Shown: positions 1 through 64,000 of the stretch, one piece after another
Numbering within the stretch: the stretch's first letter is position 1
How the letters are laid out: every line of letters begins with the position of its first letter
Assembly (NCBI RefSeq): GCF_020217425.1
Contig: NZ_CP084090.1
Location: 558,001 to 622,000, forward strand
Source: Halomicrobium urmianum
Lineage (GTDB): Archaea > Halobacteriota > Halobacteria > Halobacteriales > Haloarculaceae
Direction of reading: 5' to 3'
DNA length: 64,000 nucleotides
Translations under genes and position numbers: made by a program
Notes under the pieces: model-generated
Database searches by the model: none
What the model saw: the letters and a program-made list of their open reading frames with translations, nothing else
What the model was told of the DNA's origin: nothing

Positions 1-35
1 AAAGCCTATTACGACAGACACACGCAGCCACGACT

Positions 36-716
36 ATGCCACGAGAATCGTACCAGGAAGGCCTGGACCAGCTCCGGGAAGACGTCCTCTACATGTCGGA
101 GGTCGTTCTGGAGCGGCTCCGGCTGGGACTCGACGCGCTCGAACAGAAAGATCCCGAGACCGCCCAGGAGGTCATCGAGGGCGACCACGAGATCAACCAG
201 CTGTACCTCGACCTGGAGCAGGACTGCATCGACCTGCTGGCGCTCCAGCAGCCCGTCGCCTCGGACCTGCGGTTCATCGCCGCCTCGTTCAAGATCATCA
301 CGGACCTCGAGCGGATCGCGGACCTGGCGACGAACCTCGCGGAGTACTCGGAGGGCGCCGAGCGCGACGTGTTCCCCGAGGTCGACATCCAGGGCGTCGC
401 GGACGTCGTCACGGAGATGATCGAGACGGCGATGGACGCCTACGCCGACGAGGACGCCGACCTCTGTTACGCCATCGCCCAGCGCGACGACGAGGTCGAC
501 GTCCTCTGCGAGGAGGCCAGCGAGGCCGTCGTCCGCGAACTGATCGAGCACGAGGTCGAGGACGAGGCCAGCGAGTCGGAAGTCGAGCAGTTGATGAACG
601 ACGTCTCCCGGCTCCTGCTGACGATCCGGGACCTCGAGCGGGTCGGCGACCACGCCGTCAACATCGCGGCCCGGACGCTGTACATGGTCGAGAACGACGA
701 CGACCTGATCTACTGA
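36..716 (+). CDS. phoU: Phosphate signalling/uptake regulator PhoU
   Basis: A 226-residue cytoplasmic PhoU protein, which links the Pst phosphate transporter to intracellular phosphate signalling. The two PhoU three-helix bundles are visible. Each carries the family's metal-binding signature, DLERIADLATN near residue 90 and DLERVGDHAVNIA near residue 200. The ATG at 36 gives a normal N-terminus. In haloarchaea phoU usually closes a pstSCAB-phoU operon, so the genes upstream of this window are probably pst genes; that is inference, because only 35 bases of upstream DNA are present. The protein is highly acidic, as expected for a halophile. Confidence 0.95.
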   Translation: MPRESYQEGLDQLREDVLYMSEVVLERLRLGLDALEQKDPETAQEVIEGDHEINQLYLDLEQDCIDLLALQQPVASDLRFIAASFKIITDLERIADLATNLAEYSEGAERDVFPEVDIQGVADVVTEMIETAMDAYADEDADLCYAIAQRDDEVDVLCEEASEAVVRELIEHEVEDEASESEVEQLMNDVSRLLLTIRDLERVGDHAVNIAARTLYMVENDDDLIY

Positions 717-756
717 GCGTTCTGAACGCGCGTCTCGCTCTCTCCCCCGCCCGCGT

Positions 757-1455
757 TCACGGCTCCTCGCCGCCCTCGAGTCCGCTCTCGGTGATCCGTA
801 GCTGGACCGTCTCGCCGGCGGCCTTCGACCGGTGCTTCTCCAGCGTCGCCCGGCGGTTGCCGCCGCGGAACCGATCGATGCGGACGACGGCGCCCGACCA
901 GTGGTTCAGCGTGTGTCCGCCCAGCGCACGCGTGCCGTCGCTCTCGGGGTCGCTGTACACCTGGTTGGTGAAGCAGACGGCGAGGTCGTGCTTGCGCGCC
1001 AGCGACAGCAGGTGCGTGATCTGCCGGGCGACGGCCCGCAGCGCCTCGCCCTCGTCGCCGCCGTCCCGCTCCAGCCGGTAGAAGCCGGTCGCGCTGTCGA
1101 GGACGATCAGGTCCACCTGCGAGGCCAGGTCGGCCGCGTCCTGGACGGCCTCGCGCTGCTGCTCGAAGTCCAGCGCCTCGGAGACGATAATCCGGCCGGC
1201 GACGTCCTCGACCGTCTCGTCGGTCCCGGCGACGCGGGCCTCGGCGATCTGTTCCATCCGGTCCGCCGACAGGCCCTCGGTGTCGACGTACAGCGCGGAC
1301 TCGCCGCGCGCGGCGGTCTCGACGGCGGCGCTCAGCGCGACCGTGGTCTTGCCCGCGGCCGGCGGGCCGTACACCTGGGTGGCCGCGCCGCGTTCGAGTC
1401 CCCCGCCCAGCAGGTCATCGAGGGGGTCACAGCCGGTCGAGACGAAGTCGCTCAC
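757..1455 (-). CDS. radB: DNA repair and recombination protein RadB
   Basis: A 232-residue RecA-superfamily ATPase that matches archaeal RadB, the RadA paralogue proposed to act as a recombination mediator. The Walker A motif GPPAAGKT lies at residues 30-37 and the Walker B segment is LIVLDSA. The N-terminal helix-hairpin-helix domain of RadA is absent and the length fits RadB rather than RadA (about 345). The gene is convergent with phoU and only 40 bases separate their ends. The opening MSDFVSTGCDPLDDLLGGG is the classic RadB/KaiC-type start. Confidence 0.93.
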   Translation of the reverse strand: MSDFVSTGCDPLDDLLGGGLERGAATQVYGPPAAGKTTVALSAAVETAARGESALYVDTEGLSADRMEQIAEARVAGTDETVEDVAGRIIVSEALDFEQQREAVQDAADLASQVDLIVLDSATGFYRLERDGGDEGEALRAVARQITHLLSLARKHDLAVCFTNQVYSDPESDGTRALGGHTLNHWSGAVVRIDRFRGGNRRATLEKHRSKAAGETVQLRITESGLEGGEEP

Positions 1456-1479
1456 GACCGACTGTTGTGGGAGGTCGGA

Positions 1480-2334
1480 TTAAACGGTGGTGGGTTTCGA
1501 TCGAACGCGCCGCTCCAGCGCGTCGAGGACGACGCCGGGGTCCACGTCGTCGTCCGTCAGGTCGTCGACGGCGAACCGGAGATCCGGTCGCCGCCGCCGG
1601 TGACAGACGACGGCGTCGTCCGTCTGGGACACGCCGCTGATCGACGCCCACGGGATCAGCCGGCAGTACAGGGGTGACGCGACAACCAGGCCCGCGTCGG
1701 CCGCGCGGTAGGTCCGTTCCTGCCCGATGTGGACGCCGATTACGCCCGCGTAGAAGACCAGGAGGCCGCCGAACTCGACCGCAGTGACGCCGACGACAGC
1801 GCCGCCAAACCACCCCGTTCCGCCAAGGACCGTCGCGGTCCCTGCGGCGGCGAGGACGCGACTGCGGGCGGCGGTCGGCCAGCCGGCCGTCCACTCCGCG
1901 GTTACGGTCCCGTCCCCTACAATCGCCTCCACGTACCGCGACCTGGCGAGCGCCGCGACCGCGAGGCCGGCGAGGCAGCTGAACAGACCGAAGAACAACC
2001 CCAGTATCACGAACAGGTCGGGTGCGGCGACGAGTAGTGCGCCCGCGAGGCCGACGGCGGTCAGAGCGGGCAACCAGCGGAGGCGGCTCCCGCCGAACCG
2101 CGCGATCAGGCTCGGCCGGCGGCCGACCGTCCACCAGGCCCCCGCGACGGCGAGGACGACGATCCCGAGGAAAGCGACGTACCCGACGCCGCCGTCCAGT
2201 CGGGCGACCGCGTCCAGAGCGAGCAGCGCGGGGACCGTCAGCACCAGGCCCAGGTACAGCCCCGCGGCGACGCCGAAGACGGGGTCGGCACCGGCGTTCG
2301 CGCCGGTTCCAGTCCGGGCGGCCGTGGTGCTCAT
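1480..2334 (-). CDS. Haloarchaeal multi-pass membrane protein with C-terminal PH-like region
   Basis: A 284-residue membrane protein I cannot assign to a named family. Several hydrophobic segments fill the first two thirds: pairs near residues 20-65, near 85-130 and near 160-200. The soluble C-terminal part has the pattern of a bacterial PH-like domain: TYRAADAGLVV, then SPLYCRLIPWASISGV, then a basic patch CHRRRRPDLRF. It sits upstream of radB on the same strand with a 24-base gap and may be cotranscribed with it. The start follows a run of Ala/Thr (MSTTAARTGTGAN), which is weak evidence, so the true start could be slightly downstream. Confidence 0.6.
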   Translation of the reverse strand: MSTTAARTGTGANAGADPVFGVAAGLYLGLVLTVPALLALDAVARLDGGVGYVAFLGIVVLAVAGAWWTVGRRPSLIARFGGSRLRWLPALTAVGLAGALLVAAPDLFVILGLFFGLFSCLAGLAVAALARSRYVEAIVGDGTVTAEWTAGWPTAARSRVLAAAGTATVLGGTGWFGGAVVGVTAVEFGGLLVFYAGVIGVHIGQERTYRAADAGLVVASPLYCRLIPWASISGVSQTDDAVVCHRRRRPDLRFAVDDLTDDDVDPGVVLDALERRVRSKPTTV

Positions 2335-2430
2335 GGCCGAATCGTCTCATCGGGGAAACAAGTGTCTGTCCGTCACCGGGACGCCCGAGCGACCACACGC
2401 GTAAGTGCCGCCCGGCCCAAGACCACGCCA

Positions 2431-3165
2431 GTGATCGTCGTCGCGACGGAGGACTTCGAGGTGTACCACGGCGTGGTCCAGGAGTTGCGCGAGCGGGGGG
2501 TGACGTTCACGACCGTCGAGCCCGACGAGGACCTGCCGGACGAGGCCACTGTGGTCGTGACGGCCAGCGACGAGGAGTGGTCGCCGACGGGCGTCGAGGT
2601 GGTGCGCGCGGACCCGGGCGAGCCCCGCCCCGCCGTCGACGAGGTAGTCGCCGTCCTCCGCGGAGGCGGCGGCCGCACCGTCGTCGGCATCGACCCGGGC
2701 GAGCGGCCGGGCATCGCCGTGCTCTCCGGCGACGCCGTCGTCGCCGCGTTTCAGGTGCCCGAGGAGGAGGCCGCCGTCACGGTCCGTCGGGAGGTCGAGG
2801 ACGCCGTCGACCCGCTGGTCCGGATCGGCGACGGCGCCCGCCTCGTCGGCGCCCGCATCGTCGACGAGATCGACGTTCCCGTGGAACTGGTCGACGAGAC
2901 CGGGACGACGCCGTACCTGGGCTCGGGTGCCCGCGGCATGGGCGACGTGCTCGCCGCGGTCAACATCGCACGCATCGAGGGCGAGGAGATCGAGTCACGA
3001 GACGTCGAACCCACCCCCGGAGAGCTCACCCGGATCAAGGACCGCTCCCGGGAGGCGAGCGAGGGTAACCGCGCCATCGACGAGGAACTGGCCCGCCGTG
3101 TCGCGCTGGGCGAGCTGACGCTGGAGGAGGCGCTGGAGCGCCATCGCGGCGGCGACGACGACTGA
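2431..3165 (+). CDS. RNase H-fold (RuvC/YqgF-like) protein, function unknown
   Basis: A roughly 244-residue soluble protein. The central segment VVGIDPGERPGIAVLSGD is the first strand-loop of the RNase H fold seen in RuvC and YqgF-type resolvases, with the catalytic Asp in GIDPG. A second acidic site is likely within the following strands. The C-terminal tail after PTPGELTRIKDRSRE is helical and charged and may bind nucleic acid. I prefer the GTG at 2431, giving VIVVATEDFEVYHG, over the upstream ATG at 2362, because the 23 residues before it are basic and atypical of the rest. The function is not known; a nuclease or resolvase role is inference only. Confidence 0.65.
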   Translation: MIVVATEDFEVYHGVVQELRERGVTFTTVEPDEDLPDEATVVVTASDEEWSPTGVEVVRADPGEPRPAVDEVVAVLRGGGGRTVVGIDPGERPGIAVLSGDAVVAAFQVPEEEAAVTVRREVEDAVDPLVRIGDGARLVGARIVDEIDVPVELVDETGTTPYLGSGARGMGDVLAAVNIARIEGEEIESRDVEPTPGELTRIKDRSREASEGNRAIDEELARRVALGELTLEEALERHRGGDDD

Positions 3166-3219
3166 CCGTCAGATCGCCCGGCGAAGGAGGTCCAGAGCCG
3201 CCACGACGACGGCGGCAAC

Positions 3220-3369
3220 TTACAGCATGATCAGTGGCCAACCGAGCGCGGCGGCCGCCTGCGACTCGGCGTAGACGGCGAACAGCAGGTCCATGCAGAG
3301 CGCGGCCACGACGGCGAGGGCGACGGCGACGGTCGGCGGGAGGGACCGGAGGGAGGCGGGAACGGTCAT
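3220..3369 (-). CDS. Small single-pass membrane protein (49 aa)
   Basis: A 49-residue reading frame with a start ATG at 3369 and a TAA stop at 3220. It begins MTVPASLRSLPP, continues with one hydrophobic stretch of about 20 residues (TVAVALAVVAALCMDLLFAV), and ends with a short amphipathic tail. It fills the gap between the RNase H-fold gene and larC. Small membrane proteins of this kind are common and poorly characterised in haloarchaea. Composition and a clean start and stop support it, but no homology is recognised. Confidence 0.45.
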   Translation of the reverse strand: MTVPASLRSLPPTVAVALAVVAALCMDLLFAVYAESQAAAALGWPLIML

Positions 3370-3438
3370 ATCGGCGGCTACTCGCGGTCCCGATAAATCG
3401 TCACGGATACGCTCACCGTTCGACTGCCGCGTAGGGCT

Positions 3439-4830
3439 TCACTCCCGGTCGCGGGCGGTCGCCTCCGCGCGGCGCATCACCTCGCGGACGGGGAGGTCGG
3501 TCGCCGCTGCAACTGCCGCCGCGTCGTCGTACTCGGCGCTGACGTCGTAGACGTCGCCGTCCGCGTCGCTGGCCACCTTCACGGCCACGTCGTGGGGCTC
3601 GCCGTCGGCGGCGACGGTCACGGTCACGAGTTCTCGCTGCGCGATCCAGCGGTGACCGGCGCCGTGCTCGCGGACGCCGAGCGTCCCCGTCTCCTCGGCC
3701 AGCCGGCGGGCGACTCGCTCGACGTCGGCGGGCTTGCAGATGACCTTCACGAGGTGGCCGGGCCGGGACTTCTTCATCGTCGCCGGCAGGATCGAGACGT
3801 CCCGTGCGCCCGCGTCCGCCAGCGAGCGCTGGAGGTCGCCCAGCAGCTCCGGCGACGCGTCGTCGAGGTTCGTCTCCAGCACGGTGATCTCGTCGCGGAC
3901 GAGCCCACCGCTGCCGTCCCCGACCATCGCTCGCAGTACGTTCGGACGCTCGGGGAAGTCGTAGCCGCCGGCACCGTAGCCCGAGGCCGCGACGTCCAGT
4001 TCGGGCAGCGCGTCGACGCCGTCGGCGACGTGGGCGAGGATGGCCGCGCCGGTCGGCGTCAGCAGCTCCGACTCGACGGGGCCACCCCGGAGCGACCAGT
4101 CGGCGCGCTCCGCGATCTCGACGACCGCCGGCGCCGGCACGGGGTAGGTCCCGTGGCTCATTTCGGCGGCGCCCTCGCCAGCGGCCAGCGGCGTGGTCAC
4201 GACGCGTTCGACGTCGAGGTCGTCCAGCAGGAGGCAGGCCCCGACAACGTCGGCGATGGCGTCGTCGGCCCCCACCTCGTGGAAGTGCGTCTCCGCGAGG
4301 TCGGTGCCGTGGACCGCGGCCTCGGCCTCGCCGAGGATCTCGAAGACCGCCAGCGCGTCCGACTCGACGCCGTCCGAGAGGTCCATCCCGGCCACGATCT
4401 CTCTGACCTCCTCGTAGCTCCTGTGCGGGCCGTGGCCCTCCGCGTGCACGTGGCCGGAGTCGTCGTCAGCGTGGTCGTGGTCAGAGTGGTCGTGACCGTG
4501 GCCACTGTCCTCGTGATCATGGTCGTTGCCGTCGCCCTCGTGGTGATGGCCGTCGTGATCGTGACCGTGGCCGTCGCCCTCGTGATCGTGGTCGTGATCG
4601 TGACCGTCCGACTCGTCTCCGTCGCCCGGTTCTGACCCCTCGTCTGCCAGCAGCACGTCCACCGTCGTCGCGGCGATCCCGTTCTTCGTCGTCTCGCCGA
4701 CCTCGTAGCGGACGGGCAGAGCCGCTTCGACGGGGGCCAGCGCGTTCCGGTCGGCGCCGACGGCGAGCAGGGCGGCCAGTAGCATGTCACCGCTGGCGCC
4801 CATACTGCCGTCGAGAGCGAGCGTTCGCAT
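3439..4830 (-). CDS. larC: Nickel-pincer cofactor biosynthesis protein LarC with His/Asp-rich insert
   Basis: A 463-residue LarC (UPF0272) protein. LarC is a CTP-dependent cyclometallase that inserts nickel into the thiolated pyridinium cofactor used by lactate racemase and related LarA enzymes. The N-terminal LDGSMGASGDMLLAAL, the AETHFHEVGADDAIADV segment and the C-terminal NLDDASPELLG and MKKSRPGHLVKV motifs are all family hallmarks. Between about residues 70 and 135 lies an insert dominated by His, Asp and Gly (dozens of His in HDHDHD-type runs), which could store or deliver nickel. In bacteria LarC may be split into two frames; here it is continuous. No larA, larB or larE is visible nearby. 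Confidence 0.92.
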   Translation of the reverse strand: MRTLALDGSMGASGDMLLAALLAVGADRNALAPVEAALPVRYEVGETTKNGIAATTVDVLLADEGSEPGDGDESDGHDHDHDHEGDGHGHDHDGHHHEGDGNDHDHEDSGHGHDHSDHDHADDDSGHVHAEGHGPHRSYEEVREIVAGMDLSDGVESDALAVFEILGEAEAAVHGTDLAETHFHEVGADDAIADVVGACLLLDDLDVERVVTTPLAAGEGAAEMSHGTYPVPAPAVVEIAERADWSLRGGPVESELLTPTGAAILAHVADGVDALPELDVAASGYGAGGYDFPERPNVLRAMVGDGSGGLVRDEITVLETNLDDASPELLGDLQRSLADAGARDVSILPATMKKSRPGHLVKVICKPADVERVARRLAEETGTLGVREHGAGHRWIAQRELVTVTVAADGEPHDVAVKVASDADGDVYDVSAEYDDAAAVAAATDLPVREVMRRAEATARDRE

Positions 4831-4939
4831 ACTTCAACTGAGGCCGGCCGCCGACAAAAGCCCCACTCATGCGCGACGAGAGAGGATTGGCATCGACGAG
4901 TACGGGAGCCAGAAAGCCCCCGAGCGCTCGGCCCCTTTC

Positions 4940-5020
4940 ATACTGCCGGCTGTAACATTTCGAAAGTACTCGCCACCACGGGGGTGGCGAGTATCTTTAC
5001 GAACTTACAGCCGGCAGTAT
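4940..5020. repeat. 81-bp inverted-repeat (MITE-like) element
   Basis: The outer arms ATACTGCCGGCTGTAA (4940-4955) and its exact reverse complement (5005-5020) are 16-bp perfect terminal inverted repeats. A second, inner hairpin (ACTCGCCACC ... GGGTGGCGAGT) is nested inside. The nested palindromic layout and compact size are typical of miniature inverted-repeat elements. Only one copy was noticed in this window, so family status is inferred. Confidence 0.6.
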
Positions 5021-5021
5021 C

Positions 5022-5065
5022 AGTCCCACCCGATGCCGGCTGGTCAATCCAGGCTGGGTGGGACT
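5022..5065. repeat. Hairpin AGTCCCACCC...GGGTGGGACT, terminator or transposon-end remnant
   Basis: A perfect 10-bp stem (5022-5031 and 5056-5065) encloses a 24-base loop and is followed by TTTCT. It could act as a terminator or be a relic end of an IS200/IS605-type element; no transposase frame remains next to it. Confidence 0.4.
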
Positions 5066-5111
5066 TTCTGGCTGGTCTCTCCCACAGTCGCGTGAGTAAA
5101 CATGATGACCC

Positions 5112-5134
5112 GAGAGCCCTCCTTGACGGCTCTC
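5112..5134. terminator. Short hairpin GAGAGCC/GGCTCTC downstream of the uspA-type gene
   Basis: A 7-bp perfect stem with a 9-base loop lies just beyond the stop codon of the leftward stress-protein gene at 5151. Position and structure fit a 3' processing or termination hairpin, but no T-tract is obvious on the relevant strand. Confidence 0.3.
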
Positions 5135-5150
5135 CGGGCTCGCACAGGAA

Positions 5151-5564
5151 CTAGCGCCCGCGGACGACGTGGACGTCGAAGTCAGCGCCCTCGCCGTCGA
5201 CGGGGACGACCACGCGGCCGTCGCCGGCGCCGCCGAGGAACACCACGTCGGCGTCGACCTCGCGGGCGACGCGGCGGACCGCCTCCGAGAGACCGCCGTC
5301 CGGCGCGTGGGCGCCGGAGTCCTCGAACCGGAGCTCGGCGTCGGCGGTGGCCTCCTCGATCTTCCGCTGAAGGTCGTCGGCGGCCGTCTCGACCGCGAAG
5401 TCCTCCGACGGATCGATCCACTGGCGGCGCTCGGCGTAGCTCTCGCCAGTCGGTACCAGCGTCGTCGCCACGACGTCGTGGTCCAGCGCCGCACCGTACG
5501 ACACGGCGCGTTCCAGAGCGGCGGTCGTCTGCGGCGTTCCGTCGTACGGGACGAGGAATACCAT
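5151..5564 (-). CDS. Universal stress protein (UspA family)
   Basis: A 137-residue single-domain UspA protein. It starts MVFLVPYDGTPQTTAALERA, the usual beta1-alpha1 segment with the conserved Asp in PYDGT, and ends with a nucleotide-binding-loop region GGAGDGRVVVPVDGE, a variant of the G2xG9GS motif. The ATG at 5564 is chosen because the 40 residues that would precede it are basic and low complexity. It stands alone, convergent with nothing and divergent from cdc48. Its specific role is not predictable; UspA proteins bind ATP or AMP and respond to stress. Confidence 0.85.
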   Translation of the reverse strand: MVFLVPYDGTPQTTAALERAVSYGAALDHDVVATTLVPTGESYAERRQWIDPSEDFAVETAADDLQRKIEEATADAELRFEDSGAHAPDGGLSEAVRRVAREVDADVVFLGGAGDGRVVVPVDGEGADFDVHVVRGR

Positions 5565-5720
5565 ACGAGTGGCTAACGAGTGGCGAGGATAAGAAACCTC
5601 CTCACGGCGGCGCGGGTCTTTCCCCGCCGAGGCGGCCGCCGACCTGTCACACGAATCGGTCAGTGTGGGTTGGTAGCTAGTCACATAAGTAACTGCCGGC
5701 CAGCGGTCCGACCGCCGGTA

Positions 5721-5730
5721 GCATAAAACA
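5721..5730 (+). promoter_or_regulatory. Probable TATA-like box of cdc48
   Basis: GCATAAAACA is the AT-rich island in an otherwise GC-rich leader, about 40-50 bases before the ATG at 5770. This would place transcription initiation near 5750 and give a short leader. Confidence 0.4.
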
Positions 5731-5769
5731 TATCTCCGGCCATCACGGAACTGATTGTATCCCCGTACT

Positions 5770-7995
5770 ATGAACGAGGTTCAACTCGAGGTGGCGAAGG
5801 CCTACCCCAACGACTCGGGGCGCGGCATCGCCCGTCTCGACCCGGACACGCTGTTGCATCTCAAGCTCTCGCCCGGCGACATCATCGAGATCGAGGGGAG
5901 CGACACGACCGCGGCCAAGGTGTGGCGCGCCGACCGCCAGGACTGGAACACCGACACCGTCCGCATCGACGGGTTCACCCGGCAGAACGCCGACGTGGGC
6001 ATCGGCGAGCGCGTCGAGATCCGCAAGGCCGAGGCCGAGAAGGCCGACAAGCTCGTGCTGGCCCCGCCCGAGGAGGCGTCGGTCCAGTTCGGCTCCGACG
6101 CGGCCGGCATGGTCAAGCGCCAGATCCTCAAGCGCCCGGTCGTCGAGCGCGACATCGTGCCCGTGATGTCGAGCACCAACCACCCCTTCATGCGCTCGCC
6201 CGGCCAGGCGATCCCGCTGATCGCCGTCGAGACCGAGCCCGACGGGGTCTGCCTGATCACCGAAGACACCGAGGTGGAGCTCCGCGAGGAGCCGATCTCC
6301 GGCTTCGAGAAGACCGGCGGCGGCATCACCTACGAGGACATCGGCGGCCTCCAGAACGAGATCCAGCGGGTGCGCGAGATGGTCGAGCTGCCGATGAAGC
6401 ACCCCCAGATCTTCAAGAAGCTCGGCATCGAGCCGCCCCAGGGGGTGCTCCTGCACGGGCCGCCCGGCACCGGCAAGACCCTGCTCGCGAAGGCCGTCGC
6501 CAACGAGACCTCTGCTAGCTTCTTCTCGATCGCGGGCCCGGAGATCATCTCGAAGTACTACGGTGAGTCCGAACAGCAGCTCCGGGAGATCTTCGAGGAC
6601 GCCAGCGAGGAGGCGCCCTCGATCATCTTCATCGACGAACTCGACTCCATCGCACCGAAGCGGGAGGACGTCACGGGCGAGGTCGAGCGCCGCGTCGTCG
6701 CGCAGTTGCTGACGATGATGGACGGCCTCGAATCGCGGGGCCAGGTCATCGTCATCGCCGCGACCAACCGCGTCGACTCCGTCGACCCCGCGCTGCGCCG
6801 CCCCGGCCGCTTCGACCGCGAGATCGAGATCGGCGTCCCGGACGAGACCGGCCGCGAGGAAATCCTGCAGATCCACACCCGCGGCATGCCCCTCTCGGAC
6901 GACGTCGCGCTCCCCGACCTCGCCGAGGACACCCACGGCTTCGTCGGCGCCGACATCGAGAGCCTCACCAAGGAGGCCGCGATGAAGGCCCTGCGGCGCT
7001 ACCTCCCGGAGATCGACCTCGACGAGGAGGACATCCCGCCGAGCCTCATCGACCGGATGATCATCAAGCGCGAGGACTTCCGCGGCGCCCTCAACGAGGT
7101 GAGTCCGAGCGCCATGCGGGAGGTGCTGGTCGAGCTCCCGAAGATATCGTGGGACGACGTCGGCGGCCTCCAGGACGCCCAGAGCCAGATTCAGGAGTCC
7201 ATCGAGTGGCCGATGAACCAGCCCGAGAAGTTCGAGCGCATGGGCATCAAACCTCCGTCGGGCGTCCTCCTGTACGGCCCGCCGGGCACGGGCAAGACGC
7301 TGATGGCCAAGGCCGTCGCCAACGAGACCGACGCCAACTTCATCTCGGTGCGCGGGCCCCAGCTCCTCTCGAAGTGGGTCGGCGAGTCCGAGAAAGCCAT
7401 CCGCCAGACGTTCCGCAAGGCGAAGCAGGTCGCCCCCACGGTGATCTTCTTCGACGAGCTGGACTCGCTGGCGCCCGGCCGCGGCGGCGACGTCGGTAGC
7501 AACGTCTCCGAGCGCGTGGTCAACCAGCTGCTGACCGAACTCGACGGCCTCGAATCGATGGAGGACGTCATGGTCATCGGTGCGACCAACCGCCCGGACA
7601 TCATCGACCCCGCGCTGATCCGTTCGGGCCGGTTCGACCGGATGGTCATGGTCGGCGAGCCCGACGTCGAGGGCCGCGAGCAGATCCTCAAGATCCACAC
7701 CGGCGACACGCCGCTGTCGCCCGACGTCAGCCTCCGGGAACTCGCGGAGATGACCGGCGGCTACGTCGGCTCCGACCTCGAATCGATCGCCCGCGAGGCC
7801 GCCATCGAGGCGCTCCGCGAGGACGACGACGCCGAGGAAGTCGGCATGAAGCACTTCCGGCAGGCGCTGGACAGCGTCCGCCCGACCATCGACGAGGACA
7901 TCCGCGACTACTACGAGCAGATGGCAGAGGAGTTCAAGGGCGGCGGCCCCGAACCCTCCAAGCAGGCCGGCGGCGGCCGCATCGGTTTCCAATAG
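5770..7995 (+). CDS. cdc48: AAA+ ATPase Cdc48/VCP (VAT)
   Basis: A 741-residue Cdc48-type unfoldase, which extracts and unfolds proteins for the proteasome. The order is classical: an N-terminal double-psi barrel plus CDC48_2 domain (residues 1-190), then the D1 and D2 ATPase domains. Walker A motifs GPPGTGKT start at residues 230 and 503, each followed by a DELDS(I/L)AP Walker B. The last residues, GGGRIGFQ, resemble a flexible hydrophobic tail. The start [17 protein letters not shown] is the conserved family start. Known intein insertion sites at the P-loops are unoccupied. Confidence 0.97.
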
Positions 7996-8450
7996 GCTAC
8001 CACCTTTTTGCTGTCGTTCGAGAGAGCGAAGCTCTCTCGTGATGACGAAAGACGCCTGCGGCGTCTTTCGAACCACGTCGGGTGTCCTCGCTCGCTTCGC
8101 TCGCTGCGGGCACCACGCCTTGGAAAAACGTGGGCGAAAAACATCTCGCGAGTTCCGGAGGCGCTCGCGAGTGAACCGCGCCTCGCTTCGCTCGGCGCGG
8201 ATGCTTGACTTACTGAAATCGCTCGTCTAGCCGCGACAACACTTCCCACCACGGTCGGGAATCAGTGGTTGGGATGCCACGTCGTCACCGACACAGCAGA
8301 TCCTAAACATTTAGCCACCACTTCCATCCGGTGTCGTGCCGAAGAAAAGCTCGCCGGGACGCGAGGCCCGGTATGACACCTGCACCCATCGACGTCCGCG
8401 ACACTGTGAGGGGGTTTTTAACGAACCCCGAATTCGGGATGGCAGTCAGG
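7996..8450. other. Intergenic region with tandem trinucleotide-loop hairpins
   Basis: This 455-base stretch between cdc48 and the convergent CBS gene carries no supported gene. Its first half (8019-8200) is a chain of near-perfect palindromes with very short loops; the second half (8230-8440) shows nothing notable apart from an AT-rich run near 8310. Confidence 0.5.
8019..8200. repeat. Cluster of short-loop palindromes
   Basis: Hairpins at 8019-8039 (CGAGAGAGC-gaa-GCTCTCTCG), 8046-8070 (CGAAAGACGCC-tgc-GGCGTCTTTCG) and 8176-8200 (CCGCGCC ... GGCGCGG) are perfect. Between them CGCTCGCTTCGCTCG-type repeats occur. The block lies directly after cdc48 and before a convergent gene, so it could act as a bidirectional terminator or as a landing site for small elements. 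Confidence 0.5.
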
Positions 8451-9593
8451 CTAGAGCTCGCCGAGCTTCCGGAGGAGCTGTCCCCTGTACTCCTCGTCGG
8501 CCTGGACGCCCTTGATCTCGAGGACGTTGCGCTGGAGCTTGTCGAGCGCGACGCCGAAGGCGGACTCGGCGCCGTAGCCCTCGCCGGTGCCAGCGGCCTG
8601 ACCCTTGGTCGTTCGCATCCGGATCTGGCACTGGATCAGCGGGGTGCCGCGGAGCTTCTCCCGGTGCTCGTGGAAGCGGACGTGGGCGTGCCGGACCTGC
8701 ATGTCCTGGTACTTCTCGGCGACGCCGGCGATGCGCTCGCGGATGTCCTGGCGGGAGATGGTGTCCAGCAGGCTGATGTTGGTGATTTGAACGTCCATGG
8801 CCTCCTCCTGCGTAAAGGTGAGCGCGCGGAGGACGTCCGTCTTGGTCACGATGCCGGCCACTCGCGTGTCGTCGCTCTCGGGGGTCACCACCAGCCCGGC
8901 GAAGTCGTTCTCGAACATGCGCTCGACGGCGTTGCGCACCGACTCGTCGAGGGACGTGGTCTGGACGGGGCTGTTCATCACGTCGTAGATGGGGAGGTCC
9001 AGAATCCGGTCCTGCTCGCCGGCGCGGTCGCCGGTCGTGTTGCGCTGCATGTCCCTGACGGCCACGTCGACGATGTCGTGGGTGGTGACCATGCCGCTCA
9101 GGTCGCCCTCGTCGTCGAGGACGGGCAGTCGGGAGATGCCGTGCTCGCGCAGCAGGTTGATCGCCTGTCCCAGATCGGTGTCCTCGGTGATCGTGACGAC
9201 GTCTTCGGTGTAGATGTCGGCGATCGTGATGGCGTCGAGGTTCTCGAGGACGGCGCGGAGGATGGCGTCGCCGCTGACGATCCCCCACAGGGAGTCGCCC
9301 TCGAAGACGGGGGCGACCTTCACGCCGCCCTCGACGAGGACGCGGGCGACCTCGCGGACGTCGTCGTGGCGCTCGACCTGCGGCGCCGACCGCATCATCG
9401 CCCCCGCCTTCGCGTCGTCAGCGACGTGTGACTGGACCAGCTGCTTCTCCGTGACGACGCCCGCGTACTCGCCGTCTTCGGTGATGACGATCCCCTTCGG
9501 GTTCTCGCGCTCGAAGACGGATCGGACCTTTCCCAGGCGGACGTCGGCATCGAGTTCGACGAAATCGGTGGTGGCGATGTCGGCTATATCCAT
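8451..9593 (-). CDS. Four-CBS-domain protein with C-terminal ribosome-hibernation (HPF/RaiA)-like domain
   Basis: A 380-residue soluble protein. Residues 1-120 and about 122-265 form two CBS pairs (Bateman modules), which bind adenine nucleotides. The end of each repeat follows the familiar pattern, for example GIVITEDGEYAGVVTEKQLV and RLPVLDDEGDLSGMVTTHDIV. After residue about 270 the sequence changes to MDVQITNISLLDTISRQDI and a basic region with HVRFHEHREK and QIRMRTTKGQ, which has the layout of the HPF/RaiA fold that binds the 30S decoding centre. This suggests a nucleotide-sensing ribosome silencing factor, but the C-terminal assignment is by pattern only. The gene is convergent with cdc48. 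Confidence 0.8.
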   Translation of the reverse strand: MDIADIATTDFVELDADVRLGKVRSVFERENPKGIVITEDGEYAGVVTEKQLVQSHVADDAKAGAMMRSAPQVERHDDVREVARVLVEGGVKVAPVFEGDSLWGIVSGDAILRAVLENLDAITIADIYTEDVVTITEDTDLGQAINLLREHGISRLPVLDDEGDLSGMVTTHDIVDVAVRDMQRNTTGDRAGEQDRILDLPIYDVMNSPVQTTSLDESVRNAVERMFENDFAGLVVTPESDDTRVAGIVTKTDVLRALTFTQEEAMDVQITNISLLDTISRQDIRERIAGVAEKYQDMQVRHAHVRFHEHREKLRGTPLIQCQIRMRTTKGQAAGTGEGYGAESAFGVALDKLQRNVLEIKGVQADEEYRGQLLRKLGEL

Positions 9594-9728
9594 CGTAATC
9601 CTCTATCGAGGAGTTCGACGCCTGTGATAATCAATGTTGGTTCCAGTTTTCACACGGCTGGAACGGAAACCGCGGCCGTCGTCAGCGACCGAGGAAGGCC
9701 TTTCATCGTCGGCGCCGAACGATCGGGC

Positions 9729-10058
9729 GTGGTCCCCGACATCACCGTCCTCGGCCCGTACACGTACCTCGCCACGGAGGTCGTCTGGGGCGCGGTGGCG
9801 CTGGCCCTGCTGGTCCGGGCCGACGCCCTCCGGAACGCCGCCCGGACGATCGTCGCTCTCTATCCGGTCGCGTACGTCTGGGACTGGTACACCCTCGAGG
9901 TCGGCGTGTTCGCCATCCCGATGCGGACCGGCGTCGAGTTTCTCGGCATCCCGATCGAGGAGCACATCTTCATGGTCGTGGTCCCGGCGCTCGTGATCGG
10001 GTTCCACGAGATGCTTCGGGCGGACGACGGGGTCGAGGGCGACGGCGACGTGGCGTGA
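9729..10058 (+). CDS. Lycopene-cyclase-domain membrane protein
   Basis: A roughly 109-residue protein starting at the GTG at 9729 (MVPDITVLGPYTYLATEVVW). It has three hydrophobic segments and ends with RTGVEFLGIPIEEHIFMVVV. That segment carries the PIEEHIF signature of the small heterodimeric lycopene cyclase subunits (CrtYc/CrtYd, CarR-type). Those enzymes make beta-carotene from lycopene as heterodimers or fusions, so a single domain implies a partner elsewhere or a derived function. The longer upstream ORF (from 9624) has a non-conserved extension that I reject. Confidence 0.75.
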   Translation: MVPDITVLGPYTYLATEVVWGAVALALLVRADALRNAARTIVALYPVAYVWDWYTLEVGVFAIPMRTGVEFLGIPIEEHIFMVVVPALVIGFHEMLRADDGVEGDGDVA

Positions 10059-10362
10059 CTGTCCGGCGCAGCGCCCGGAGTGCGGCTGCATCGCGCGCAG
10101 TCGTCCCGTTGACATCTTCCTCCGGCTAAAGCCGGAGGAATACCAGGCATTGGGATAATAATAGATTGGTTTGATAACACTTACCGCTATCACCGACGAG
10201 AACGAACACGCAGTGATCCCGTGTGCCGAATCCGCGTTCGAGAGGGACCCACTTGCCTTCTGGCGGTTAATAGGAATATATATCTCTACTTCGAATGGGT
10301 ACTCCCTCCGCCGGAAGCTATTAGTGGACCGACTGATTTGTGACAATTGAGTGAATAAAACC
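10059..10362. other. Intergenic region with orphan transposon-end hairpin
   Basis: The 304 bases hold a strong hairpin at 10117-10140 and then an AT-rich segment with a TATA-like island (GAATATATATC, about 10274-10284). Both strands have short protein-like open stretches around 10180-10340 but no supported start, so no gene is called; they could be decayed coding sequence. Confidence 0.45.
10109..10140. repeat. Orphan IS200/IS605-type end hairpin
   Basis: TTGACATC is followed by the perfect hairpin TTCCTCCGGC-taaa-GCCGGAGGAA (10117-10140). This closely resembles the subterminal hairpin of IS200/IS605-family elements, where TTGACATC precedes a GC-rich stem with a TAAA-type loop. No transposase or TnpB frame is present nearby, so it is either a solo end or a derived miniature element. 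Confidence 0.45.
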
Positions 10363-10851
10363 ATGTCCGAAACCCCCACCCCTCACATCGAGCTCTACGT
10401 TCGATCTCTGCTCCCCGACGGCGCCCACGAGCGCCAGGAGGCCGTCGTCGAACGCCTGGAGCGCCTCGAGCGCGAGGACGCCGTCGCCGACTTCTCGGTG
10501 ATCGTCTGGGGCAAGCAGATCGCCCGTGACTCCGCGGCCGCCCACACCGAGGAAGGCAGGTACATCCTCAACCGCGTCGCGGAGTTCAAGCAGTGGGCGC
10601 TTTCGAACAACGTCTCGCTGAAGTCGTTCTACCAGACCAAGGACGTCGAGTCCGAGGTGACGGGCGAGAGCTACACGACGATGGTCCTGCCGGTCATGGG
10701 CCTGGCCGAGTATCAGGACGGTGAACTCCAGCACGTCGCGCCCTGCTCGGACGGCGACGTCGTCCACACGATCATGGACCGCCTGGAGCGACTCGAAGCC
10801 GGCGAGCCCTCCGCCATCGAGGAGGAGTCCCGGGGCGCCACGGTCGTCTAG
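10363..10851 (+). CDS. Conserved haloarchaeal HTH-domain-like protein
   Basis: A 162-residue soluble acidic protein, started at the ATG at 10363 (MSETPTPHIELYVRSLLPDG). The opening HIELYVRSLLPDGAHERQEA and the later VIVWGKQIARD are typical of a haloarchaeal family often labelled HTH-domain protein; no clear helix-turn-helix is visible by eye. It probably regulates or assists a stress or redox function, but nothing in the sequence fixes a role. It is convergent with the HTH_10 regulator (stop codons only one base apart), so antisense or termination interplay is likely. Confidence 0.65.
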   Translation: MSETPTPHIELYVRSLLPDGAHERQEAVVERLERLEREDAVADFSVIVWGKQIARDSAAAHTEEGRYILNRVAEFKQWALSNNVSLKSFYQTKDVESEVTGESYTTMVLPVMGLAEYQDGELQHVAPCSDGDVVHTIMDRLERLEAGEPSAIEEESRGATVV

Positions 10852-10852
10852 T

Positions 10853-11566
10853 TCACTCGGCGACGAACTCCTCGATCACTTTCTCCTCGGCGCGCTGCAG
10901 TCGGTACTGGACGGTCGAACGCGGTTCGCCGAGCAGATCGGCCAGTTCGGCCACCGTCGCCTCCCGGGGCGTCCGGTAGTAGCCCGCCTCGACCGCCGCC
11001 GACAGCGTCTCCCGCTCGGTGACCGAGAGCGTCGCGTCGGCGCTGGCGTCGGCGTTCCAGTCGGTCATCTCGGAGACGCGTTCGAGTTCCAGGGACAGCC
11101 CCGGCTGGAGGTTCCGCTCGATCCTGTCGAACAGCTCCCCGACCGGCGTCTCCTCGGGCATCAAGACCCGCCAGACGTACTCCGGCCCCGACCGCTCCGC
11201 CTCCAGCAGGACGCCGTCGCCGACGTGATCGACCGCCAGGTACGGCAGCGAGTGACACCGATCGATCTCCGCCCGCCGGGTGTAGTAGAGGCGGTGCTGG
11301 TCGCCCCCGGCGAGGACCCGGTGCTCGCGGTCGGAGCTGCAGCCGCCGACGTCGAGGCACTCGTTGCAGGTGCTCTCGTCGAGGTAGAGCCCGTCCAGAC
11401 GGTCGAGGACGTCGGCAGGGCCCGTGACGTGATCGACCCGCCACATCGCCGCCTCGGTGGCGAAGCACGAGCGCGTTCGGGCCCGCAGCCGCGGCTCCTC
11501 TATGAACAGGTCCATCAGGTCGTCGACGCCCGCCTCATAGCGGACGGTAAAGGCGAACTCGCGCAC
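10853..11566 (-). CDS. HTH_10 (Bat/DmsR-type) transcriptional regulator
   Basis: A roughly 237-residue regulator. The N-terminal half (REFAFTVRYEAGVDDLMDLF ...) is the usual haloarchaeal sensory region. It contains a Cys cluster (CNECLDVGGC) that might bind a metal or a redox signal. The C-terminus is an HTH_10 domain with LSVTERETLSAAVEAGYY, REATVAELADLLGEPRSTV and RLQRAEEKVIEEF. The GTG at 11566 gives the family-typical start (M)REFAFTVRYE. A TTG at 11593 would add nine residues. It is divergent from the Dps-like gene and 143 bases away, so it may control that gene. Confidence 0.88.
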   Translation of the reverse strand: MREFAFTVRYEAGVDDLMDLFIEEPRLRARTRSCFATEAAMWRVDHVTGPADVLDRLDGLYLDESTCNECLDVGGCSSDREHRVLAGGDQHRLYYTRRAEIDRCHSLPYLAVDHVGDGVLLEAERSGPEYVWRVLMPEETPVGELFDRIERNLQPGLSLELERVSEMTDWNADASADATLSVTERETLSAAVEAGYYRTPREATVAELADLLGEPRSTVQYRLQRAEEKVIEEFVAE

Positions 11567-11670
11567 GACTGACCTGTGATTGGTGATGACCAAACCTATT
11601 TCGGCTTCCGTTCACTCATCTCACCGCTTGTGGCTAATCTACAGTCTCTTCTACTGTCTATGACCAACCC

Positions 11671-11680
11671 AAGGTATAGG
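11671..11680 (+). promoter_or_regulatory. TATA-like element of the Dps-like ferritin gene, in the shared divergent region
   Basis: AAGGTATAGG lies about 30 bases before the ATG at 11710. Related 7-11-base motifs (ATGACCAAAC near 11587 and ATGACCAACCC near 11660) occur twice in the 143-base divergent region, and may be operator half sites for the HTH_10 regulator. Confidence 0.35.
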
Positions 11681-11709
11681 CACGAGACGACAGTAGTTGG
11701 AAATGCAAC

Positions 11710-12336
11710 ATGAGCGACGACAGACCGCACATGAGCGGGCAGGTCGACCCGGGCGACACGAGCAAGCGAGTCGGCATGGAGGTCGTTCGCGAACGCGGCT
11801 GCGATCCGGAGGAGTTGCGCGAGAAGCTGATCGACGCCATCGCCGCCGAGTTCACGACGTACTACTACTACACGAACCTCCGGATGCACCTCGCCGGCGA
11901 GGAGGACTACAAGGAGATCACCGAGGACGCTCGGCTGGAGGACCGCGCGCACTTCGAACTGGTCGTCCCCCGCGTCTACGAGCTGGAGGGGTCGCTCCCG
12001 GACGACCTCGCGGAGTTCGCTAACCGGGCCTCCTGTGCCCCGCCGAAGCTTCCGGACGACCCCAGCGCCGCGAACGTCCTCGAGGTCCTGCTGGAGGCCG
12101 AGCGCTGCGCCATCCGGACCTGGTCGGAGGTCTGTGACATGACCCGCGGTGCCGATCCGCGGACCTACGACATGGCCCAGCGCATCCTCAACGAGGAGAT
12201 GGACCACGAGGCGTGGTTCATCGAGCTGCTCTCGAAGGAGCGCGACGGCGAGGTCAACCCGGCCGGCCACTTCGTCCGCGGCGAGCCCGGCGAGGCCCCC
12301 TACTCGACCAACAACCGCTTCAACGACAGCGCGTAA
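11710..12336 (+). CDS. Dps-like (DPSL) ferritin
   Basis: A 208-residue four-helix-bundle ferritin-like protein. The di-iron ligands are visible: Glu47 in [10 protein letters not shown], Glu77 and His81 in LEDRAHFE, and the NEEMDHEAW motif with ExxH near residue 163-166. Cys133 and Cys142 flank the bundle in [12 protein letters not shown], the cysteine-containing signature of archaeal DPSL proteins, which oxidise and store iron and protect DNA from peroxide. A 2Fe-2S ferredoxin gene follows after 9 bases, suggesting a redox pair. The ATG at 11710 is preceded by a TATA-like box. Confidence 0.88.
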
Positions 12337-12345
12337 CGCCGCTCG

Positions 12346-12714
12346 ATGAGCCAGACGTGGACGGTAGCGCTGGAAATTCCCGCCGACTCCGACCTGGAGG
12401 ACGCCGGAGAGACCGTCGAGATAGACGTCGGCGAGGAGCAGTACGTCCTCTCGGCCGCGCGCGCGGCGGGCGTCTGGCTCCCCGCGGACTGCCAGCAGGG
12501 CTGGTGTACTACCTGCGCGGCCGAACTGCTCGCGGGCGAGATCGACCAGTCGACCGCTCGCCGGACGTACGAGGAGGACGGCGACTACGTGCTCCTATGC
12601 CGGGCCAAACCGCGGTCGGACCTGCGGCTCCGCGTGGATCAGATGCAGGCGCTGCTAGAGCGGCGGGCCGAGCACGAGCTGCCCCCGGGGCGCTCGAAAG
12701 TGGGCGACGACTGA
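12346..12714 (+). CDS. Plant-type 2Fe-2S ferredoxin
   Basis: A 122-residue ferredoxin with the cluster ligands Cys49, Cys54, Cys57 and Cys85 (C-x4-C-x2-C-x27-C). The surrounding region WLPADCQQGWCTTCAAE is typical. It starts at the ATG at 12346, 9 bases after the DPSL stop. The close spacing implies a bicistronic unit, and one appealing (inferred) role is to supply electrons for release of iron from the ferritin, as bacterioferritin-associated ferredoxin does in bacteria. The C-terminal tail is charged and probably disordered. Confidence 0.9.
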   Translation: MSQTWTVALEIPADSDLEDAGETVEIDVGEEQYVLSAARAAGVWLPADCQQGWCTTCAAELLAGEIDQSTARRTYEEDGDYVLLCRAKPRSDLRLRVDQMQALLERRAEHELPPGRSKVGDD

Positions 12715-12745
12715 GCGCGGTCGGGGACGCGAGAAGGGCCCCCAC

Positions 12746-13099
12746 TCACCGACGCGCTCGCGACGGAACCGCCCTGTCCCGGGCCGTACCTTCTCCCCGC
12801 AGGTCGCCGAGATGGGACTCACAGAGGTGCGGCGTCCTCGGCGAGACGGACGCGTCGACGCCCGTTACGACGACGCAGTCCTCGTCCTCGACCGAGGTAC
12901 ACCGCCACTCGGGGAGCGCGACGTCGCCGAGTCGATCACAGCGGACGCAGGTCGACCCGCCGCCCACGTAGGCCGCCAGCGCGCGCCCGAAGTAGTCGTC
13001 GATGCAGTGCGTACACAGGCAACCGAGGACGTCGCCCGTCGACGGATCGACGACCGCCCGGTTGTACGTGAAAGGAATTTGACATGACGTGCATTTCAT
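12746..13099 (-). CDS. Cysteine-rich zinc-ribbon-type protein
   Basis: A 117-residue protein with C3-x2-C6, C27/C29/C32 and C51-x2-C54 pairs plus a later Cys67, arranged like tandem zinc ribbons, and two His near the end. No known family recognised. The first half (MKCTSCQIPFTYNRAVVD) reads as a small treble-clef-like domain. It is convergent with the ferredoxin gene, 31 bases away. It probably binds zinc and mediates protein or nucleic-acid contact; that is inference. Confidence 0.65.
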   Translation of the reverse strand: MKCTSCQIPFTYNRAVVDPSTGDVLGCLCTHCIDDYFGRALAAYVGGGSTCVRCDRLGDVALPEWRCTSVEDEDCVVVTGVDASVSPRTPHLCESHLGDLRGEGTARDRAVPSRARR

Positions 13100-13427
13100 A
13101 TCGTATCACGTGGTTGGTGCGCAGCCGCGTTCGTGGGTCTGCATATCGTAGTAGATGACTCCTTAAGTGTGATTGTGTGACGCCCAACAGGTCGACGGAG
13201 TGAAACCGATCGAATATAGCCTCTGTACGGATCGAAACGACGGATGTGCGCAGCTTCGACCGCGCGTCGATTTAACGAGGTACTGCGATGAACTATACAC
13301 GAGGTTATCACGGAGAAAAACGAGGCGAGGGACGACTGTCGATGTGTCGCTCCGCCCCGCGTCGCGTCACCGCTCCGCGTCGACCGCGTCTCCGAGCGGT
13401 CGCCCGTCCGAAACCCGCCGCGGACGG
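13100..13427. other. Intergenic region, nothing recognised
   Basis: The 328 bases are lower in GC than their neighbours. An AT-rich island at about 13155-13165 could serve the leftward zinc-ribbon gene. I see no gene, repeat or RNA in it. Confidence 0.4.
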
Positions 13428-13844
13428 CTACGGATCGATGACCTCCACGAGGTTGTCTTCCGGATCGCGGAGGAACAGGATTCGCGCGCCGGTGGCCGTC
13501 GTCTGCGGCTCGCTGACGGGGTCGGCCGCCTCGGGGAGGTCCTCGTACACCGCGTCGACGTCGTCCGTGCCCACGCCGACGTGCGTCGACCCGGACTGGT
13601 TCACCGCGTCCGGCGTCGCGTCCGAACCCGCGGGGTCGTACTCGACCAGCTCCAGCCGGACGCCGTCGCCGTCCAGGTGCGCGAAGGACCCGGTCGCGTC
13701 GGGCACGCCCACGCCCCTCGAGAACGACTCGCCTGAGACCTCGAACCGGTCGAGCACCTCGAACCCGAACGCCTCCTGGTAGAACGACACCATCTGCTCG
13801 AGGTCCTCGACCGTGATACCGACGTGATGCACGTGTTTGCTCAT
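13428..13844 (-). CDS. Glyoxalase/VOC-superfamily protein
   Basis: A 138-residue vicinal-oxygen-chelate protein with two beta-alpha-beta-beta-beta modules. It opens MSKHVHHVGITVEDLEQMV with the metal-ligand His of the first module, and continues with VRLELVEY, STHVGVGTDD and ILFLRDPEDNLVEVID. Those segments match the second-module His and Glu. Such proteins act as glyoxalase I, methylmalonyl-CoA epimerase or dioxygenase, and the substrate cannot be fixed here. The start is the ATG at 13844; the longer frame adds a non-homologous 20-residue extension. Confidence 0.85.
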   Translation of the reverse strand: MSKHVHHVGITVEDLEQMVSFYQEAFGFEVLDRFEVSGESFSRGVGVPDATGSFAHLDGDGVRLELVEYDPAGSDATPDAVNQSGSTHVGVGTDDVDAVYEDLPEAADPVSEPQTTATGARILFLRDPEDNLVEVIDP

Positions 13845-13923
13845 CGGTGGAGCGTGCGCGCGTGTCCGGAAAAGAGGCTTCGGTCCGCCGACTCCACACT
13901 CCACCGACCGAAACTCGCCGCCG

Positions 13924-14280
13924 CTACACGCGCTCGCGCAACTGCTCGGCGTAGGGCCCCACGCCCGTCTCGTCGTCGACGGCGTCGACCACCCGGTCGG
14001 AACTGACGTCGAGGGCGTAGGCCGGTCGCCCCTTCCCCGTCGCCGACGTCGTCCGCTCCTTGCGCAACAGGCCGTCCTCGGCCAGCGACCCCAGCGCCCT
14101 CGTGACCTCGCGGCGCTCGACCCCGCCGAACGGGTCCCGGTCGACGTCGTCCAGGTGGGCCTTGCACCGCTTGGCCACCTCGAAGGAGTGCACGGGCGTC
14201 TCGTCGTCGACGGACAGCTCCGTCACTGCCAGCAGCACGAACTGCTCGAACGGTCCTCGCGACTCGATGGTCTCCGCCAT
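13924..14280 (-). CDS. Winged-helix protein resembling the Orc1/Cdc6 C-terminus
   Basis: A 119-residue protein beginning MAETIESRGPFEQFVLLAVT at the ATG at 14280. The spacing of the segments EQFVLLAVTEL, VHSFEVAKRCKAHLDDVD, VERREVTRALGSLAEDGLL and GKGRPAYALDVS mirrors the winged-helix domain at the end of archaeal Orc1/Cdc6. There is no ATPase domain in front, so it is a stand-alone DNA-binding module. It is probably a transcription or replication accessory factor; the assignment is by pattern only. Confidence 0.6.
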   Translation of the reverse strand: MAETIESRGPFEQFVLLAVTELSVDDETPVHSFEVAKRCKAHLDDVDRDPFGGVERREVTRALGSLAEDGLLRKERTTSATGKGRPAYALDVSSDRVVDAVDDETGVGPYAEQLRERV

Positions 14281-14382
14281 GCGAAAGGTGTCGGCTGGAC
14301 AGACGATCAACGTGTGGGACGTTTCCGGGGGCAATCGGAGTCACGATGGGCAGACGAACTCGGGCGGGACTGCTTCGATTGC

Positions 14383-14640
14383 TTACCCGTCGCTCTGTGG
14401 ATCACTCCGAAGCTCGTACAGACCCGTCGCGTCGTGGACCTTCCTGACGTACTCAGCGGCCAGGAGGACGTTCAGCCTGTTGTGCACGTGCTGTCGGGAG
14501 TAGTCCGTCTCGTCAGCGAGGTACCCGACGGTGCACCGTCCGCGGGAGAGCATGTCGAGAATCGCCTCGTCTGCATCGGTGAGCTTGACGGGCACGGTTC
14601 GTTCTACAGGACGACTACGGCGGTGATTACCCTTTCCCAT
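14383..14640 (-). CDS. Small winged-helix regulator (85 aa)
   Basis: An 85-residue basic-then-acidic protein. KLTDADEAILDMLSRGRCTV, GYLADETDYSRQHVHNRLNV and LLAAEYVRKVHDATGLYEL form a compact winged-helix fold of the ArsR/MarR-like type used by many haloarchaeal regulators. It precedes the Orc1-like winged-helix gene on the same strand by about 100 bases. The likely binding target is unknown; autoregulation is possible. Confidence 0.7.
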   Translation of the reverse strand: MGKGNHRRSRPVERTVPVKLTDADEAILDMLSRGRCTVGYLADETDYSRQHVHNRLNVLLAAEYVRKVHDATGLYELRSDPQSDG

Positions 14641-14858
14641 CTATAGACGACTACCCGACGTTACTACTTTAGTTTACTAATCGTGAACTGTATTGCGAGA
14701 GTTTACGTACGCGGACGAGAGGATCGCGGTCACGTGACCACGGAAAAGTGGTCGCCTGCTGGCACAGGCGACCGCGCTTCCCGAGAGCGAGAAGCAATGC
14801 GACTGGGCACTACTGACGCAAAGAAACTGTCGACCAGTGGAATAGATGCGGGACCGAA

Positions 14859-15625
14859 ATGAACCGGCGGTATCGCGACGCCGAGTTCCTGCGAGAGCAG
14901 TACGTCGACCGGCGCAAGTCCGCCTCCGAGATCGCTGACTTGCGCGACGTCGCGTCGAGCACTGTCCAGCGATGGCTCGACAGACACAGCATCGAACGGA
15001 ATCCGCGCTACCCGGATCGGGCGTGGCTCCGTGAGCAATACGTCGACCGCCGCCGCGATCAGCAGGACATCGCCGAGGAGTGCGGCGTCGCCGAATCGAC
15101 GATCTGTCACTGGCTCGCCCGCCACGGCATCACGGACGGCGAGTCTCTGCAGTCGGCCAAGTGCGTGACCTGCGGTGAATCGTTCCGGTACTATCCCTCC
15201 GTCCGCGACGGCCAGTACTGTTCGAACGAGTGTGCTAATAAACGTCGGAAGCGACAGGTGTAGATCACCTGCCCCAACTGCGAAGAGACCTTCCAGCGCC
15301 GCCAGTCGCTGGACATCGAATACTGCTCGATGGCGTGTTGGTCGGAACAGTACGACGTCAAGACAGACTGTCCCTACAGGTCGGGGTGGAAAAAACAACG
15401 GGAGAAGGCCCTCGAACGCGATAGATACCGCTGTACCGTCTGTGGCATCAGCTACGAGGAACACAGGAGACGCTTCGGATTCGGACTGGACGTGCATCAT
15501 ATTATCCCGGACTGTTCGCCCAGTGGGACAAACCGCTTAGAGACGCCCATTCGCTTTGGAACCTACGGACGCTCTGTCGGACACATCACCCGGATTGCGG
15601 AGGAATAACAGTCGAACCGGACTAG
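14859..15625 (+). pseudogene. Broken HNH endonuclease gene (in-frame TAG and frameshift)
   Basis: The frame opens at 14859 with two HTH-like repeats (YRDAEFLREQYVDRR ... STVQRWLDRHSIE and YPDRAWLREQYVDRR ... STICHWLARHGI), followed by a CVTCGESF zinc motif. A TAG stop at 15261-15263 cuts it. The same frame then resumes with ITCPNCEETF, CTVCGISYEE and DVHHIIPD, an HNH nuclease core. After about 15505 the conserved ending (FAQWDKPLRDAHSLWNLRTL, then CRTHH) lies in another frame up to a stop at 15625. Two independent lesions mark it as a pseudogene. The intact protein would be a homing or restriction-type HNH nuclease of about 255 residues with DNA-binding repeats. Confidence 0.8.
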
Positions 15626-15664
15626 AGTAGGGACTCCACAGCAAACCTGCCAGAAAATTTTCAG

Positions 15665-15739
15665 TGGGTTCGGGCGGATTTGAACCGCCGGCCTCCTCCA
15701 TGTCAAGGAGGTGTCATAACCAACCTAGACCACGAACCC
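15665..15739 (-). tRNA. tRNA-Val (GAC anticodon)
   Basis: On the minus strand the molecule starts GGGTTCG and ends CGAACCC plus A, forming a 7-bp acceptor stem. The anticodon arm CCTCC-TTGACAT-GGAGG exposes GAC, and the T arm has GGCGGTTCAAATCCGCC. No intron and no encoded CCA. The gene lies 40 bases beyond the HNH pseudogene. Confidence 0.93.
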
Positions 15740-15832
15740 TGGCTGGCTTCCCTCTGTCTGCATTCAACCGTTGTCCGGGGGTATAATTGAAGGTTTCGGA
15801 ACCGCCGTGCGGTGATGGGATGGGAACAACGC

Positions 15833-16684
15833 TCACACGAGGCCGAGCATCCAGAGCGTTCCCAGGGTGCCGAGGACCAGCGCGACGGCGCCGCCGGCGA
15901 AGCGGAGCTGCGACCCGGCACGGTACTCGGACTCGATGCTGCCCTCGCCCTGATCGGAGACGATCATGAGCCCGTCGTCGGGTTCGGTCACGTGGGCGTC
16001 CTCGGATCGGAGCCGCTCGCGGTCGGGATCGCTGGCGTCCTCTGCGCGTCCGAGGACGTACGCGTCGTCGCCGGGGGCGACGATCGCCTCCTTGTAGCGT
16101 CGCCGACCGTGCTTCCGGCCGACGTCCACTGCGTTCGTGATCGACCCGGTGTCCTCGTAGAGGCCGTGCTCGGCGTGGAGGTCGGCGATGCGGTCGGGGA
16201 CCGCCTCGTCGGGGGCGAGTTCGACCTGCACGTCGAAGGTCTCGAACTCCAGCAGGACGTCGTCCATCCGGACGCCGTCGGAGGCGGTGACGCCCGTCGT
16301 CTGGGTCCACTTGCCGGCGGCGTCCGACTTCGAGACCGGGTCGACGTCGATCGCGCCGGTCTCGTCCTCGACGGCGAGCGGCGCGATCTCGACGCCGCGG
16401 GCGACCTCCCGCCAGTGGGAGGTGTCGCCGCGCTCGTCCCACTCCTCGACCGTCCAGGCGGCGGCGACCGCCTCGCGACCGGTCACGGGCGCCTCGACGG
16501 GCCCGTCGCCCGGGCGTGCGGTGCCCTCGATCTCGATCGTCCCCGGGGACGCCGTCTCGCGAATCGGCGTCGGATCCAGATCAGCCATCGCGGCGTACAC
16601 CCGCCGGCGTTTCCAGCCGGTGTAGAGTCCGACGGCGCCCAGCGTGGCGATCACCGCCGGGATCGCGACTGCCTCCGAAACCAT
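15833..16684 (-). CDS. GIDE-domain (E3-ligase-like fold) membrane protein
   Basis: A 283-residue protein with hydrophobic segments at both ends: MVSEAVAIPAVIATLGAVGL at the start and GGAVALVLGTLGTLWMLGLV at the end. Between them lies a large extracytoplasmic or cytoplasmic domain with the GIDE pattern (IEIEGTARPGDG, PVTGREAVAAAW, then a region of VEVEL-like strands). GIDE is the domain shared by eukaryotic mitochondrial E3 ligases such as MUL1, but without a RING finger here, so ligase activity is unlikely. The start at ATG 16684 is chosen over an upstream one. Role unknown. Confidence 0.75.
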   Translation of the reverse strand: MVSEAVAIPAVIATLGAVGLYTGWKRRRVYAAMADLDPTPIRETASPGTIEIEGTARPGDGPVEAPVTGREAVAAAWTVEEWDERGDTSHWREVARGVEIAPLAVEDETGAIDVDPVSKSDAAGKWTQTTGVTASDGVRMDDVLLEFETFDVQVELAPDEAVPDRIADLHAEHGLYEDTGSITNAVDVGRKHGRRRYKEAIVAPGDDAYVLGRAEDASDPDRERLRSEDAHVTEPDDGLMIVSDQGEGSIESEYRAGSQLRFAGGAVALVLGTLGTLWMLGLV

Positions 16685-16763
16685 ACCGGTCGGATTCCGC
16701 ATACCCGCACGTAAGCCTGATGGGCGGGTGAGGGGCACCGGCCGACACCGACAGTCGCGACGA

Positions 16764-16774
16764 TAGGCTTAAGT
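16764..16774 (+). promoter_or_regulatory. TATA-like box of the trp operon
   Basis: TAGGCTTAAGT (with the CTTAAG core common in haloarchaeal boxes) lies about 55 bases before trpD, which would leave a leader of around 30 bases. No attenuator-type hairpin is visible in it. Confidence 0.4.
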
Positions 16775-16826
16775 CGATGTACGGATTTGTGCATTACAAC
16801 ACGAAGTAGTCCATTGGTGACCCACA

Positions 16827-17825
16827 ATGCAGGAATACATCGAGCGCGTGACGGAGGGGGAGGACCTGAGCCAGAGCGAGGCCCACGAGGCGGCGGCCGC
16901 GGTCTTCGAGGAGGCGACGGAGTCACAGATCGGCGCCCTGCTGGCGGCGCTGCGGGCCAAAGGAGAGACGGAGTCGGAGATCGCCGGCTTCGCCGAGGGG
17001 ATGCGCGACGCGGCGAAGACGATCCAGCCCGACCGGTCGCCGCTGGTCGACACCTGCGGCACGGGCGGGGACGACTACGACACGATCAACGTCTCGACGA
17101 CCAGCGCCATCGTGGCCTCGGGGGCGGGCGTGCCGATCGCCAAGCACGGCAACTCCTCCGTCTCCTCGTCGTCGGGTAGCTCCGACGTGCTGGAGGAGGT
17201 CGGCGTGACGCTGGAGAGCGACCCCGCAGCCGTCGAGGACACCATCGAATCCCACGGTATCGGGTACATGCACGCGCCGGATTTCCACCCCGCGATGAAG
17301 GCCGTCATCGGCCCGCGGAAGGAACTGGGGATGCGGACCGTCTTCAACGTCCTCGGGCCGCTCACGAATCCGGCGGGCGCAGACGCGCAGGTGATGGGCG
17401 TCTACGACGACGACCTCGTTCCGCTGATCGCGGAGGCGCTGGCCAACATGGACGTCGAGCGCGCGATGGTCGTCCACGGCGCCGGCATGGACGAGATTAC
17501 CGTCCACGACGAGACGACGGTCGCCGAGGTCGACGGGAACGACGTCGAGGAGTACGCGCTGGCGCCCGAGGACGTCGGTCTGGAGCAGCACGACATCGAG
17601 GCCGTCGCCGGCGGGACGCCCGCCGAGAACGCCGCCGACCTGCGCGGCATCGTCAAGGGCGAGGTCGACGGCGCGAAGCGGGACATCATCCTCGCGAACG
17701 CGGGCGCGGCCGCCTACGTCGCCGGCGTGGCCGACTCCCACCGCGACGGCGTCGAACTCGCCGCGCGGGCCATCGACGACGGCGACGCGGCCGAGAAGCT
17801 CGACGACCTCCGCGGGGCGGCATGA
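16827..17825 (+). CDS. trpD: Anthranilate phosphoribosyltransferase TrpD
   Basis: A 332-residue enzyme that joins anthranilate and PRPP in tryptophan synthesis. The PRPP and substrate-binding motif GTGGDDYDTINVSTT and the KHGN motif are intact, as is the later VHGAGMDE segment. It is the first gene of a four-gene operon; its stop overlaps the trpF start (ATGA at 17822). Length and N-terminal helical domain are normal for the family. Confidence 0.96.
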   Translation: MQEYIERVTEGEDLSQSEAHEAAAAVFEEATESQIGALLAALRAKGETESEIAGFAEGMRDAAKTIQPDRSPLVDTCGTGGDDYDTINVSTTSAIVASGAGVPIAKHGNSSVSSSSGSSDVLEEVGVTLESDPAAVEDTIESHGIGYMHAPDFHPAMKAVIGPRKELGMRTVFNVLGPLTNPAGADAQVMGVYDDDLVPLIAEALANMDVERAMVVHGAGMDEITVHDETTVAEVDGNDVEEYALAPEDVGLEQHDIEAVAGGTPAENAADLRGIVKGEVDGAKRDIILANAGAAAYVAGVADSHRDGVELAARAIDDGDAAEKLDDLRGAA

Positions 17826-18496
17826 CGCGCGCGAAGGTCTGCGGGATAACCCGGGCGGCGGACCGCGACGCCGCGGTCGCCGCCGGCGCCGACGCGGTCG
17901 GCGTCATCAGCGAGGTCCCGGTGGACACGCCCCGCGAGGTCGGTCCGGAGACGGCGGCGGACCTCCTCGCCGGCGTCCCGCCGCTGGTGACGGGCGTCCT
18001 CGTGACGATGCCCGAGTCGGTGCAGGACGCTGTGACGCTCGCCGAGCGCGTCCGGCCCGACGCCGTTCAGATCCACGGCGGCCTCGACCCGGCCGAGGTG
18101 GGCGCGCTCCGCCGACGCGTCGACGCGCAGGTGCTCGCCGTGGCCGACGCCGAGGGCGACGCGGCGGCCGACTACGCGGCCGTCGCGGACGCCCTGCTGA
18201 TCGACTCCGTCGACGAGGATGGCGGCGGCGGCACCGGCGAGACTCACGACTGGGAGCGGACCCGCGCCCTCGTCACGGGTCTCGACGCGCCGGTGCTGCT
18301 GGCCGGCGGACTCACGCCCGACAACGTCGCCGAGGCCGTCGAGACGGTCGAGCCGTTCGGCGTGGACGTCGCCTCGGGCGTCGAGAGCGAAGGCGGCGCG
18401 AAGGACCACGCCGCCGTCGAGCGGTTCGTCGCGGCGGCGACGGCGGCGGGCGAAAACACCGGGAAGGGGCCCGCGGCAGAGGAGGTGTCACCGTGA
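17822..18496 (+). CDS. trpF: Phosphoribosylanthranilate isomerase TrpF
   Basis: A 224-residue TIM-barrel isomerase that converts N-(5'-phosphoribosyl)anthranilate to CdRP. KVCGITRAAD is the conserved beta1 segment with the catalytic Cys. Later landmarks are VQIHGGLD, LIDSVDE, LLAGGLTPDNV and VDVASGVES, the phosphate-binding loops. It overlaps trpD by 4 bases and its stop overlaps the trpE GTG (GTGA), consistent with translational coupling. Confidence 0.95.
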   Translation: MTRAKVCGITRAADRDAAVAAGADAVGVISEVPVDTPREVGPETAADLLAGVPPLVTGVLVTMPESVQDAVTLAERVRPDAVQIHGGLDPAEVGALRRRVDAQVLAVADAEGDAAADYAAVADALLIDSVDEDGGGGTGETHDWERTRALVTGLDAPVLLAGGLTPDNVAEAVETVEPFGVDVASGVESEGGAKDHAAVERFVAAATAAGENTGKGPAAEEVSP

Positions 18497-20124
18497 GCCC
18501 CGAACTCGACTGCAGTCGCGAGGCGTTCGCCGACCTGGCTGCGGGGGACGACCCCGTGGTCGTCCGGACGGTCGCCGAGCTGGACGTCGACGTTGAGCCG
18601 CTGGCGGCCTACGCGGCGCTGACCGGGCACACGACCGACCGCGAGCACAGCGAGTACGCCTTCCTCCTGGAGAGCGCCGAGAAGGTCGCCTCCAGCGATC
18701 CGGACGGCGCGTTCGCGCCGCGGACCGACGACCGCCACGCGCGCTACTCCTTCGTGGGCTACGACCCCGACGCGGTCGTCACCGTCGACGAGGAGACGCG
18801 CGTCCGGGCGTTCGACGACCGGATCGCCGACCTGGTGACCGCCGACGGCGGCGACGTGCTGGACGACCTCCGGGCGGCGATGCCGGACGCCGACCTGCGA
18901 GGCTTCCCCGACCGCCACCGACAGCACCTCGACGGCGGCCTCGTGGGCTTCCTGGCCTACGACGCCGTCTACGACCTCTGGCTCGACGAGGTCGGCCTGG
19001 AGCGGCCCGACTCCCGGTTCCCCGACGCCCAGTTCGTCCTCACCACGGCGACGCTGCGGTTCGACCACGTCGAGGACACCGTCTCGCTGGTGTTCACGCC
19101 CGTCGTCCGGGCCGACGAGGACGCGGGCCAGCGCTACGACGAACTCCTCGCGGAGGCCGAGGCCGTCGAGAGCGCCCTTCAGGCGGCCGACGACCTGGAG
19201 ACCTGCGGGTTCGTCCGCGAGCGCGAGGAGGCGGGCCCGAAAGACGAGTACGAGGACGCCGTCGAGCGCGCCAAGGAGTACGTCCTCAGCGGCGACATCT
19301 ACCAGGGCGTCATCTCTCGCAAGCGCGATCTGTACGGCGAGATGGACCCGCTCGGGCTCTACGAGTCGCTGCGCGCGGTCAACCCGTCGCCGTACATGTA
19401 CCTGCTGGACTACGACGGCCTGACCGTGGTCGGCGCCAGCCCAGAGACGCTGGTCTCCGTGGCCGACGACCACGTCGTCTCCAACCCCATCGCCGGTACG
19501 TGCCCGCGCGGTACGAGCCCCGTCGAGGACCGCCGGCTGGCCGGCGAGATGCTCGCCGACGGCAAGGAGCGGGCCGAGCACACCATGCTCGTCGACCTGG
19601 CGCGCAACGACGTGCGCCGCGTCGCCGAGCCCGGGTCGGTCCGCGTCGAGGAGTTCATGAACGTGCTGAAGTACAGCCACGTCCAGCACATCGAGTCGAC
19701 GGTGACGGGGACGCTCGCGGACGGTGCCGACGCGTTCGACGCGGCCCGCGCCACCTTCCCCGCCGGGACGCTCTCGGGCGCGCCGAAGATCCGCGCCATG
19801 GAGATCATCGACGAACTGGAGCGGTCGCCCCGCGGCCTCTACGGCGGCGGCGTCGGCTACTTCTCCTGGACCGGCGACGTCGACATGGCCATCGTGATCC
19901 GCTCCGCGACGATAGAGGAAACCAGCGAGGGATCGCAGCGCACTACGGTCCAGGCCGGCGCGGGCATCGTCGCGGACTCCGTCCCCGAGAGCGAATACGA
20001 GGAGACGGAGAACAAGATGGGCGGCGTGCTGGACGCCGTCGAGCGCATCGAGCAGTCGGCGGGGAACGTAGCGAGTGCGACCGATCCCGACGCGGCCGAG
20101 GCCGCCGAGGAGGCGTCCCGATGA
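18493..20124 (+). CDS. trpE: Anthranilate synthase component I TrpE
   Basis: A 543-residue chorismate-using synthase large subunit. The C-terminal chorismate-binding domain is complete: SGDIYQGVISRK, ASPETLV, NPIAGTCPRG, DLARNDVRRV, GTLSGAPKIRAMEIID and GGGVGYFSW. The N-terminal LLES-type region (FLLESAEK), which forms the tryptophan feedback-inhibition site, is present. It starts at GTG 18493 overlapping trpF, and its stop overlaps trpG. Together with TrpG it makes anthranilate from chorismate and glutamine. Confidence 0.96.
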   Translation: MSPELDCSREAFADLAAGDDPVVVRTVAELDVDVEPLAAYAALTGHTTDREHSEYAFLLESAEKVASSDPDGAFAPRTDDRHARYSFVGYDPDAVVTVDEETRVRAFDDRIADLVTADGGDVLDDLRAAMPDADLRGFPDRHRQHLDGGLVGFLAYDAVYDLWLDEVGLERPDSRFPDAQFVLTTATLRFDHVEDTVSLVFTPVVRADEDAGQRYDELLAEAEAVESALQAADDLETCGFVREREEAGPKDEYEDAVERAKEYVLSGDIYQGVISRKRDLYGEMDPLGLYESLRAVNPSPYMYLLDYDGLTVVGASPETLVSVADDHVVSNPIAGTCPRGTSPVEDRRLAGEMLADGKERAEHTMLVDLARNDVRRVAEPGSVRVEEFMNVLKYSHVQHIESTVTGTLADGADAFDAARATFPAGTLSGAPKIRAMEIIDELERSPRGLYGGGVGYFSWTGDVDMAIVIRSATIEETSEGSQRTTVQAGAGIVADSVPESEYEETENKMGGVLDAVERIEQSAGNVASATDPDAAEAAEEASR

Positions 20125-20732
20125 GCGTGGCAACCGCCGACGAGGCGCGCGTCCTCTTCGTAGACAACTTCGACTCGTTCACCTACAACCTCGTGGAGTA
20201 CGTCTCCGAGCACGCCGAGGCGGAGGTCGTCCGGAACACGGCGTCGCTGTCCGACGTCGAGGCCGTCGACCCGGACGCGATCGTCGTCTCGCCCGGGCCG
20301 GGCCACCCCGAGAACGACCGCGACGTGGGCGTCACGCCGGACGTCCTCCGCGAGGTCAGCCCAGAGGTGCCCACGCTGGGGGTCTGCCTGGGCCTGGAGA
20401 CCGCCGTCTACGCCTACGGCGGCGAGGTCGGCCGGGCTCCCGAGCCGATCCACGGTAAGGCCTTCCCCGTCGAGCACGACGGCGCGGGCGTCTTCGCCGG
20501 CCTCGAACAGGGCTTTCAGGGCGGGCGCTACCACTCGCTGGTCGCCACCGAGGTGCCGGACTGCTTCGACGTCACCGCGACCACCGAGGTCGAGGGCGAG
20601 GACGGCCCCGAGGAGCTGGTCATGGGGGTCCGCCACCGCGAGCACCCGATCGAGGCCGTCCAGTTCCACCCGGAGTCGGTGCTGACCGCGGTGGGCCACG
20701 ACGTCATCCGGAACTTCCTCGACGGGGTCTGA
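20121..20732 (+). CDS. trpG: Anthranilate synthase component II (glutamine amidotransferase) TrpG
   Basis: A 203-residue class I amidotransferase, started at the ATG at 20121 (MSVATADEARVLFVDNFDSF). The catalytic Cys in GVCLG and the His-Glu pair in AVQFHPES are present, as is SPGPGHPEN. The usual GVCLGHQ is changed to GVCLGLET, so the conserved His-Gln after the nucleophile is missing. The motif GFQGGRYHSL is normal. It ends the trpDFEG operon; the other trp genes (CBA) are not in this window. Confidence 0.93.
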   Translation: MSVATADEARVLFVDNFDSFTYNLVEYVSEHAEAEVVRNTASLSDVEAVDPDAIVVSPGPGHPENDRDVGVTPDVLREVSPEVPTLGVCLGLETAVYAYGGEVGRAPEPIHGKAFPVEHDGAGVFAGLEQGFQGGRYHSLVATEVPDCFDVTATTEVEGEDGPEELVMGVRHREHPIEAVQFHPESVLTAVGHDVIRNFLDGV

Positions 20733-20764
20733 GTCCTCCGCGGACGCCGGACCGTCCGCTCCCG

Positions 20765-20944
20765 CTACAGCACTGAGATCCCGACCGCACCCAGCACCCA
20801 CAGCACCGCGACCGCCAGCGTCGCCAGGAGCACGAGCTTCCAGGCGACGCGCAGCACGAGCCGACCGACGAGGATCACGAGCGCGAGGGCGATCAGGCCG
20901 ACGAGGAGCGTGGGGGGCGAGCCAAGCGCACCGAACTGGAACAT
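20765..20944 (-). CDS. Small membrane protein (59 aa)
   Basis: A 59-residue frame from an ATG at 20944 to a TAG at 20765, opposing the trp operon. It has two closely spaced hydrophobic stretches (PTLLVGLIALALVILVGRLV and WKLVLLATLAVAVLWVLGAV) separated by a short basic turn, which suggests a hairpin membrane protein. No homology recognised, but composition and start are credible. Confidence 0.5.
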   Translation of the reverse strand: MFQFGALGSPPTLLVGLIALALVILVGRLVLRVAWKLVLLATLAVAVLWVLGAVGISVL

Positions 20945-21474
20945 ACCTGAACCTACGTGCCCTGCGGCATATGTCTTGTCGCCCGGCGGTCACTCGCCCA
21001 CGATCAGCGTGCACTCCGTGCCGGCGCGCTCGACGCCATACCTATCAGAAATCAAAACAGATCGAGGGCGGTAGGGCGTGTTCCGTCAGGTGCGGGCGAA
21101 CACGCATTCAGAACCCAACCACTCGAGTCCGTTGCGGATGACAGTTTCGACTGAAGAGGCGACGCCCTCTCGCGATTCTCGATCGAAAGGTTCACTTTCA
21201 CTGTGGTCCGATACGATTAATAAGCTGTCGGCAACTGCTAGATACCGCACGCGAACACGGTCCCGCCGACGCTGGATCGCGGCTGATATTACCCACCAGT
21301 GATATGTTCGAACAGGCACTCGACTGACCGGTACTCCCACCACCCAGCAGGGGAATCATCGGTTACTATTTAGCCATCCAAGTAAACACCAATGTCGTTA
21401 CGAATGAGCCCGGTTCTGCCAGTCACTGAACGCGGTATCGTCCGACGAAGCGCCGTCGTCGGGAGGCGCGAGGC
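20945..21474. other. Intergenic region before nrdJ, possible decayed genes
   Basis: The 530 bases are lower in GC than the flanks. On the minus strand an 85-residue frame (21086-21343, ending LEWLGSECVFART) has an acidic haloarchaeal character but no recognised family. A further out-of-register tail (RYGVERAGTECTLIVGE) appears at about 21000-21050. They look like remnants of a lost gene or duplicated small proteins. No promoter for nrdJ stands out. Confidence 0.35.
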
Positions 21475-24400
21475 ATGAGCGACGTAGATCTCTCGATCGA
21501 CGAGGTTGACCTGCCGATAAAGCGCACCACGGGCGACACGCTCGCGGAGCGCCTGACCGACAACGCCTACCACAACATCCTGCCCGCCCGCTACCTCCGC
21601 AAGGACGCGGACGGCGAACTCATCGAGGAGCAGGAGGACCTCTTCGAACGCGTCGCGAAGAACATCGCCCTCGCCGAGGCCGTCTTCGAGGCCGAGAAGC
21701 AGGGCGTCGACGTCACGGTTTCGCCCGACCAGCTCAAGCCCGACCACCCGCGCCGGGACGAACTGGCCGAGGAGGTCTTCGGCAAGGGCACTTCCGCCGC
21801 CGACGACGTCGAGACTGAGCTCTCCATCTACAACGTCAACAAGTTCGCTTACGAGACGCTGGTCCCCGAGCTCCCCGACGCGGTCCGCGAGCACGTCGAG
21901 GAGAAGGCCGCGGAGTTCCAGGGCCTGATGGAGGACCTCTCCTTCATGCCCAACTCCCCGACCCTGATGAACGCCGGGGACGAGCTCCAGCAGCTCTCGG
22001 CCTGCTTCGTCGACTCGCCGGAGGACGACATCGACGACATCCACCAGACGGCCAAGGAGGCCGCGCAGGTGTTCCAGTCCGGCGGCGGCATGGGCTACGC
22101 CTTCTGGCGGCTGCGCCCCTACGGCGACCCCGTCGGCTCCACCGGCGGCATCGCGTCCGGTCCGATCACGTTCATGCGGACCTACGACCAGATGTGCGAG
22201 ACCATCGCGCAGGGCGGCGCCCGCCGCGGCGCACAGATGGGCGTCATGCGCGTCTCCCACCCCGACGTCATCCAGTTCATCCACGCCAAGAACAAGGACG
22301 TCTCCCTGGCGGAGACGCTGCGCCTGAACGACCCCGACGACTTCACGCACAACTCCTTCGCCGACGCTCTGGAGGAGGCCCGCGAGCTGATCGACGACGA
22401 CGGGAAGGTCCCCAAGCACCTCCGCAACGCCGTCGAGGGCCACCTCTCTAACTTCAACATCTCCGTCGGCATCACCGACGACTTCATGGAGGCCCTGCAG
22501 GCGGGCGAGGAGTTCACCTTCACCAACCCGCGCACGGGCGAGGCCCACGTCGCGACCGAGCAGACCGAGGAGCTGTACGAGATGTTCGACCTCGGCGAGT
22601 ACGTCGAGGTCGGCGAGGAGCTGTCCATCCCCGCGGAGAAGCTCTGGGAGCGCATCGTCGAGGGCGCCCACGAGAACGGCGAGCCCGGCGTGATCTATCT
22701 TGAAAGAGTAAACAAGGAACACAGCTTCGATGTTGACAAACATCCAGATCACCGCATCTTAGCCACAAATCCTTGCGGGGAACAGCCGCTCGAAGAGTAC
22801 GAAGCGTGTAATCTTGGCCACATCAACCTCTCGACGCTGGCCGACCAGGGCGCGCCCGACTGGCGCGTCTGGTCCGAGCGCCACGCCGACGAGTACGACT
22901 CCCTGGAGGACGCCGTCGACGCCTTCCTCGAGGAGGCGCTGGACGTCGAGGCGTTCCAGCGCCGCATCGAGCTGGGCACGCGCTTCCTCGAGAACGTCGT
23001 CACGATGTCGGACTTCCCGGTCCCGCAGATCGAGGAGAAGGTCCGCGAGATGCGCAAGATCGGCCTGGGCATCATGGGTCTGGCCCAGCTGTACATCCAG
23101 CTCGGCGTGAAGTACGGCAGCGACGAGGCCAACGAGATCGCCCGTCAGGTCATGCGGGACATCAACCACGGCTCGAAGCGGGCCAGCCACGAGCTCGCGC
23201 AGGACCGCGGGAGCTTCGACGAGTGGGACAAGTCCAAGTACGCGAACCCCACCGAGTACCCCGAGTGGTTCGAGAAGCAGACCGGCCTCGACCCCGAGGA
23301 GTGGGAGGACGGCTTCCCGATCCGGAACCACAACACGACGACCATCGCCCCGACCGGGACGACGTCGATGGTGGGCAACACCTCCGGCGGCTGTGAGCCC
23401 ATCTACAACGTCGCCTACTACAAGAACGTCTCCGACGACGTCCAGGGCGACGAGATGCTCGTCGAGTTCGACGACTACTTCCTGCGCACGCTGGAGGCCA
23501 ACGACATCGACGTCGAGGAGGTCAAACGGGAGGCCCAGGAACAGATGTCGAACAACGAGTTCGACGGCGTCGAGGGCCTCTCGACGGTGCCGGACGCCAT
23601 CGGCGAGCTGTTCGTCACGACCGGCGACCTGACGCCCAAGCAGCACGCCTCGATCCAGTGCGCCTGCCAGCAGGGCGTCGACTCCGCCATCTCCAAGACC
23701 GTCAACGCGCCCAACGACTCCTCCGTCGAGGACGCCGCGGAGGTCTTCGAGTACATCTACGAGCACGGCGGCAAGGGCGTCACTTACTACCGCGACGGCA
23801 CCCGCAGCAAGCAGGTGCTCACCACGCGCGCCCAGAACACCGAGTTCGCCGAGATGGACGAGGCCGAGGTGGTCGCCCAGATCGAGGAGATCTTCGGCGG
23901 CATCGAGGGCTTCCTCGAGCACGAGGCCGTCCAGGAGGCGCTCGACCGGTCCGTCGAGGACCTGCTCGACGTGGCCGACGGCGACGAGAGCGCCTACGCC
24001 CGCAAGCAGCCCCGGCCTGACGTCCTCCACGGCGTCACCCAGCGCATCGACACGGGCTACGGCAAGCTCTACGTCAACATCAACGAGGATCCCGAGACGG
24101 AGCGGCCGTTCGAGCTGTTCGCCAACATCGGCAACTCCGGCGGCTTCACCGCCTCCTTCACCGAGGCGCTGGCCAAGACCATCTCGACGGCGCTGCGCAG
24201 CGGCGTCGACCCGCAGGAGATCGCCGACGAGCTACAGGGCATCCGCAGTCCGAAGGTCGCCTGGGACAAGGGCGAGCAGATCCAGTCCATCCCTGACGCT
24301 ATCGGCACCGCGATGCGCCGCTACCTCGACGGCGAGGTCGACAAGGCCTACCCGCAGCAGCAGACCCTCGAGGAGACCGCCGAGGACGAAGCGACGGACG

Positions 24401-24660
24401 ACCAGAACCGCCAGTCTCCCCCGCCTGAGACGGACGGCGGTCCGGAATCGCTCGCCGATTCCGGAGCACGGGAGACTGCGTCGCAGTCCGCCGGCGGCGT
24501 CGCCGCACAGAACGGCGACGACTCGGCCGGCGACGAGGCCGACCAGCAGGCGCTCATCGACGCGGGCGAGAGCCCCGAGTGCCCCGAATGCGGCGCGATG
24601 TCGCTGTACTACTCCGAGGGCTGCAAGACCTGCGAGTCCTGCGGCTGGTCCGAGTGCTGA
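21475..24660 (+). CDS. nrdJ: Adenosylcobalamin-dependent ribonucleotide reductase (class II)
   Basis: A 1,061-residue class II reductase that makes deoxyribonucleotides using coenzyme B12. Cys177 (LSACFVD), Cys434 in NPCGEQPLEEYEACNLG and Cys445 match the redox pair and the thiyl-radical cysteine, including the NxCxE motif. The substrate-loop segment TIAPTGTTSMVGNTSGG is normal. After the catalytic barrel comes a low-complexity linker (about residues 960-1035) and a C-terminal tail with CPECGAMS and CKTCESCGWSEC, a zinc-ribbon and redox-cysteine tail typical of long class II enzymes. A low-GC tract overlies the active site (see findings). No nrdR or AdoCbl riboswitch was found upstream. Confidence 0.96.
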   Translation: MSDVDLSIDEVDLPIKRTTGDTLAERLTDNAYHNILPARYLRKDADGELIEEQEDLFERVAKNIALAEAVFEAEKQGVDVTVSPDQLKPDHPRRDELAEEVFGKGTSAADDVETELSIYNVNKFAYETLVPELPDAVREHVEEKAAEFQGLMEDLSFMPNSPTLMNAGDELQQLSACFVDSPEDDIDDIHQTAKEAAQVFQSGGGMGYAFWRLRPYGDPVGSTGGIASGPITFMRTYDQMCETIAQGGARRGAQMGVMRVSHPDVIQFIHAKNKDVSLAETLRLNDPDDFTHNSFADALEEARELIDDDGKVPKHLRNAVEGHLSNFNISVGITDDFMEALQAGEEFTFTNPRTGEAHVATEQTEELYEMFDLGEYVEVGEELSIPAEKLWERIVEGAHENGEPGVIYLERVNKEHSFDVDKHPDHRILATNPCGEQPLEEYEACNLGHINLSTLADQGAPDWRVWSERHADEYDSLEDAVDAFLEEALDVEAFQRRIELGTRFLENVVTMSDFPVPQIEEKVREMRKIGLGIMGLAQLYIQLGVKYGSDEANEIARQVMRDINHGSKRASHELAQDRGSFDEWDKSKYANPTEYPEWFEKQTGLDPEEWEDGFPIRNHNTTTIAPTGTTSMVGNTSGGCEPIYNVAYYKNVSDDVQGDEMLVEFDDYFLRTLEANDIDVEEVKREAQEQMSNNEFDGVEGLSTVPDAIGELFVTTGDLTPKQHASIQCACQQGVDSAISKTVNAPNDSSVEDAAEVFEYIYEHGGKGVTYYRDGTRSKQVLTTRAQNTEFAEMDEAEVVAQIEEIFGGIEGFLEHEAVQEALDRSVEDLLDVADGDESAYARKQPRPDVLHGVTQRIDTGYGKLYVNINEDPETERPFELFANIGNSGGFTASFTEALAKTISTALRSGVDPQEIADELQGIRSPKVAWDKGEQIQSIPDAIGTAMRRYLDGEVDKAYPQQQTLEETAEDEATDDQNRQSPPPETDGGPESLADSGARETASQSAGGVAAQNGDDSAGDEADQQALIDAGESPECPECGAMSLYYSEGCKTCESCGWSEC
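22691..22820. other. Low-GC tract across the nrdJ active site
   Basis: These 130 bases are about 47% GC by hand count (61 of 130), against about 65-70% on either side, with codons such as TTA, AGA, GTA and AAT otherwise scarce in the gene. They cover the NPCGEQPL segment with the thiyl-radical Cys codon at 22774. The reading frame is unbroken. Confidence 0.75.
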
Positions 24661-24784
24661 CGATTCGGTGACTGGCGCCTGAACCGCGGTACCTCTCTTC
24701 TCGCTCTCCCGGTCTCTCTCCGTCGTTCTCTCGTTCTCGCTTCCGCCAGCGACGCCCGTGCGACCACGCCAGCAGCCCGACCGA

Positions 24785-25894
24785 TCAGTCGACCACGTCC
24801 TTCACTCTGGCGTCGGTCATCAGCTCGGGGAGGATCGTCCGCGCGAACTCGAGGAAGACGACGAGGACGATGGGCCCGAGGAAGACGCCGTACCAGCCGA
24901 AGGCGACGGCGCCGAAGACGTAGGCCATGAGGACGAGGCCCATGTTCAGCTCGCCGGCGGAGATCCACGGCCGGACGATCGTGTCCGGGAACACGTCGAC
25001 GACGACGAATGTCACCAGGAAGAAGGCGATCGGGAACCACAGCGGCGTCCCCCCGGTCACGGCGCGGTAGGCCAGAAAGCCCGCCATCGGGAAGTAGACC
25101 AGCTTGATGCCGATAGCCGGGACGAGCGTCATGATCCCCGTCACCATCGCCAGCAGGAAGACGTAGGGGATCGTGACGCCCTCCGGCGCCACGAACTGCA
25201 GCGCGTAGTAGTTCACGCCGGCGATCAGGGCCGTGAGCGCCACCAGAACTAGGTTACCCCAGTAGATGTGCTCCAGCTCCGCGTCGACGGTCGCCATGAC
25301 CGAGATGACACTGGGCTGGTCGTCGAAGGTGCCGCGTGCCCACTCGGCGATGTCGTCGTCGTACTGGAGCAGGTAGTAGGCCACTACCACCATGACGAAG
25401 ACGTCGGTAACGATGCCCAGAACCACCGGGCCGTACTGGAGCAGCGGGTCGAGTGCCGAGCCGAGGCCCCCTCCAGAGAGCGCGCCGCCACCGCCGTTCG
25501 CCGTCCCGTCCGGTAGCGTCCCCTCCTCCAGCGATCGGGCGATACCGGCGTAGGGCTGTAAGATCGACCCGTACTCGGAGAGCTGGTGCGTATCCAGGAA
25601 GGCCTCGACGTCGTGGGCCACACGATAGAGCGCGAGCGCGACGACGGCGATCATCGGGAGACCGACGAGCAGCAGCGTCGCCGTCGCGGCGATTCGCGAG
25701 TCTTCGACCTCCAGTCCGCCGGTGTCGTCGATGAACTCGGCGATGCGGACGTACGCCGGGCGGACGGCGTAGTAGAGGAAGAGCCCGAAGACGAGCCCGC
25801 CCAGCACCGTCCACAGCGTGTATCCGACGACTGCGACGAGCAGGCCGCCGGCGATCCACCAGAGGACCCGCGTGCTCCGCTCGTCCAGGTCCAT
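24785..25894 (-). CDS. AI-2E-family (PF01594-type) permease
   Basis: A 369-residue multi-pass membrane protein of the AI-2E transporter family. Two N-terminal helices are followed by a soluble stretch containing a Gly-rich loop near residue 145, then a C-terminal block of about five helices with the conserved PYVFLLAMVTGIMTLVPAIG and AFGWYGVFLGPIVLVVFLEF segments. The start is the ATG at 25894; a longer frame upstream is decayed sequence. Substrates of this family are mostly unknown; some act as Na+/H+ antiporters or AI-2 exporters. A second family member lies at 32509. Confidence 0.85.
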   Translation of the reverse strand: MDLDERSTRVLWWIAGGLLVAVVGYTLWTVLGGLVFGLFLYYAVRPAYVRIAEFIDDTGGLEVEDSRIAATATLLLVGLPMIAVVALALYRVAHDVEAFLDTHQLSEYGSILQPYAGIARSLEEGTLPDGTANGGGGALSGGGLGSALDPLLQYGPVVLGIVTDVFVMVVVAYYLLQYDDDIAEWARGTFDDQPSVISVMATVDAELEHIYWGNLVLVALTALIAGVNYYALQFVAPEGVTIPYVFLLAMVTGIMTLVPAIGIKLVYFPMAGFLAYRAVTGGTPLWFPIAFFLVTFVVVDVFPDTIVRPWISAGELNMGLVLMAYVFGAVAFGWYGVFLGPIVLVVFLEFARTILPELMTDARVKDVVD

Positions 25895-25994
25895 CCCCTC
25901 AGACTTGGGCGTCGCGACCGGTAAAGAGCGCCCCTGCAACGTCCGGTCGCCGACGGGAGCCGCCGGGAACGATGGGATCCCGCCGCAGATACCC

Positions 25995-26260
25995 TCAGAA
26001 CTCTCGCCGAGCCCGTCCCGCGACACCGCGGGGACGGGGCGACCGCCGCTCGCTGGGTTGGACCCGTTCCCGTCGATCACGCGGGCGACGACGGTATGGC
26101 TCCCCTCGGGCGGGTCGTACGTGAAGTTCCACTGTCGCCAGGCGTCGTCCGCCCGGACGCCGTCGCGGACGTCCGAGAGCGGGCCTGAGAGCCTCGCCTC
26201 CCGCCAGGGCGTCGCCCCCGTCGGGACGGAGCCGCGAGAGCACCGACGTGTTCGGAGGGT
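25995..26260 (-). pseudogene. Remnant of a sulfite-oxidase-type molybdopterin oxidoreductase (C-terminal domain)
   Basis: In one minus-strand frame, 26041-26210 encodes WREARLSGPL, then DDAWRQWNFTYDPPEGSHTV and ARVIDGNG. This is the pattern of the Mo-cofactor oxidoreductase dimerisation (Ig-like) domain. Just upstream the matching piece (RPDGGDA, as in a DGG-turn) is in a neighbouring frame, implying a one-base shift around 26205-26215. No catalytic moco domain remains. The fragment lies directly behind the permease gene and reads through into it, so it must not be taken as its N-terminus. Confidence 0.55.
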
Positions 26261-26461
26261 CGGAGACCGCACTTAGTCGTTCTGCGGACTCCGTCCCGAA
26301 TTCCGCCCGAGAGCCTTCCACAGTCGCGGCTCGACGGCTCGCACTCGAACGGAGTGTCAGCGTCCGCGCGAACGGAGTGGGCGCGGGCTCGCGGGACGAA
26401 CGCAGTGAGTCCTGCGGCGACCTCCGCCAGTCTCAAGCCGTCGGCGACCGCAGGATCGCTC
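26261..26461. other. Non-coding stretch between pseudogene and zinc-finger gene
   Basis: About 200 bases with GAACGGAGTG-type short repeats (near 26345 and 26380); no supported feature apart from serving as the upstream region of the small zinc-finger gene. Confidence 0.3.
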
Positions 26462-26581
26462 ATGAGCGACGGCGGCGGCCGGCCGTGCCCGATGTGCGAC
26501 CGTCCGATGTACCACCGGCACTGCAAGTACGTCTGTCCGGAGCACGGCGTCGTGTTCGACTGCGCGGACACCTTCTACTGA
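26462..26581 (+). CDS. Very small zinc-finger protein (39 aa)
   Basis: A 39-residue frame starting at the ATG at 26462. It has CPMCDRPMYHRHCKYVCPEH and ends GVVFDCADTFY, giving a C-x2-C and further Cys/His ligands of a single zinc finger. Such one-domain zinc-finger micro-proteins are conserved across haloarchaea and often affect motility, biofilm or stress. The stop is 20 bases before the stop of the oppositely oriented TVP38 gene. Confidence 0.75.
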   Translation: MSDGGGRPCPMCDRPMYHRHCKYVCPEHGVVFDCADTFY

Positions 26582-26600
26582 ATCGAGCCGGTACGGACGC

Positions 26601-27254
26601 TTACCCCGGCTGGCTCGCCCGGACGTGGCGGTAGGCCGGCCCGGCGACCACGAGCACGGCCAGGGCGAACGACGCCAGCAGGACGTGGACGCCGGCGTCT
26701 ATCCCCGACAGCGTGAGCCGCCGCATCGACGCTCCCGCGAGCACCTCGACGAACACCCATGGAATCTCGCCGACGAGCGTCCCCGCGAGGTAGGCCCGCA
26801 GCGACACGCCCGACAGCCCCGCGCCGTAGGAGACGGGGTCGGCCGGCAGCGGCGAGAGCCGGGCCGCCAGCACGCCCCGCGTCGCCCCGGTCACCTCGAC
26901 GACTCGGCGCCCGGCGTCGTTGAGCCGGCCGAACAGCCCCCCGGCCGTCCCGACGTGGCGGGCGAACAGGAAGGGCGGCACGCAGGTCAGCACGGCGCCG
27001 ACCAGCGCCACCGGGACCCCGTAGGACATCCCGAGCACGTACCCGACCAGCGCCGAGATCGGGCTGATCGGCCACGCGAACAGCGGCCGGACCAGATAGA
27101 GGACGGCGAGCGCTGCGCCGAACAGCAACGGCCGCTCGGAGAGCCCGGCGACCGCCTCAAGAATGCCCCGCGGCGAGAGCAGCAGCGTCGCGACGACGGC
27201 GAGGGCCACGACCACGCCGGTCGCGACCAGCTGGCGTCGCGTGAGCCGATCCAT
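26601..27254 (-). CDS. TVP38/TMEM64 (SNARE-associated/DedA-like) membrane protein
   Basis: A 217-residue multi-pass protein of the TVP38/TMEM64 family. LFAWPISPISALVGYVLGMSYG and GATRGVLAARLSPLPADPVS match the family's re-entrant loop and the conserved F/Y-x-R motif with Pro, and ISGVSLRAYLAGTLVGEIPW is the signature hydrophobic segment. Homologues have been linked to lipid scrambling in eukaryotes and DedA-like functions in prokaryotes. The ATG at 27254 follows a GTG, and is preferred. Confidence 0.8.
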   Translation of the reverse strand: MDRLTRRQLVATGVVVALAVVATLLLSPRGILEAVAGLSERPLLFGAALAVLYLVRPLFAWPISPISALVGYVLGMSYGVPVALVGAVLTCVPPFLFARHVGTAGGLFGRLNDAGRRVVEVTGATRGVLAARLSPLPADPVSYGAGLSGVSLRAYLAGTLVGEIPWVFVEVLAGASMRRLTLSGIDAGVHVLLASFALAVLVVAGPAYRHVRASQPG

Positions 27255-27350
27255 CACGCCAAGAGGGACGCTACGCCGACAAACCTCTTGTGGTCGCTCG
27301 GAACCGGAGCCGTAGACGACGGAAACGCCTGGGACTGGAGCGTCCTCCGG

Positions 27351-27437
27351 CTATAGTAGAAATTGACACTATTCACACATCGAGGGGCGCTCCGGGTGCC
27401 CTTCGCGTGGGTCACAGCGTTCAATTTCTACTATAGT
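27351..27437. repeat. Palindromic element copy 1 (87 bp)
   Basis: Ends with CTATAGTAGAAATTGA and its inverse complement (16-bp terminal repeats). It lies in the leader between the TVP38 gene and the DUF5830-like gene. Compared with the other two copies it is in reverse orientation: its left arm (CACTATTCACACATCGAGGGG) corresponds to their right arm. No open reading frame and no clear target-site duplication. Confidence 0.75.
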
Positions 27438-27576
27438 AGACGACTGACCAGCCGCCGTGGTGGGGTTGAAAGGGGCTCGGGCTTTCGGGCTGTTCTGAAC
27501 TACGTCGATCACGTTCCTGTTTCCCGGATTACCTAGCCCCGGAACGCTTAATTCGACCGACGACGACGCTTCGCGC

Positions 27577-27936
27577 GTGACGGACGAGCGCGTCGAGCTG
27601 GGGATCGAGCTGCTGGCTCACCTCGAACACGCCGAGCTGTCGGTCGCGGAGGCCATCGACCGGATCGAGGCGGTGACGACCAACCCCCAGCTCCAGCGGG
27701 AGATTCTCGAGGCCGCCGAAGAGCGGGGAATCATCGAGCGCTCCGGCGGGACCGTCGAGCCGACGGCGTCGGGGACCTACGTGAGCTTCGAGAGCGACGT
27801 GGTCGTCAAGGAGGGCGAGTTCGACTGCGAGCGCTGCGGCGCCGGCATCTCGGAGGGCCACTTCGTCAGCTTCGACGACGACGAGGTGGGTCCCTACGGG
27901 TCGACGTGCATCAGGAAGGTCCTCGGGAGAGAATAG
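27577..27936 (+). CDS. DUF5830-type small protein with zinc-finger-like C-terminus
   Basis: A 119-residue acidic protein starting at GTG 27577 (MTDERVELGIELLAHLEH). The N-terminal helical part resembles a winged-helix or HEAT-like module (RIEAVTTNPQLQREILEAAE). The end carries CERCGAGISEGHFVSFD and a lone GSTC, a ribbon with three to four Cys. I recall this as the haloarchaeal DUF5830 family, without experimental function. No neighbour shares its direction closely. Confidence 0.75.
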   Translation: MTDERVELGIELLAHLEHAELSVAEAIDRIEAVTTNPQLQREILEAAEERGIIERSGGTVEPTASGTYVSFESDVVVKEGEFDCERCGAGISEGHFVSFDDDEVGPYGSTCIRKVLGRE

Positions 27937-27961
27937 GAGTCGGTCCAGTGTACGGAGCGGC

Positions 27962-29065
27962 CTAGCGGCCCTGACGGAGTTCCTTGATGAGTTGCTTGAC
28001 GGTCTGCTGCTGGCGCTCCAGGAGTTCGTTCTGGCGCTGGACGGCCTCGGTCAGTTCGGCCAGTTGCTCCTCGACGGCTTCGAGGTCGTCGTCGCGGTCG
28101 GTCGGCTGTTGCGTCGTCTCGGCGGTGCCGGTCGCCCCCCCGGCGGAGCGACTTCGGTCGGCCGACGCCGCCGTCGGTCGGGACTCACGGTCGTTCGAGC
28201 GCGACCCGGCGTCCGCGGGTCCGCCCGCGTTCGCACTCGACCACTCGCTGTCTGCCGTCGCCCGTCCGCCGCCCTCGCCGGCGGGGCGCTCCCGGGCGTT
28301 CTGTTCCGGGGACTGTTCCGTCTCGCTGCCGTCGCCGCCGACGAGGGGATCGATGTCGGCGTCGAGGCCGAGGCCGCGCGAGGACTCGGACGGGCTCGCC
28401 GGGGACTCGCCGTCGTCGCCCTCGTCCTCCGTTTCGAGGGCGCGGTTGAGTTCGTCGAGCGAGCCGACGCCGTGGTACTCGAAGAGGGCCTCCTCCAGCG
28501 TCTTCCGCAGCAGCGCGGCCTGGTCGTTGGGCGCCTTGATCCGCTCGGGGCGGCCGCCGACCTCCAGCACGACGGCGGTGGCGACGCTGCCGTCCTCGAA
28601 GTGCAGGCCGGTCACGTCGTCGTAGGCGAGGGTCTCGTAGTCGCCGTCCCAGGTGTACTCGCCGACGTGTTTGAGCATGCGCTGGTCGGCGACCGCCAGC
28701 GTCAGTTCGCTGAAGCGGAACACGCCCGCGAGCCCCTCGCCGGGTTCGATGACGCCGTTGACCCGCAGCGCGCTCTCGAGCAGCCGCTCGAGGACGGGAT
28801 CGGTCCGGTTGCCCGGGACGGAGAACTCCCGCTTGCCGTCGACGTAGGTCAGCGAGAACGTCGTCTTGCGCCGGCCCTCCGAGATGCCTAGCCGCTCGAA
28901 GTCGTGCGGGTACTCGGAGACGTCTTCGTCGCTGAGCAGTCCCTCACCCCTGTAGATGAGCGTCCGCGTCGGGGTAAAACAGAGCGTGTCCTCGTCCCCG
29001 AGGCTCACCCCTGCCTGCACCTCCTCGTCCCCGAGCGCGTCCTGGACGAGGTCTGGTATCTCCAT
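27962..29065 (-). CDS. Haloarchaeal PH-like protein with disordered linker and coiled-coil tail
   Basis: A 367-residue protein started at the ATG at 29065 (MEIPDLVQDALGDEEV). Residues 1-200 form a PH-like beta-sandwich duplicated domain (for example TLCFTPTRTLIYRGEGLLSD and FRFSELTLAVADQRMLKHVG). About residues 205-320 are a Ser/Asp/Pro/Arg-rich disordered linker. The last 50 residues (DDLEAVEEQLAELTEAVQRQ and following) form a Leu/Gln heptad coiled coil ending LIKELRQGR. A scaffold role is possible; nothing fixes it. Convergent with the DUF5830-like gene. Confidence 0.65.
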   Translation of the reverse strand: MEIPDLVQDALGDEEVQAGVSLGDEDTLCFTPTRTLIYRGEGLLSDEDVSEYPHDFERLGISEGRRKTTFSLTYVDGKREFSVPGNRTDPVLERLLESALRVNGVIEPGEGLAGVFRFSELTLAVADQRMLKHVGEYTWDGDYETLAYDDVTGLHFEDGSVATAVVLEVGGRPERIKAPNDQAALLRKTLEEALFEYHGVGSLDELNRALETEDEGDDGESPASPSESSRGLGLDADIDPLVGGDGSETEQSPEQNARERPAGEGGGRATADSEWSSANAGGPADAGSRSNDRESRPTAASADRSRSAGGATGTAETTQQPTDRDDDLEAVEEQLAELTEAVQRQNELLERQQQTVKQLIKELRQGR

Positions 29066-29177
29066 GGTGGGCACGTACTCGTGATGTGGCTTAAATCCGC
29101 GGGTGCCAGACGGTGCCAGCCCCGGCGGAGATGAGAACCTTCAAGGCCACCTCCGGGCAACGATAGGATGCACACGC

Positions 29178-29320
29178 GCCCGGGTGGCTTAGCTGGACAT
29201 AGCGCCGCACTCATAGGGTCGTCAGACCTGCGCGGCACCATCCGGCATGACCGGTGGGCGCTCGTCACGCCTGCGACCTGGGTCATGCGGAGATCGAGGG
29301 TTCGGAGCCCTCCCCGGGCA
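29178..29320 (+). tRNA. Elongator tRNA-Met (CAT) with intron
   Basis: Exon 1 (29178-29215) starts GCCCGGG and exon 2 (29285-29320) ends CCCGGGC plus A, a 7-bp acceptor stem. The anticodon stem CCGCA/TGCGG flanks the CTCATAA loop, giving CAT. A 69-base intron (29216-29284) interrupts the loop after position 37, the canonical archaeal splice position. Intron ends GGGTC and GACC can pair to form the bulge-helix-bulge for the splicing endonuclease. The T arm GAGGGTTCGGAGCCCTC is intact. Confidence 0.93.
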
Positions 29321-29474
29321 CTTCTCAACGACCACGAGTCGCGAGCGACAGCGAGCGTCGAGTGATCTCTCCGAGAATGGCCGGAGAGGGCGGAGAACCC
29401 GGTAGGTCCAGCGCGAGCGCCAGCGAGCCGAGATGAGGACGATCGCGGCGCGATTGTCCGTCGTTCGGGGGCTG

Positions 29475-29560
29475 CTATAGTAGAAATTGAACGCACTGAC
29501 ACACTCGAGGGGGACCCGGGGTCCCCCTCGATGTGTAAGTAGTTTCAATTTCTACTATAG
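29475..29560. repeat. Palindromic element copy 2 (86 bp)
   Basis: Starts CTATAGTAGAAATTGAACGC and ends with the inverse of CTATAGTAGAAATTGAA, with an inner stem TCGAGGGGGAC paired to GTCCCCCTCGA. It lies between tRNA-Met and the sugar dehydrogenase gene and encodes nothing. Same orientation as copy 3, and the stem tip covaries with that copy. Confidence 0.8.
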
Positions 29561-29605
29561 CCCTCTCCCGGCCGCTCCACCGTGATTCCAGAACGAGGGC
29601 GGGAT

Positions 29606-31654
29606 TCAGTTCCCGTTCGACCCGTCGGTCTCGTTGTCGGCCTCTGTCGGCTCCGCGCCGGGTAGCGGGTCCGGAACCTGTGGCAGGTCCTCGCCCTCCT
29701 CCGGCGGAACAAGCTTGAAGAGGTATCCGGTCTCGCTGTCGGGGGCCCGGAGCAGCCGCCCCAGCTGGTTCGCGAGGACGAAGATCTCGCCCTCCTCGTT
29801 CTGACCGAACATCCGGACGAACTGGCTGAGCGTCCCCTCCTGTCCGTCCTGGACGATCAGCTCCTCCATCTCCCACAGCTCGTCCCGCGGCACGACGTCC
29901 TCGGTGGCGGTCGCGGTGTCGGTCGTGGCGTCCTCGCCACTAGGAGTAGCGGTGGCGTCCTCGTCGCTGCCCTCGGTAGCGGTCGGCGTTCCCCCGTCCG
30001 CGCCGTCGAACCCGTCCGGTGGCGTAGCGGCGAGGATCCGACCGAGCGGCTCGTTCCGGCTGGGGTCTTTCGTCCACTCGCCGAAGACGTACTTGCCCTC
30101 AAGCCCGTCGATCACGTCGTTCTCGTAGCGGTGGCCGCCGATGATCACGATGCCGACGTTCTGGCCCTGATAGGTATGGGGGTACTCGACGACGGGGTCG
30201 ATCAGTTCGCTCCCGTCGTAGGGCGCTTCGTCGGGTTCGGCGTCCGGGCAGTCCGTGATGGCGTCCGGATCGGCCGCGTTCTCGGTGCTGAAGCAGTGAG
30301 TGCCCTCCTTGACGTTCCAGCCGTAGTTGCCGCCCCGCTCGACGACGTCGGCCTCCTCGAAGAGGTTCTGGCCGGCGTCGGCGACGAAGCAGTTCCCCCG
30401 GCTGTCGAAGGAGATCCCGAACGGGTTGCGGAAGCCGTATGCGTAGATCTCGTCCAGCCCCTCGCTGTCGTCGCCGGCGAAGGGGTTGTCCTCCGGGATG
30501 CCGTAGGGCCGGTCCCCATCGCCGCCGTCGACGTCGATCCGGTGGACGTCGCCGAGCAGGTTCTCCGTGACGTCCTGACCGTTGCCGCCGGCGTTCTGGT
30601 CGTACCAGTCGTCGACGTGGCCGTACAGCTCGTCGTTCGCGCCGCCGCCGTCGCCCATGGGCACGTACAGGTAGCCGTCGGGTCCGAACGCCATCGGGCC
30701 GCTGTCGTGGTTGTACTGCGGTTTCTGGAACGAGAGCAGCACCTGCTCCGAGCCGGCGTCGACGTCGGTTCCGTCCTCGCCGACCTCGAACGAGGAGACG
30801 ACCTCGACGTGGGACCAGTCGTCGGGCGTGTCCTCGTTCGGGGGCCTGCTGTAGTGGAGGAAGAGGCGCTGGTCGTCGGGGAACTCCGGGTGTAACTCGA
30901 CGCCGAGCAGGCCGCGCTCGTCGTACTCGCTCTCGGGGTCACCGTACTGGCCGTTGTACGTTCCGAGTTCGACCATCCGGTCGGAGACGTTCAGCACCGG
31001 CTCGTCCGACAGGCCCTCGTCCGGGTCGACGGTCCACAGTTCGCCGGTCTGATCGGTGACGTAGTAGAAGTCGAGCTCGGGGTGGTCCTCGAAGTCGGTC
31101 GGGGCGGTCATCCCTTCCGCGACCACCTGGACGCCGACCTCCGTGCCCCGCTGGAAGAACCGGGCTGCCTGGGCGTCCCCGGCGGGCGTCGCGGTGCCGT
31201 CGCCGGTCCCGACCTCGACGTCGCCGCGCATGCTCACCGGGTGGACCTCGCAGAGGTACTCCGCCATCTCCTCGGTCGCGGTGAACGACACCGTCTGCGT
31301 CGCGCCCTGCTCCTCGATGATTTCGCTGCTGAGGAGCGTCTCCTCGTCCCCGTCGAGGACGGCGAAGTTGTGCGGCTGGCCGTCAACGTTCTCCCAGGTG
31401 ACCTCGTAGTCCCGGCCGGCCTGCAGGGTGAGCGTCGGATTGGGCCCCTCGCCGACGGGGTCGCCGGCGTCGTCGGGAACCGTCCAGCCGGAGGTGACGC
31501 CGCCGAGTCTGATCGCGATCGGCTCGTCCTGCTGGGCGAGCCCGACGCCGGCGAGGCCGACGCCGCCCGCGGCTGCGACGCCTTTCAGAACGCTTCGTCT
31601 CCGTACGCTGGCCGGATACGACTCCGAACCAGTCGAGTTGTCGTCTCCTGTCAT
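29606..31654 (-). CDS. Tat-exported cupredoxin-PQQ sugar dehydrogenase (GSDH-like) fusion
   Basis: A 682-residue exported protein. The Tat signal is around RRRSVLKGVAAAGG (residues 18-31). Residues about 45-150 are a cupredoxin domain with a type 1 copper site: His95 in PHNF, Cys135, His138 and Met142. It is followed by a six-bladed glucose/sorbosone dehydrogenase propeller (PMAFGPDGYLYVPMGDGGG, AYGFRNPFGISFD, VADAGQN and GGNYGWN). Within the propeller an insert rich in Thr, Asp and Ser (around residue 575-605) interrupts a blade. The copper domain could take electrons from PQQ-linked sugar oxidation. The ATG is at 31654; the enormous upstream extension of the frame is not real. Confidence 0.85.
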   Translation of the reverse strand: MTGDDNSTGSESYPASVRRRSVLKGVAAAGGVGLAGVGLAQQDEPIAIRLGGVTSGWTVPDDAGDPVGEGPNPTLTLQAGRDYEVTWENVDGQPHNFAVLDGDEETLLSSEIIEEQGATQTVSFTATEEMAEYLCEVHPVSMRGDVEVGTGDGTATPAGDAQAARFFQRGTEVGVQVVAEGMTAPTDFEDHPELDFYYVTDQTGELWTVDPDEGLSDEPVLNVSDRMVELGTYNGQYGDPESEYDERGLLGVELHPEFPDDQRLFLHYSRPPNEDTPDDWSHVEVVSSFEVGEDGTDVDAGSEQVLLSFQKPQYNHDSGPMAFGPDGYLYVPMGDGGGANDELYGHVDDWYDQNAGGNGQDVTENLLGDVHRIDVDGGDGDRPYGIPEDNPFAGDDSEGLDEIYAYGFRNPFGISFDSRGNCFVADAGQNLFEEADVVERGGNYGWNVKEGTHCFSTENAADPDAITDCPDAEPDEAPYDGSELIDPVVEYPHTYQGQNVGIVIIGGHRYENDVIDGLEGKYVFGEWTKDPSRNEPLGRILAATPPDGFDGADGGTPTATEGSDEDATATPSGEDATTDTATATEDVVPRDELWEMEELIVQDGQEGTLSQFVRMFGQNEEGEIFVLANQLGRLLRAPDSETGYLFKLVPPEEGEDLPQVPDPLPGAEPTEADNETDGSNGN

Positions 31655-31909
31655 TGGTCTGTCTCGCTGTCGTCGTCTTCGGGGCAGTGGACTAAACCTC
31701 GCGCGACGGTTCAGGCGGTAAGGCCAGCGGAATCCCGGCGCTGGATCGAATCGCGAGATTTGACGCGGGGAGTCCGACGTTACGACCCGCGTTCGCGACC
31801 CGCCGGGACCGCTGGACGGTGGCGGGAAACGTGCGGTTACAGCGGCCGTCCGGGGAGGACGACGGCACCACATCGAAACGGGTCTGTGTCGCCGACGGCA
31901 AGCGCCACC

Positions 31910-32380
31910 GTGAGCGAGGAGCATCCGATCCCGCAGGACGACTGGGCGACGATCGTCGATTCGGTCCCGCTCGTGTCGGTCGACCTCGTCGTCCGGCACG
32001 GCGACGGCGTGGTACTGGGAAAGCGGACCAACGAGCCCGCGAAGGGCGAGTGGTTCGTCCCCGGCGGCGTCGTCAGGAAGGGCGAGCGGCTCGACGAGGC
32101 CGTCAACAGGGTCGCAGAGGCCGAACTCGGCGTCCCGGTCTCTGTCCAGCGCCGGCTCGGCGTCTACGAGCACTTCTGGGACGAGGCCGACGTCGAGAGC
32201 GCGGACGGCAAGCACTACGTACCGATCGGATACGTCGTGACGACGGACGCGGACGAGCTGGCGCCCGACGACCAGCACGCCGACCTCCGGACGGTGTCGC
32301 CGCCCGTCGACGACGCCGACCTCCACCCCTACGTCAGGGACTACCTCGTCGACGCTGGCGTCCTCTCGGACGGGGGGTGA
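31910..32380 (+). CDS. GDP-mannose mannosyl hydrolase-like Nudix protein
   Basis: A 156-residue Nudix protein starting at GTG 31910 (MSEEHPIPQDDWATIV). PLVSVDLVVRHGDGVVLGKR, TNEPAKGEWFVPGG and DDQHADLRTV align along the whole length with the NudD/Gmm family, which releases mannose from GDP-mannose. As in that family, the Nudix box is degenerate (the REUxEE core reads RVAEAE). The gene is divergent from the sugar dehydrogenase. A role in nucleotide-sugar turnover or glycan synthesis is likely. Confidence 0.8.
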   Translation: MSEEHPIPQDDWATIVDSVPLVSVDLVVRHGDGVVLGKRTNEPAKGEWFVPGGVVRKGERLDEAVNRVAEAELGVPVSVQRRLGVYEHFWDEADVESADGKHYVPIGYVVTTDADELAPDDQHADLRTVSPPVDDADLHPYVRDYLVDAGVLSDGG

Positions 32381-32508
32381 CGGGGCGGGGCCGACGTCCG
32401 GAAGTACGGACGGCGACAGTCGCGGCCCGTACCGACCGGCAGTGGCCTTTAGCGACCATGCACACGCCGCCCGGTTCGCTTCAAGTCCGGAACGTCTATC
32501 AGCGATAG

Positions 32509-33690
32509 ATGCCCGAACCGGAGTCGCCGTTCGAGCGAGCACGACTCGGCTGGTGGCTCTACGTCGCCGCGCTGGCGGTCGTTGCGGGGTACATCGCCTA
32601 CTCCTTCGTCGGAATCCTGGTCCTGGGCGTCTTCGGCTACTACGCGACGCGACCGATCTACCGCGAGCTCCGGGGCGTGATCGACTCCGACGGACTCGTC
32701 GCGACCGCGACGATAGTACTCGTCCTGGGGCCGATCCTCCTGCTGCTAGCGTACACCGGCTTTCGGGTGTTCTCGGAGATCGGCCAGTTGGTCGGCGAGT
32801 CCGGACAGCAGCAGTTGCTCGGCGGTGCCCTCGAGGCGCTGACTGACCAGCAGCGGCAGGCGGTGCTCTCAGCCGTCGAGAATCCCCAGCAGCTAGCGCA
32901 ACAGCCCCAGCAGACGTTCGAGACGCTGCTCCAGACGGGGGGACAGGCCTTCTCGGCCGTCGCCGGTGGGCTGTTGCTGGTGTCGCTCGCGGTGACGCTG
33001 ACGTACTTCCTGCTGGAGAACGGCGACGAACTCGCCGAGGGGTTCCGAGAACTGGTCGGCGGGCGCGAGACGACCGCGTACAGCTACGCCACGACGGTCG
33101 ACGAGGACCTCGAGTCGGTGTTCTTCGGCAACTTCCTGTTCGTCGTCGCGATGTCCATCGTCGCGGCGGCCGCGTACTGGGCGACGAACCTCCTGGCGCC
33201 GGCCCCGCTCGCGGTTCCGATGGTGCCCGTGCTCGCCGTGTTGACGGGCGTCGCCAGCCTGATCCCGATCGTCGTCGGCAAGGTGATCTACCTCCCCGTG
33301 GTCGGCTACCTCGCCGTGCAGGCCCTCCAGGGGAACCGGGCTCACCTGGCGTTCGTCGGTGGCGTGCTGGTGGCGTACTTCTTCGTGCTCGACATCCTCC
33401 CACAGACCTTCGTCCAGCCCCTCCTCACGGGACGTACGGTGAACCCGCTGCTACTGCTGTTCGCGTACCTGCTCGGACCGATCCTGTTCGGCTGGTACGG
33501 CTTTTTCCTCATGCCGATCCTGTTCGTCCTGCTGCTGGAGGCGGTCCGGATCGCCCTCCCGGAACTGCTGCACGGCGAGCCGCTGACCCGGCGCCTGTCG
33601 ATGGGCGAGGACGTCGGGGCCGATCCGGGCGACGTACAGGAGTCGGTACCGGAGGGGGATTCGACCGGCGACACGCCGGGCGATCAGTGA
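32509..33690 (+). CDS. AI-2E-family permease, second copy
   Basis: A 393-residue multi-pass protein of the same family as the one at 24785. WWLYVAALAVVAGYIAYSFV and LGVFGYYATRPIYRELRGVI at the start, a Gln-rich loop around residue 100-140, and the C-terminal LLGPILFGWYGFFLMPILFV match the family layout. It starts at the ATG at 32509, 24 bases after a plausible box. The C-terminal tail is long, acidic and cytoplasmic. Confidence 0.85.
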   Translation: MPEPESPFERARLGWWLYVAALAVVAGYIAYSFVGILVLGVFGYYATRPIYRELRGVIDSDGLVATATIVLVLGPILLLLAYTGFRVFSEIGQLVGESGQQQLLGGALEALTDQQRQAVLSAVENPQQLAQQPQQTFETLLQTGGQAFSAVAGGLLLVSLAVTLTYFLLENGDELAEGFRELVGGRETTAYSYATTVDEDLESVFFGNFLFVVAMSIVAAAAYWATNLLAPAPLAVPMVPVLAVLTGVASLIPIVVGKVIYLPVVGYLAVQALQGNRAHLAFVGGVLVAYFFVLDILPQTFVQPLLTGRTVNPLLLLFAYLLGPILFGWYGFFLMPILFVLLLEAVRIALPELLHGEPLTRRLSMGEDVGADPGDVQESVPEGDSTGDTPGDQ

Positions 33691-33714
33691 CGTGCCGGTC
33701 GCCCGCGACGGGAG

Positions 33715-34449
33715 CTACCAGCCCTCGAACTTGTCCCGGCGGTAGAAGTCCAGTTCCTGGACGACGTTCGGCGGCTCCTGTTCGGCCGCGAAGGCGATGC
33801 CCTCGGCGACGTCCCCGGGGTCGGCCGCCTCGTCCGGGTTGAGGCGCTCGCCGAGCGACTCGCCGTCCTCGGAACCGAACTCCGTGCGGACCTCGGTCGG
33901 GTTGACGACGGTGACGCCGACGCCGTCGGGGCCGACGCTGCCGGCCAGGGACTTGCCGAACCCGCGGACGAACCACTTCGTCGCGGCGTAGACCGGGCTG
34001 GCCGGCCGGGGGTACTGGCCGGCCATGCTGCCGACGAGGACGAGCAGCCCCTCCGTCTCGCGGAGGTGGGGCAGCGACTCGCGGGCCGTGTAGAAGACGC
34101 CGGCGCAGTTGACGTCGAGCATCTGCCGGAACCGGTCGGTGTCCAGTTCCTCGACGGCGCCCTCGCGGGCGAGGCCGGCGTTGGCGACGACGGTGTCGAG
34201 ACGACCGAACTCGTCGACGGTTGCTTCGACGAGCGCGGCGACTTGGGCGTCGTCGGTCACGTCGGCCGTCTGGACGAGCACGTCGGCGTCGTGGTCCTCC
34301 CTGAGGTCGTCGGCGAGCGATTCCAGGCGGTCCTCGCGGCGGGCGCTGACGGCGACGGCGGCGCCCCGCTCGGCGAGCGCTTCGGCGGTCGCTCGACCGA
34401 TGCCGGAGCTGGCGCCGGTGATCAGCGCGACGCTGTCTTCGAGGCTCAT
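33715..34449 (-). CDS. Short-chain dehydrogenase/reductase (SDR)
   Basis: A 244-residue classical SDR. The Rossmann glycine motif TGASSGIG (residues 11-18) with acidic or basic residues following beta2 (ARREDR) favours NADP(H). NAG is in place, and the catalytic Ser and YxxxK are visible in LVGSMAGQYP and SPVYAATKWF. The substrate is unclear; the closest common forms act on 3-oxoacyl, sugar or quinone-type alcohols. It is downstream of the permease gene, convergent with it. Confidence 0.9.
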   Translation of the reverse strand: MSLEDSVALITGASSGIGRATAEALAERGAAVAVSARREDRLESLADDLREDHDADVLVQTADVTDDAQVAALVEATVDEFGRLDTVVANAGLAREGAVEELDTDRFRQMLDVNCAGVFYTARESLPHLRETEGLLVLVGSMAGQYPRPASPVYAATKWFVRGFGKSLAGSVGPDGVGVTVVNPTEVRTEFGSEDGESLGERLNPDEAADPGDVAEGIAFAAEQEPPNVVQELDFYRRDKFEGW

Positions 34450-34474
34450 GCGCCGGGAGTTGTCGCGGAGTGGC

Positions 34475-36151
34475 TTAACCTTGATCCCCGTTCGCGATGT
34501 CCGCTCCCTCGGTGAACTCGCCGACCTGCTCGACCCCGTCCGGCGCGAGCAGCACGCGCTGGTCCGCGGACACGCCTTCGACGGTGCGCTCGGTGCCGTC
34601 GGGCCAGGTGACGGTCACGTCGGCGGCGTCGGCGTCGCCGAGGCCGAAGTGGATCACGCGGCTCTCCTGTGAGAGGTAGTCCGTGCGGGGCCGCTGCGTG
34701 CGGACCTGGGTGTCGTCCGCCTCGACCCGGACCTCGGCGCCGTAGGCGGTGGCACCGTCGTCGTCGACGACGCGAACCTGCAGGCTGCTCGTCTCACTGG
34801 TGTTCACCGTGTTCTCGTAGAGGGTGTAGTTTCCGTCGTAGTTGGCCGAGATCACGTCCTGGTCGCCGTCGCGGTCGTAGTCGAGCGTGACCATCCCGCG
34901 GCCGTTGTCCTGTGCGAGGCCGCGTTCGCTGGCGTCCAGCGTGGTGAAGTTGCCGCCCTCGCGCTCCCAGAGCATGGGGTAGGTGTAGTGGGGATCCTCG
35001 CGGTCGATCGCGACGACGTTCTGCGTGGTGTGCATGAGGTCGCGGTCGCCGTCGTTGTCGAAGTCGGTGGCGGTGGCGGCCCACCCCCACCCGCCCGACC
35101 GGAGGTTCCACCGCTCGGCCCCGTCGGAGAACTCGCCGCCGCCCTCGTTGATCAGCAGCGTGTTGCCCCTGGTCCGGTTGGAGTGGATGACCCACCGCAG
35201 GAAGTCCTCGACGCGCTCGTAGCGCTCCGGCGACATCGTCTCCCGGCTGATCGGGAGGTGGATGTTGGTGACGAGGACGTCGGGCCGACCGTCGCGGTTC
35301 ACGTCGACGACCTCCGAGGACATGCCGTTGCGGGCGGTGTTGCCCCGGAGGAGTCGCTGCTCGAAGGTGCCGTCGCCCTGGTTGACGTAGATCACGTCGG
35401 AGTTGTAGTCGTTGGCGACGTGGACGTCGGGACGGCCGTCGCCGGTCAGATCGACGAAGCTCGCCGAGAGGCTCCAGCGGTCGCCCTCGATGCCGGCGTC
35501 CCCGACGCGCTCGAATCCGTCGCCGGTGTTCTCGTAGAGGATGTTGGGGTGGCCGTTGTCCTCATCGAGGGTGCCGTTGAGGGCGGAGTAGCCCTCGGGC
35601 TTCTCGTCGGCCCAGTCGCCCGACTGGTAGAGCAGGAGGTCCTGGTCGCCGTCGCCGTCGTAGTCGGCCGGGGCTGCCCCGAGCGGGTACGTGACGTTCC
35701 CGAGTCCGACGTCGTCGCGCTCGAACGCCCCGCCGTCGTTGTGCAGGGCGACGACCTCGCCGCCGGCGGGCAACAGGAGGAGGTCCTCGCTGCCGTCGCC
35801 GTCGTAGTCGACGAACGCGGCCGACTTGAACGAGCGGTTCAGGTCGGGCAGGGCGTCCGAGCGGGTGAACTCGCCGCCGCGGTTCTCGAAGAGGACGGGC
35901 CGCTCGCCGCCGACGGCGAGGACGTCCTCCCACCCGTCGCCGTCCACGTCGGCGACGTAGACCCCGGCGTTGCCGTTTCCGATACCGGTCCCGACGGCGT
36001 CGGTGTAGTTCAGTCCGGCCGATGCGGTCGCGTCCTCGAAGCCGATCTCGCCGCCGGCGTCCGCGTCGCTGGCGCCGCCCATCGGCGCGGAACAGCCGGC
36101 GGTGACGGCCAGCAGCGCGACGGCGACCACGAGGAGCCCGCGCCGTCTCAT
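34475..36151 (-). CDS. FG-GAP/VCBS (CRTAC1-like) beta-propeller lipoprotein with ASPIC/UnbV end
   Basis: A 558-residue secreted lipoprotein with signal MRRRGLLVVAVALLAVTAGC (lipobox VTAGC). It contains about seven Ca-binding FG-GAP loops: DVDGDGWED, DYDGDGSED, DYDGDGDQD, DLTGDGRPD, DVNRDGRPD, DFDNDGDRD and DYDRDGDQD, fitting a seven-bladed propeller. The C-terminus (VIHFGLGDADAADVTVTWPD) is the ASPIC/UnbV module. Its start overlaps the upstream DyP-like gene by 4 bases, so the two are coexpressed. Likely an extracellular adhesion or enzyme-partner protein. Confidence 0.85.
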   Translation of the reverse strand: MRRRGLLVVAVALLAVTAGCSAPMGGASDADAGGEIGFEDATASAGLNYTDAVGTGIGNGNAGVYVADVDGDGWEDVLAVGGERPVLFENRGGEFTRSDALPDLNRSFKSAAFVDYDGDGSEDLLLLPAGGEVVALHNDGGAFERDDVGLGNVTYPLGAAPADYDGDGDQDLLLYQSGDWADEKPEGYSALNGTLDEDNGHPNILYENTGDGFERVGDAGIEGDRWSLSASFVDLTGDGRPDVHVANDYNSDVIYVNQGDGTFEQRLLRGNTARNGMSSEVVDVNRDGRPDVLVTNIHLPISRETMSPERYERVEDFLRWVIHSNRTRGNTLLINEGGGEFSDGAERWNLRSGGWGWAATATDFDNDGDRDLMHTTQNVVAIDREDPHYTYPMLWEREGGNFTTLDASERGLAQDNGRGMVTLDYDRDGDQDVISANYDGNYTLYENTVNTSETSSLQVRVVDDDGATAYGAEVRVEADDTQVRTQRPRTDYLSQESRVIHFGLGDADAADVTVTWPDGTERTVEGVSADQRVLLAPDGVEQVGEFTEGADIANGDQG

Positions 36152-37470
36152 GGCTCCGGGAGCGCGACCCGTTCGCGCGGCGGAACGATCAGGGCGGTCC
36201 GGGCTTTCGTCTCGAGGTAGTCGACGATGCCGTGGTCGTCGGCGTCGAGGTCGACGTCGTACTCCTCCGTGTGCATCGCCTTGCGGACCTCGACGAAGTC
36301 CTGAACGTCGGCCTGTATCGACGTGAAGTTGAAGCCGGCGCCTTCTGCCACGTCCGTCGCGACGCCCTCGGAGCGGCGGATGATCTTCGGGACAAAGTCG
36401 TCGTCCCGGGCCCGGGCGACCTTCTGGGAGTGGCCGATCCGACCGTACTCCTCGGCGTGTTCTTCGACGCTCTCGGCGTCCTCCGGCGTGATCCGGCTGG
36501 AGGTGCCCAGCTGCTCGGCCGTCTCGCCCACCTCGTCGAGGTCGTGGGCCGGGCAGAACATCTCCGCGGCCCGCTCCTCGGTGTCCTGGTCGTACCAGCG
36601 GTCGAGGTCGATGTGGAGCCGCGACACCGCGAGCGTCGACCCGCCCGCGAAGGGGCCGTCGTCGATGGTCGCCCTGTCCTCCGGGGCCTGGTTGTCGGCG
36701 AACCCCGACCGGTAGCCCATCGAGAGCGGCGCCTCCTCGGGGACGTCTTCGTTGTCGAGTTCGCGGGCGACGACGCCCTTGCCGGTGATCCCCGTGCGAC
36801 GGGTCTCCCGGGAGAAGACGCCCTCGAGCGTCGCCTCGACCTCGACGCCGTTGAGCTGGTCTGTCTCGCCCCACAGCGCGTGCTCCGGGGCCATAGCCAC
36901 CGATCCGTAGTCGGCGTTCAGCACGAGGACGGCGTCGAAGGGGTCGGCCAGCGACGCGTCCTCGCCGACGGCGTCCAGCACCTCCTCCGGCGAGAGGAGC
37001 GGGTCGGGGTCGGCGTCCAGGCGGTCGAAGTACCGCTGGGAGTAGCCGAGCATCCAGAGGAGGCCGTTGCTCAGCGAGGCACCCTGATTCCCGGACGTCC
37101 CCCACTGGTACGCGCGGTCGAGCGTTCTCAGGGCCGCCTCGACCTGCTCGCGCTCCTCGTCGGTCGGTGGGACCGACCCCTCGTAGGAGAGGCCCAGCAC
37201 GACCTGGTGGCGCGGGAGCACCGTGTTGCCGTGCGCGTTGCGCACGAGGTAGTCGTTCCATCGATGCAGCCCGTTCGGCCGGTCTGACGGGTCCTCTGGC
37301 CGGGGGAGGTCGAGTGCGTCGTCGTCCTCCCCGCCGTCGCCGTCGGCCCCCGTCTCCGTCGCGGCCCGCTCGCGGTCCTGACAGGCCGCGAGAGCGCTCG
37401 TCCCCCCGATGGCCACGGCCGACGTCACGAAGTCGCGTCGGGACACGGCCCGGAAGCGCTCGAAATCCAT
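36148..37470 (-). CDS. DyP-peroxidase-like Tat lipoprotein
   Basis: A 440-residue Tat-exported protein; VSRRDFVTSAVAIGG is the signal and ALAACQD the lipobox. The body is acidic. The order of motifs suggests the dye-decolorising peroxidase fold. MGYRSGFADNQAPED echoes the GxxDG region. GHSQKVARARDDDFVPKI holds the His expected to bind heme, followed by IIRRSEGV. GFNFTSIQADVQDFVE matches the late GLxF segment. The catalytic Asp-Gly is replaced by Asp-Asn in FADN. The label DUF7405 may apply. Heme binding is inferred. Its stop overlaps the start of the FG-GAP lipoprotein. Confidence 0.7.
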   Translation of the reverse strand: MDFERFRAVSRRDFVTSAVAIGGTSALAACQDRERAATETGADGDGGEDDDALDLPRPEDPSDRPNGLHRWNDYLVRNAHGNTVLPRHQVVLGLSYEGSVPPTDEEREQVEAALRTLDRAYQWGTSGNQGASLSNGLLWMLGYSQRYFDRLDADPDPLLSPEEVLDAVGEDASLADPFDAVLVLNADYGSVAMAPEHALWGETDQLNGVEVEATLEGVFSRETRRTGITGKGVVARELDNEDVPEEAPLSMGYRSGFADNQAPEDRATIDDGPFAGGSTLAVSRLHIDLDRWYDQDTEERAAEMFCPAHDLDEVGETAEQLGTSSRITPEDAESVEEHAEEYGRIGHSQKVARARDDDFVPKIIRRSEGVATDVAEGAGFNFTSIQADVQDFVEVRKAMHTEEYDVDLDADDHGIVDYLETKARTALIVPPRERVALPEP

Positions 37471-37624
37471 CGTCTCCGATTACGAACGACCGTGTATAAA
37501 CGTTTCCCGAACCCTGGAGTCGAACCCGCTGTGAGACGGTCGTTTCGCCCGCGATCCGACGCCGAACGCGAACCGGCGCCTGTCGAAAGGGATAACTGGA
37601 TCGGGTACCCGGTGTGGCAGTAGG

Positions 37625-38533
37625 ATGACAACGGGTGACGCAGACGAGATCAGGGACGTCGATCCGACGGAGACGCCGCCGGAGGAGATCGACCTCGACC
37701 TCGTCCGGGCGGGGCTGAAGAGCGAGAACAACATCGACCGGACGCGAGCGGCCCAGATCGTCTCGACGATGGCCGCCGAGGACCTCGAACTGGTCGAGCC
37801 GCTCGTGCCGACGCTGGTGGAGATGTTCGACGACGAGCGGACGGTCGTCCTCAAGGAGGTGCTCTTCACCCTCTCGCTGCTGGCCGAGGAGGACCCGGGC
37901 CACGTCGCCGACGACGTCGGCGGCCTGATCGGCCTGCTGGACCACGACATCCCGCTCGTCCGGACTGTCGCGGCCCGGGCGCTCCGGCCCGTCGCCGTCG
38001 ACCGGCCGGAGGTCTTCACGGCGCACGCCGACGACCTGCTGACCGTGGTCGAACAGCCCGTCGAGGACCCGACCGAGGGGTACGAACCGGACCCCAACGC
38101 CCACAGCGCCCAGGTCCAGACGATCAACGACGTCCGGGAGAAGGCCGAGCGGCGGCAGCTGGCCGCACGCGCGGTCGCGGCGCACGTCGTGGTGGCGGTC
38201 GCCGACCGCGACGCGGAGGCGGTGATGGACCACGTGGGCCGGCTGGCCGACCTGCTGGACGACGACAGCCCGGCCGTCACGGCCGCCGCGGCCGACGCCC
38301 TGGCCAACGTGGCCGAACAGCAGCCAGACGCCGTGGGCGGCGTCACGGACGCGCTGATCGGCACCTTCGACGGGCCGGACGACCCGACGCGGGCCAGCGC
38401 CGTCGCGGCGCTGGGCTTCGTCGGCGACGAGGCGGCCGTCGAGCCGCTGCGCGAACTGGCCGACGACGACGAGGCCGACGACGACCTGTGCGAACTGGCC
38501 ACGGAGACGGCCGCGTTCATCGAGAACGGGTAG
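37625..38533 (+). CDS. HEAT-repeat protein
   Basis: A 302-residue soluble protein built of HEAT or Armadillo-like repeats. Repeated segments such as VEPLVPTLVEMFDDERTVVL, DDVGGLIGLLDHDIPLVRTV and ADLLDDDSPAVTAAAADALA have the alternating hydrophobic pattern of paired helices. It is divergent from the DyP-like gene, with about 150 bases between, and could act as a protein scaffold. No enzyme motif is seen, and specificity is unknown. Confidence 0.8.
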   Translation: MTTGDADEIRDVDPTETPPEEIDLDLVRAGLKSENNIDRTRAAQIVSTMAAEDLELVEPLVPTLVEMFDDERTVVLKEVLFTLSLLAEEDPGHVADDVGGLIGLLDHDIPLVRTVAARALRPVAVDRPEVFTAHADDLLTVVEQPVEDPTEGYEPDPNAHSAQVQTINDVREKAERRQLAARAVAAHVVVAVADRDAEAVMDHVGRLADLLDDDSPAVTAAAADALANVAEQQPDAVGGVTDALIGTFDGPDDPTRASAVAALGFVGDEAAVEPLRELADDDEADDDLCELATETAAFIENG

Positions 38534-38630
38534 CGGCGGTCGCCGCACTCGGCGGACGTGGTCGGCCGCCGCCGCCCGGCGGGCGCAGATACGGTCGGCC
38601 GGGGCGACTCGCACCCGGAACGACGCCGCG

Positions 38631-38867
38631 TCAGGACTGTTCCTTCTTCCGCTTCGTCGCGTACCAGTACAGGACGGCCGCAAGCCCTCCCGTGACGCCG
38701 ATGAGCCCCAGGTTGACGAACGCGATCACGCGCGATCCCTCCTCCTCGTGGCCCAGCGCGAACGACATCGCAGTGAGGATGAACAGGAAGAGCATGAACA
38801 TCTCCAGCAGCCACAGGTGCTGGCGGTAGTCGTAGACCGCCCCCCAGAACTCGTCGCGCCAGTCCAT
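38631..38867 (-). CDS. Two-pass small membrane protein (78 aa)
   Basis: A 78-residue protein started at the ATG at 38867 (MDWRDEFWGAVYDYRQHL). Two helices, LWLLEMFMLFLFILTAMSFA and IAFVNLGLIGVTGGLAAVLY, surround an acidic turn, and the tail is Lys/Arg rich (ATKRKKEQS). Probably a haloarchaeal membrane protein of unknown function. It is convergent with the HEAT gene and lies 104 bases before the divergent beta-mannosidase gene. Confidence 0.65.
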   Translation of the reverse strand: MDWRDEFWGAVYDYRQHLWLLEMFMLFLFILTAMSFALGHEEEGSRVIAFVNLGLIGVTGGLAAVLYWYATKRKKEQS

Positions 38868-38971
38868 GGCAGCGCGTTCGCCGGGCCGGGCCAAGAACTT
38901 TCCCAAACGGCCAGCGCGGCCGAGACGGCGGTGGCGGTAGTATTATGGCCGCCTGCGCGCCAGGCGAAAGT

Positions 38972-41503
38972 ATGCAAAAGCAATCACTCGACGGCACGTG
39001 GCGCTTTCGAGAGCGGGACGGCGACGGGGAGTGGCTGTCCGGGTCGGTCCCGGGCGGGGTGTACACCGACCTGCTGAACGCCGGCGAGATTCCCGATCCC
39101 TTCTACGAGGACAACGAACTGGACGTCCAGTGGGTGGGGAAGACAGACTGGGAGTACCGGCGGACCGTCGCGGTCGACGAGTCGCTGCTGGACCACGACC
39201 GCGTCCTGTTGCAGTGCGACGGCCTCGACACGGTCGCGACCGTCCTCGTCAACGGCGAGGAGGTCGGCCGGTCGATCAACATGCACGTCGGCCATGAGTT
39301 CGACGTCGCCGACGCGCTCGAACCCGGGGAGAACGAGATCGCGGTGCGGTTCCGGTCGCCCGTCGAGTACGGGCAGGAGCGGGCCGAGGAGCACCCCTAC
39401 GAGGTGCCCGCCATCCGCTACCCCGTCGACCAGCCCGCGCGGTCGTTCGTCCGCAAGGCCCAGTGCCACTACGGCTGGGACTGGGGCCCCTGCCTCCCGA
39501 CGGTCGGTATCTACCGCGACGTCTCGCTGGTGGCCTACTCCAGCCCCCGGATCAGGTACACGAAGACCGAACAGGACCACGCCGGCGACGGCGTCGACCT
39601 GACCGTCCGGGCCGGGATCGACGCGCCCGAAGCGGGCGAGTACGACCTCGGCGTCGACGTGGCCGGCGCCAACGTCACCGAGACGGTGGCCCTCGAAGCG
39701 GGCGAGCAGGAGGTCGAACTGACCGTCGACGTCGGCGACGTGGACCGCTGGTGGCCCAACGGCTACGGCGACCAGCCGCTGTACGACCTCGCGGTGACGG
39801 TCGAGGACGACGAGCGCGGCGAGGCGCACGCCGTCGCCGACCGCGTGGGCTTCCGCGAGATCGACCTCGTCGTCGAACCCGACGAGGAGGGCACCTCCTT
39901 CTACTTCGAGGTCAACGGCGAACCGGTGTTCGCCAAGGGGGCCAACACCATCCCCGCGGCCCCGATGTACGGCGAGGTGACCCGGGACCGCTACGAGCAC
40001 CTGATCCGCAGCGCCGCCGACGCGAACATGAACATGCTCCGCGTGTGGGGCGGCGGCTACTACGAGTACGACGACTTCTACGACCTCTGCGACGAGTACG
40101 GCCTGCTCGTCTGGCAGGACTTTATGTTCTCCTGCGCGCTGTACCCCGCCGACGAGAGGTTCCTCGACAGCGTCGAGGCGGAGGTCCGCTACCAGGTCCG
40201 CCGGCTGGCCAACCACCCCTCCATCGCGCTGTGGTGCGCCAACAACGAGAACGAGGAGGCCCTGCACAACTGGTACGGCGACCACGAGGCCCACGAACAG
40301 CACGTCGAGGACTACCGGAAGCTCTACGAGGAGACCGTCGGCCCGGCCTGCGAGGCGGAGGACCCCTCGCGGACCTACTGGCCGGGCTCGCCCTCCAGCG
40401 GCCCCGACGAGGACGACCCCTACATCTTCGAGAAGGGCGACGTCCACTACTGGGACGTCTGGCACGCCGGCCAGCCCTTCGAGGACTACTACGCGACCGA
40501 ACCGCGGTTCGTCTCCGAGTTCGGCTACCAGTCGTTCCCCTCGCTGGACTCGCTTTCGACCGTCCTCGACGAGGACGACTTCAACCCCACCGCGCCGATA
40601 ATGGAGCACCACCAGCGCAACCCCGGCGGGAACACCACCATCCTCAAGCGGACGGCCAGCTACTTCCGGATCCCCTTCGACTTCTCCGACTTCGTCTACG
40701 TCTCCCAGCTGCTCCAGGCCGAGGCCATGACGACGGCCATCGAGCACTGGCGCCGTCGCAAGCCCACCACGATGGGCACGCTGTACTGGCAGCTCAACGA
40801 CCTCTGGCCGGTCGCGTCGTGGGCCTCGATCGAGTACGACGGCAAGTGGAAGGCCCAGCAGTACGCGGCCCGCCGCCAGTACGCGCCCGTGCTCGTCTCC
40901 TTCCACCCGGAGTTCGAGGGCGCTGGCGGCGCCGAGAACGCCCAGGCCGACGACGGGGACGACGCCGACCGGGGCGACGTCGTCGCCCAGACCCTGTGGA
41001 TCACCAGCGACCTGACCGAACCGATCGAGGGCGAGATCGCCCTGCGAGTCGTCACCCTCGACGGCGACGTGGTCCGCGAGGAGACCGTCGATGCCGACCT
41101 CGACGCCCACGAGAGCACGGCCCTGCTGACCGTCGAGCGCGGGGACCTCCCCGAGGACGTCGCGCCCTCGGAGGTCATGATCCGCGCCGAGTACGACGGC
41201 CCCGGCGAGTCCTACCCCACGGCGGCCTTTTTCGAGGACTACAAGGCGCTGTCCCTGCCCGAGGCCGACCTCGACGTGACGGTGGACGGCGCCGCGGTGA
41301 CCGTCGCCAGCGAGGACGCCGCCCTGTTCGTCGAACTCGACGCGGGCACGTTCCGCGGGTCGTTCTCGGACAACTACTTCCACCTCGCGCCCGGCGAGGA
41401 GCGCACCGTCGCCTTCGACTCCTACGACGGCCGCCGCGACGCCGTCGTGGCGGCCCGCCTGGCCGAGGACCTGTCGGTCCGCCACCTCCGCGACACCTAC
41501 TGA
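38972..41503 (+). CDS. GH2 beta-mannosidase
   Basis: An 843-residue glycoside hydrolase family 2 enzyme. The N-terminal sugar-binding domain starts MQKQSLDGTWRFRERDGDGE at the ATG at 38972. The mannosidase-type signature CHYGWDWGPCLPTVGIYRDV is intact. In the TIM barrel, the acid/base Glu426 is in CANNENEE and the nucleophile Glu516 in VSEFGYQS. A C-terminal beta-sandwich ends the protein. No signal peptide, so it acts on short manno-oligosaccharides inside the cell. An upstream in-frame ATG at 38945 is less likely. It is preceded by a TATTATG box near 38941. Confidence 0.92.
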   Translation: MQKQSLDGTWRFRERDGDGEWLSGSVPGGVYTDLLNAGEIPDPFYEDNELDVQWVGKTDWEYRRTVAVDESLLDHDRVLLQCDGLDTVATVLVNGEEVGRSINMHVGHEFDVADALEPGENEIAVRFRSPVEYGQERAEEHPYEVPAIRYPVDQPARSFVRKAQCHYGWDWGPCLPTVGIYRDVSLVAYSSPRIRYTKTEQDHAGDGVDLTVRAGIDAPEAGEYDLGVDVAGANVTETVALEAGEQEVELTVDVGDVDRWWPNGYGDQPLYDLAVTVEDDERGEAHAVADRVGFREIDLVVEPDEEGTSFYFEVNGEPVFAKGANTIPAAPMYGEVTRDRYEHLIRSAADANMNMLRVWGGGYYEYDDFYDLCDEYGLLVWQDFMFSCALYPADERFLDSVEAEVRYQVRRLANHPSIALWCANNENEEALHNWYGDHEAHEQHVEDYRKLYEETVGPACEAEDPSRTYWPGSPSSGPDEDDPYIFEKGDVHYWDVWHAGQPFEDYYATEPRFVSEFGYQSFPSLDSLSTVLDEDDFNPTAPIMEHHQRNPGGNTTILKRTASYFRIPFDFSDFVYVSQLLQAEAMTTAIEHWRRRKPTTMGTLYWQLNDLWPVASWASIEYDGKWKAQQYAARRQYAPVLVSFHPEFEGAGGAENAQADDGDDADRGDVVAQTLWITSDLTEPIEGEIALRVVTLDGDVVREETVDADLDAHESTALLTVERGDLPEDVAPSEVMIRAEYDGPGESYPTAAFFEDYKALSLPEADLDVTVDGAAVTVASEDAALFVELDAGTFRGSFSDNYFHLAPGEERTVAFDSYDGRRDAVVAARLAEDLSVRHLRDTY

Positions 41504-41663
41504 CTCCCGGGTCGTCTCCACTCCGCCCACCCGATCGTCTCTGATACTTGACCGATAACGGTCCTGATACCTTTCCGCCCGTCCCGGTCGCGCGTCGCCG
41601 GACGATACCGCAGTCGGCCGACCTCGAGGGCCGATCACATTCCGCGTAACTGCCCAAAGTGAT

Positions 41664-43022
41664 ATGTGCGATAACTCGCAACCGACTGGTATGGACTGGG
41701 GTAGGAACGAACCAGCCGGTAGTCGACCGACTCGCCGCCGCGTCCTCGCGACACTGGGGGGGAGCGTGGCGGCGAGCGGACTCGCCGGCTGTCTCGATTC
41801 GAGCGACGACGGCGCAGGCGCGGGCACGCCCGCGGAGAGCGTCGACGAGATCACCATCGGCCTGGCCACGGCGACCTCCGGTACCTACATCGACGTCGGG
41901 GAGGAGGAGCGCCGCGGGTTCGAGATGGCGGTCCAGCACCTCAACGAGGGCGGCGGGTACCAGGAGGCCGGGACCTTCGGCGTCTTGAAGAGCCGGACCG
42001 GCGTCGAGGGGGTCGACGTCGAGACCGTCGAGGTCGACACGGCCGGCACCGCCGACACGGCGGCGTCGAACGCCGCTCCGCTTCTGGAGAACGGCGAGGT
42101 CGACGCGCTGTTCGGCGGGGTCGCGGGGGACGTCGCAGCGACGCTGCGGGACCTCTCGGCGGAACACGAGGTCCCGTACTTCCCGGGGGTCGCGACGCTC
42201 TCCTCGATGGCCGACGAGGGCTGCTCGCCCCACACGTACCGGGAGATGTACCCCGCCACGGCGCTCGTCCGCGCGCTCGTGCCCGCGGTCGTCGACCACG
42301 TCGGCGACGACAGCGGCACGTACTACAGGCTCAACACCGAGGCGCCCGAGGGCGAGGACCTCTCCGAGGTCATCACGGACTACTTCAATCAGGACGACGC
42401 GCCGAACTGGCAGGGCTTCGGCACGGCGAGCGAGCGCCGCGGTACGACCGACTACAGCCACCGCCTCAACCGCGTCGGGACGACCAACCCGTCGGCGGTG
42501 TTCTGCAACCTCTTCGGCCTCGACGCCGTCAACGTCCTGCACCAGGCCGGCGAGTACATCGACGAGGACACCGCCCTCGTCGTCCCGCTGCTGACGCCGT
42601 CGGTGGTCGAGGCGGCGACCGAGTGGAACGGCGACGTCCTCGGGACCGTCCCCTGGCACGGCGCCATCGACGGGGAACTGTCCGACGTGTTCGACTCCAC
42701 CTATCAGGACGCGTACGGCGATCAGGCGCCCGGTCCCCGCGCGGGCACCGGCGCCGCCCACCTCGTCTACGGCGAGGTCTTCACGTACGCGGCCGCCGTC
42801 GAGCGCGCCAATTCGACCGGCGCGGGGGCCGTCAGGAGCGAACTCGAGGACAGTGCCCACGACCTCGGTCTGGGCCGGGAATACCTGCAGGCCTGCAACC
42901 ACCAGGCGACCCGCCCCGTGCCCGTCGTCCGCGTCGCGGACGGCCAGCTAGAGCCAGTCGACCTCGTCGAGGACGCCGTCGCCGGCTGCGACGAGTCGCC
43001 GGCCAGCGATTGCTCGCTGTGA
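41664..43022 (+). CDS. LIV-type (Peripla_BP_6) substrate-binding Tat lipoprotein
   Basis: A 443- to 452-residue binding protein. Both ATGs at 41664 and 41691 are possible; the longer one is given. The Tat signal TRRRVLATLGGSVAASGLAG is followed by Cys and a Ser/Asp-rich linker, then the type I periplasmic-binding fold: ITIGLATATSGTY, GFEMAVQHLNEGGGY, DALFGGVAGDVAATL, VPYFPGVATLSS. No permease or ATPase of the LIV type is nearby, so it is an orphan; partners must be encoded elsewhere. It could capture amino acids, amides or aromatic compounds. It stands between beta-mannosidase and the Dpp operon. Confidence 0.85.
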   Translation: MCDNSQPTGMDWGRNEPAGSRPTRRRVLATLGGSVAASGLAGCLDSSDDGAGAGTPAESVDEITIGLATATSGTYIDVGEEERRGFEMAVQHLNEGGGYQEAGTFGVLKSRTGVEGVDVETVEVDTAGTADTAASNAAPLLENGEVDALFGGVAGDVAATLRDLSAEHEVPYFPGVATLSSMADEGCSPHTYREMYPATALVRALVPAVVDHVGDDSGTYYRLNTEAPEGEDLSEVITDYFNQDDAPNWQGFGTASERRGTTDYSHRLNRVGTTNPSAVFCNLFGLDAVNVLHQAGEYIDEDTALVVPLLTPSVVEAATEWNGDVLGTVPWHGAIDGELSDVFDSTYQDAYGDQAPGPRAGTGAAHLVYGEVFTYAAAVERANSTGAGAVRSELEDSAHDLGLGREYLQACNHQATRPVPVVRVADGQLEPVDLVEDAVAGCDESPASDCSL

Positions 43023-43109
43023 CGCCGCGGCAGTAGCCGCTCGATCGATCCGACTTCTGCGAAACCGTCCGTTCGTCGCGTCACCTCGAAAAAAGCCGTC
43101 GGGACCGGA

Positions 43110-44165
43110 TCAGTCCGTCAGCTCGGGACTGTTCCAGTACTCGTGGTCCTCGTCCTCGCGGAAGCAACTGACACGCTGGCCGTTGCTCCGGTAGGCCGGC
43201 GGGTTCTCCGTCTGACAGGCCTCGCGGGCCTCGGGACACCGCGTGTGGAACCGACAGCCCGACGGCGGGTTGACCGGGTCGGGGATGTCGATCTTCCGCA
43301 TCGGCGGCTCGCCGGCCTCCCGCAGCGAGAGGTCCGGCGTCGCCCACCGTAGCACGTTCGTGTAGGGGTGGTGCGGATCCGTTATCATGTCCTCGGCCGG
43401 GCCGATCTCGGCCATCTGGCCCAGGTACATGACCCCGATCCGACCGTCCCCGTGGGCCGTGAAGTAGCGGGCGTTCGAGAGGTCGTGCGAGATGAAGATG
43501 AAGGAGGTGTTGAACTCGTCCTGCAGTTCCAGCATCAGGTCCATCATCTCGACGCGCAGGGAGACGTCCAGCGCCGAGATGGCCTCGTCCGCGAGGATGG
43601 CGTCCGGGTTCATCAGCAGCGCGCGACACAGCGCGACGCGCTGCTTCTCGCCGCCGGAGAGCTGGTGGGGATACCGGTCCGCGAAGTCGGCGGCCGGCGT
43701 CATCCCGACGCGCTCCAGCAGCGCGTAGATCCGCTCCTGGCGCTCGCCCCGGCTGAGGTCCGGGTGGACCTGCTTGAGCGGCACCGACAGGATCGAGACG
43801 ATCCGCCGGTTCGGATTGAGCGAGCTCCCGGGGTCCTGGTGGATGATCTGCAGCGAGGTACGGATCTCGTCCCAGGTGATGTCCGCGTCGACCTTGCCGT
43901 CGCGGACGTCCCAGATGTCGTGGCCCCGGTACTTGACGCTGCCACCGGTCGGCCGCTGGAGGCCGATGGCGGTCTTGCCCAGCGTCGTCTTCCCGCAGCC
44001 GGACTCGCCCACGAGAGAGACGACGTCGTTCTCGTGGATGTCAATCGAGACGCCGTCGACGGCGCGGACCGTCTGGGGCTCCTCGTCGAACTCGAGCAGC
44101 CCCGGCTGGTTCTCGAAGTGCACCTCGACGTTCTCCAGCGAGATGAGGGGTTCGTCGCTGCTCAT
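43110..44165 (-). CDS. dppF: Dpp/Opp-type ABC transporter ATP-binding protein (DppF)
   Basis: A 351-residue ATPase. Walker A GESGCGKT, signature LSGGEKQR, Walker B ILADEAISALD and a switch His (ISHD) are present. The C-terminal oligopeptide-family extension with GCRFHTRCPEAREACQ and a final CF pair holds four Cys. Its ATG overlaps the stop of dppD (TGATG). Last gene of dppABCDF. It powers uptake through the DppBC membrane channel; the real substrate may be peptide or oligosaccharide. Confidence 0.92.
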   Translation of the reverse strand: MSSDEPLISLENVEVHFENQPGLLEFDEEPQTVRAVDGVSIDIHENDVVSLVGESGCGKTTLGKTAIGLQRPTGGSVKYRGHDIWDVRDGKVDADITWDEIRTSLQIIHQDPGSSLNPNRRIVSILSVPLKQVHPDLSRGERQERIYALLERVGMTPAADFADRYPHQLSGGEKQRVALCRALLMNPDAILADEAISALDVSLRVEMMDLMLELQDEFNTSFIFISHDLSNARYFTAHGDGRIGVMYLGQMAEIGPAEDMITDPHHPYTNVLRWATPDLSLREAGEPPMRKIDIPDPVNPPSGCRFHTRCPEAREACQTENPPAYRSNGQRVSCFREDEDHEYWNSPELTD

Positions 44166-45256
44166 CAGTACTCACCTCCGCCGCTGCTGGCGGCGTCACC
44201 GAGGTCCTCGTCGTAGACGAGCGGGATCTCCTCGACGGCCGCCTCCCAGTGGAAGCAGGCCGCGCCGTGGTCGTCGCCGACCACGTGGTACTCCGGCACC
44301 GTCGAGCGACACTGCTCGTCGGCGAGCGGACAGCGCGGGTGGTAGGCGCAGCCGCCGGGCATGTTGATCGGCGCCGGTGCGGAGCCCTCGATGGGCTCCA
44401 TGTCCTCCAGCGGCGCGTCGAGGTTCGGCGTCGAGTTCAGCAGCGCCCGCGTGTACGGATGGGCCGCGTCGTAGACCACGTCCCGCGTGTCACCGATCTC
44501 CACCAGGTTGAACGCGTACATGATGGCCATCCTGTCGGCCAGGGCGGCCACCAGCGGCAGGTCGTGCGTGATGAAGATCATGGTGAGATCGTACTTCTGC
44601 TGGAGGTCGTCGAGCAGCTGGAGGATCGACCGCTGCATCAGCAGGTCCAGGGCCGCGGTCGGCTCGTCCATGACGAGCAGCTCCGGGTCCAGGACCAGCG
44701 ACAGCGCGATCAACGCTCGCTGCTGCATGCCGCCGGACAGCTCGTGGGGGTACGACTCCAGAACCCGTTCCGGTTCGAGGTAGAGGTCCTCGAGCAACTC
44801 GTGGGCGCGGGCCATGCCCTCCTCCATGTCCTTGCCGTGGGCCTCGATCGTCTCCCGGAAGTGAGCGCCCACGCTCATGGTGGGGTTGAACGAGCTCATC
44901 GCGCCCTGGAAGACCATCGAGATCTCCTCCCAGCGCAGCTGGCGGAGCTCTTCCTTCTCCAGTTCGAGGACGTCGATCTCATCGCCGTCCCGGGGTCGGT
45001 AGTTGATCTGGCCCGTGAGCAGTCCCGGGTCCGGGACGGCGTCCAGCAGCGAGGAGGCCAGCATCGACTTCCCGGACCCGCTCTCACCGACGACGCCCAG
45101 GACCTCGCCACGTGCGATGTCCAGAGAGGCGTGGTCGAGGACGTACGACTCGCCCTCGTCGTACGTTACGGCGGCGTCCCGGACCTGGACGAGTGGGTCG
45201 TCGACCTCTACCGCGTTCGTGTCGCTGTCGTCAGGTTGTGCGTGATCGACCGCCAT
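44165..45256 (-). CDS. dppD: Dpp/Opp-type ABC transporter ATP-binding protein (DppD)
   Basis: A 363-residue ATPase partnered with DppF. Walker A GESGSGKS, signature LSGGMQQR, Walker B LLVMDEPTAALD and the switch ITHD are all standard. The Cys-rich extension GGCAYHPRCPLADEQCR is the family-typical tail that can hold an iron-sulfur cluster. The gene starts one base after dppC ends. It and DppF form a heterodimeric motor. Confidence 0.92.
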   Translation of the reverse strand: MAVDHAQPDDSDTNAVEVDDPLVQVRDAAVTYDEGESYVLDHASLDIARGEVLGVVGESGSGKSMLASSLLDAVPDPGLLTGQINYRPRDGDEIDVLELEKEELRQLRWEEISMVFQGAMSSFNPTMSVGAHFRETIEAHGKDMEEGMARAHELLEDLYLEPERVLESYPHELSGGMQQRALIALSLVLDPELLVMDEPTAALDLLMQRSILQLLDDLQQKYDLTMIFITHDLPLVAALADRMAIMYAFNLVEIGDTRDVVYDAAHPYTRALLNSTPNLDAPLEDMEPIEGSAPAPINMPGGCAYHPRCPLADEQCRSTVPEYHVVGDDHGAACFHWEAAVEEIPLVYDEDLGDAASSGGGEY

Positions 45257-45257
45257 G

Positions 45258-46301
45258 TTATGTTATCATCTCCGCAGCGGAGGTTTCTTCGGTGTCTTCG
45301 CCACCGGCGGACTCGGATTCGCCGGCCAGTCGGGTCCGGACGCGCGGGTTGAACACCCGGTCCATTCCCTGCGCCAGCAGGATCAGCGCGAGCGCGATGA
45401 ACATGATGGCGAGCATCGGTACGACCAGCTGGTACATCGTCCCGGCGCCGGTCAGCGCCCCGGCCTGTCGGTAGGCCTGGTCGAGCTGGAGGCCCCAGTT
45501 GTCGACCGACGTGGGCAGGATGCCCAGGTAGTACAGGCCGACCGACGCGAACACGACGTAGCGGGCCGCGTTCGCGAAGTTGACCAGCACGTACGGCATG
45601 ATGTTCGGGATGACGTCCTTGACCAGGATCCGGGGCGTCGAGACGCCCATGGTGCGGGAGGCCTCGACGTAGGACTCCTCGCGCAGCGTCAGCACTTGCG
45701 ACCGGATCGACCGGCCCAGGCCGGCCCAGTAGTTGACGGTGATGAGGATCCCGATCAGCGCCGGGTTCGTCGGGTTGAACACGATGGCCAGGACCATGAT
45801 CAGCGGCAGCCCCGGGATCGACATCGCGATGTCCGAGAACGTCGTCAGCAGGCGGTCGGTCGTCCCGCCCTTGTACCCGGCCAAGGTGCCGATCGCGACG
45901 GCGACCCCGGTCGCGAACAGGCCGCCGGCCAGCAGCATCAGCAGCATCTCCGGGGTCGCGTGGATCACCATCGCGAGGACGTCCACGCCCGAGCGGGTAC
46001 TGCCCAGCGGCGCCGCCATCGTCTGGAACGGCTGGATGCTCCGCTCGACCTGATTGGAGTTCGGCGCCTTGTAGAACACGACGCCCACGGTCCCCATCAG
46101 GACGTAGATAGCCATGATCAGCGACCCGACGCGGGTCCGCCGGTCGCTCCAGGCGACCAGGCCGGGCTTGTAGATGAACTCCTCGTAGAACTCCCGCAGC
46201 CGTTCGCTCCGGCTGACTTCGACGGTCGATCCGCTCGTCTCGAAGGAGAATTCCGTGTCCGTGGCGACGGAGTCTGATTCAGTACGCTTCACTGGAATCA
46301 C
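45258..46301 (-). CDS. dppC: Dpp/Opp-type ABC permease (DppC)
   Basis: A 347-residue permease with six membrane helices and the conserved EAA-like loop RSQVLTLREESYVEASRTMG before a GVSTPRILVKDVIPN stretch. A long cytoplasmic N-terminal tail (about 45 residues) precedes the first helix. It overlaps dppB by 23 bases, with the start inside the dppB end. A ring of Pro residues in IMPYVLVNF is typical of the family. Confidence 0.9.
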   Translation of the reverse strand: MIPVKRTESDSVATDTEFSFETSGSTVEVSRSERLREFYEEFIYKPGLVAWSDRRTRVGSLIMAIYVLMGTVGVVFYKAPNSNQVERSIQPFQTMAAPLGSTRSGVDVLAMVIHATPEMLLMLLAGGLFATGVAVAIGTLAGYKGGTTDRLLTTFSDIAMSIPGLPLIMVLAIVFNPTNPALIGILITVNYWAGLGRSIRSQVLTLREESYVEASRTMGVSTPRILVKDVIPNIMPYVLVNFANAARYVVFASVGLYYLGILPTSVDNWGLQLDQAYRQAGALTGAGTMYQLVVPMLAIMFIALALILLAQGMDRVFNPRVRTRLAGESESAGGEDTEETSAAEMIT

Positions 46302-47283
46302 CTGTTTCGACGCGGGGGTCGATCTTGCCGTACGTGAGGTCCGCGATGAACACCGCCACGACCAGCGCCGTCGTGATGATGAGGAACACGCCCATCATCA
46401 GCGGGTAGTCGCGGGCCTCGAGGGCAGCGAACATGTAGTATCCGATCCCGGGATAGGTGAACACCTCCTCCAGGATGACCGAGCCACCGAGGTTGAACCC
46501 GATGAGGGTCAGGAACCCGGTGTACATCGGGAGGATGGCGTTGCGCGCGACGTAGCGCACGGAGATCCGGCTGTCGGAGAGACCCCGGAGCCGGGCGACC
46601 CGGACGTAGTCCTCGCCGAGCACCTGGATGGAGTTGCCGCGCATCGCCAGCGCCTGGAGGCCGGCCTGCGTCACTACGATCGACGTGATCGGCAGTATCG
46701 CGTGGTGTAACGCGTCGATGACGAACTTGATCGAGTACGGATCCAGCATGCCCGGACTCGTGCGGTTGCTCGTCGGGAACAGGCCGAGCCTGTACCCGAA
46801 GACGACGACCAGCATGATGGCGAACACGTAGAAGGGGACCGTCGAGAAGAGGATCGACAGCGCGCTCGAGACGGTGTCGAGCGTCGACCCCTCCTTGTAC
46901 GCCATGACGGCGCCCCAGACGATCGCGATGGCGAACAGGATCAGCGTCGCTGTCACCATCACGAAGACCGTCCACGGGAGCGCGTCGCCGATGATCGCCG
47001 ACACCGGCTTGCTGTACCGGAACGACTGTCCCATGTCGCCGACCACGAGCGACGAGACGTAGTCGATGTACTGGATGTAGATCGGCTCGTTCGGCCGCAA
47101 GTTCTGATACGTTTCGATGATGCCCTCGATCTCGCTCGGGTCGACACCCTGCCGGATCAGCTGCGCGCGCAGCTGGACCAGAGGACCGCCCGGAAGCAAC
47201 CGGATGATCCCGAAGGTCAGGGTGACGACGAGCCAGAGCGTGAGCACCGCCCGTCCAGTCCGTTCGATATAGTAGCTGTTCAT
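46279..47283 (-). CDS. dppB: Dpp/Opp-type ABC permease (DppB)
   Basis: A 334-residue six-helix permease. The first helix follows NSYYIERTGRAVLTLWLVVT, and a long periplasmic loop after it is normal for DppB. The EAA motif is GEDYVRVARLRGLSDSRI. The start is the ATG at 47283; a longer frame adds only seven residues. It follows dppA by 57 bases and pairs with DppC. Confidence 0.92.
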   Translation of the reverse strand: MNSYYIERTGRAVLTLWLVVTLTFGIIRLLPGGPLVQLRAQLIRQGVDPSEIEGIIETYQNLRPNEPIYIQYIDYVSSLVVGDMGQSFRYSKPVSAIIGDALPWTVFVMVTATLILFAIAIVWGAVMAYKEGSTLDTVSSALSILFSTVPFYVFAIMLVVVFGYRLGLFPTSNRTSPGMLDPYSIKFVIDALHHAILPITSIVVTQAGLQALAMRGNSIQVLGEDYVRVARLRGLSDSRISVRYVARNAILPMYTGFLTLIGFNLGGSVILEEVFTYPGIGYYMFAALEARDYPLMMGVFLIITTALVVAVFIADLTYGKIDPRVETGDSSEAY

Positions 47284-47340
47284 GATTGCGTATCTGGCTC
47301 TCAAGTCAAATGAATTTTGGTGAGAGATCTGTTCCTCAGT

Positions 47341-49188
47341 TTACTCGCCGGAGTAGGTCATCTCGCCCTGCCGCGGGAGCCAGGTGTTGGGCCAGCGGAC
47401 CTGGAAGGCGCCGTCGCCTTCCTCGGGGATGTCCCACACGTCGGTGGTGAGGAACGACTCCTCGAGCTTCTCCATGACGGGGATCATCGGGAGGTCGACA
47501 TTGGTGACCCAGGCCTGCTCGCGGATGATCTCTTGCGTGAGGTCCTCGTCGGTAGTGCCGGACAGCTCACCGAGGCGGTCGCTGGGGTTGACCGTCATCT
47601 CGTTGCCGTCCATGTCGGGGACGGTGACGTCCGAGCGACTGCCGCCGCGGGTCTCGGCCGCGGGCTCGTAGTTGTAGGTGAATCCGCGGAAGTTCTCGAC
47701 GAGCTGGTGGTGCAGGCTGAAGTAGGCGAACGCCGCGCGGCCACCGCCGGGCAGCCAGCCACCGGCCGCGAGCTTGTAGTCGCCGTTGGGCCAGGCCGTG
47801 CTTTGCAGCGAGTCGAAGCTCCGGGAGTCGACGGTCGCGTCGAAACCGAAGGCGTTGAGCTGGTCGACGACGGTCTCGGTCGCCGTGACCCAGTCGGACC
47901 AACCCGTCGGGACCGTGACCGGCAGGCTGACGGCGTTGCCGTCGGGGTCCTGCCAGGTACCGTTGTTCTTCGAGTAGCCGGCCTCCTCGAGGACGGCCGC
48001 GGCCTCGTCGGTCATCGCCTCGTCGACGCCGTAGGTGTTGAAGTCGCTCATGGCGTCGCCGAGCCACCGCTCCTGGTCGTCCGTCGGGATGCCGACGGGC
48101 ACCTCGGGAGCCGTCTTCAGCGTGCTACCGACGTTCTGGACGACGGTCTGGCGATCGATGACGTACTGGATGGCCTGTCGCACCGCGCGGTCGCCGACGT
48201 GGTCCGCGCTGTGGTTCGGCACGAGACCGTACCCCCACTTCGAGGGGATGGTCTCGAGCCGAACCGAGTCGGGCATCTGGTCGACGACCTCGGGCGGTGC
48301 GAAGACGCTGAACACGGAGTCGAGCTCGTTGTTGATCAGCGCCTGGTGGGTCTGCTGGTTGCCGTCGATGTACTGGAACGCGTACTCGCTGAAGTTGATG
48401 TTCTCCGCGTCGGGGTGGTCCTCACGACGGCTGGTCAGCATCTGCTGCTGACCGGCCTGCTCCTTCGAGAAGGGTCCCGAAGCGACGACGTCCTGGTAGG
48501 CGAAGTTCTGGAGCTGGCGAGCGGCCTCGTCCTCGTCGCCGTCCTGATACGTCTGCCAGTACTCCTCGAAGAGTTCGGGCTTCTGGTGGACGTATCGGTC
48601 GTCGATGACGTCGAACTCGACGATGGTCGGGTTGATGTCGTCCGAGATGTTCAGGACGACGGTCCGCTCGTCCGAGGTCTCGACGCTGTCCGCGTAGTCC
48701 CACAGGGAACCGCCCGTCAGCTGGTCGAGGCGGAGGTTCAACGCGACCTCGTCAGAGGTGACCGGGTCGCCGTCGTCCCAGGTCAGCCCCTCGCGGAGCG
48801 TCATCTCGAACGTGTCGCCCGTGAACTCCCAGTCCTCGATCGCGCCGGACTGGAAGTCGCCCTCGGCGAAGTTGAACCGGGCGTACACGTCGAAGAGGGC
48901 CTGATGTGAGATCTGGGCCCGGCTGTTCGGGTTCTGCATGTTGAACTGGATGTTAGCCGGGACCTGATTGGTCATGCTGAGGTGGGTGACGTCGTTCACC
49001 TGCGACGAGTCGCCGCCGTCAGAGCCGTCCGTCCCCCCTTCGTCGGTACCTGTCGAACCGTCTTCCGCGTCCGATCCACCGCCATCTCCGCCACAGCCGG
49101 CGAGCGCAGCGGCGCCCGACACGCCCGTGAGCTCCACGAACCGGCGGCGGCTAATGACGTCACGATAGCTTTCGGATTCGTCTGCCAT
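47341..49188 (-). CDS. dppA: SBP_bac_5-type solute-binding Tat lipoprotein (DppA)
   Basis: A 615-residue extracellular binding protein. The Tat motif SRRRFVELTGVSGAAALAGC leads to the lipid-modified Cys, then a Gly/Ser/Asp/Thr-rich linker (residues 32-62). The body holds the SBP_bac_5 pattern: SHQALFDVYARFN, TLREGLTWDDGDPVTSDEV, GSLWDYADSVE and the GTTD...IPVME ending. It lacks the strongly conserved peptide-contact motif that I could verify, so the ligand could be peptide or oligosaccharide. First gene of the Dpp operon. A leaderless-type box precedes it. Confidence 0.9.
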   Translation of the reverse strand: MADESESYRDVISRRRFVELTGVSGAAALAGCGGDGGGSDAEDGSTGTDEGGTDGSDGGDSSQVNDVTHLSMTNQVPANIQFNMQNPNSRAQISHQALFDVYARFNFAEGDFQSGAIEDWEFTGDTFEMTLREGLTWDDGDPVTSDEVALNLRLDQLTGGSLWDYADSVETSDERTVVLNISDDINPTIVEFDVIDDRYVHQKPELFEEYWQTYQDGDEDEAARQLQNFAYQDVVASGPFSKEQAGQQQMLTSRREDHPDAENINFSEYAFQYIDGNQQTHQALINNELDSVFSVFAPPEVVDQMPDSVRLETIPSKWGYGLVPNHSADHVGDRAVRQAIQYVIDRQTVVQNVGSTLKTAPEVPVGIPTDDQERWLGDAMSDFNTYGVDEAMTDEAAAVLEEAGYSKNNGTWQDPDGNAVSLPVTVPTGWSDWVTATETVVDQLNAFGFDATVDSRSFDSLQSTAWPNGDYKLAAGGWLPGGGRAAFAYFSLHHQLVENFRGFTYNYEPAAETRGGSRSDVTVPDMDGNEMTVNPSDRLGELSGTTDEDLTQEIIREQAWVTNVDLPMIPVMEKLEESFLTTDVWDIPEEGDGAFQVRWPNTWLPRQGEMTYSGE

Positions 49189-49754
49189 GGTCCACCTTGA
49201 CTCGGTGTATTGATCGATAATAAAGGTTGTGTTGGGCGGATCCCCGGTTCTCGAACCACCCGCGAAAACGCCTTCGTCACGGCCGTTTCGGGCGCATTCT
49301 CCGAGCCACGGAACGCCCCACAGAGTCATGTTACACAGATTCTTTATATATAACCCAGCCACAACTGGCTTTTTTCTATTTCGAGACCGCATACATGCGG
49401 TCAGTATCGGTCGCAAATTTGCATGGGGACACGAACCGCTGGAGCAGTCAGAGCAGCGCCCGAACTGATCAGTGCCTTCGATCCGGGGGACTCGCGAGTC
49501 CACCGTCGTCGCCTCCGGTCGACGTTCGCCGTTCCGAGGCCGTGTAGCGGTGAAATCGGGATCCGCTACCGGACGCCAGTCATGGGCTTCACCGGTGCCG
49601 TCGGTCGAATACCGCCTCGCACGCGTCGTCTAGTGGGAGACGCGACCGCGCACGAGGTTATCAGGACTGATCCCGGACCGTTTCCCGTCGCGTATAGGTC
49701 ATCAATATTATAGTAGCACTATTCCCGTCGGGCTCCGTAGCTGCACCGGAGCCG
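49189..49754. other. 566-base intergenic region, promoter boxes only
   Basis: Between dppA and the small gene at 49755 there is no supported gene or RNA. The region holds the two dpp TATA-like boxes and an AT-rich island at 49705-49720 (TCAATATTATAGTAGC) about 40 bases before the 49755 gene. No palindromic element copy is present here. Confidence 0.5.
49215..49226 (-). promoter_or_regulatory. TATA-like box for the dpp operon
   Basis: On the minus strand CTTTATTATC (around 49217-49226) lies about 30 bases before the dppA ATG at 49188, giving a nearly leaderless transcript. A second AT-rich box TTTATATATAAC at 49343-49354 is also present further upstream, of uncertain use. Confidence 0.4.
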
Positions 49755-50183
49755 ATGCCGGACGTCTCGAGGATCGATACGGTGGTGGTGACCGCCGAGG
49801 AGCTCGTCGCAGCGCTCGAAGCGCGCGAGCGGGACCGGGAACGAACCGCGCTCCGGGTGACGGCCCCGTTCAGCGGGCGGATGCGCGCGAGACTCCACGT
49901 GGAACAGGGCGACGAGGCGGGCGACGACTCGCAGGCGCTCCTCCGGCCGGACCGGCTCGTCGACGACGACTGCCCGTCACCGCCCCACCCGGACGACACG
50001 GCCGACGCCATCAGGGCGGATCCGGACGACGACTACTCCGTCGAGCGCCACCGGACTCGTCACCGCCAGGCGATGCACGAATGGCGCGAGCGGGTCGTCG
50101 ACCACGCCGTCGACCGCGTCCCCGTCGGCGACGACCACACGGCCAGTCTGGCACTCTTCGATGCCGACGGTCCGGATCTATAG
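49755..50183 (+). CDS. Conserved haloarchaeal acidic protein, stop codon supplied by palindromic element
   Basis: A 142-residue acidic protein of a haloarchaeal conserved family with no known function (MPDVSRIDTVVVTAEELVAA, then LRVTAPFSGRMRARLHVEQG, and YSVERHRTRHRQAMHEWRER). The final codons GAT CTA TAG are partly made of the first six bases (CTATAG) of palindromic element copy 3, so the element ends the gene. The predicted length may therefore be altered compared with relatives; the body looks intact. Confidence 0.7.
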   Translation: MPDVSRIDTVVVTAEELVAALEARERDRERTALRVTAPFSGRMRARLHVEQGDEAGDDSQALLRPDRLVDDDCPSPPHPDDTADAIRADPDDDYSVERHRTRHRQAMHEWRERVVDHAVDRVPVGDDHTASLALFDADGPDL

Positions 50184-50264
50184 TAGGAATTGAACGCAAT
50201 GACACACTCGAGGGGCACTCCGAGTGCCCCCTCGATGTGTGAATAGTTTCAATTACTACTATAG
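50178..50264. repeat. Palindromic element copy 3 (87 bp), overlapping a stop codon
   Basis: Left arm CTATAGTAGGAATTGAACGC; right arm ends in ACTACTATAG (inverse of CTATAGTAGT). Inner stem GGGGCACTC/GAGTGCCCC differs from copy 2 (GGGGGAC/GTCCCCC) in sequence but preserves pairing. Same orientation as copy 2. Confidence 0.8.
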
Positions 50265-50458
50265 CCGACCGATAACTGACCGATCGTTCAGTTCCAATTC
50301 CCATCCCCTCACAGCGCTCGATAAAACGTATAACGTCTTCTGATGTCGTCGTAAAACGTCGTTACGTGCGCTGTGATCCGATGAAAGGTGGTGAAACGAC
50401 TCGAACCCTCTGTCGGTTATATGGGGTAACCGGACGTTGTACTCGTCAGGTGGCCCCG

Positions 50459-50707
50459 ATGTCGAGTCCCCCCACGAACCAACTACGCACCGCCCTGAAC
50501 GAAGCGACGCCCATCGAACACGTCAGCCAGAGCATCGTCCGCCGAACGAGAAGCGTGGCCTTCTGGACCGCGGTAACCCTCCCGTTCCTCTACCTCCCGC
50601 TGCTGGCGACGGGCCTCGAGAAGTCGAGCCACGTGACGGCCTTCCTCGCCCTCCTTGCGGCCAACGCCGTCGCCCTCCTGGTCGGCCACTCCCACCTCCG
50701 GGAGTGA
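50459..50707 (+). CDS. Two-pass small membrane protein (82 aa)
   Basis: An 82-residue protein started at the ATG at 50459 (MSSPPTNQLRTALNEATPIE). Helices FWTAVTLPFLYLPLLATGLE and VTAFLALLAANAVALLVGHS follow a basic, amphipathic N-terminal stretch (RRTRSV). No homology recognised. It lies just upstream of the RNase H-like gene. Confidence 0.6.
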   Translation: MSSPPTNQLRTALNEATPIEHVSQSIVRRTRSVAFWTAVTLPFLYLPLLATGLEKSSHVTAFLALLAANAVALLVGHSHLRE

Positions 50708-50728
50708 TCGGCCGCCGCCGCTCCTCGA

Positions 50729-50764
50729 CATATTTAACGACCCGCTGACCGGCAATATATTTAA
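50729..50764 (+). promoter_or_regulatory. Duplicated TATA box upstream of RNase H-like gene
   Basis: Two near-identical boxes, ACATATTTAAC (about 50728-50738) and ATATATTTAAC (about 50755-50765), are 27 bases apart. The second lies about 25-30 bases before the ATG at 50789, so the transcript is probably leaderless. The first would give a longer leader. Confidence 0.45.
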
Positions 50765-50788
50765 CATCCCCGCCGCCCAAGGGGTGGT

Positions 50789-51406
50789 ATGGCCGCTTAC
50801 GGCCGGCCGTCACTTCGAGACCTGTTCGACGAGTCACCGACGCCGCACATCGCGCATCCGCCGCGCACACATCACCGGGACTTCTACCTCGCGACCGACG
50901 GCTCCTACACGGAGTCGGCCGGCGGTCTCGGCGTCGTCATCGAAACCCGCGACGGGGAGCGCGTCGCCCGCAGCTCCGTGGTCGACGAAGCCCCCGACAA
51001 CAACGTGGCCGAGTATCGAGCGCTGCACCTCGGCCTCGACGTGCTCGCGGCGCGAGCGCCCGACGACGCCAGCGTGGGCCTCCTCATCGATCACGACGAG
51101 CTCGCGGCCAACGTCAACGCCGCCACGCTCGCCGCGGCGGGCGCGGGCGACTCGCCGCACTCGACGTCGGTTCCGGAGTCGACCGGCCTCCACTGGCGGG
51201 GCATCCGCGCCCGGCTGCGGGGCTTCGACGAGGTCCGCGCCGCGCGCATCCCCAGCGACCGCAACCCCGCCCACCCGCTCGCCAACGCGCCCGACCAGTA
51301 CGCGCACGTCAACGCCGAACCGGACCGCTGCGTCCTGCCGGAGACGCCGACGGTCGACGAGCGCGTGCCGCCGCCCTCCCGTGCGGACCGCGGCGTCAGC
51401 GACTAG
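50789..51406 (+). CDS. RNase HI-like protein with a variant active site
   Basis: A 205-residue RNase H-fold protein. A basic N-terminal 30 residues leads into YLATDGSYTESAGGLGVVIE (first Asp). The Glu is in NNVAEYRALHLGLD and the third Asp in LLIDHDELAANV. In place of the final conserved Asp of N-x-A-D-x-L-A the sequence reads NPAHPLAN, so the fourth ligand is His. The substrate-binding and dsRNA/RNA-DNA hybrid cleavage may be altered. C-terminal residues are acidic. Leaderless start at 50789. Confidence 0.8.
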   Translation: MAAYGRPSLRDLFDESPTPHIAHPPRTHHRDFYLATDGSYTESAGGLGVVIETRDGERVARSSVVDEAPDNNVAEYRALHLGLDVLAARAPDDASVGLLIDHDELAANVNAATLAAAGAGDSPHSTSVPESTGLHWRGIRARLRGFDEVRAARIPSDRNPAHPLANAPDQYAHVNAEPDRCVLPETPTVDERVPPPSRADRGVSD

Positions 51407-51673
51407 GTCGGCGCTTCTCCCGCCTGGACACACCGTTTCGTTCACGGGTCTGCGTCGCCAGCGCCGCCCGTACGCCGCCGGTCGAACGCTCCGAGTCCTC
51501 GGTCGAGCGGCTCGACGACCGCCGGGTCGTGAACGAGTCGTCCGACGAGATCGTCACCGACCTGACCAGATCTACCGGACCGAGGAGCTAACGCTCTCGT
51601 CGTTGTAGCTGTCTCCCGGTACGACCGCCCGACCGTGGGCGGTCGTACCGGTACTGACCGACAACAGTCCGTA
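51407..51673. other. Intergenic region ending in a strong hairpin
   Basis: No gene. The one structured item is a perfect 14-bp stem (51617-51630 with 51637-51650, loop GACCGT), placed between two convergent genes. Confidence 0.5.
51617..51650. terminator. Bidirectional terminator-like hairpin
   Basis: CGGTACGACCGCCC-gaccgt-GGGCGGTCGTACCG, a 14-bp perfect stem with a 6-base loop. It lies between the ends of the RNase H-like gene and the leftward malic enzyme gene, and fits a shared terminator. Confidence 0.55.
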
Positions 51674-53926
51674 TTACTCCTGCTGGGCGTCCACCACGGC
51701 GACGCCCGCCAGGTTCACGATGTCCTTGACTTCGTCGCCGCGCTGGATGACGTGGACGGGTTTGTCCATGCCGACCAGCATCGGGCCGATGGCCTCTGCG
51801 CCGCCCAGCCGCTGGAGGAGCTTGTACCCGATGTTACCCGCTTCGAGGTTGGGGAACACGAGGACGTTCGCCGGGTCCTCCAGGTCCGAGAACTCGTACG
51901 TACCGGTGAGGATATCCTCGACGACGGCGGTGTCGGCCTGCATCTCGCCGTCGACCGGGAAGTCGGCCTCGGGGTCGGCGCGCAGCATGCTTGCGGCCTT
52001 CCGGGGCGTCCGCGCGCCCTCGGTGTCGACGCTGCCGAAGTTGGAGTACGACAGCAGCGCCGCCCGCGGCTCGACGTTGAACCGGCGTGCCAGATCCGCG
52101 GTGTGCTTGGTCACCTCGGTCAGCACCTCCTCGGAGGGGTCGGTGTTGACCGTGGTGTCGGCGCAGAAGACGACGCGGTTCTTGAACGTCAGCAGGTAGA
52201 CCCCGGCGGCGTAGTCGGCGTCGGGCGCGGTGCCGATCACCTGCAGCGGCGGCCGCAGCGCCGAGGGGTAGTGGTGCGTGAGGCCGGTCAGCATCGCGTC
52301 GGCGTCGCCCGTCTCGACCATCACGCTGCCGAGGTAGTTGCCGTCCTCGACGAGTTCGCTGGCCTCGCGACGGGTGATGCCCTTCCGCTTGCGGATCTCG
52401 TAGAGTCGCTCGGCGTACTTCTCGAGGTCGCTCTCGTCGGGGTCGACGACCTCGGGGTCGAAGGAGAGCCCGAGCGTCTCGCTGATGGCCTCGATGCGGT
52501 CGCGGTCGCCCAGCAGGACCGGTTCGGCGATGCCCTGATCGTCCATCTGGTAGGCGGCGCGGATCATCTTCTCGTCGTCGCCCTCGGCGAGGACGACCCG
52601 CTTGGGGTCGCTCTTGGCCTTGTTGAGGACGACGCGCATCATCTCTCGGGACTTGCCCAGCCGAGCCTCCAGGGTCTCGACGTAGGTGTCCAGGTCCAGC
52701 GAGGTCCGGGCGGCACCGCTCTCCATGGCGGCCTCGGCGACGGCGGGCGTCACCTCGAACAGCACGCGGGGATCCAGCGGCTTGGGGATGATGTACTCGG
52801 GGCCGAACTGCAGCGGCTGGTCGCCGTAGGCCTTGACCACGGCGTCGGGCACGTCCTGGCGCGCGAGTTCGGCCAGCGCCTCCGCCGCCGCGACCTTCAT
52901 CTCCTCGTTGATGTCCGTCGCGCGCACGTCGAGCGCGCCGCGGAAGATGAACGGGAACCCGAGGACGTTGTTGACCTGATTGGGGTAGTCGGACCGCCCA
53001 GTGGCCATGATGACCGTGTCGTCGCGGGCGCTCTTGGCCTCCTCGTAGCCGATTTCGGGGTCGGGGTTAGCCATCGCGAAGATGATCGGATCGTCGGCCA
53101 TCGACCGGACCATCGCCTGGTCGACGATGCCGCCCACCGAGAGGCCCACGAACACGTCCGCCCCGTCCATCGCGTCGGCGAGGTCGCCGCCGGGGACGTC
53201 GCGGGCGAACTCACGCTTGAACTCGTTCAGGTCCTCGTGTTCGACGCGGTCCTCGGTGATGATCCCGCCGGAGTCGCACATCACGATGTTCTCCTTGCGG
53301 ACGCCCAGCGAGACGTAGAACCGCGCGGAGGCGATGGCGCTGGCGCCCGCGCCTGAGAAGACGACCGTGAGGTCGGAGAGGTCCTTGCCCACGATGTCGA
53401 CGGCGTTCAGCAGCGCGGCACCCGAGATGATGGCCGTCCCGTGCTGGTCGTCGTGGAACACGGGGATGTCCATCGACTCGCTGAGGCGCTCCTCGATCTC
53501 GAAGCACTCCGGCGCGGCGATGTCCTCGAGGTTGATCCCGCCGAAGGTCGGCTCCATCGCGTCGATGGACTGGATCATCGCGTCGGTGTCGTCGGGATCT
53601 AGCTCGACGTCGAAGACGTCGATGTCGGCGAAGCGCTTGAACAGCACGCCCTTCCCCTCCATGACCGGCTTCGAGGCCTCCGGCCCGATGTCGCCCAGCC
53701 CCAGAACCGCCGAGCCGTCGGAGACGACGCCCACGAGGTTCCCCTTGGCCGTGTATCGGAACGCGTCCCCGACGTTCTCCTCGATCGCTCGGCAGGGCGC
53801 TGCAACGCCCGGAGAGTACGCCAGCGAGAGGTCCCGCTGGGTGTTCGTCGGCTTGGTCGTCGAGATCTCGATCTTACCGGGCGGATCGGAACTGTGGTAG
53901 TCCAGCGCGTCTTCGTCAAGTCCCAT
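51674..53926 (-). CDS. maeB: NADP-dependent malic enzyme (MaeB-type, with phosphotransacetylase-like domain)
   Basis: A 750-residue malic enzyme that decarboxylates malate to pyruvate. Residues 1-430 are the malic domain: [53 protein letters not shown] and an NAD(P)-binding [17 protein letters not shown]. Residues about 435-750 are a catalytically inactive phosphotransacetylase-like domain ([40 protein letters not shown]), which acts in regulation by acetyl-CoA. The fusion length is normal for MaeB. Convergent with the RNase H-like gene; close to no operon partner. Confidence 0.95.
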
Positions 53927-54060
53927 GTGCGGGCGTCAACTCCGCCGGTGAAAAAAGCAAGTTATCCGTCAAACGTCGCGTGTATATTCGTCAATCGTCG
54001 AATCGAGTGAGCCCACTGCGACGGCAGTCCGAGCGGACGCGCGTCATCGAGAAAGACCGG

Positions 54061-54071
54061 AGATATATACG
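54061..54071 (+). promoter_or_regulatory. TATA-like box of the CtaA-like gene
   Basis: AGATATATACG lies about 25-30 bases before the ATG at 54092, which would make the transcript leaderless and supports that start over the GTG at 54083. Confidence 0.45.
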
Positions 54072-54091
54072 ATCGAACCCGAGTGGCGGAC

Positions 54092-54577
54092 ATGGACCTC
54101 CGGTTTCGCCACCTGGCCGCCGTCACGACGGGGCTGACAACGGTGCTGATCCTGCTGGGCGTGTACACCGGCGCGATCGGCGCGGGCCTCACCTGCGCCG
54201 GCCGGTGGCCGCTCTGTGACGGCTGGTTAGGCCTGTTCCCGGCCGACTGGGCCAGCTTCGTCGAGTGGTTCCACCGACTCGTCGCGATGGTGACCGGCTT
54301 CGGCATCCTGGGGACGACCTACGCCGCCTGGCGGGGCGACCACGGGCGGCGCGTCCGGCGGGCGACCGCCGTCGCGACCGTCGCGCTTCCCCTCCAGATC
54401 CTGCTGGGCGCCAACACCATCGCCAACTTCGGCGCCCTCGCGCAGGTCCTCCACCACGCCGCCGCGCTGGTCATCCTGATCGCGCTCGTCGCCGCGACGG
54501 CGTGGGCCTACGACGAGCCCCGGGACGGCGGCGACGTCGCCGAGTCCGGCACCCCGGCCGGGACGAAAGCCGACTAG
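54092..54577 (+). CDS. COX15/CtaA-like heme A synthase protein
   Basis: A 161-residue membrane protein of the archaeal half-size CtaA/COX15 type. It starts MDLRFRHLAAVTTGLTTVLI and shows four helices. His residues occur in EWFHRLVAMVTGF and VLHHAAALVI, the heme-ligating positions of CtaA. The CAGRWPLCDG loop has two Cys as in many CtaA proteins that form a disulfide. It would oxidise heme O to heme A for terminal oxidases, perhaps as a homodimer. No cox gene adjoins it. Confidence 0.85.
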   Translation: MDLRFRHLAAVTTGLTTVLILLGVYTGAIGAGLTCAGRWPLCDGWLGLFPADWASFVEWFHRLVAMVTGFGILGTTYAAWRGDHGRRVRRATAVATVALPLQILLGANTIANFGALAQVLHHAAALVILIALVAATAWAYDEPRDGGDVAESGTPAGTKAD

Positions 54578-54869
54578 TCTCTGATTGCGTGCGCGCAATC
54601 GCTCGCGCGCGACGGGCAGCGGCGCCCGTCCAGCGAGCGGCGCTCCCTGCGTGTGCAAGGTGCCTTGACACCCGGGCACCGCGGACGGTCCCGCCCGGCT
54701 CGTTTGTCCTCTCTTACCCCTCAGAATCGCCGTCGATCGGCGCGGACCGAGTGAACGCCCGTCCCGACGGCTGTCCACCGGCTTTTGTGGCGGCCTACCA
54801 CGACCGCCGGCGTCCGACTGCGGGAAACGATCTCTCCGGTTTAAGCGAGGATTGCCGGAAGGAGGTCCC
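54578..54869. other. Intergenic region with GC-rich inverted repeats before the repeat-protein gene
   Basis: About 290 bases without a gene. GCGCGCAATCGCTCGCGCGC-type stretches near 54587-54610 can form small hairpins. A Shine-Dalgarno-like AAGGAGGT directly precedes the ATG at 54870. Confidence 0.4.
54859..54866 (+). promoter_or_regulatory. Shine-Dalgarno-like site for the giant repeat protein
   Basis: AAGGAGGT, four to five bases before the ATG at 54870. Strong ribosome-binding sites are unusual in this region, where many genes seem leaderless, and the site decides the start of this gene. Confidence 0.5.
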
Positions 54870-57800
54870 ATGTCACCGAACGGCGGCGGGCAGCGGGAGC
54901 GTAGAGTATCGACGAGCGTCAAGCGTTTCGCGGTCGTCTTCGTCGCGGCGGCGATGGTGCTCTCCGCGGGCGCACCGTTCGCCGCCGCCCAGACGCAGAC
55001 TGGCGGGTCGGACGCGCAGATGGAGGGCGGCGCCGACGAGGAGTGGACGTCGGCCCCGGAACTGCTCGAGCTGAACGGCAGCGGCGGGGACGCCCTGAAC
55101 AGCGGCGACGGGGATGCGTCGAACGGCGCTAACGCATCTAACGACACGCGGACGGCCGTCGAATCGGCGGTCGACGAGACCGTCGTCCGACTCCAGAGGC
55201 AGGGCGTCAGCGTGAACCAGAGCCAGCGGGACGCAGCGGTCGACGGGGCCGTCGCGGCGGCCGAACAGCACCAGAACGCGACCGTCGAGCAGCTCCAGAA
55301 CGCGAGCGCCGGCGCGGTTGCGGGAACGCTGTTCCAGAGCCAGAACGTCAGCGCCGAGCAGGTCCAGTACGCGACCGCTGGCGCGGCCCACGGCGCGCTC
55401 TCCCAGCGTCAGTCCGTCGCGGCCACGCAGCTCCAGCACGCCGCCTACGGTGCGGCGCACGGTGCCGTCGCCCAGCGGCAGAACGCGACGGTCAGGCAGG
55501 TCCAGGTCGTCGCGCAGGGCGCCGCCGCGGGAGCGGCCCACGAGGCCGGCAAGAACGAATCGACCCAGCCCGGCGCGGTGCGTGAGGCCGCGCAGGGCGG
55601 CGCGTTCGGCGCGCTCGTCGGACAGAACGCCACGATCGAGCAGCGGCAGAACGTCACGATCGAACAGCGCCAGACTGCGGCGGTCGGCGCGGCCGAGGGC
55701 GCGCTGTCCCAGCACCAGAACGCCTCGGTCAAGCAGATTCAGATCGCCGCCATCGGCGCTGCGCAGGGCGCGCTGACGATCGAACAGCGTCAGGAAGTGA
55801 CGGTCGAACAGACGCAGGCCGCCGCCAGGGGTGCCTCCAGCGGCGCGCTGCGGCAGGTTCAGCGGGTGACGGTCACGCAGATCCAGCAGGCGGCGACTGG
55901 CGCCGCGAAGGGGGCTATCTCGCAGTCCCAGACGGCAAGCGTCACCCAGATACAGGCCGCCGCGACTGGCGGGGCATCCGGCGTCGTCCGGCAGGTCCAG
56001 TCCGTCACCGTCGTCCAGATTCAGGAGGCGGCGGCCGGCGCCGCGTCGGGCGCCGCGCGGTCCGCGGCCCAGAACCAGGTCGTGAACGTCCAGCAGATCC
56101 AGGCCGCCGCCGCGGGCGCCGGCCAGGGGACCATCGTCCAGGTCCAGCAGATCAACGTCGTCCAGATCCAGATCATCGCCGCGAGCGCCGCCGACGGCGC
56201 GCTCTCCCAGCACCAGACGGCCAGCGTTACCCAGATCCAGTCGGCCGCCCAGGGCGCGTCTCAGGGCGCGGTCTCGGTGACCCAGCGACAGGAGATCACG
56301 ATCGAGCAGCTCCAGATCGTCACCCAGCGCGCCGCGTCGGACACCGCGGCCACCGCGGCGCAGATCAACATCGACAACGACGTGACGATCATCAACTACG
56401 CGCGCGGCGCCGCCGAGGACCCCGAGGACGACGCCGACGAGCCCGACGAGCTGCGGAGCCTGTTCGCCTCGGCCGAGGGCGACGCGGTGTTCCTAGCGAA
56501 CCCGAACGACGTCGCGGTGACAGTCACGCTCACCGAGCAGGCGGGCAGCGTGGAGACGATCACTCTCGCCGCTGGTGAGTCCGTCACCCGCGAGCTCGAC
56601 GCGGGCACGTACACGATGACCGCCGAGACCGGCGAGGGCGAGGACGTTGAGGTCGCCGGCCGCGACGAGCTCACCGTCTCCGTCGGCGGCGTCTTCCAGA
56701 GCCTGGAGACGACCGTCGACGACCGGATCCTCGCGGTCGACAACCCGAACGACGAGCGCGTCGTCGTCGACGTCCAGCGGGACGGCGAGGCGGTGGAGAC
56801 CATCGTCGTGCCCGCCGACTACGAGGTGCTCAGGGTCCTCGAACCCGGGAACTACACGCTGACCGCCGAGACGGTCGACGGCGAGTCCGTCCCGGTCGAC
56901 GGCGGCGAGGCGGCGCAGATCACGGTCGAGGACGGTGAGGCCGACGACGGCGAACCGATCGACCTCGACGCGGCGGTCGAGAACGGCACCCTCACCGTCG
57001 AGAATCCGTCGGAGACCGCGGTTGAAGCGACCGTGACCGCCGATGACGGCGACGAGCAGACCTTCGATGTGCCCGCCGGCGAGGCGGCGACCGAGTCGCT
57101 CGAGCCCGGCAACTACACTCTGACCGCGGCGGCCGAGGACAACCGCACGGTGCAGATCGGCGGCCAGTCCGAGGTCACGTTCGAGGTCGAGGGTGGCGTG
57201 GTGCCGATGCCCAGAGTGAACGCCGCACTGACCGTCGAGAACCAGACGGGCAACGGCTCCGCCCTGAACGTGTCGAGCGCGACGGCGACCGAGCCGTTCG
57301 TGATCGAGGCCGAGGCCAACGGCACGACCGGCACGAGCGCGGAGTACGAGGCTAACGAGTCGGCGGAGAACGTCTCCATCCCGCTCGAGCCGCCGCTGGC
57401 GAACGACTCCGACGCGACCGTGAGCGTCGTCGACGCCGAGACCGACGAGGAGTTCGTCAACGAGACGATCGAGTACGACGTGACTGCGCCGGAACCGGTC
57501 CCGTCCGACGCGACGCTGAACGTCACTGACCAGATGGGCAACGGCTCCGTCCTGAACGTCACGAGCGCGAACGCCAGCGTCGACTACTACGTCGCGGCCG
57601 AGTACGACGGCGAGACGGTCCGCACCGACAATCTGTCCGCGGGCGAGTCCGTCGAGAACCTGACCCTGCCGCTCGACCCGCCCGTCGAGAACGACACGGC
57701 GGTCAATGTCTCGGTCCGAGCGGCCGCTGACGACGGCGAACTCGCGAACGAGACCGTCGAGTACGAGGTCGACGACGGGGCGGAAGACGGAGCGCAGCCC

Positions 57801-60281
57801 AACGCTTCGGTCACGTTCGAGGACCAGAACGCGACCGACGGTGACGTCCTGGTCGCGTCCGCCACCCTGCCGGAGGGCGGATTCGTCGCGGTCCACGCGA
57901 ACTCGACGAACGGCACCGACGACGTGATCGGCGCGTCGGAGTACCTCCAAGCGGGCGAGCAACTGAACGTGACCGTACCGCTTGACGCGCCGCTGGACGA
58001 GACGACCGCGCTGAGCGCGACGGTTCACCGGGATACCGACGGCGATCAGGCCCTCAACTACTCGGCGTCCGGCGGCGAGGTCGACGTGCCCTACGAGAAC
58101 GCGACCGGCGCGACCGCCGCCGACGAGGCGACCGTGAGCGTCGCGCCGGTCCGCGAACCGACCGCACTGAACGTCGAAAACCAGGACGGCAACGGGTCCG
58201 TCCTGAACGTCACGAGCGCGAACGCCGGCGTCGACTACGTGGTCGAGGCCGAGGCCGACGGGTCGACGGCGGCCAGCGACGAGTTCGTGGCCGGCGAGGG
58301 TGCCGAGAATCTCACGCTCGACCTCGAACCGCCGCTGGAGAACGACACCACGGTGAACGTGAGCGTAGTCGACGCGGCGAACGACACCGAGCTCGCGAAC
58401 GAATCCGTCGAGTACGACGTTACCAAGGACGGAGTCGCGCCCGGGCCCGCCGGGAACCTGACGGTCGAGGACCAGGCGGGCAACGGCTCCGAGCTGGTCG
58501 TCGCGAACGCGAGCGCGTCGGTCGACTACGTCGTCGAGGCCGAGGCCGACGGTGCGACTGCGACCAGCGACCAGTTCGACGCCGACGAGTCCGTACAGAA
58601 TCTCACGCTCGACCTCGAACCGCCGCTGGAGAACGACTCTACGGTGAACGTGAGCGTAGTCGACGCGGCGAACGACACCGAACTCGCGAACGAATCCGTC
58701 GAGTACGACGTGACGGCGGCGGCGCCGACCGCACCGACGGCCAACCTGACCGTCGAGGACCAGCGTGGTCACGGGTCGGTGCTGAACGTCACGAGCGCGA
58801 ACGCCAGCGTCGACTACTACGTCGCGGCGGAGTACGACGGCGAGTCGGTCCGGAGCGAGAACCTGTCCGCGGGCGAGGCGGTCGAGAACCTGACTCTGCC
58901 GCTCGACCCGCCGATCGAGAACGACACGACCGTCGACGTCGCCGTCCGCGCCGCCGTTGACGACACCGAACTTGCGAACGAGTCGGTCGAGTACCAGGTC
59001 ACCGAGGAAGCCGAACCCACCGCGAACGTGACCGTCGAGAACCAGACGGCCAACTACACGCACGTCGACCTGGCGTCGGCGGACCTCTCCGAGGGCGGGT
59101 TCGTCGCGCTGCACGCGAACTCGACGAACGGGACCGACGACGTCCTCGGGGTCTCGGCGTACCTCGAACCCGGCGAGTACGAGGCCCTCTCGATCGAACT
59201 CGACGAGCCGATCTACCGGAACGGAACGCTGAACGCCACCGTCTACCGCGACGCCGACGACGACGGGTCGTTCAGCCCGGCGGCCGATGCCGAGACCGGC
59301 GACGTCCCCTACGTGAACGCGACCAGTGCGCCCGTCAGCGACGAGGCGTCCGTGACCGTCCCGAACGCGACGGTCGCGTTCGCGGACCAGACCTCGAACG
59401 GCTCCGCCGCGGTGGTCCGCTCCGCGAACCTCTCCGAGGGCGGTTTCCTGACGCTGTGGAACGCGCCGCCCGGGGCAGCCGACGCGACCGAATCGGTCAT
59501 CGGGACATCGGCGTACCTCCAGCCGGGCGAGTACGAGAACGTCACCGTCCCGCTGTCGGAGAATCTGACGGAGAACGCCACCCTCTACGCGGTGGCACAC
59601 CGCGACACTGACGACGACGAGCAGGCGGACTTCGTCGCGACCGCCGGCGAGGTCGATCAGCCGTACCTGAACTGGAGCGGCGAGGTCGTCAACGACAGCG
59701 CTACCGTGAGCGTCGAGCAGCGGCCCGAGGCCCCGACGCTGAGCGTCGAATCGATCGCCGTCGTCGACAACGAGACGGCGCTGGTCACCTTCGCGACGTC
59801 CAACCCCAACGCGGGGGCGCTGAACCCGGCCGAGAGCGAGTTCACCGCCGGCACCACCGCCGACCAGCCGCCCGACGCCATCGTCCCCGGTGACGGAGCG
59901 ATCACCGTCGAGTGGACGCCCGAGTCGACCGACGAGCAGCTGGTCTGGACCGCGAACCTCTCGAACCTCGGGCTGGACAACGCGACGGCGGAGACCCAGC
60001 CCGCCGACGAGATCGAGGGGCTGCTTGAACCGCCTGAGGAGCCGGAGACGGACGCTGAGGGCGACGCAGCGGAAGGTGACGGAGCGGAGGACGACGCGGC
60101 GGAAGGTGACGAAGCGGAGGACGACGCGGCGGAAGGTGACGAAGCGGAGGACGACGCGGCGGAGGGAGAAGAGGGCGAACCGATCGGACCGGACGAGGAG
60201 ACGCCGACGAACGGATCAACCGAGGCCCCGGCCGGTGACTCTGAGACGAACGAGAGTGGAGCAGCGAACGGAGCGGCCTAG
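54870..60281 (+). CDS. Giant secreted repeat protein: Gln/Gly-Ala solenoid, PEGA-like modules, DUF7282-like modules, acidic tail
   Basis: A 1,803-residue exported protein. Residues 1-40 are a signal peptide (VKRFAVVFVAAAMVLSAGAP, cleavage near AAA-Q). Residues about 107-500 hold about 16 tandem repeats of mostly 23 residues, of the type xQxATVTQIQ then xAAxGAAxGALSQ. Residues about 530-780 are three roughly 70-residue PEGA-like modules (VFLANPNDVAV ... LDAGTYTMTAET). Residues about 782-1624 are eight DUF7282-like modules: five short and three long (SEGGFVALHANSTN type). Then come one extra Ig-like stretch and an acidic tail with DDAAEGDEAE tandem repeats. It is rich in N-glycosylation sequons and has no C-terminal anchor, so it is released or held by contacts. 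Probably a cell-surface fibre or adhesin. Confidence 0.85.
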   Translation: MSPNGGGQRERRVSTSVKRFAVVFVAAAMVLSAGAPFAAAQTQTGGSDAQMEGGADEEWTSAPELLELNGSGGDALNSGDGDASNGANASNDTRTAVESAVDETVVRLQRQGVSVNQSQRDAAVDGAVAAAEQHQNATVEQLQNASAGAVAGTLFQSQNVSAEQVQYATAGAAHGALSQRQSVAATQLQHAAYGAAHGAVAQRQNATVRQVQVVAQGAAAGAAHEAGKNESTQPGAVREAAQGGAFGALVGQNATIEQRQNVTIEQRQTAAVGAAEGALSQHQNASVKQIQIAAIGAAQGALTIEQRQEVTVEQTQAAARGASSGALRQVQRVTVTQIQQAATGAAKGAISQSQTASVTQIQAAATGGASGVVRQVQSVTVVQIQEAAAGAASGAARSAAQNQVVNVQQIQAAAAGAGQGTIVQVQQINVVQIQIIAASAADGALSQHQTASVTQIQSAAQGASQGAVSVTQRQEITIEQLQIVTQRAASDTAATAAQINIDNDVTIINYARGAAEDPEDDADEPDELRSLFASAEGDAVFLANPNDVAVTVTLTEQAGSVETITLAAGESVTRELDAGTYTMTAETGEGEDVEVAGRDELTVSVGGVFQSLETTVDDRILAVDNPNDERVVVDVQRDGEAVETIVVPADYEVLRVLEPGNYTLTAETVDGESVPVDGGEAAQITVEDGEADDGEPIDLDAAVENGTLTVENPSETAVEATVTADDGDEQTFDVPAGEAATESLEPGNYTLTAAAEDNRTVQIGGQSEVTFEVEGGVVPMPRVNAALTVENQTGNGSALNVSSATATEPFVIEAEANGTTGTSAEYEANESAENVSIPLEPPLANDSDATVSVVDAETDEEFVNETIEYDVTAPEPVPSDATLNVTDQMGNGSVLNVTSANASVDYYVAAEYDGETVRTDNLSAGESVENLTLPLDPPVENDTAVNVSVRAAADDGELANETVEYEVDDGAEDGAQPNASVTFEDQNATDGDVLVASATLPEGGFVAVHANSTNGTDDVIGASEYLQAGEQLNVTVPLDAPLDETTALSATVHRDTDGDQALNYSASGGEVDVPYENATGATAADEATVSVAPVREPTALNVENQDGNGSVLNVTSANAGVDYVVEAEADGSTAASDEFVAGEGAENLTLDLEPPLENDTTVNVSVVDAANDTELANESVEYDVTKDGVAPGPAGNLTVEDQAGNGSELVVANASASVDYVVEAEADGATATSDQFDADESVQNLTLDLEPPLENDSTVNVSVVDAANDTELANESVEYDVTAAAPTAPTANLTVEDQRGHGSVLNVTSANASVDYYVAAEYDGESVRSENLSAGEAVENLTLPLDPPIENDTTVDVAVRAAVDDTELANESVEYQVTEEAEPTANVTVENQTANYTHVDLASADLSEGGFVALHANSTNGTDDVLGVSAYLEPGEYEALSIELDEPIYRNGTLNATVYRDADDDGSFSPAADAETGDVPYVNATSAPVSDEASVTVPNATVAFADQTSNGSAAVVRSANLSEGGFLTLWNAPPGAADATESVIGTSAYLQPGEYENVTVPLSENLTENATLYAVAHRDTDDDEQADFVATAGEVDQPYLNWSGEVVNDSATVSVEQRPEAPTLSVESIAVVDNETALVTFATSNPNAGALNPAESEFTAGTTADQPPDAIVPGDGAITVEWTPESTDEQLVWTANLSNLGLDNATAETQPADEIEGLLEPPEEPETDAEGDAAEGDGAEDDAAEGDEAEDDAAEGDEAEDDAAEGEEGEPIGPDEETPTNGSTEAPAGDSETNESGAANGAA
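58308..58420 (+). repeat. Near-identical direct DNA repeat, copy A (in the DUF7282 region)
   Basis: About 113 bases recur with few changes at 58599-58711, 291 bases (97 codons) later. Both encode NLTLDLEPPLENDxTVNVSV and VVDAANDTELANESVEYDV. The nucleotide identity is far higher than between the other modules, suggesting recent duplication or conversion. Confidence 0.7.
58599..58711 (+). repeat. Near-identical direct DNA repeat, copy B
   Basis: Second copy of the 58308-58420 unit; synonymous changes are few (CACCACG against CTCTACG and GAGCTC against GAACTC). Confidence 0.7.
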
Positions 60282-60315
60282 ATCGAGTCCCGGCGATGCA
60301 TGCCGGGGCTCGATC
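60281..60315. terminator. Hairpin directly at the stop codon of the giant repeat gene
   Basis: GATCGAGTCCCGGC-gatgcat-GCCGGGGCTCGATC is a 14-bp stem with one mismatch. It begins on the last base of the TAG and lies before the convergent rfcL gene, so it fits a shared terminator. Confidence 0.55.
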
Positions 60316-60360
60316 CGCCAGTCGACGACCGGAGCGACGCGGTGGTGAACTGGCAACTGG

Positions 60361-61881
60361 CTACGCGAAGTCGCCGAGGCCGGTCTGTTGCTCGTCCTCC
60401 CCGGCATCCTCGGCGTCGACGGAGTCGTCTTCGGCCGCTTCTTCATCGCCTCCCTCGTCGCCGGCGCTGCCGTCGAGCGTGGACTGGCCGTCGGACGACC
60501 CGCTTTCGCCGGTGTCGCCGTCGTCATCGCCGTCCTCCGGCTCCTCGCCGTCGTTCCCGGCGTCGACGCTCGCGCCTTCGAATGCGCCCTCCGAGGACTC
60601 GACGGCGGCCTCCTCCTTCAGGCGCTCGGCGTCCTCGACGATGGACTGGACCTTGTTGGTGTCCTTGCCCGACCCCGTCACGAAGGAGACGTGCTCCGCG
60701 TCCATGTCGTACTGGGCGGCCATGGCGACGGTGAGCTCGCGGTTCTTGCAGTGGTGGGTCATCGTCGCCAGGAACGGCATGATCTCCCGGCGGGCGGTCC
60801 GCATCGAGACGCCGTTGACGGCGGCGATCTGCCGGGCGACGTGGTCGCGGGTGTTCCGGGTGCTCTTCGAGCGGCCGAGCTTCGACCAGTAGGAGGGCGG
60901 GCCGTAGCGGGTCCAGCCGCCCTTCTCGCCGTCGCGGGCGGCGGCGACGCCGGCGGTCATGTTGTCGCCGGCGTAGCGCCAGAACGAGTAGTTCTGCGTC
61001 GCGCGGACGCGGCCGAGCCAGCGGTCGGCGTTGGCGAGGTAGTGGTAGGCCCGGGCGAGTTCAGCGCCCTCGTAGTCCTTGGGCATGTTGTCCTCGATCC
61101 AGTTGATGAGGTCGTCCGGGGTCTCGTCGACGTCGTAGCTCGCTTCCAGCGCCTCCTGAGCGCCCGCTTTCTTGATGACGGTGTCGAGGAAGTCGAACAC
61201 GCCCTCGGTGGTGTCGCGCTCGCCGGTGACGACGTCGTCGGCCTCCAGTCGGTCCCGTCCGTCGGCGATGGCCTGGAGGTCCTTGATCGCGCCCCGGAGG
61301 TCGCCGCTGTTCTGCTCGGCGATCGTCGTCAGCGCGTCGTCCTCGAACTCGATGCCCTCCTGCCGGAGGACGTCCCTCAGGACCGGCACGATGGAGCGCT
61401 TGGAGACGTCGCGGAACTCGATGTCCTCGCAGTTGTTCCGGAGGCCGTTGCTCATCTCGTAGTACTCGTTGGCGATGAGGATCATCGGCTGGCCGGCCTC
61501 CTTGACCAGCGAGGTGACCGCCCGGGAGCCGCCGCGGTCGGCGTTGCCGTGGATGTTGTCGGCCTCGTCGAGGATCACCAGCCGGCGGCCCGATCCGCCG
61601 GCCGAGAGCGTTCCGGACTTGGCGGCCTCGCCGGCGACCCGCTCGATGACGTCCTTCGTGCGCGAGTCGCTGGCGTTGAGTTCGATGGTCGGCCAGTCCA
61701 TGTCCGCGGCCAGCGCGTGCGCGGCGGAGGTCTTGCCCACCCCGGGCGAGCCGTGGACGATGACGGCCTCGCGGTGCTCGTCCCAGGTCTCGGCCCACTC
61801 CTGCAGGGCGTCGCGGGCCTTGTCGTTGCCCCGCACCTCGGCCAGGGTGGAGGGGCGGTACGTCTCCGTCCAGTCAGCCAT
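60361..61881 (-). CDS. rfcL: Replication factor C large subunit RfcL
   Basis: A 506-residue clamp-loader large subunit that opens PCNA at primer ends. MADWTETYRPSTLAEVRGND is the standard start. Walker A GSPGVGKT is at residues 44-51, Walker B is LVILDEADN, and the RFC box LLNNCEDIEFRD-type region follows. After the lid domain an acidic, disordered stretch of about 90 residues leads to QQTGLGDFA at the very end, a PIP-box-like PCNA-binding motif that ends in Ala where most have an aromatic residue. No intein is present. Confidence 0.96.
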   Translation of the reverse strand: MADWTETYRPSTLAEVRGNDKARDALQEWAETWDEHREAVIVHGSPGVGKTSAAHALAADMDWPTIELNASDSRTKDVIERVAGEAAKSGTLSAGGSGRRLVILDEADNIHGNADRGGSRAVTSLVKEAGQPMILIANEYYEMSNGLRNNCEDIEFRDVSKRSIVPVLRDVLRQEGIEFEDDALTTIAEQNSGDLRGAIKDLQAIADGRDRLEADDVVTGERDTTEGVFDFLDTVIKKAGAQEALEASYDVDETPDDLINWIEDNMPKDYEGAELARAYHYLANADRWLGRVRATQNYSFWRYAGDNMTAGVAAARDGEKGGWTRYGPPSYWSKLGRSKSTRNTRDHVARQIAAVNGVSMRTARREIMPFLATMTHHCKNRELTVAMAAQYDMDAEHVSFVTGSGKDTNKVQSIVEDAERLKEEAAVESSEGAFEGASVDAGNDGEEPEDGDDDGDTGESGSSDGQSTLDGSAGDEGGDEEAAEDDSVDAEDAGEDEQQTGLGDFA

Positions 61882-62028
61882 TACGTCGAGTCAGGTGGCT
61901 GGCGCGCTTAGTGGTTGCGGACCCCGCGCCCGGTCGGGCTGGAGCGCTCCGTGCTGGCGGCCTGCTAGCCTCCACCGATCGAAGCCCGAGCCCGAAAACA
62001 TATACCGACCGGCGGGGTCGACTTCGGC

Positions 62029-62619
62029 ATGACCAATCGCCGCAGCTACGCCGTCGGTGCGGTCGCCGGCGCGCTCGCGTTCGTGCTCGCGTACGTGCTG
62101 GTGTACGCGCTGACCATCTCCGCGGTGCGGGACTCCCTGTTCACCGGCGTCGCGGAGGCGTTCGGCGACGAGGACGCCGCCTGGAAGGTGGTGGGGTGGC
62201 TGTTCTTCAACGCCCAGTTCGTCACGACGACCATCACCGTCGACCTGCCGCTGGTCGGCGGCACCGACGCGGTGAACTTCATCGCGGAGAGCGACTCGCT
62301 GTCGCCGGTCCTGTACCTGCTCCCGCCCGGCCTGCTGACGGTCGCGGGCCTGGCGACGGCGCGACTGGAGGGGGCCGCAGACGTCGGACGTGCACTCCGG
62401 ATCGGCCCGTCGGTGGCGCTGGGCTACCTCCCGCTGGCCGTCCTCGGCGCGCTCCTGTTTGCGGTCACCGTCGGCGAAAACAGCGGCGGCTCGCCGACGC
62501 TGGTGACGGCCGTCGGCCTCGCTGGCGTCGTCTACCCCCTCGTCTTCGGGACGCTCGGGGCCGCAATCGGAGCCGCGTCGAGCGGCGAGGAATCGCGGGC
62601 GACGCCCCGGTCGTCGTAG
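62029..62619 (+). CDS. Multi-pass membrane protein, family unknown
   Basis: A 196-residue protein with about five helices: AVGAVAGALAFVLAYVLVYA, KVVGWLFFNAQFVTTTITVD, LYLLPPGLLTVAGLATARLE, IGPSVALGYLPLAVLGALLF and AGVVYPLVFGTLGAAIGAAS. The start at 62029 is 147 bases from the divergent rfcL. Similar proteins are common among haloarchaea without a known role. The loop after helix 1 is acidic. Confidence 0.7.
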   Translation: MTNRRSYAVGAVAGALAFVLAYVLVYALTISAVRDSLFTGVAEAFGDEDAAWKVVGWLFFNAQFVTTTITVDLPLVGGTDAVNFIAESDSLSPVLYLLPPGLLTVAGLATARLEGAADVGRALRIGPSVALGYLPLAVLGALLFAVTVGENSGGSPTLVTAVGLAGVVYPLVFGTLGAAIGAASSGEESRATPRSS

Positions 62620-62697
62620 CCGACACACCGGCCCGGACGGCCCGTGCGTGGCATCCGCAGGCGAGCCAGTTTTGCTTCTGACAGTCCAACGTCAGGT

Positions 62698-63837
62698 ATG
62701 GTCTCGACCTCGAACGTCCTCGGCGTCGGGAAGCGCGTGTTCAGCGACTTCTCGGAGAAGAACGTCACGTTCATGGCCGCGGGGCTGGCGTACTACGCCT
62801 TCGTCTCGCTCGCGCCGGCGTTGCTACTGCTCGTTCTCGTGCTGACGACGCTCGGTGTGGGGCTCAAACAGCGGATCGTCCAGACGGTCCAGAACTACGT
62901 GCCCGGCCCGGTGTCGAGCGTCGTCGCGCAGATCCTCCAGAGCGAGGCCTCGATCGCCGGCACGGGGATCATCGGGCTCGTCGTCATCCTCTGGGGCGCG
63001 CTCAAGATCTTCCGCGGGCTCGACACCGCGTTCTCGGAGATCTACGAGACCGAGTCGGACAACTCCTTTACCGACACGCTCCGGGACGGGCTCGTCGTGC
63101 TCCTGGCGATCCTCCTCGCGGTGGTGACCGTGGTCGGCGCCACGCTGATCTTCGGCATCTTCGCCGACACGATCCCCCTGCTCGGCCTGCTGACGCCCCT
63201 GATCCTCGTGGCCGGGCTCGCGCTCGCTTTCTACCCGATGTTCTACGTCTTCCCCGACGTCGACATGGAGCTGAAAGACCCTGTTCCCGGGGTGCTGTTC
63301 GCGGCCGTCGGCTGGGCGATCTTCCAGGGACTGTTCCAGGTGTACCTGTCGTTCAGCGATCCGGGATCGGGCGGCTTCGCGGGCGGCATCATCGTCGTCA
63401 TCACCTACCTCTACTTCTCCAGCCTCGTCTTCCTGCTCGGGGCCGTCCTCAACGCCGTGCTCGGCGGCCACTCCTCGGGCAAGCCCGGCGGAGTCGGCAG
63501 GGGTTCGGCCACTCACAGGACGGTCCGGAAGGAGTCGCTGGACCGGCGCGAGCTGGGCAACTACCTCGACGGGCTCCGGACAGATCTGCTGGGCTACGAC
63601 GGCGTCACGCCCTCGCCGACCCAGGGCGAGGAGGAACACGGTCCGCCCGAGGGCGACGTCCGGCTGGTCGAGCACGCCTCCGCCGACGGAGACGAGCGGT
63701 CGGTCACCCTCCAGTGGGAGGTCGCGGAGGACCGTCCCGAGGGGCCGGCAGCGGACGCTCGGAGCCCCGAGGACGCCGGCGCAACCCGACGCTCGGGCGA
63801 CTCCGGCAGGCCGCGGGGGGCGGGCGGCGACGACTGA
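62698..63837 (+). CDS. YihY/BrkB-family membrane protein
   Basis: A 379-residue protein with six helices of the YihY/BrkB family, opening MVSTSNVLGVGKRVFSDFSE at the ATG at 62698. The VTFMAAGLAYYAFVSLAPALL segment and the GALKIFRGLDTAFSEIYETE loop are family landmarks, and DPVPGVLFAAVGWAIFQGLF and VVITYLYFSSLVFLLGAVLN complete it. The C-terminal 110 residues are acidic, hydrophilic and probably cytoplasmic. Function in this family is unclear (proposed transport or cell-envelope role). Confidence 0.85.
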   Translation: MVSTSNVLGVGKRVFSDFSEKNVTFMAAGLAYYAFVSLAPALLLLVLVLTTLGVGLKQRIVQTVQNYVPGPVSSVVAQILQSEASIAGTGIIGLVVILWGALKIFRGLDTAFSEIYETESDNSFTDTLRDGLVVLLAILLAVVTVVGATLIFGIFADTIPLLGLLTPLILVAGLALAFYPMFYVFPDVDMELKDPVPGVLFAAVGWAIFQGLFQVYLSFSDPGSGGFAGGIIVVITYLYFSSLVFLLGAVLNAVLGGHSSGKPGGVGRGSATHRTVRKESLDRRELGNYLDGLRTDLLGYDGVTPSPTQGEEEHGPPEGDVRLVEHASADGDERSVTLQWEVAEDRPEGPAADARSPEDAGATRRSGDSGRPRGAGGDD

Positions 63838-63930
63838 TCCCGGCCGAGCGACGGCGACTGCGTCCCGGAACACCGCGATCGGACCGACGGCTCCGACACG
63901 CTTTTGCCGCCGTCCCGCCACCCACCGGTG

Positions 63931-64000
63931 ATGACGCGCGGGCCGCGGGAGCAACTGGCAGAGAAGATGGCCGGCGAGATCGCGCTCAGCGACGACCCCG
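63931..64000 (+). CDS. HTH-type regulator, N-terminal part (cut by window end)
   Basis: A partial frame from an ATG at 63931 (MTRGPREQLAEKMAGEIALS). The PREQLAEKMAGEIALSDDP opening is typical of haloarchaeal Xre/Cro-type HTH regulators. The DNA-binding domain lies beyond position 64000, so only the family hint can be given. A GTG is located three bases earlier. Confidence 0.6.
   Translation, partial: MTRGPREQLAEKMAGEIALSDDP

Follow-up and report, generated by a model that had tools for sequence, protein, structure and literature searches.

A haloarchaeal family of 86-nt hairpins, probably an IS630-dependent MITE with arm pairing retained where the element spreads

The hairpin at positions 29475-29560 of the window, by which we mean the whole 64,000-nt stretch of Halomicrobium urmianum DNA that was analysed (GC 68%), is a copy of a mobile family that more than one in three of the sampled haloarchaeal genomes contain. 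There is a high probability that this element is a haloarchaeal IS630-type MITE. Going further, we consider it probable that the element is non-autonomous and depends on an IS630 helper of the ISNamo16 type, that its pairing is kept in the lineages that spread, and, as the best explanation of the hairpin itself, that it is a recent copy with one compensated pair.

Results

Anatomy of the element
The hairpin is one of three copies of the element in the window (Table 1). From the outside inwards, the consensus of the copies in the own genome, CTATAGTAGAAATTGAACGCACTGACACACTCGAGGGGCACCCGGGGTGCCCCTCGATGTGTAAATAGTTTCAATTTCTACTATAG, has a terminal stem of 17 bp, an internal loop that is asymmetric (7x7), a helix of 5 bp, a bulged C and finally the apical stem. 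Chance folding is excluded by the fold energy, as a consensus copy of the family folds as single-stranded DNA at -33 kcal/mol, against -6.8 ± 2.0 kcal/mol for shuffled sequences.

A sequence-only reading of the window had noted that the stem tip is GGGGGAC paired with GTCCCCC in copy 2 and has other letters in copy 3, with pairing retained. The observation is real, and both changes are two-sided when measured against the family consensus of the tip, GGGGCAC/GTGCCCC. Copy 2, with the tip CTCGAGGGGGACCCGGGGTCCCCCTCGA (29504-29531 region), differs from this consensus by C39>G plus G49>C, and the resulting G-C pair is private to it (1 of 83 copies in which these positions are filled). Copy 3, with the tip CTCGAGGGGCACTCCGAGTGCCCCCTCGA, has T42-A46 at the edge of the loop, a T-A pair that is present in 2 of 84 copies (copy 3 itself, L052, and L056). 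Pairing was thus retained at 39-49 in copy 2 and at 42-46 in copy 3 despite the changed letters, but the tip of copy 3 is imperfectly paired, with one additional unpaired C in its 3' arm. Covariation between two copies is by itself no proof of selection.

Table 1. Positions of the element copies and of their parts within the window.
Feature	Position	Strand	Evidence
Copy 1, more decayed	27351..27436	-	covariance model R1, E=3.2e-14
Copy 2, 86-nt hairpin including flanking C/G and two TA copies	29475..29560	+	covariance model R1, E=6.4e-20, positions 1-86 of 86
Copy 3, 87 nt, with an additional C on the 3' side of the tip	50178..50264	+	covariance model R1, E=3.2e-18
Terminal stem, left arm CTATAGTAGAAATTGAA (made up of the target C, the TA and the terminal inverted repeat)	29475..29491	+	sequence; boundaries by flank profile and relatives' empty sites
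Terminal stem, right arm TTCAATTTCTACTATAG	29544..29560	+	sequence; flank profile and relatives' empty sites
TA, left copy of the putative C-TA-G target duplication	29476..29477	.	15 Halomicrobium empty-site alignments, net 4 bp each; 74% of the own copies are preceded by C
TA, right copy of the putative target duplication	29558..29559	.	relatives' empty sites; right G in 76% of own copies
Asymmetric internal loop, 5' side CGCACTG	29492..29498	+	opposite AAGTAGT at 29537-29543; mostly unpaired in family alignments
Bulged C, position 30	29504..29504	+	C in at least 90% of the aligned rows of each of A1, A3 and A4
G of compensated pair 39-49 (consensus C)	29513..29513	+	sequence and family alignment
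C of compensated pair 39-49 (consensus G)	29523..29523	+	sequence and family alignment

The outer arm AATTTCTAC of the three copies is reminiscent of the start of a Cas12a repeat, a likeness that we take to be probably coincidence. About 155 bases upstream of copy 2, at 29178-29320 (+), lies what we presume to be an intron-containing elongator tRNA-Met with the ends GCCCGGG and CCCGGGC; this putative tRNA was reported neither by ARAGORN nor by Rfam at the gathering score. A gathering-score Rfam scan of the whole window returned only a tRNA at 15665-15739, and nothing at the element. Copy 2 faces a minus-strand ORF with its end at 29606.

Distribution across haloarchaea
With the covariance model, the family was detected in 146 of the 392 genomes of the order, representing 38 of 95 genera. 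A half-element pattern matched in 114 of the 392 genomes, with control counts of 0 among the rows listed, and one genome (G357) held 129 such matches. Relatives, nearly all of them exactly 86 nt long, occur in Halomicrobium katesii, Natrinema versiforme, Salinadaptatus halalkaliphilus and two MAGs. The element is also found on plasmids (183 places in 52 records, including Haloarcula hispanica, Natronorubrum and Natrialba magadii), where 24 of the 27 annotated rows listed for these records lie outside annotated genes, in a gene table that is itself incomplete. Searches of IMG/VR contigs with the exact pattern and of phage records gave no match to the element. One genome (G109) has versions of 112 and 113 nt (L252 and L253), in which the apical stem is longer and the outer parts are unchanged.

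Insertion site
The boundaries of the element are sharp at CTATAG on both sides. Empty sites were sought by joining the 80-base flanks of 20 Halomicrobium copies without the CTATAG...CTATAG segment and comparing them with four genomes of the genus, which gave 15 alignments for 13 distinct copies. In all 15 the two flanks are separated by a net 4 bp, with two further flank bases unaligned in three of them, and the net gain per insertion is 82 bp. Among the 13 copies, the empty site is exactly CTAG in three (L157, L158 and L169), one change from CTAG in six (GTAG twice, CTGG twice, CGAG and CTAA), two changes away in three and three changes away in one. Every one of these sites comes from the related Halomicrobium type rather than the own type; judged from these related copies, the simplest reading is that 80 bp would have been inserted into C-TA-G, with duplication of the TA.

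Many orthologous empty sites (L197-L221) are off CTAG by one or two bases. Tenzen and Ohtsubo reportedly found in 1991 that IS630 prefers TA within CTAG. Transposition in the IS630 family is described as cut-and-paste with TA duplication (PMC2170065), and avoidance of CTAG has been reported in Haloquadratum (PMC3119063); the off-CTAG empty sites may reflect such avoidance in haloarchaea.

A candidate helper of the ISNamo16 type
A DDE_3 search led to a transposase in another genome (G008), inside a 1059-bp element whose ends, TATAGTATCCGTTAGAA and TTCTAACGTCTGCTATA, are preceded by C and followed by G, respectively. Both reading frames of this element match IS630 (NCBIfam NF033545) and the second carries DDE_3. 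Relatives of the transposase are found in 144 of the 392 genomes at E<=1e-6, and the one in Natrialba magadii is annotated as belonging to the ISNamo16 family. From 30 IS630-type loci we recovered 26 left and 27 right ends with the consensus TATAGTAGTCGTTAGAA; the element is exactly 1059 bp long in 22 of 26, and of the flanking bases the left one is C at 23 of 26 ends and the right one G at 19 of 27. These end counts include three loci (L290, L310 and L313), as well as tandem copies at L261, that have N junctions with repeated sequence, which we treated as assembly artefacts; no other result depends on them.

The MITE and the IS630-type elements have TATAGTAG ends and C/G flanks in common, with a partial match beyond: 13 of 17 end positions agree in the Halomicrobium type and 11 of 16 in the own type. 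Across the 392 genomes both occur together in 76, the MITE alone in 70, the IS alone in 68 and neither in 178, an odds ratio of 2.8 uncorrected for kinship, and this co-occurrence is only suggestive of mobilisation in trans. The 70 genomes with the MITE alone, out of 146, have no IS630 relative at E<=1e-6. In the H. urmianum genome, searches with DDE_3 and for relatives of this transposase found no IS630 transposase above threshold, and its copies may therefore be remnants of a past helper. In Halomicrobium katesii, the IS630 elements (L228, L232, L235 and L236) have different ends, TACAGTCGTGC, and were rejected as partners. At a locus where the right half of the element alone was matched (L115), no transposase was recognised among the ORFs listed. 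Among 24 TnpB loci, three had a fuzzy match to the element within ~1.5 kb, and the right-end hairpin was found at none.

Copies in the own genome and their decay
DNA and pattern searches together placed the element at 88 positions in the H. urmianum genome, a lower bound, as a first look had given 122-123 candidates; the pattern search alone had 229 matches on both strands, against 16 for the reversed-pattern control. For the counts below, 87 copies were aligned and one (L076) was left out. The left arm is under-sampled for changes in these counts, because copies were found mainly through a left-arm pattern with up to 3 mismatches.

In the 87 copies, 411 of 2843 pair cells in the stems differ from the consensus. 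A single side is changed in 355 of these, of which 257 are unpaired, and both sides in 56, of which 41 are paired and 15 are not. The sequence-only reading had named unpaired stem changes in further copies as evidence against selection on folding, and within this genome such changes are in the majority (272 of the 411 changed cells). In the covariation check that it had called for, run here over the 87 copies, the 41 two-sided paired cells exceed the 18.9 ± 3.6 of shuffled alignments, but 16 of the 41 are supplied by the pair 35-53, which looks like a subfamily marker. With the outermost five pairs omitted, broken and compensated cells number 168 and 35 overall, and 34 and 4 in the 35 copies with <=4 differences. 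One-sided transitions yield G.T in 79 cells and A.C in 90, that is, without any preference for G.U. Since most changes are unpaired, and G.T is about as frequent as A.C, as in neutral decay, resident copies look unconstrained; taken singly, they look neutral.

Two otherwise dissimilar copies of 65 nt (L027 and L081) both lack the same 21-nt apical hairpin, which points either to repeated deletion or to a shorter mobile form. In five of the 87 copies (L015, L054, L057, L063 and L069) the left terminus is joined to the same IS605-type right end (CCCGAGGCACTCGGCCTGCTC..CCTGTAG). This right-end sequence also occurs beside the Y1 transposase loci L126 and L127, where the element is absent.

Covariation between lineages
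Comparison of lineages gives a different picture from that of the resident copies. In a set of 35 sequences, the apical stem has 52 two-sided cells, against 10.9 ± 2.5 in shuffled alignments and 3-16 in slid controls, and the terminal stem has 30, against 7.1 ± 1.9; in 28 diverse sequences, the terminal stem and inner helix together have 38, against 9.8 ± 2.5 (the shuffles keep kinship in, and these comparisons are not probabilities). The apical stem is the cleaner test of folding, because the terminal stem consists of the transposon ends, where parallel change is expected even without folding, and it is in the apical stem that the covariation score is higher (0.440, shuffled 0.137) than in the terminal stem (0.170, shuffled 0.081). 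The lineage sets consist mostly of best matches of model R1 and of the pattern search and thus lean towards model-like copies; a subtype whose apical stem is shifted by one position (L244, for example) stands outside the 35.

The length, usually 86 nt, and the asymmetric internal loop are kept across genera, and other asymmetries persist as well: of the 35 sequences, 18 are mismatched (C.T) at 11-76 and 19 have G.T at 9-78. On the written strand, the lineage representatives have 57 G.U cells and 6 A.C cells, which hints that it is the written strand that folds; we give this little weight, because the sequences had been selected by a model of the written strand, which favours G.U. Overall, the data support the view that pairing is kept in propagating lineages and not in each resident copy. 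The earlier proposal of selection on folding accordingly finds partial support for lineages and genera, in which the arms change jointly far above the controls, the apical stem included, but not for the copies of the own genome, which decay.

Discussion

Several features place the element among MITEs of the IS630/Tc1-mariner superfamily. It is short (86 nt) and non-coding, it has terminal inverted repeats with 17-bp arms, and it shares TATAGTAG ends and C/G flanks, with partial likeness beyond, with an autonomous element of the IS630 family. The empty sites that indicate duplication of a TA target are those of the Halomicrobium subtype (net gain 82 bp at a 4-bp site in 15 of 15 alignments, exactly CTAG in 3 of 13 copies). 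The transposition setting that the sequence-only reading had offered as one of two possibilities gains support from the empty CTAG sites and from an IS630 relative whose ends are the same. With this in mind, one may envisage an ISNamo16-type IS630 transposase that would recognise the TATAGTAG ends in trans, excise the element and join it to the TA of CTAG, with the TA being duplicated. If propagation demanded that the pairing and the length of this near-full-length inverted repeat be kept, spreading lineages would carry compensated changes, and an inserted copy, being no longer maintained, would decay.

Cut-and-paste of double-stranded DNA by itself needs no 86-nt hairpin. One may therefore speculate, at a distinctly low probability, that the hairpin of the written strand, with its asymmetric loop and bulge, is itself recognised during transposition, either as an extruded or single-stranded DNA hairpin or as an RNA made from the element; the fold and not only the ends would then be selected, in what would amount to a class of archaeal MITEs.

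Paired changes may also arise without any selection on folding, if a mutation in one arm is transferred to the other by template switching (quasipalindrome correction), a process reported to maintain hairpins (PMC8794818). In favour of this, the double change of copy 2 is private, and reverse-complementing CACCCGGGGTG gives the common loop variant CACCCCGGGTG, though this is equally one substitution away. As a sole cause, template switching has to contend with the internal loop, the bulged C and the 11-76 and 9-78 mismatches, all of which persist across genera, and most changes within the genome remain unpaired; we regard it as a possible but rather unlikely account. The covariation of the terminal stem, for its part, might merely track a changed transposase binding site that is alike at both ends, with no folding involved. 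The terminal 17 bp are indeed inverted repeats that vary in parallel between subtypes, but the apical stem lies outside the ends and covaries more strongly, which makes this reading an unlikely one.

An RNA hairpin serving the host as a regulator, processing site or terminator, and selected as RNA, would fit a fold that is stable both as single-stranded DNA and as RNA, the excess of G.U over A.C in the lineage representatives, and the mostly extragenic position of the annotated plasmid rows listed, within the limits of that gene table. Against it stand the absence of any Rfam family above the gathering score at the element and the resident copies, with their mostly broken pairs and no G.U preference, and the lineage set behind the G.U excess was picked with a model biased towards it, so that we hold a host RNA to be improbable. 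We find it very improbable that the element is a PATE- or REP-like sequence moved as a single-stranded DNA hairpin by a Y1 (IS200/IS605) transposase. The own genome has five Y1 genes, the hairpin has a bulge and an IS605-type right end adjoins five of the copies. Against this reading, the element has terminal inverted repeats, its C-TA/TA-G target is symmetric with 82 bp gained on balance, and its ends match those of IS630 elements; with the settings used the ends of the element were found within 1.5 kb of none of the five Y1 loci. PATEs, moreover, are without terminal inverted repeats and have near-terminal palindromes related to IS605, whereas the element has terminal inverted repeats.

Two covarying tips have thus led to a large mobile family that targets CTAG, includes natural variants of the stem and has a transposase as its likely helper. 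This family allows a direct test of whether a MITE must fold or whether two good ends are enough.

Comparison with known systems

The closest analogue of the element is RUP of pneumococcus, to which we liken it without implying a relation in sequence. RUP is described as 107 bp long and present in 108 copies, with a TA target and the ends of IS630-Spn1, by which it is mobilised (PMC2229807). Both are thus of ~100 bp and ~100 copies, have terminal inverted repeats shared with the IS630 family and a TA target, and are mostly intergenic. The present element differs in being archaeal and 86 nt long, in its near-full-length inverted repeat with conserved internal asymmetry, in its CTAG context and in its spread over many genera. 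Correia/NEMIS elements, compared here by description, are likewise short MITEs with TA ends and a long stem-loop, but they are bacterial and longer (~107 and 155 bp; PMC2229807). The ISNamo16-type IS elements share the TATAGTAG ends and the C/G flanks, and differ in being autonomous, ~1059 bp long and equipped with a two-frame transposase; their ends diverge after ~8 bp and form no long hairpin.

For haloarchaea, we found no paper on the family or its sequence beyond PMC3119063, and an ISfinder entry is possible. That paper concerns the small mobile repeats (SMRs) of Haloquadratum walsbyi, of which SMR-A and SMR-B resemble the element in being haloarchaeal, 80-110 bp long and of high copy number, with inverted terminal repeats and no transposase. 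SMRs are described there as ~110 bp long, with one family of 80 bp, as having repeats, no target duplication and an enigmatic mobilisation, and as targeting IS605/PATE palindromes while showing no relation to known transposons (PMC3119063). Judged by the description of SMR-A, the length and the repeats are similar, and the element has in addition a TA duplication and IS630-like ends; the present family also includes a version of 112-113 nt. The Haloquadratum SMRs may be of the same kind as the element, because a TA duplication is easily missed if the CTATAG ends are counted as part of the element. An explanation for the SMRs suggests itself, provided that a TA duplication within CTATAG was scored there as none, and a class of fold-selected MITEs, if it exists, could account for the mobilisation that PMC3119063 calls enigmatic.

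Follow-up and report, generated by a model that had tools for sequence, protein, structure and literature searches.

Which structure and which role can be assigned to an exported haloarchaeal protein that begins with a long array of 23-residue repeats rich in Gln, Gly and Ala is the question raised by a gene in the 64,000-nucleotide stretch of Halomicrobium urmianum DNA analyzed here (the window). Its open reading frame runs from an ATG at 54870, with GGAGGT close upstream, to a stop codon ending at 60281 without interruption, and as an N-terminal signal sequence is recognizable by eye, the gene encodes a secreted protein of 1,803 residues, as had been proposed in a preliminary description. 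In a search of the organism's own genome, the array of this gene was the sole strong match. A linker separates the signal sequence from the array. The features of the locus are collected in Table 1. We think that this is a glycosylated haloarchaeal surface or matrix protein, the array of which may form a strand-containing solenoid with Gln ladders and act as rod, adhesin head or assembly module; this reading has, in our judgement, about an even chance of being correct.

Table 1. Features of the repeat protein gene and its 3' end, in positions of the window
Feature	Positions	Strand	Basis or remark
Whole gene, secreted repeat protein of 1,803 aa	54870..60281	+	array single-copy in the Halomicrobium urmianum genome
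N-terminal signal sequence, ~residues 1-40 (KRF-AVVFVAAAMVLSAGAPFAAA/Q)	54870..54989	+	Sec-type by eye
Repeat array, residues 96-510, N-terminal cap and ~15-16 units of 23 residues	55155..56399	+	periodicity, spacing, alignment
24-bp (8-residue) duplication of the Q-stretch module alone, QNATIEQRQNVTIEQRQ	55623..55674	+	DNA repeat search
Three Ig-like modules, residues ~530-785, with NPND and GxYTLTAE motifs	56457..57224	+	limits approximate, by eye
Eight DUF7282-type modules, residues ~785-1637	57222..59780	+	motif; Pfam
C-terminal module, residues ~1645-1735, like the C-terminal region of relatives L026-L032	59802..60074	+	by eye
Acidic tail, 40% D+E, 30-bp tandem repeats, without membrane anchor	60075..60278	+	composition, DNA repeats
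Terminator-like hairpin of 14 pairs (one G-U), directly after the stop	60281..60315	+	-29.2 kcal/mol, z -3.2

The array does not repeat by chance, since within residues 101-510 the identity between positions 23 residues apart reaches 0.351 and exceeds the maximum of 0.206 found after shuffling (lags 2-69, 2,000 shuffles). About 15 units match the strict pattern QxQ-5-QxQ-12, and together with the strong period this agrees with the approximately 16 tandem repeats that had been counted between residues 107 and 500. The consensus of a unit reads Q1 x Q3 x [VA]5 x [VI]7 x Q9 [IV]10 Q11 x12 A13 A14 x15 G16 A17 A18 x19 G20 A21 [LVI]22 x23, so that each unit consists of a rigid alternating stretch of 11 residues, QxQx[VA]x[VI]xQxQ, and a following GxxxG-like stretch of small residues; one block at about residues 218-250 has kept the GA stretch without the Q stretch. 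The claim that most units are exactly 23 residues long needs to be refined, as this is the commonest length, but the period is composed of two modules of 8 and 15 residues, and variants of 25 and 26 residues exist. The 8-residue module is nearly invariant and can be duplicated alone, as in the window array, and such insertions recur in the relatives, repeatedly in Natrialbaceae, while the 15-residue module can become 16-18 residues long. Among 46 distinct proteins, QxQ pairs are spaced by 8 residues in 694 cases, by 15 in 379 and by 16-18 in 142, with spacings of 7 or 9 absent from the 30 commonest ones. The fixed positions of Gln emphasized at the outset are thus substantiated both by this 8-residue distance and by the near invariance of the Gln positions across genera. 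In the relative L071, there is additionally an insert rich in Lys, and QSQSVDVSQSQ repeats occur that lack the GA half.

In 559 distinct units, the variability at positions 1-11 alternates with a period of two (p=0.0006, permuted positions) and that at positions 12-23 peaks weakly at 95 degrees, a helix-like value (p=0.065), part of this pattern arising by construction because only units with Q at 9 and 11, G or S at 16, G or A at 20 and Q at position 1 or 3 were included, with positions 5, 7, 13, 14 and 17 free of selection. Structure prediction with AlphaFold2 was of low confidence both for the whole array (430 residues, 8 rows; pLDDT 29.8, pTM 0.24) and for four units (26 rows, register-shifted; pLDDT 43.4, pTM 0.27), and gave neither a confident coiled coil nor confident disorder for the array region. 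Both models draw strands and no helix past the N-terminal cap, and in the second one all five Q stretches are modelled as strands, which at such confidence is a hint only. The strand-like character that had been ascribed to the first half of the unit is in line with the period-2 variability and with these strands, whereas for the GA half the periodicity makes a helix-like character plausible, with the low-confidence models giving coil or strand there. A Foldseek search with the low-confidence model returned nothing at E<=0.001 and carries no weight, because both models are of low confidence. For the same reason, the solenoid fold, the formation of fibres and an amyloid character are treated here as proposals. 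A strand followed by a short Gly-zipper-like helix is the reading that we prefer for the unit, from the periodicity and a weak Gly-zipper match and not from the models.

When the array was compared with Pfam, NCBIfam, PHROG and the sequences of the PDB, nothing reached a cut-off and no characterized repeat family was matched. Judged by these comparisons, it is an undescribed repeat family without a name in databases, in agreement with the initial impression. The same repeat, which the preliminary description had suggested to look for in other haloarchaea, is indeed widespread: the window array as query matched 14 of 146 genomes (same family), and an alignment of eight sequences matched 110 of 391 Halobacteria genomes, belonging to 35 of 86 genera. 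In a phylum-wide sample, all 20 matches fell within the family or order of the window's own organism. The carriers include Halovivax, Natronorubrum, Natrialba, Natronolimnohabitans and Natronoglomus, and one array gene lies on a Halobaculum plasmid, where it is annotated as 'hypothetical protein' (one annotated record). No array relatives were found in the viral contigs or in the phages searched, and Bacteria were covered by a stringent peptide scan only.

The paralogous units within the array share a mean DNA identity of only 61%, which shows that the array is not a recent expansion, and DNA repeats of 24 bp and 69 bp are still visible locally. Units are 59-76% identical to their counterparts in other species and 48% identical to their neighbors in the same protein, so that the array must be old and its units position-specific. 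Three pairs of related arrays gave dN/dS values of 0.029/0.178 (L009-L010, ~0.16), 0.110/0.645 (L011-L012, ~0.17) and 0.061/0.444 (L027-L029, ~0.14); with dN well below dS in all three, the array is under purifying selection, and in more distant pairs it is more conserved than the remainder of the protein. These data bear on the view that the array is a flexible low-complexity spacer of Q, A and G without a defined fold, kept only for its length and its glycosylation. The low confidence of both AlphaFold2 runs and the biased composition would suit such a spacer, but a spacer would account neither for Gln and Gly positions that are nearly invariant across genera nor for the position-specific identity and the low dN/dS, and an exact distance of 8 residues would not be kept in it, so that we consider it rather unlikely. 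A lone Cys, unusual for an exported haloarchaeal protein, occurs in one unit (AARGACKG or similar) of the arrays of L009, L011, L012, L017 and L018; the window protein has Ser instead.

The curli repeat has a period of 22-23 residues, and curli (CsgA, PF07012) share with the array this period, the conserved Gln, the export and the imperfect repeats. A curlin repeat was nevertheless rejected, as the array has no PF07012 match at E<=1, the only match in the genome lies elsewhere and below cut-off (E 1.58), and QX10Q, the spacing typical of curli, occurs less often than expected (3 against 12.3, z -3.2), the enriched spacings being QX7Q and QX22Q; unlike curli, the array also has a G/A-rich second half and relatives that are anchored multidomain proteins. 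Functional amyloid in a wider sense would mean that the array forms cross-beta fibrils through Gln ladders within and between molecules, in the manner of curli and FapC, and constitutes a haloarchaeal biofilm amyloid. The low charge of the array fits this, bacterial functional amyloids typically possess Q-rich imperfect repeats in which Gln is conserved (PMC12822426), and biofilms of Haloferax volcanii stain with amyloid dyes, from which a putative amyloid has been reported, although its source protein is not established (PMC4180959). FapC likewise has imperfect repeats and conserved Gln/Asn, but it is described as a Greek-key arch, and it is set apart by this description and by the lack of a sequence match to the array (PMC12822426). 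A further point in favor is that an archaeal amyloid-like sheath is known from a methanogen; its protein SH from Methanospirillum hungatei is also an extracellular beta-rich structural protein, but with about 40 kDa and six different beta-arches it differs from the array, and the available part of the source describes no 23-residue Q/GA repeat (PMC10593813). Apart from the missing curlin match and spacing, the two almost invariant Gly positions in their Ala context speak against amyloid, as do the membrane anchor and long stalk of several relatives, which make free polymerization unneeded, and the Tat-type signals of three relatives, which suggest folding before export. An amyloid reading of the array is possible, but we assign it a low probability.

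Other known repeats resemble the array in single aspects. Leucine-rich and other alpha/beta solenoids have units of 20-30 residues with one strand and one helix-like segment, but the array has neither a Leu scaffold nor a Pfam LRR match, and burial would be achieved via Gln, Val, Ala and Gly. The Gly-zipper_YMGG family (PF13441) has a similar GxxxG-like spacing (E 0.0045 over 45 residues), but the match reaches 17.1 bits against a cut-off of 28.9, and this family has no Gln ladder. Among the sequences of the PDB, the full array had no match, and four units matched only designed armadillo repeats, with a weak whole-sequence match to EQIQAVIDAGALPALVQ (E 6.5e-4). The armadillo repeat was rejected, as its period is 42 residues and each stretch shown has an independent E >=10; we read the match as compositional.

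A further explanation is a fibre shaft-like parallel homotrimer in which 8-residue beta segments and 15-residue helical segments alternate; a period of 15 residues is known from coiled coils. The duplication of the 8-residue module alone, with runs such as RVEVEQEQRVEIEQYQ, would be permitted by a triple beta-helix built on octads. A simple solenoid has difficulty in accommodating an 8-residue insertion into only part of a coil. Against the trimer, conserved small residues occupy three of the four faces of the GA segment, which is more burial than a trimeric coiled coil requires, and we regard the trimeric fibre as improbable.

The solenoid reading is also informed by the sequons. The mature protein contains 83 N-x-S/T sequons, about five-fold more than the 15.8 expected after shuffling, and the array contains 9 instead of 2.0. 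In the 559 units, 78 of 83 unit sequons start at positions 2 (4 cases), 4 (33) or 6 (41), all on the even side of the alternating stretch, which is the variable one, and the others start at 12 (4) and 15 (1). This fits an exported glycoprotein with the even face outside and the odd face (Q, Q, V, V, Q, Q) inside, and N-glycosylation of the protein is predicted. The units are furthermore hardly acidic, with a mean D+E content of 6.7% compared to 26% in the C-terminal remainder and 17-21% in three neighboring proteins of the window. Haloarchaeal proteins are normally strongly acidic, and a neutral domain is unusual for them. From this neutrality we infer that stability in brine would require the array to be packed, shielded by glycans or assembled. 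Like charges at position 8 of adjacent units are found in 41 cases with 77 expected, as close stacking predicts, but this carries no evidential weight, because the sequences are related and other positions disagree.

Downstream of the array, the three Ig-like modules had been described as PEGA-like. This assignment is not supported, as PEGA gave no Pfam match at E<=1 in the 1,803-residue protein or in three relatives or fragments; the nearest Pfam family is PLipase_C_C (PF05506), with 12.8 bits in the 1,803-residue protein (cut-off 24.4) and 25.6 bits in L026, the sole relative over the cut-off. The eight DUF7282-like modules could be recovered by motif, with starts near residues 788, 885, 983, 1102, 1199, 1295, 1388 and 1504, while Pfam alone passes 3-6 of them, depending on the threshold; the DUF7282 (PF23951) match of the protein is strong (5.8e-90, 297 bits against a cut-off of 27). 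No mention of DUF7282 was found in the literature searched. The subsequent C-terminal module has no Pfam match. Tandem duplications at 58167-58840 in the DUF7282 modules (291 bp, 81%) and at 60057-60163 in the acidic tail (30 bp, 96%) indicate that recent duplication is reshaping the C-terminal part. The same genome encodes another protein with many DUF7282-like modules (G000:C1:834125-836320), apparently without the Q/GA array.

In all proteins examined in full, the array is located near the N terminus, and the N-termini of the relatives are comparable to that of the 1,803-residue protein. Among 27 proteins scanned with Pfam, DUF7282 occurs in 13, TSP3 in 5, CARDB in 5, a beta-helix in 4, and several other domains once or twice; other C-terminal variants are Thr/Pro- or acid-rich tails and, in some, a membrane anchor. 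Most relatives end, as the 1,803-residue protein does, in an acidic or Pro/Thr-rich tail, whereas L068, L069, L077 and L097 have a C-terminal hydrophobic stretch followed by basic residues, likely a membrane anchor. In L069, L070, L075, L076 and L077, long calcium-binding repeats of the TSP3 type are joined to the repeat head, unlike the architecture in the window, and L069 and L077 combine this fusion with the C-terminal anchor. Shorter versions are encoded at L063:1215-2729, L071:598-1512 and L073:715-3162, where the signals are Tat-type by motif, which would mean that these proteins fold before export. The N-terminal position of the array, the varied C-termini, the anchors and the Tat-type signals argue for a surface head on exchangeable stalks. 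The surface location that had been suggested for the protein is also in line with its signal sequence (by eye) and sequon enrichment, the 1,803-residue protein itself having no C-terminal anchor.

Taken in this way, the protein would be exported, N-glycosylated and placed at the cell surface or in the extracellular matrix, with the array as its conserved head and one coil per unit. The Q-x-Q-x-V-x-V-x-Q-x-Q stretch would be extended, its odd face (Q, Q, V/A, V/I, Q, Q) would be buried and would stack from coil to coil to give Gln ladders, the even face would carry sugars and charged residues, and the G/A-rich stretch, with small residues at every fourth position, would probably complete the coil as a short helix with tight packing. 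The stalk of Ig-like and other modules would hold the rod off the cell, with the C-terminal anchor contributing in some relatives. The rod could be an adhesive or structural element, alone or via end-to-end or side-by-side association, which its unusually low acidity would favor in strong brine. By elimination and context, a structural or adhesive role at the surface or in the matrix is most likely. A bolder version, in which an undescribed archaeal Gln-ladder solenoid with a strand and a Gly-zipper segment per coil forms fibres or matrix by self-assembly in saturated brine and is the source of part of the amyloid-like staining of haloarchaeal biofilms, appears to us a distant prospect.

The relevance of the family lies in the fact that a large, conserved and usually single-copy surface protein is present in more than a quarter of the sampled haloarchaeal species. 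Few haloarchaeal components of attachment and matrix formation are known, and the protein is a concrete candidate for these processes. As the repeat defeats AlphaFold2 at the alignment depth at hand, a solved structure would probably be informative, and the neutral, Gln-rich extracellular domain raises the question of protein solubility or assembly in saturated salt.

The genes next to that of the array protein encode a heme A synthase-like protein, malic enzyme and the RFC large subunit, and point to no role for it. The Natrialbaceae loci have a different neighborhood, with genes for BioY-type transporters and for DUF7545 and DUF5799 proteins. The hairpin behind the stop codon is situated between the array gene and the convergent RFC large-subunit gene and is possibly a shared terminator of both. 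Upstream, on the same strand, a small membrane protein is encoded at 54083-54577 that by eye resembles a half of heme A synthase.
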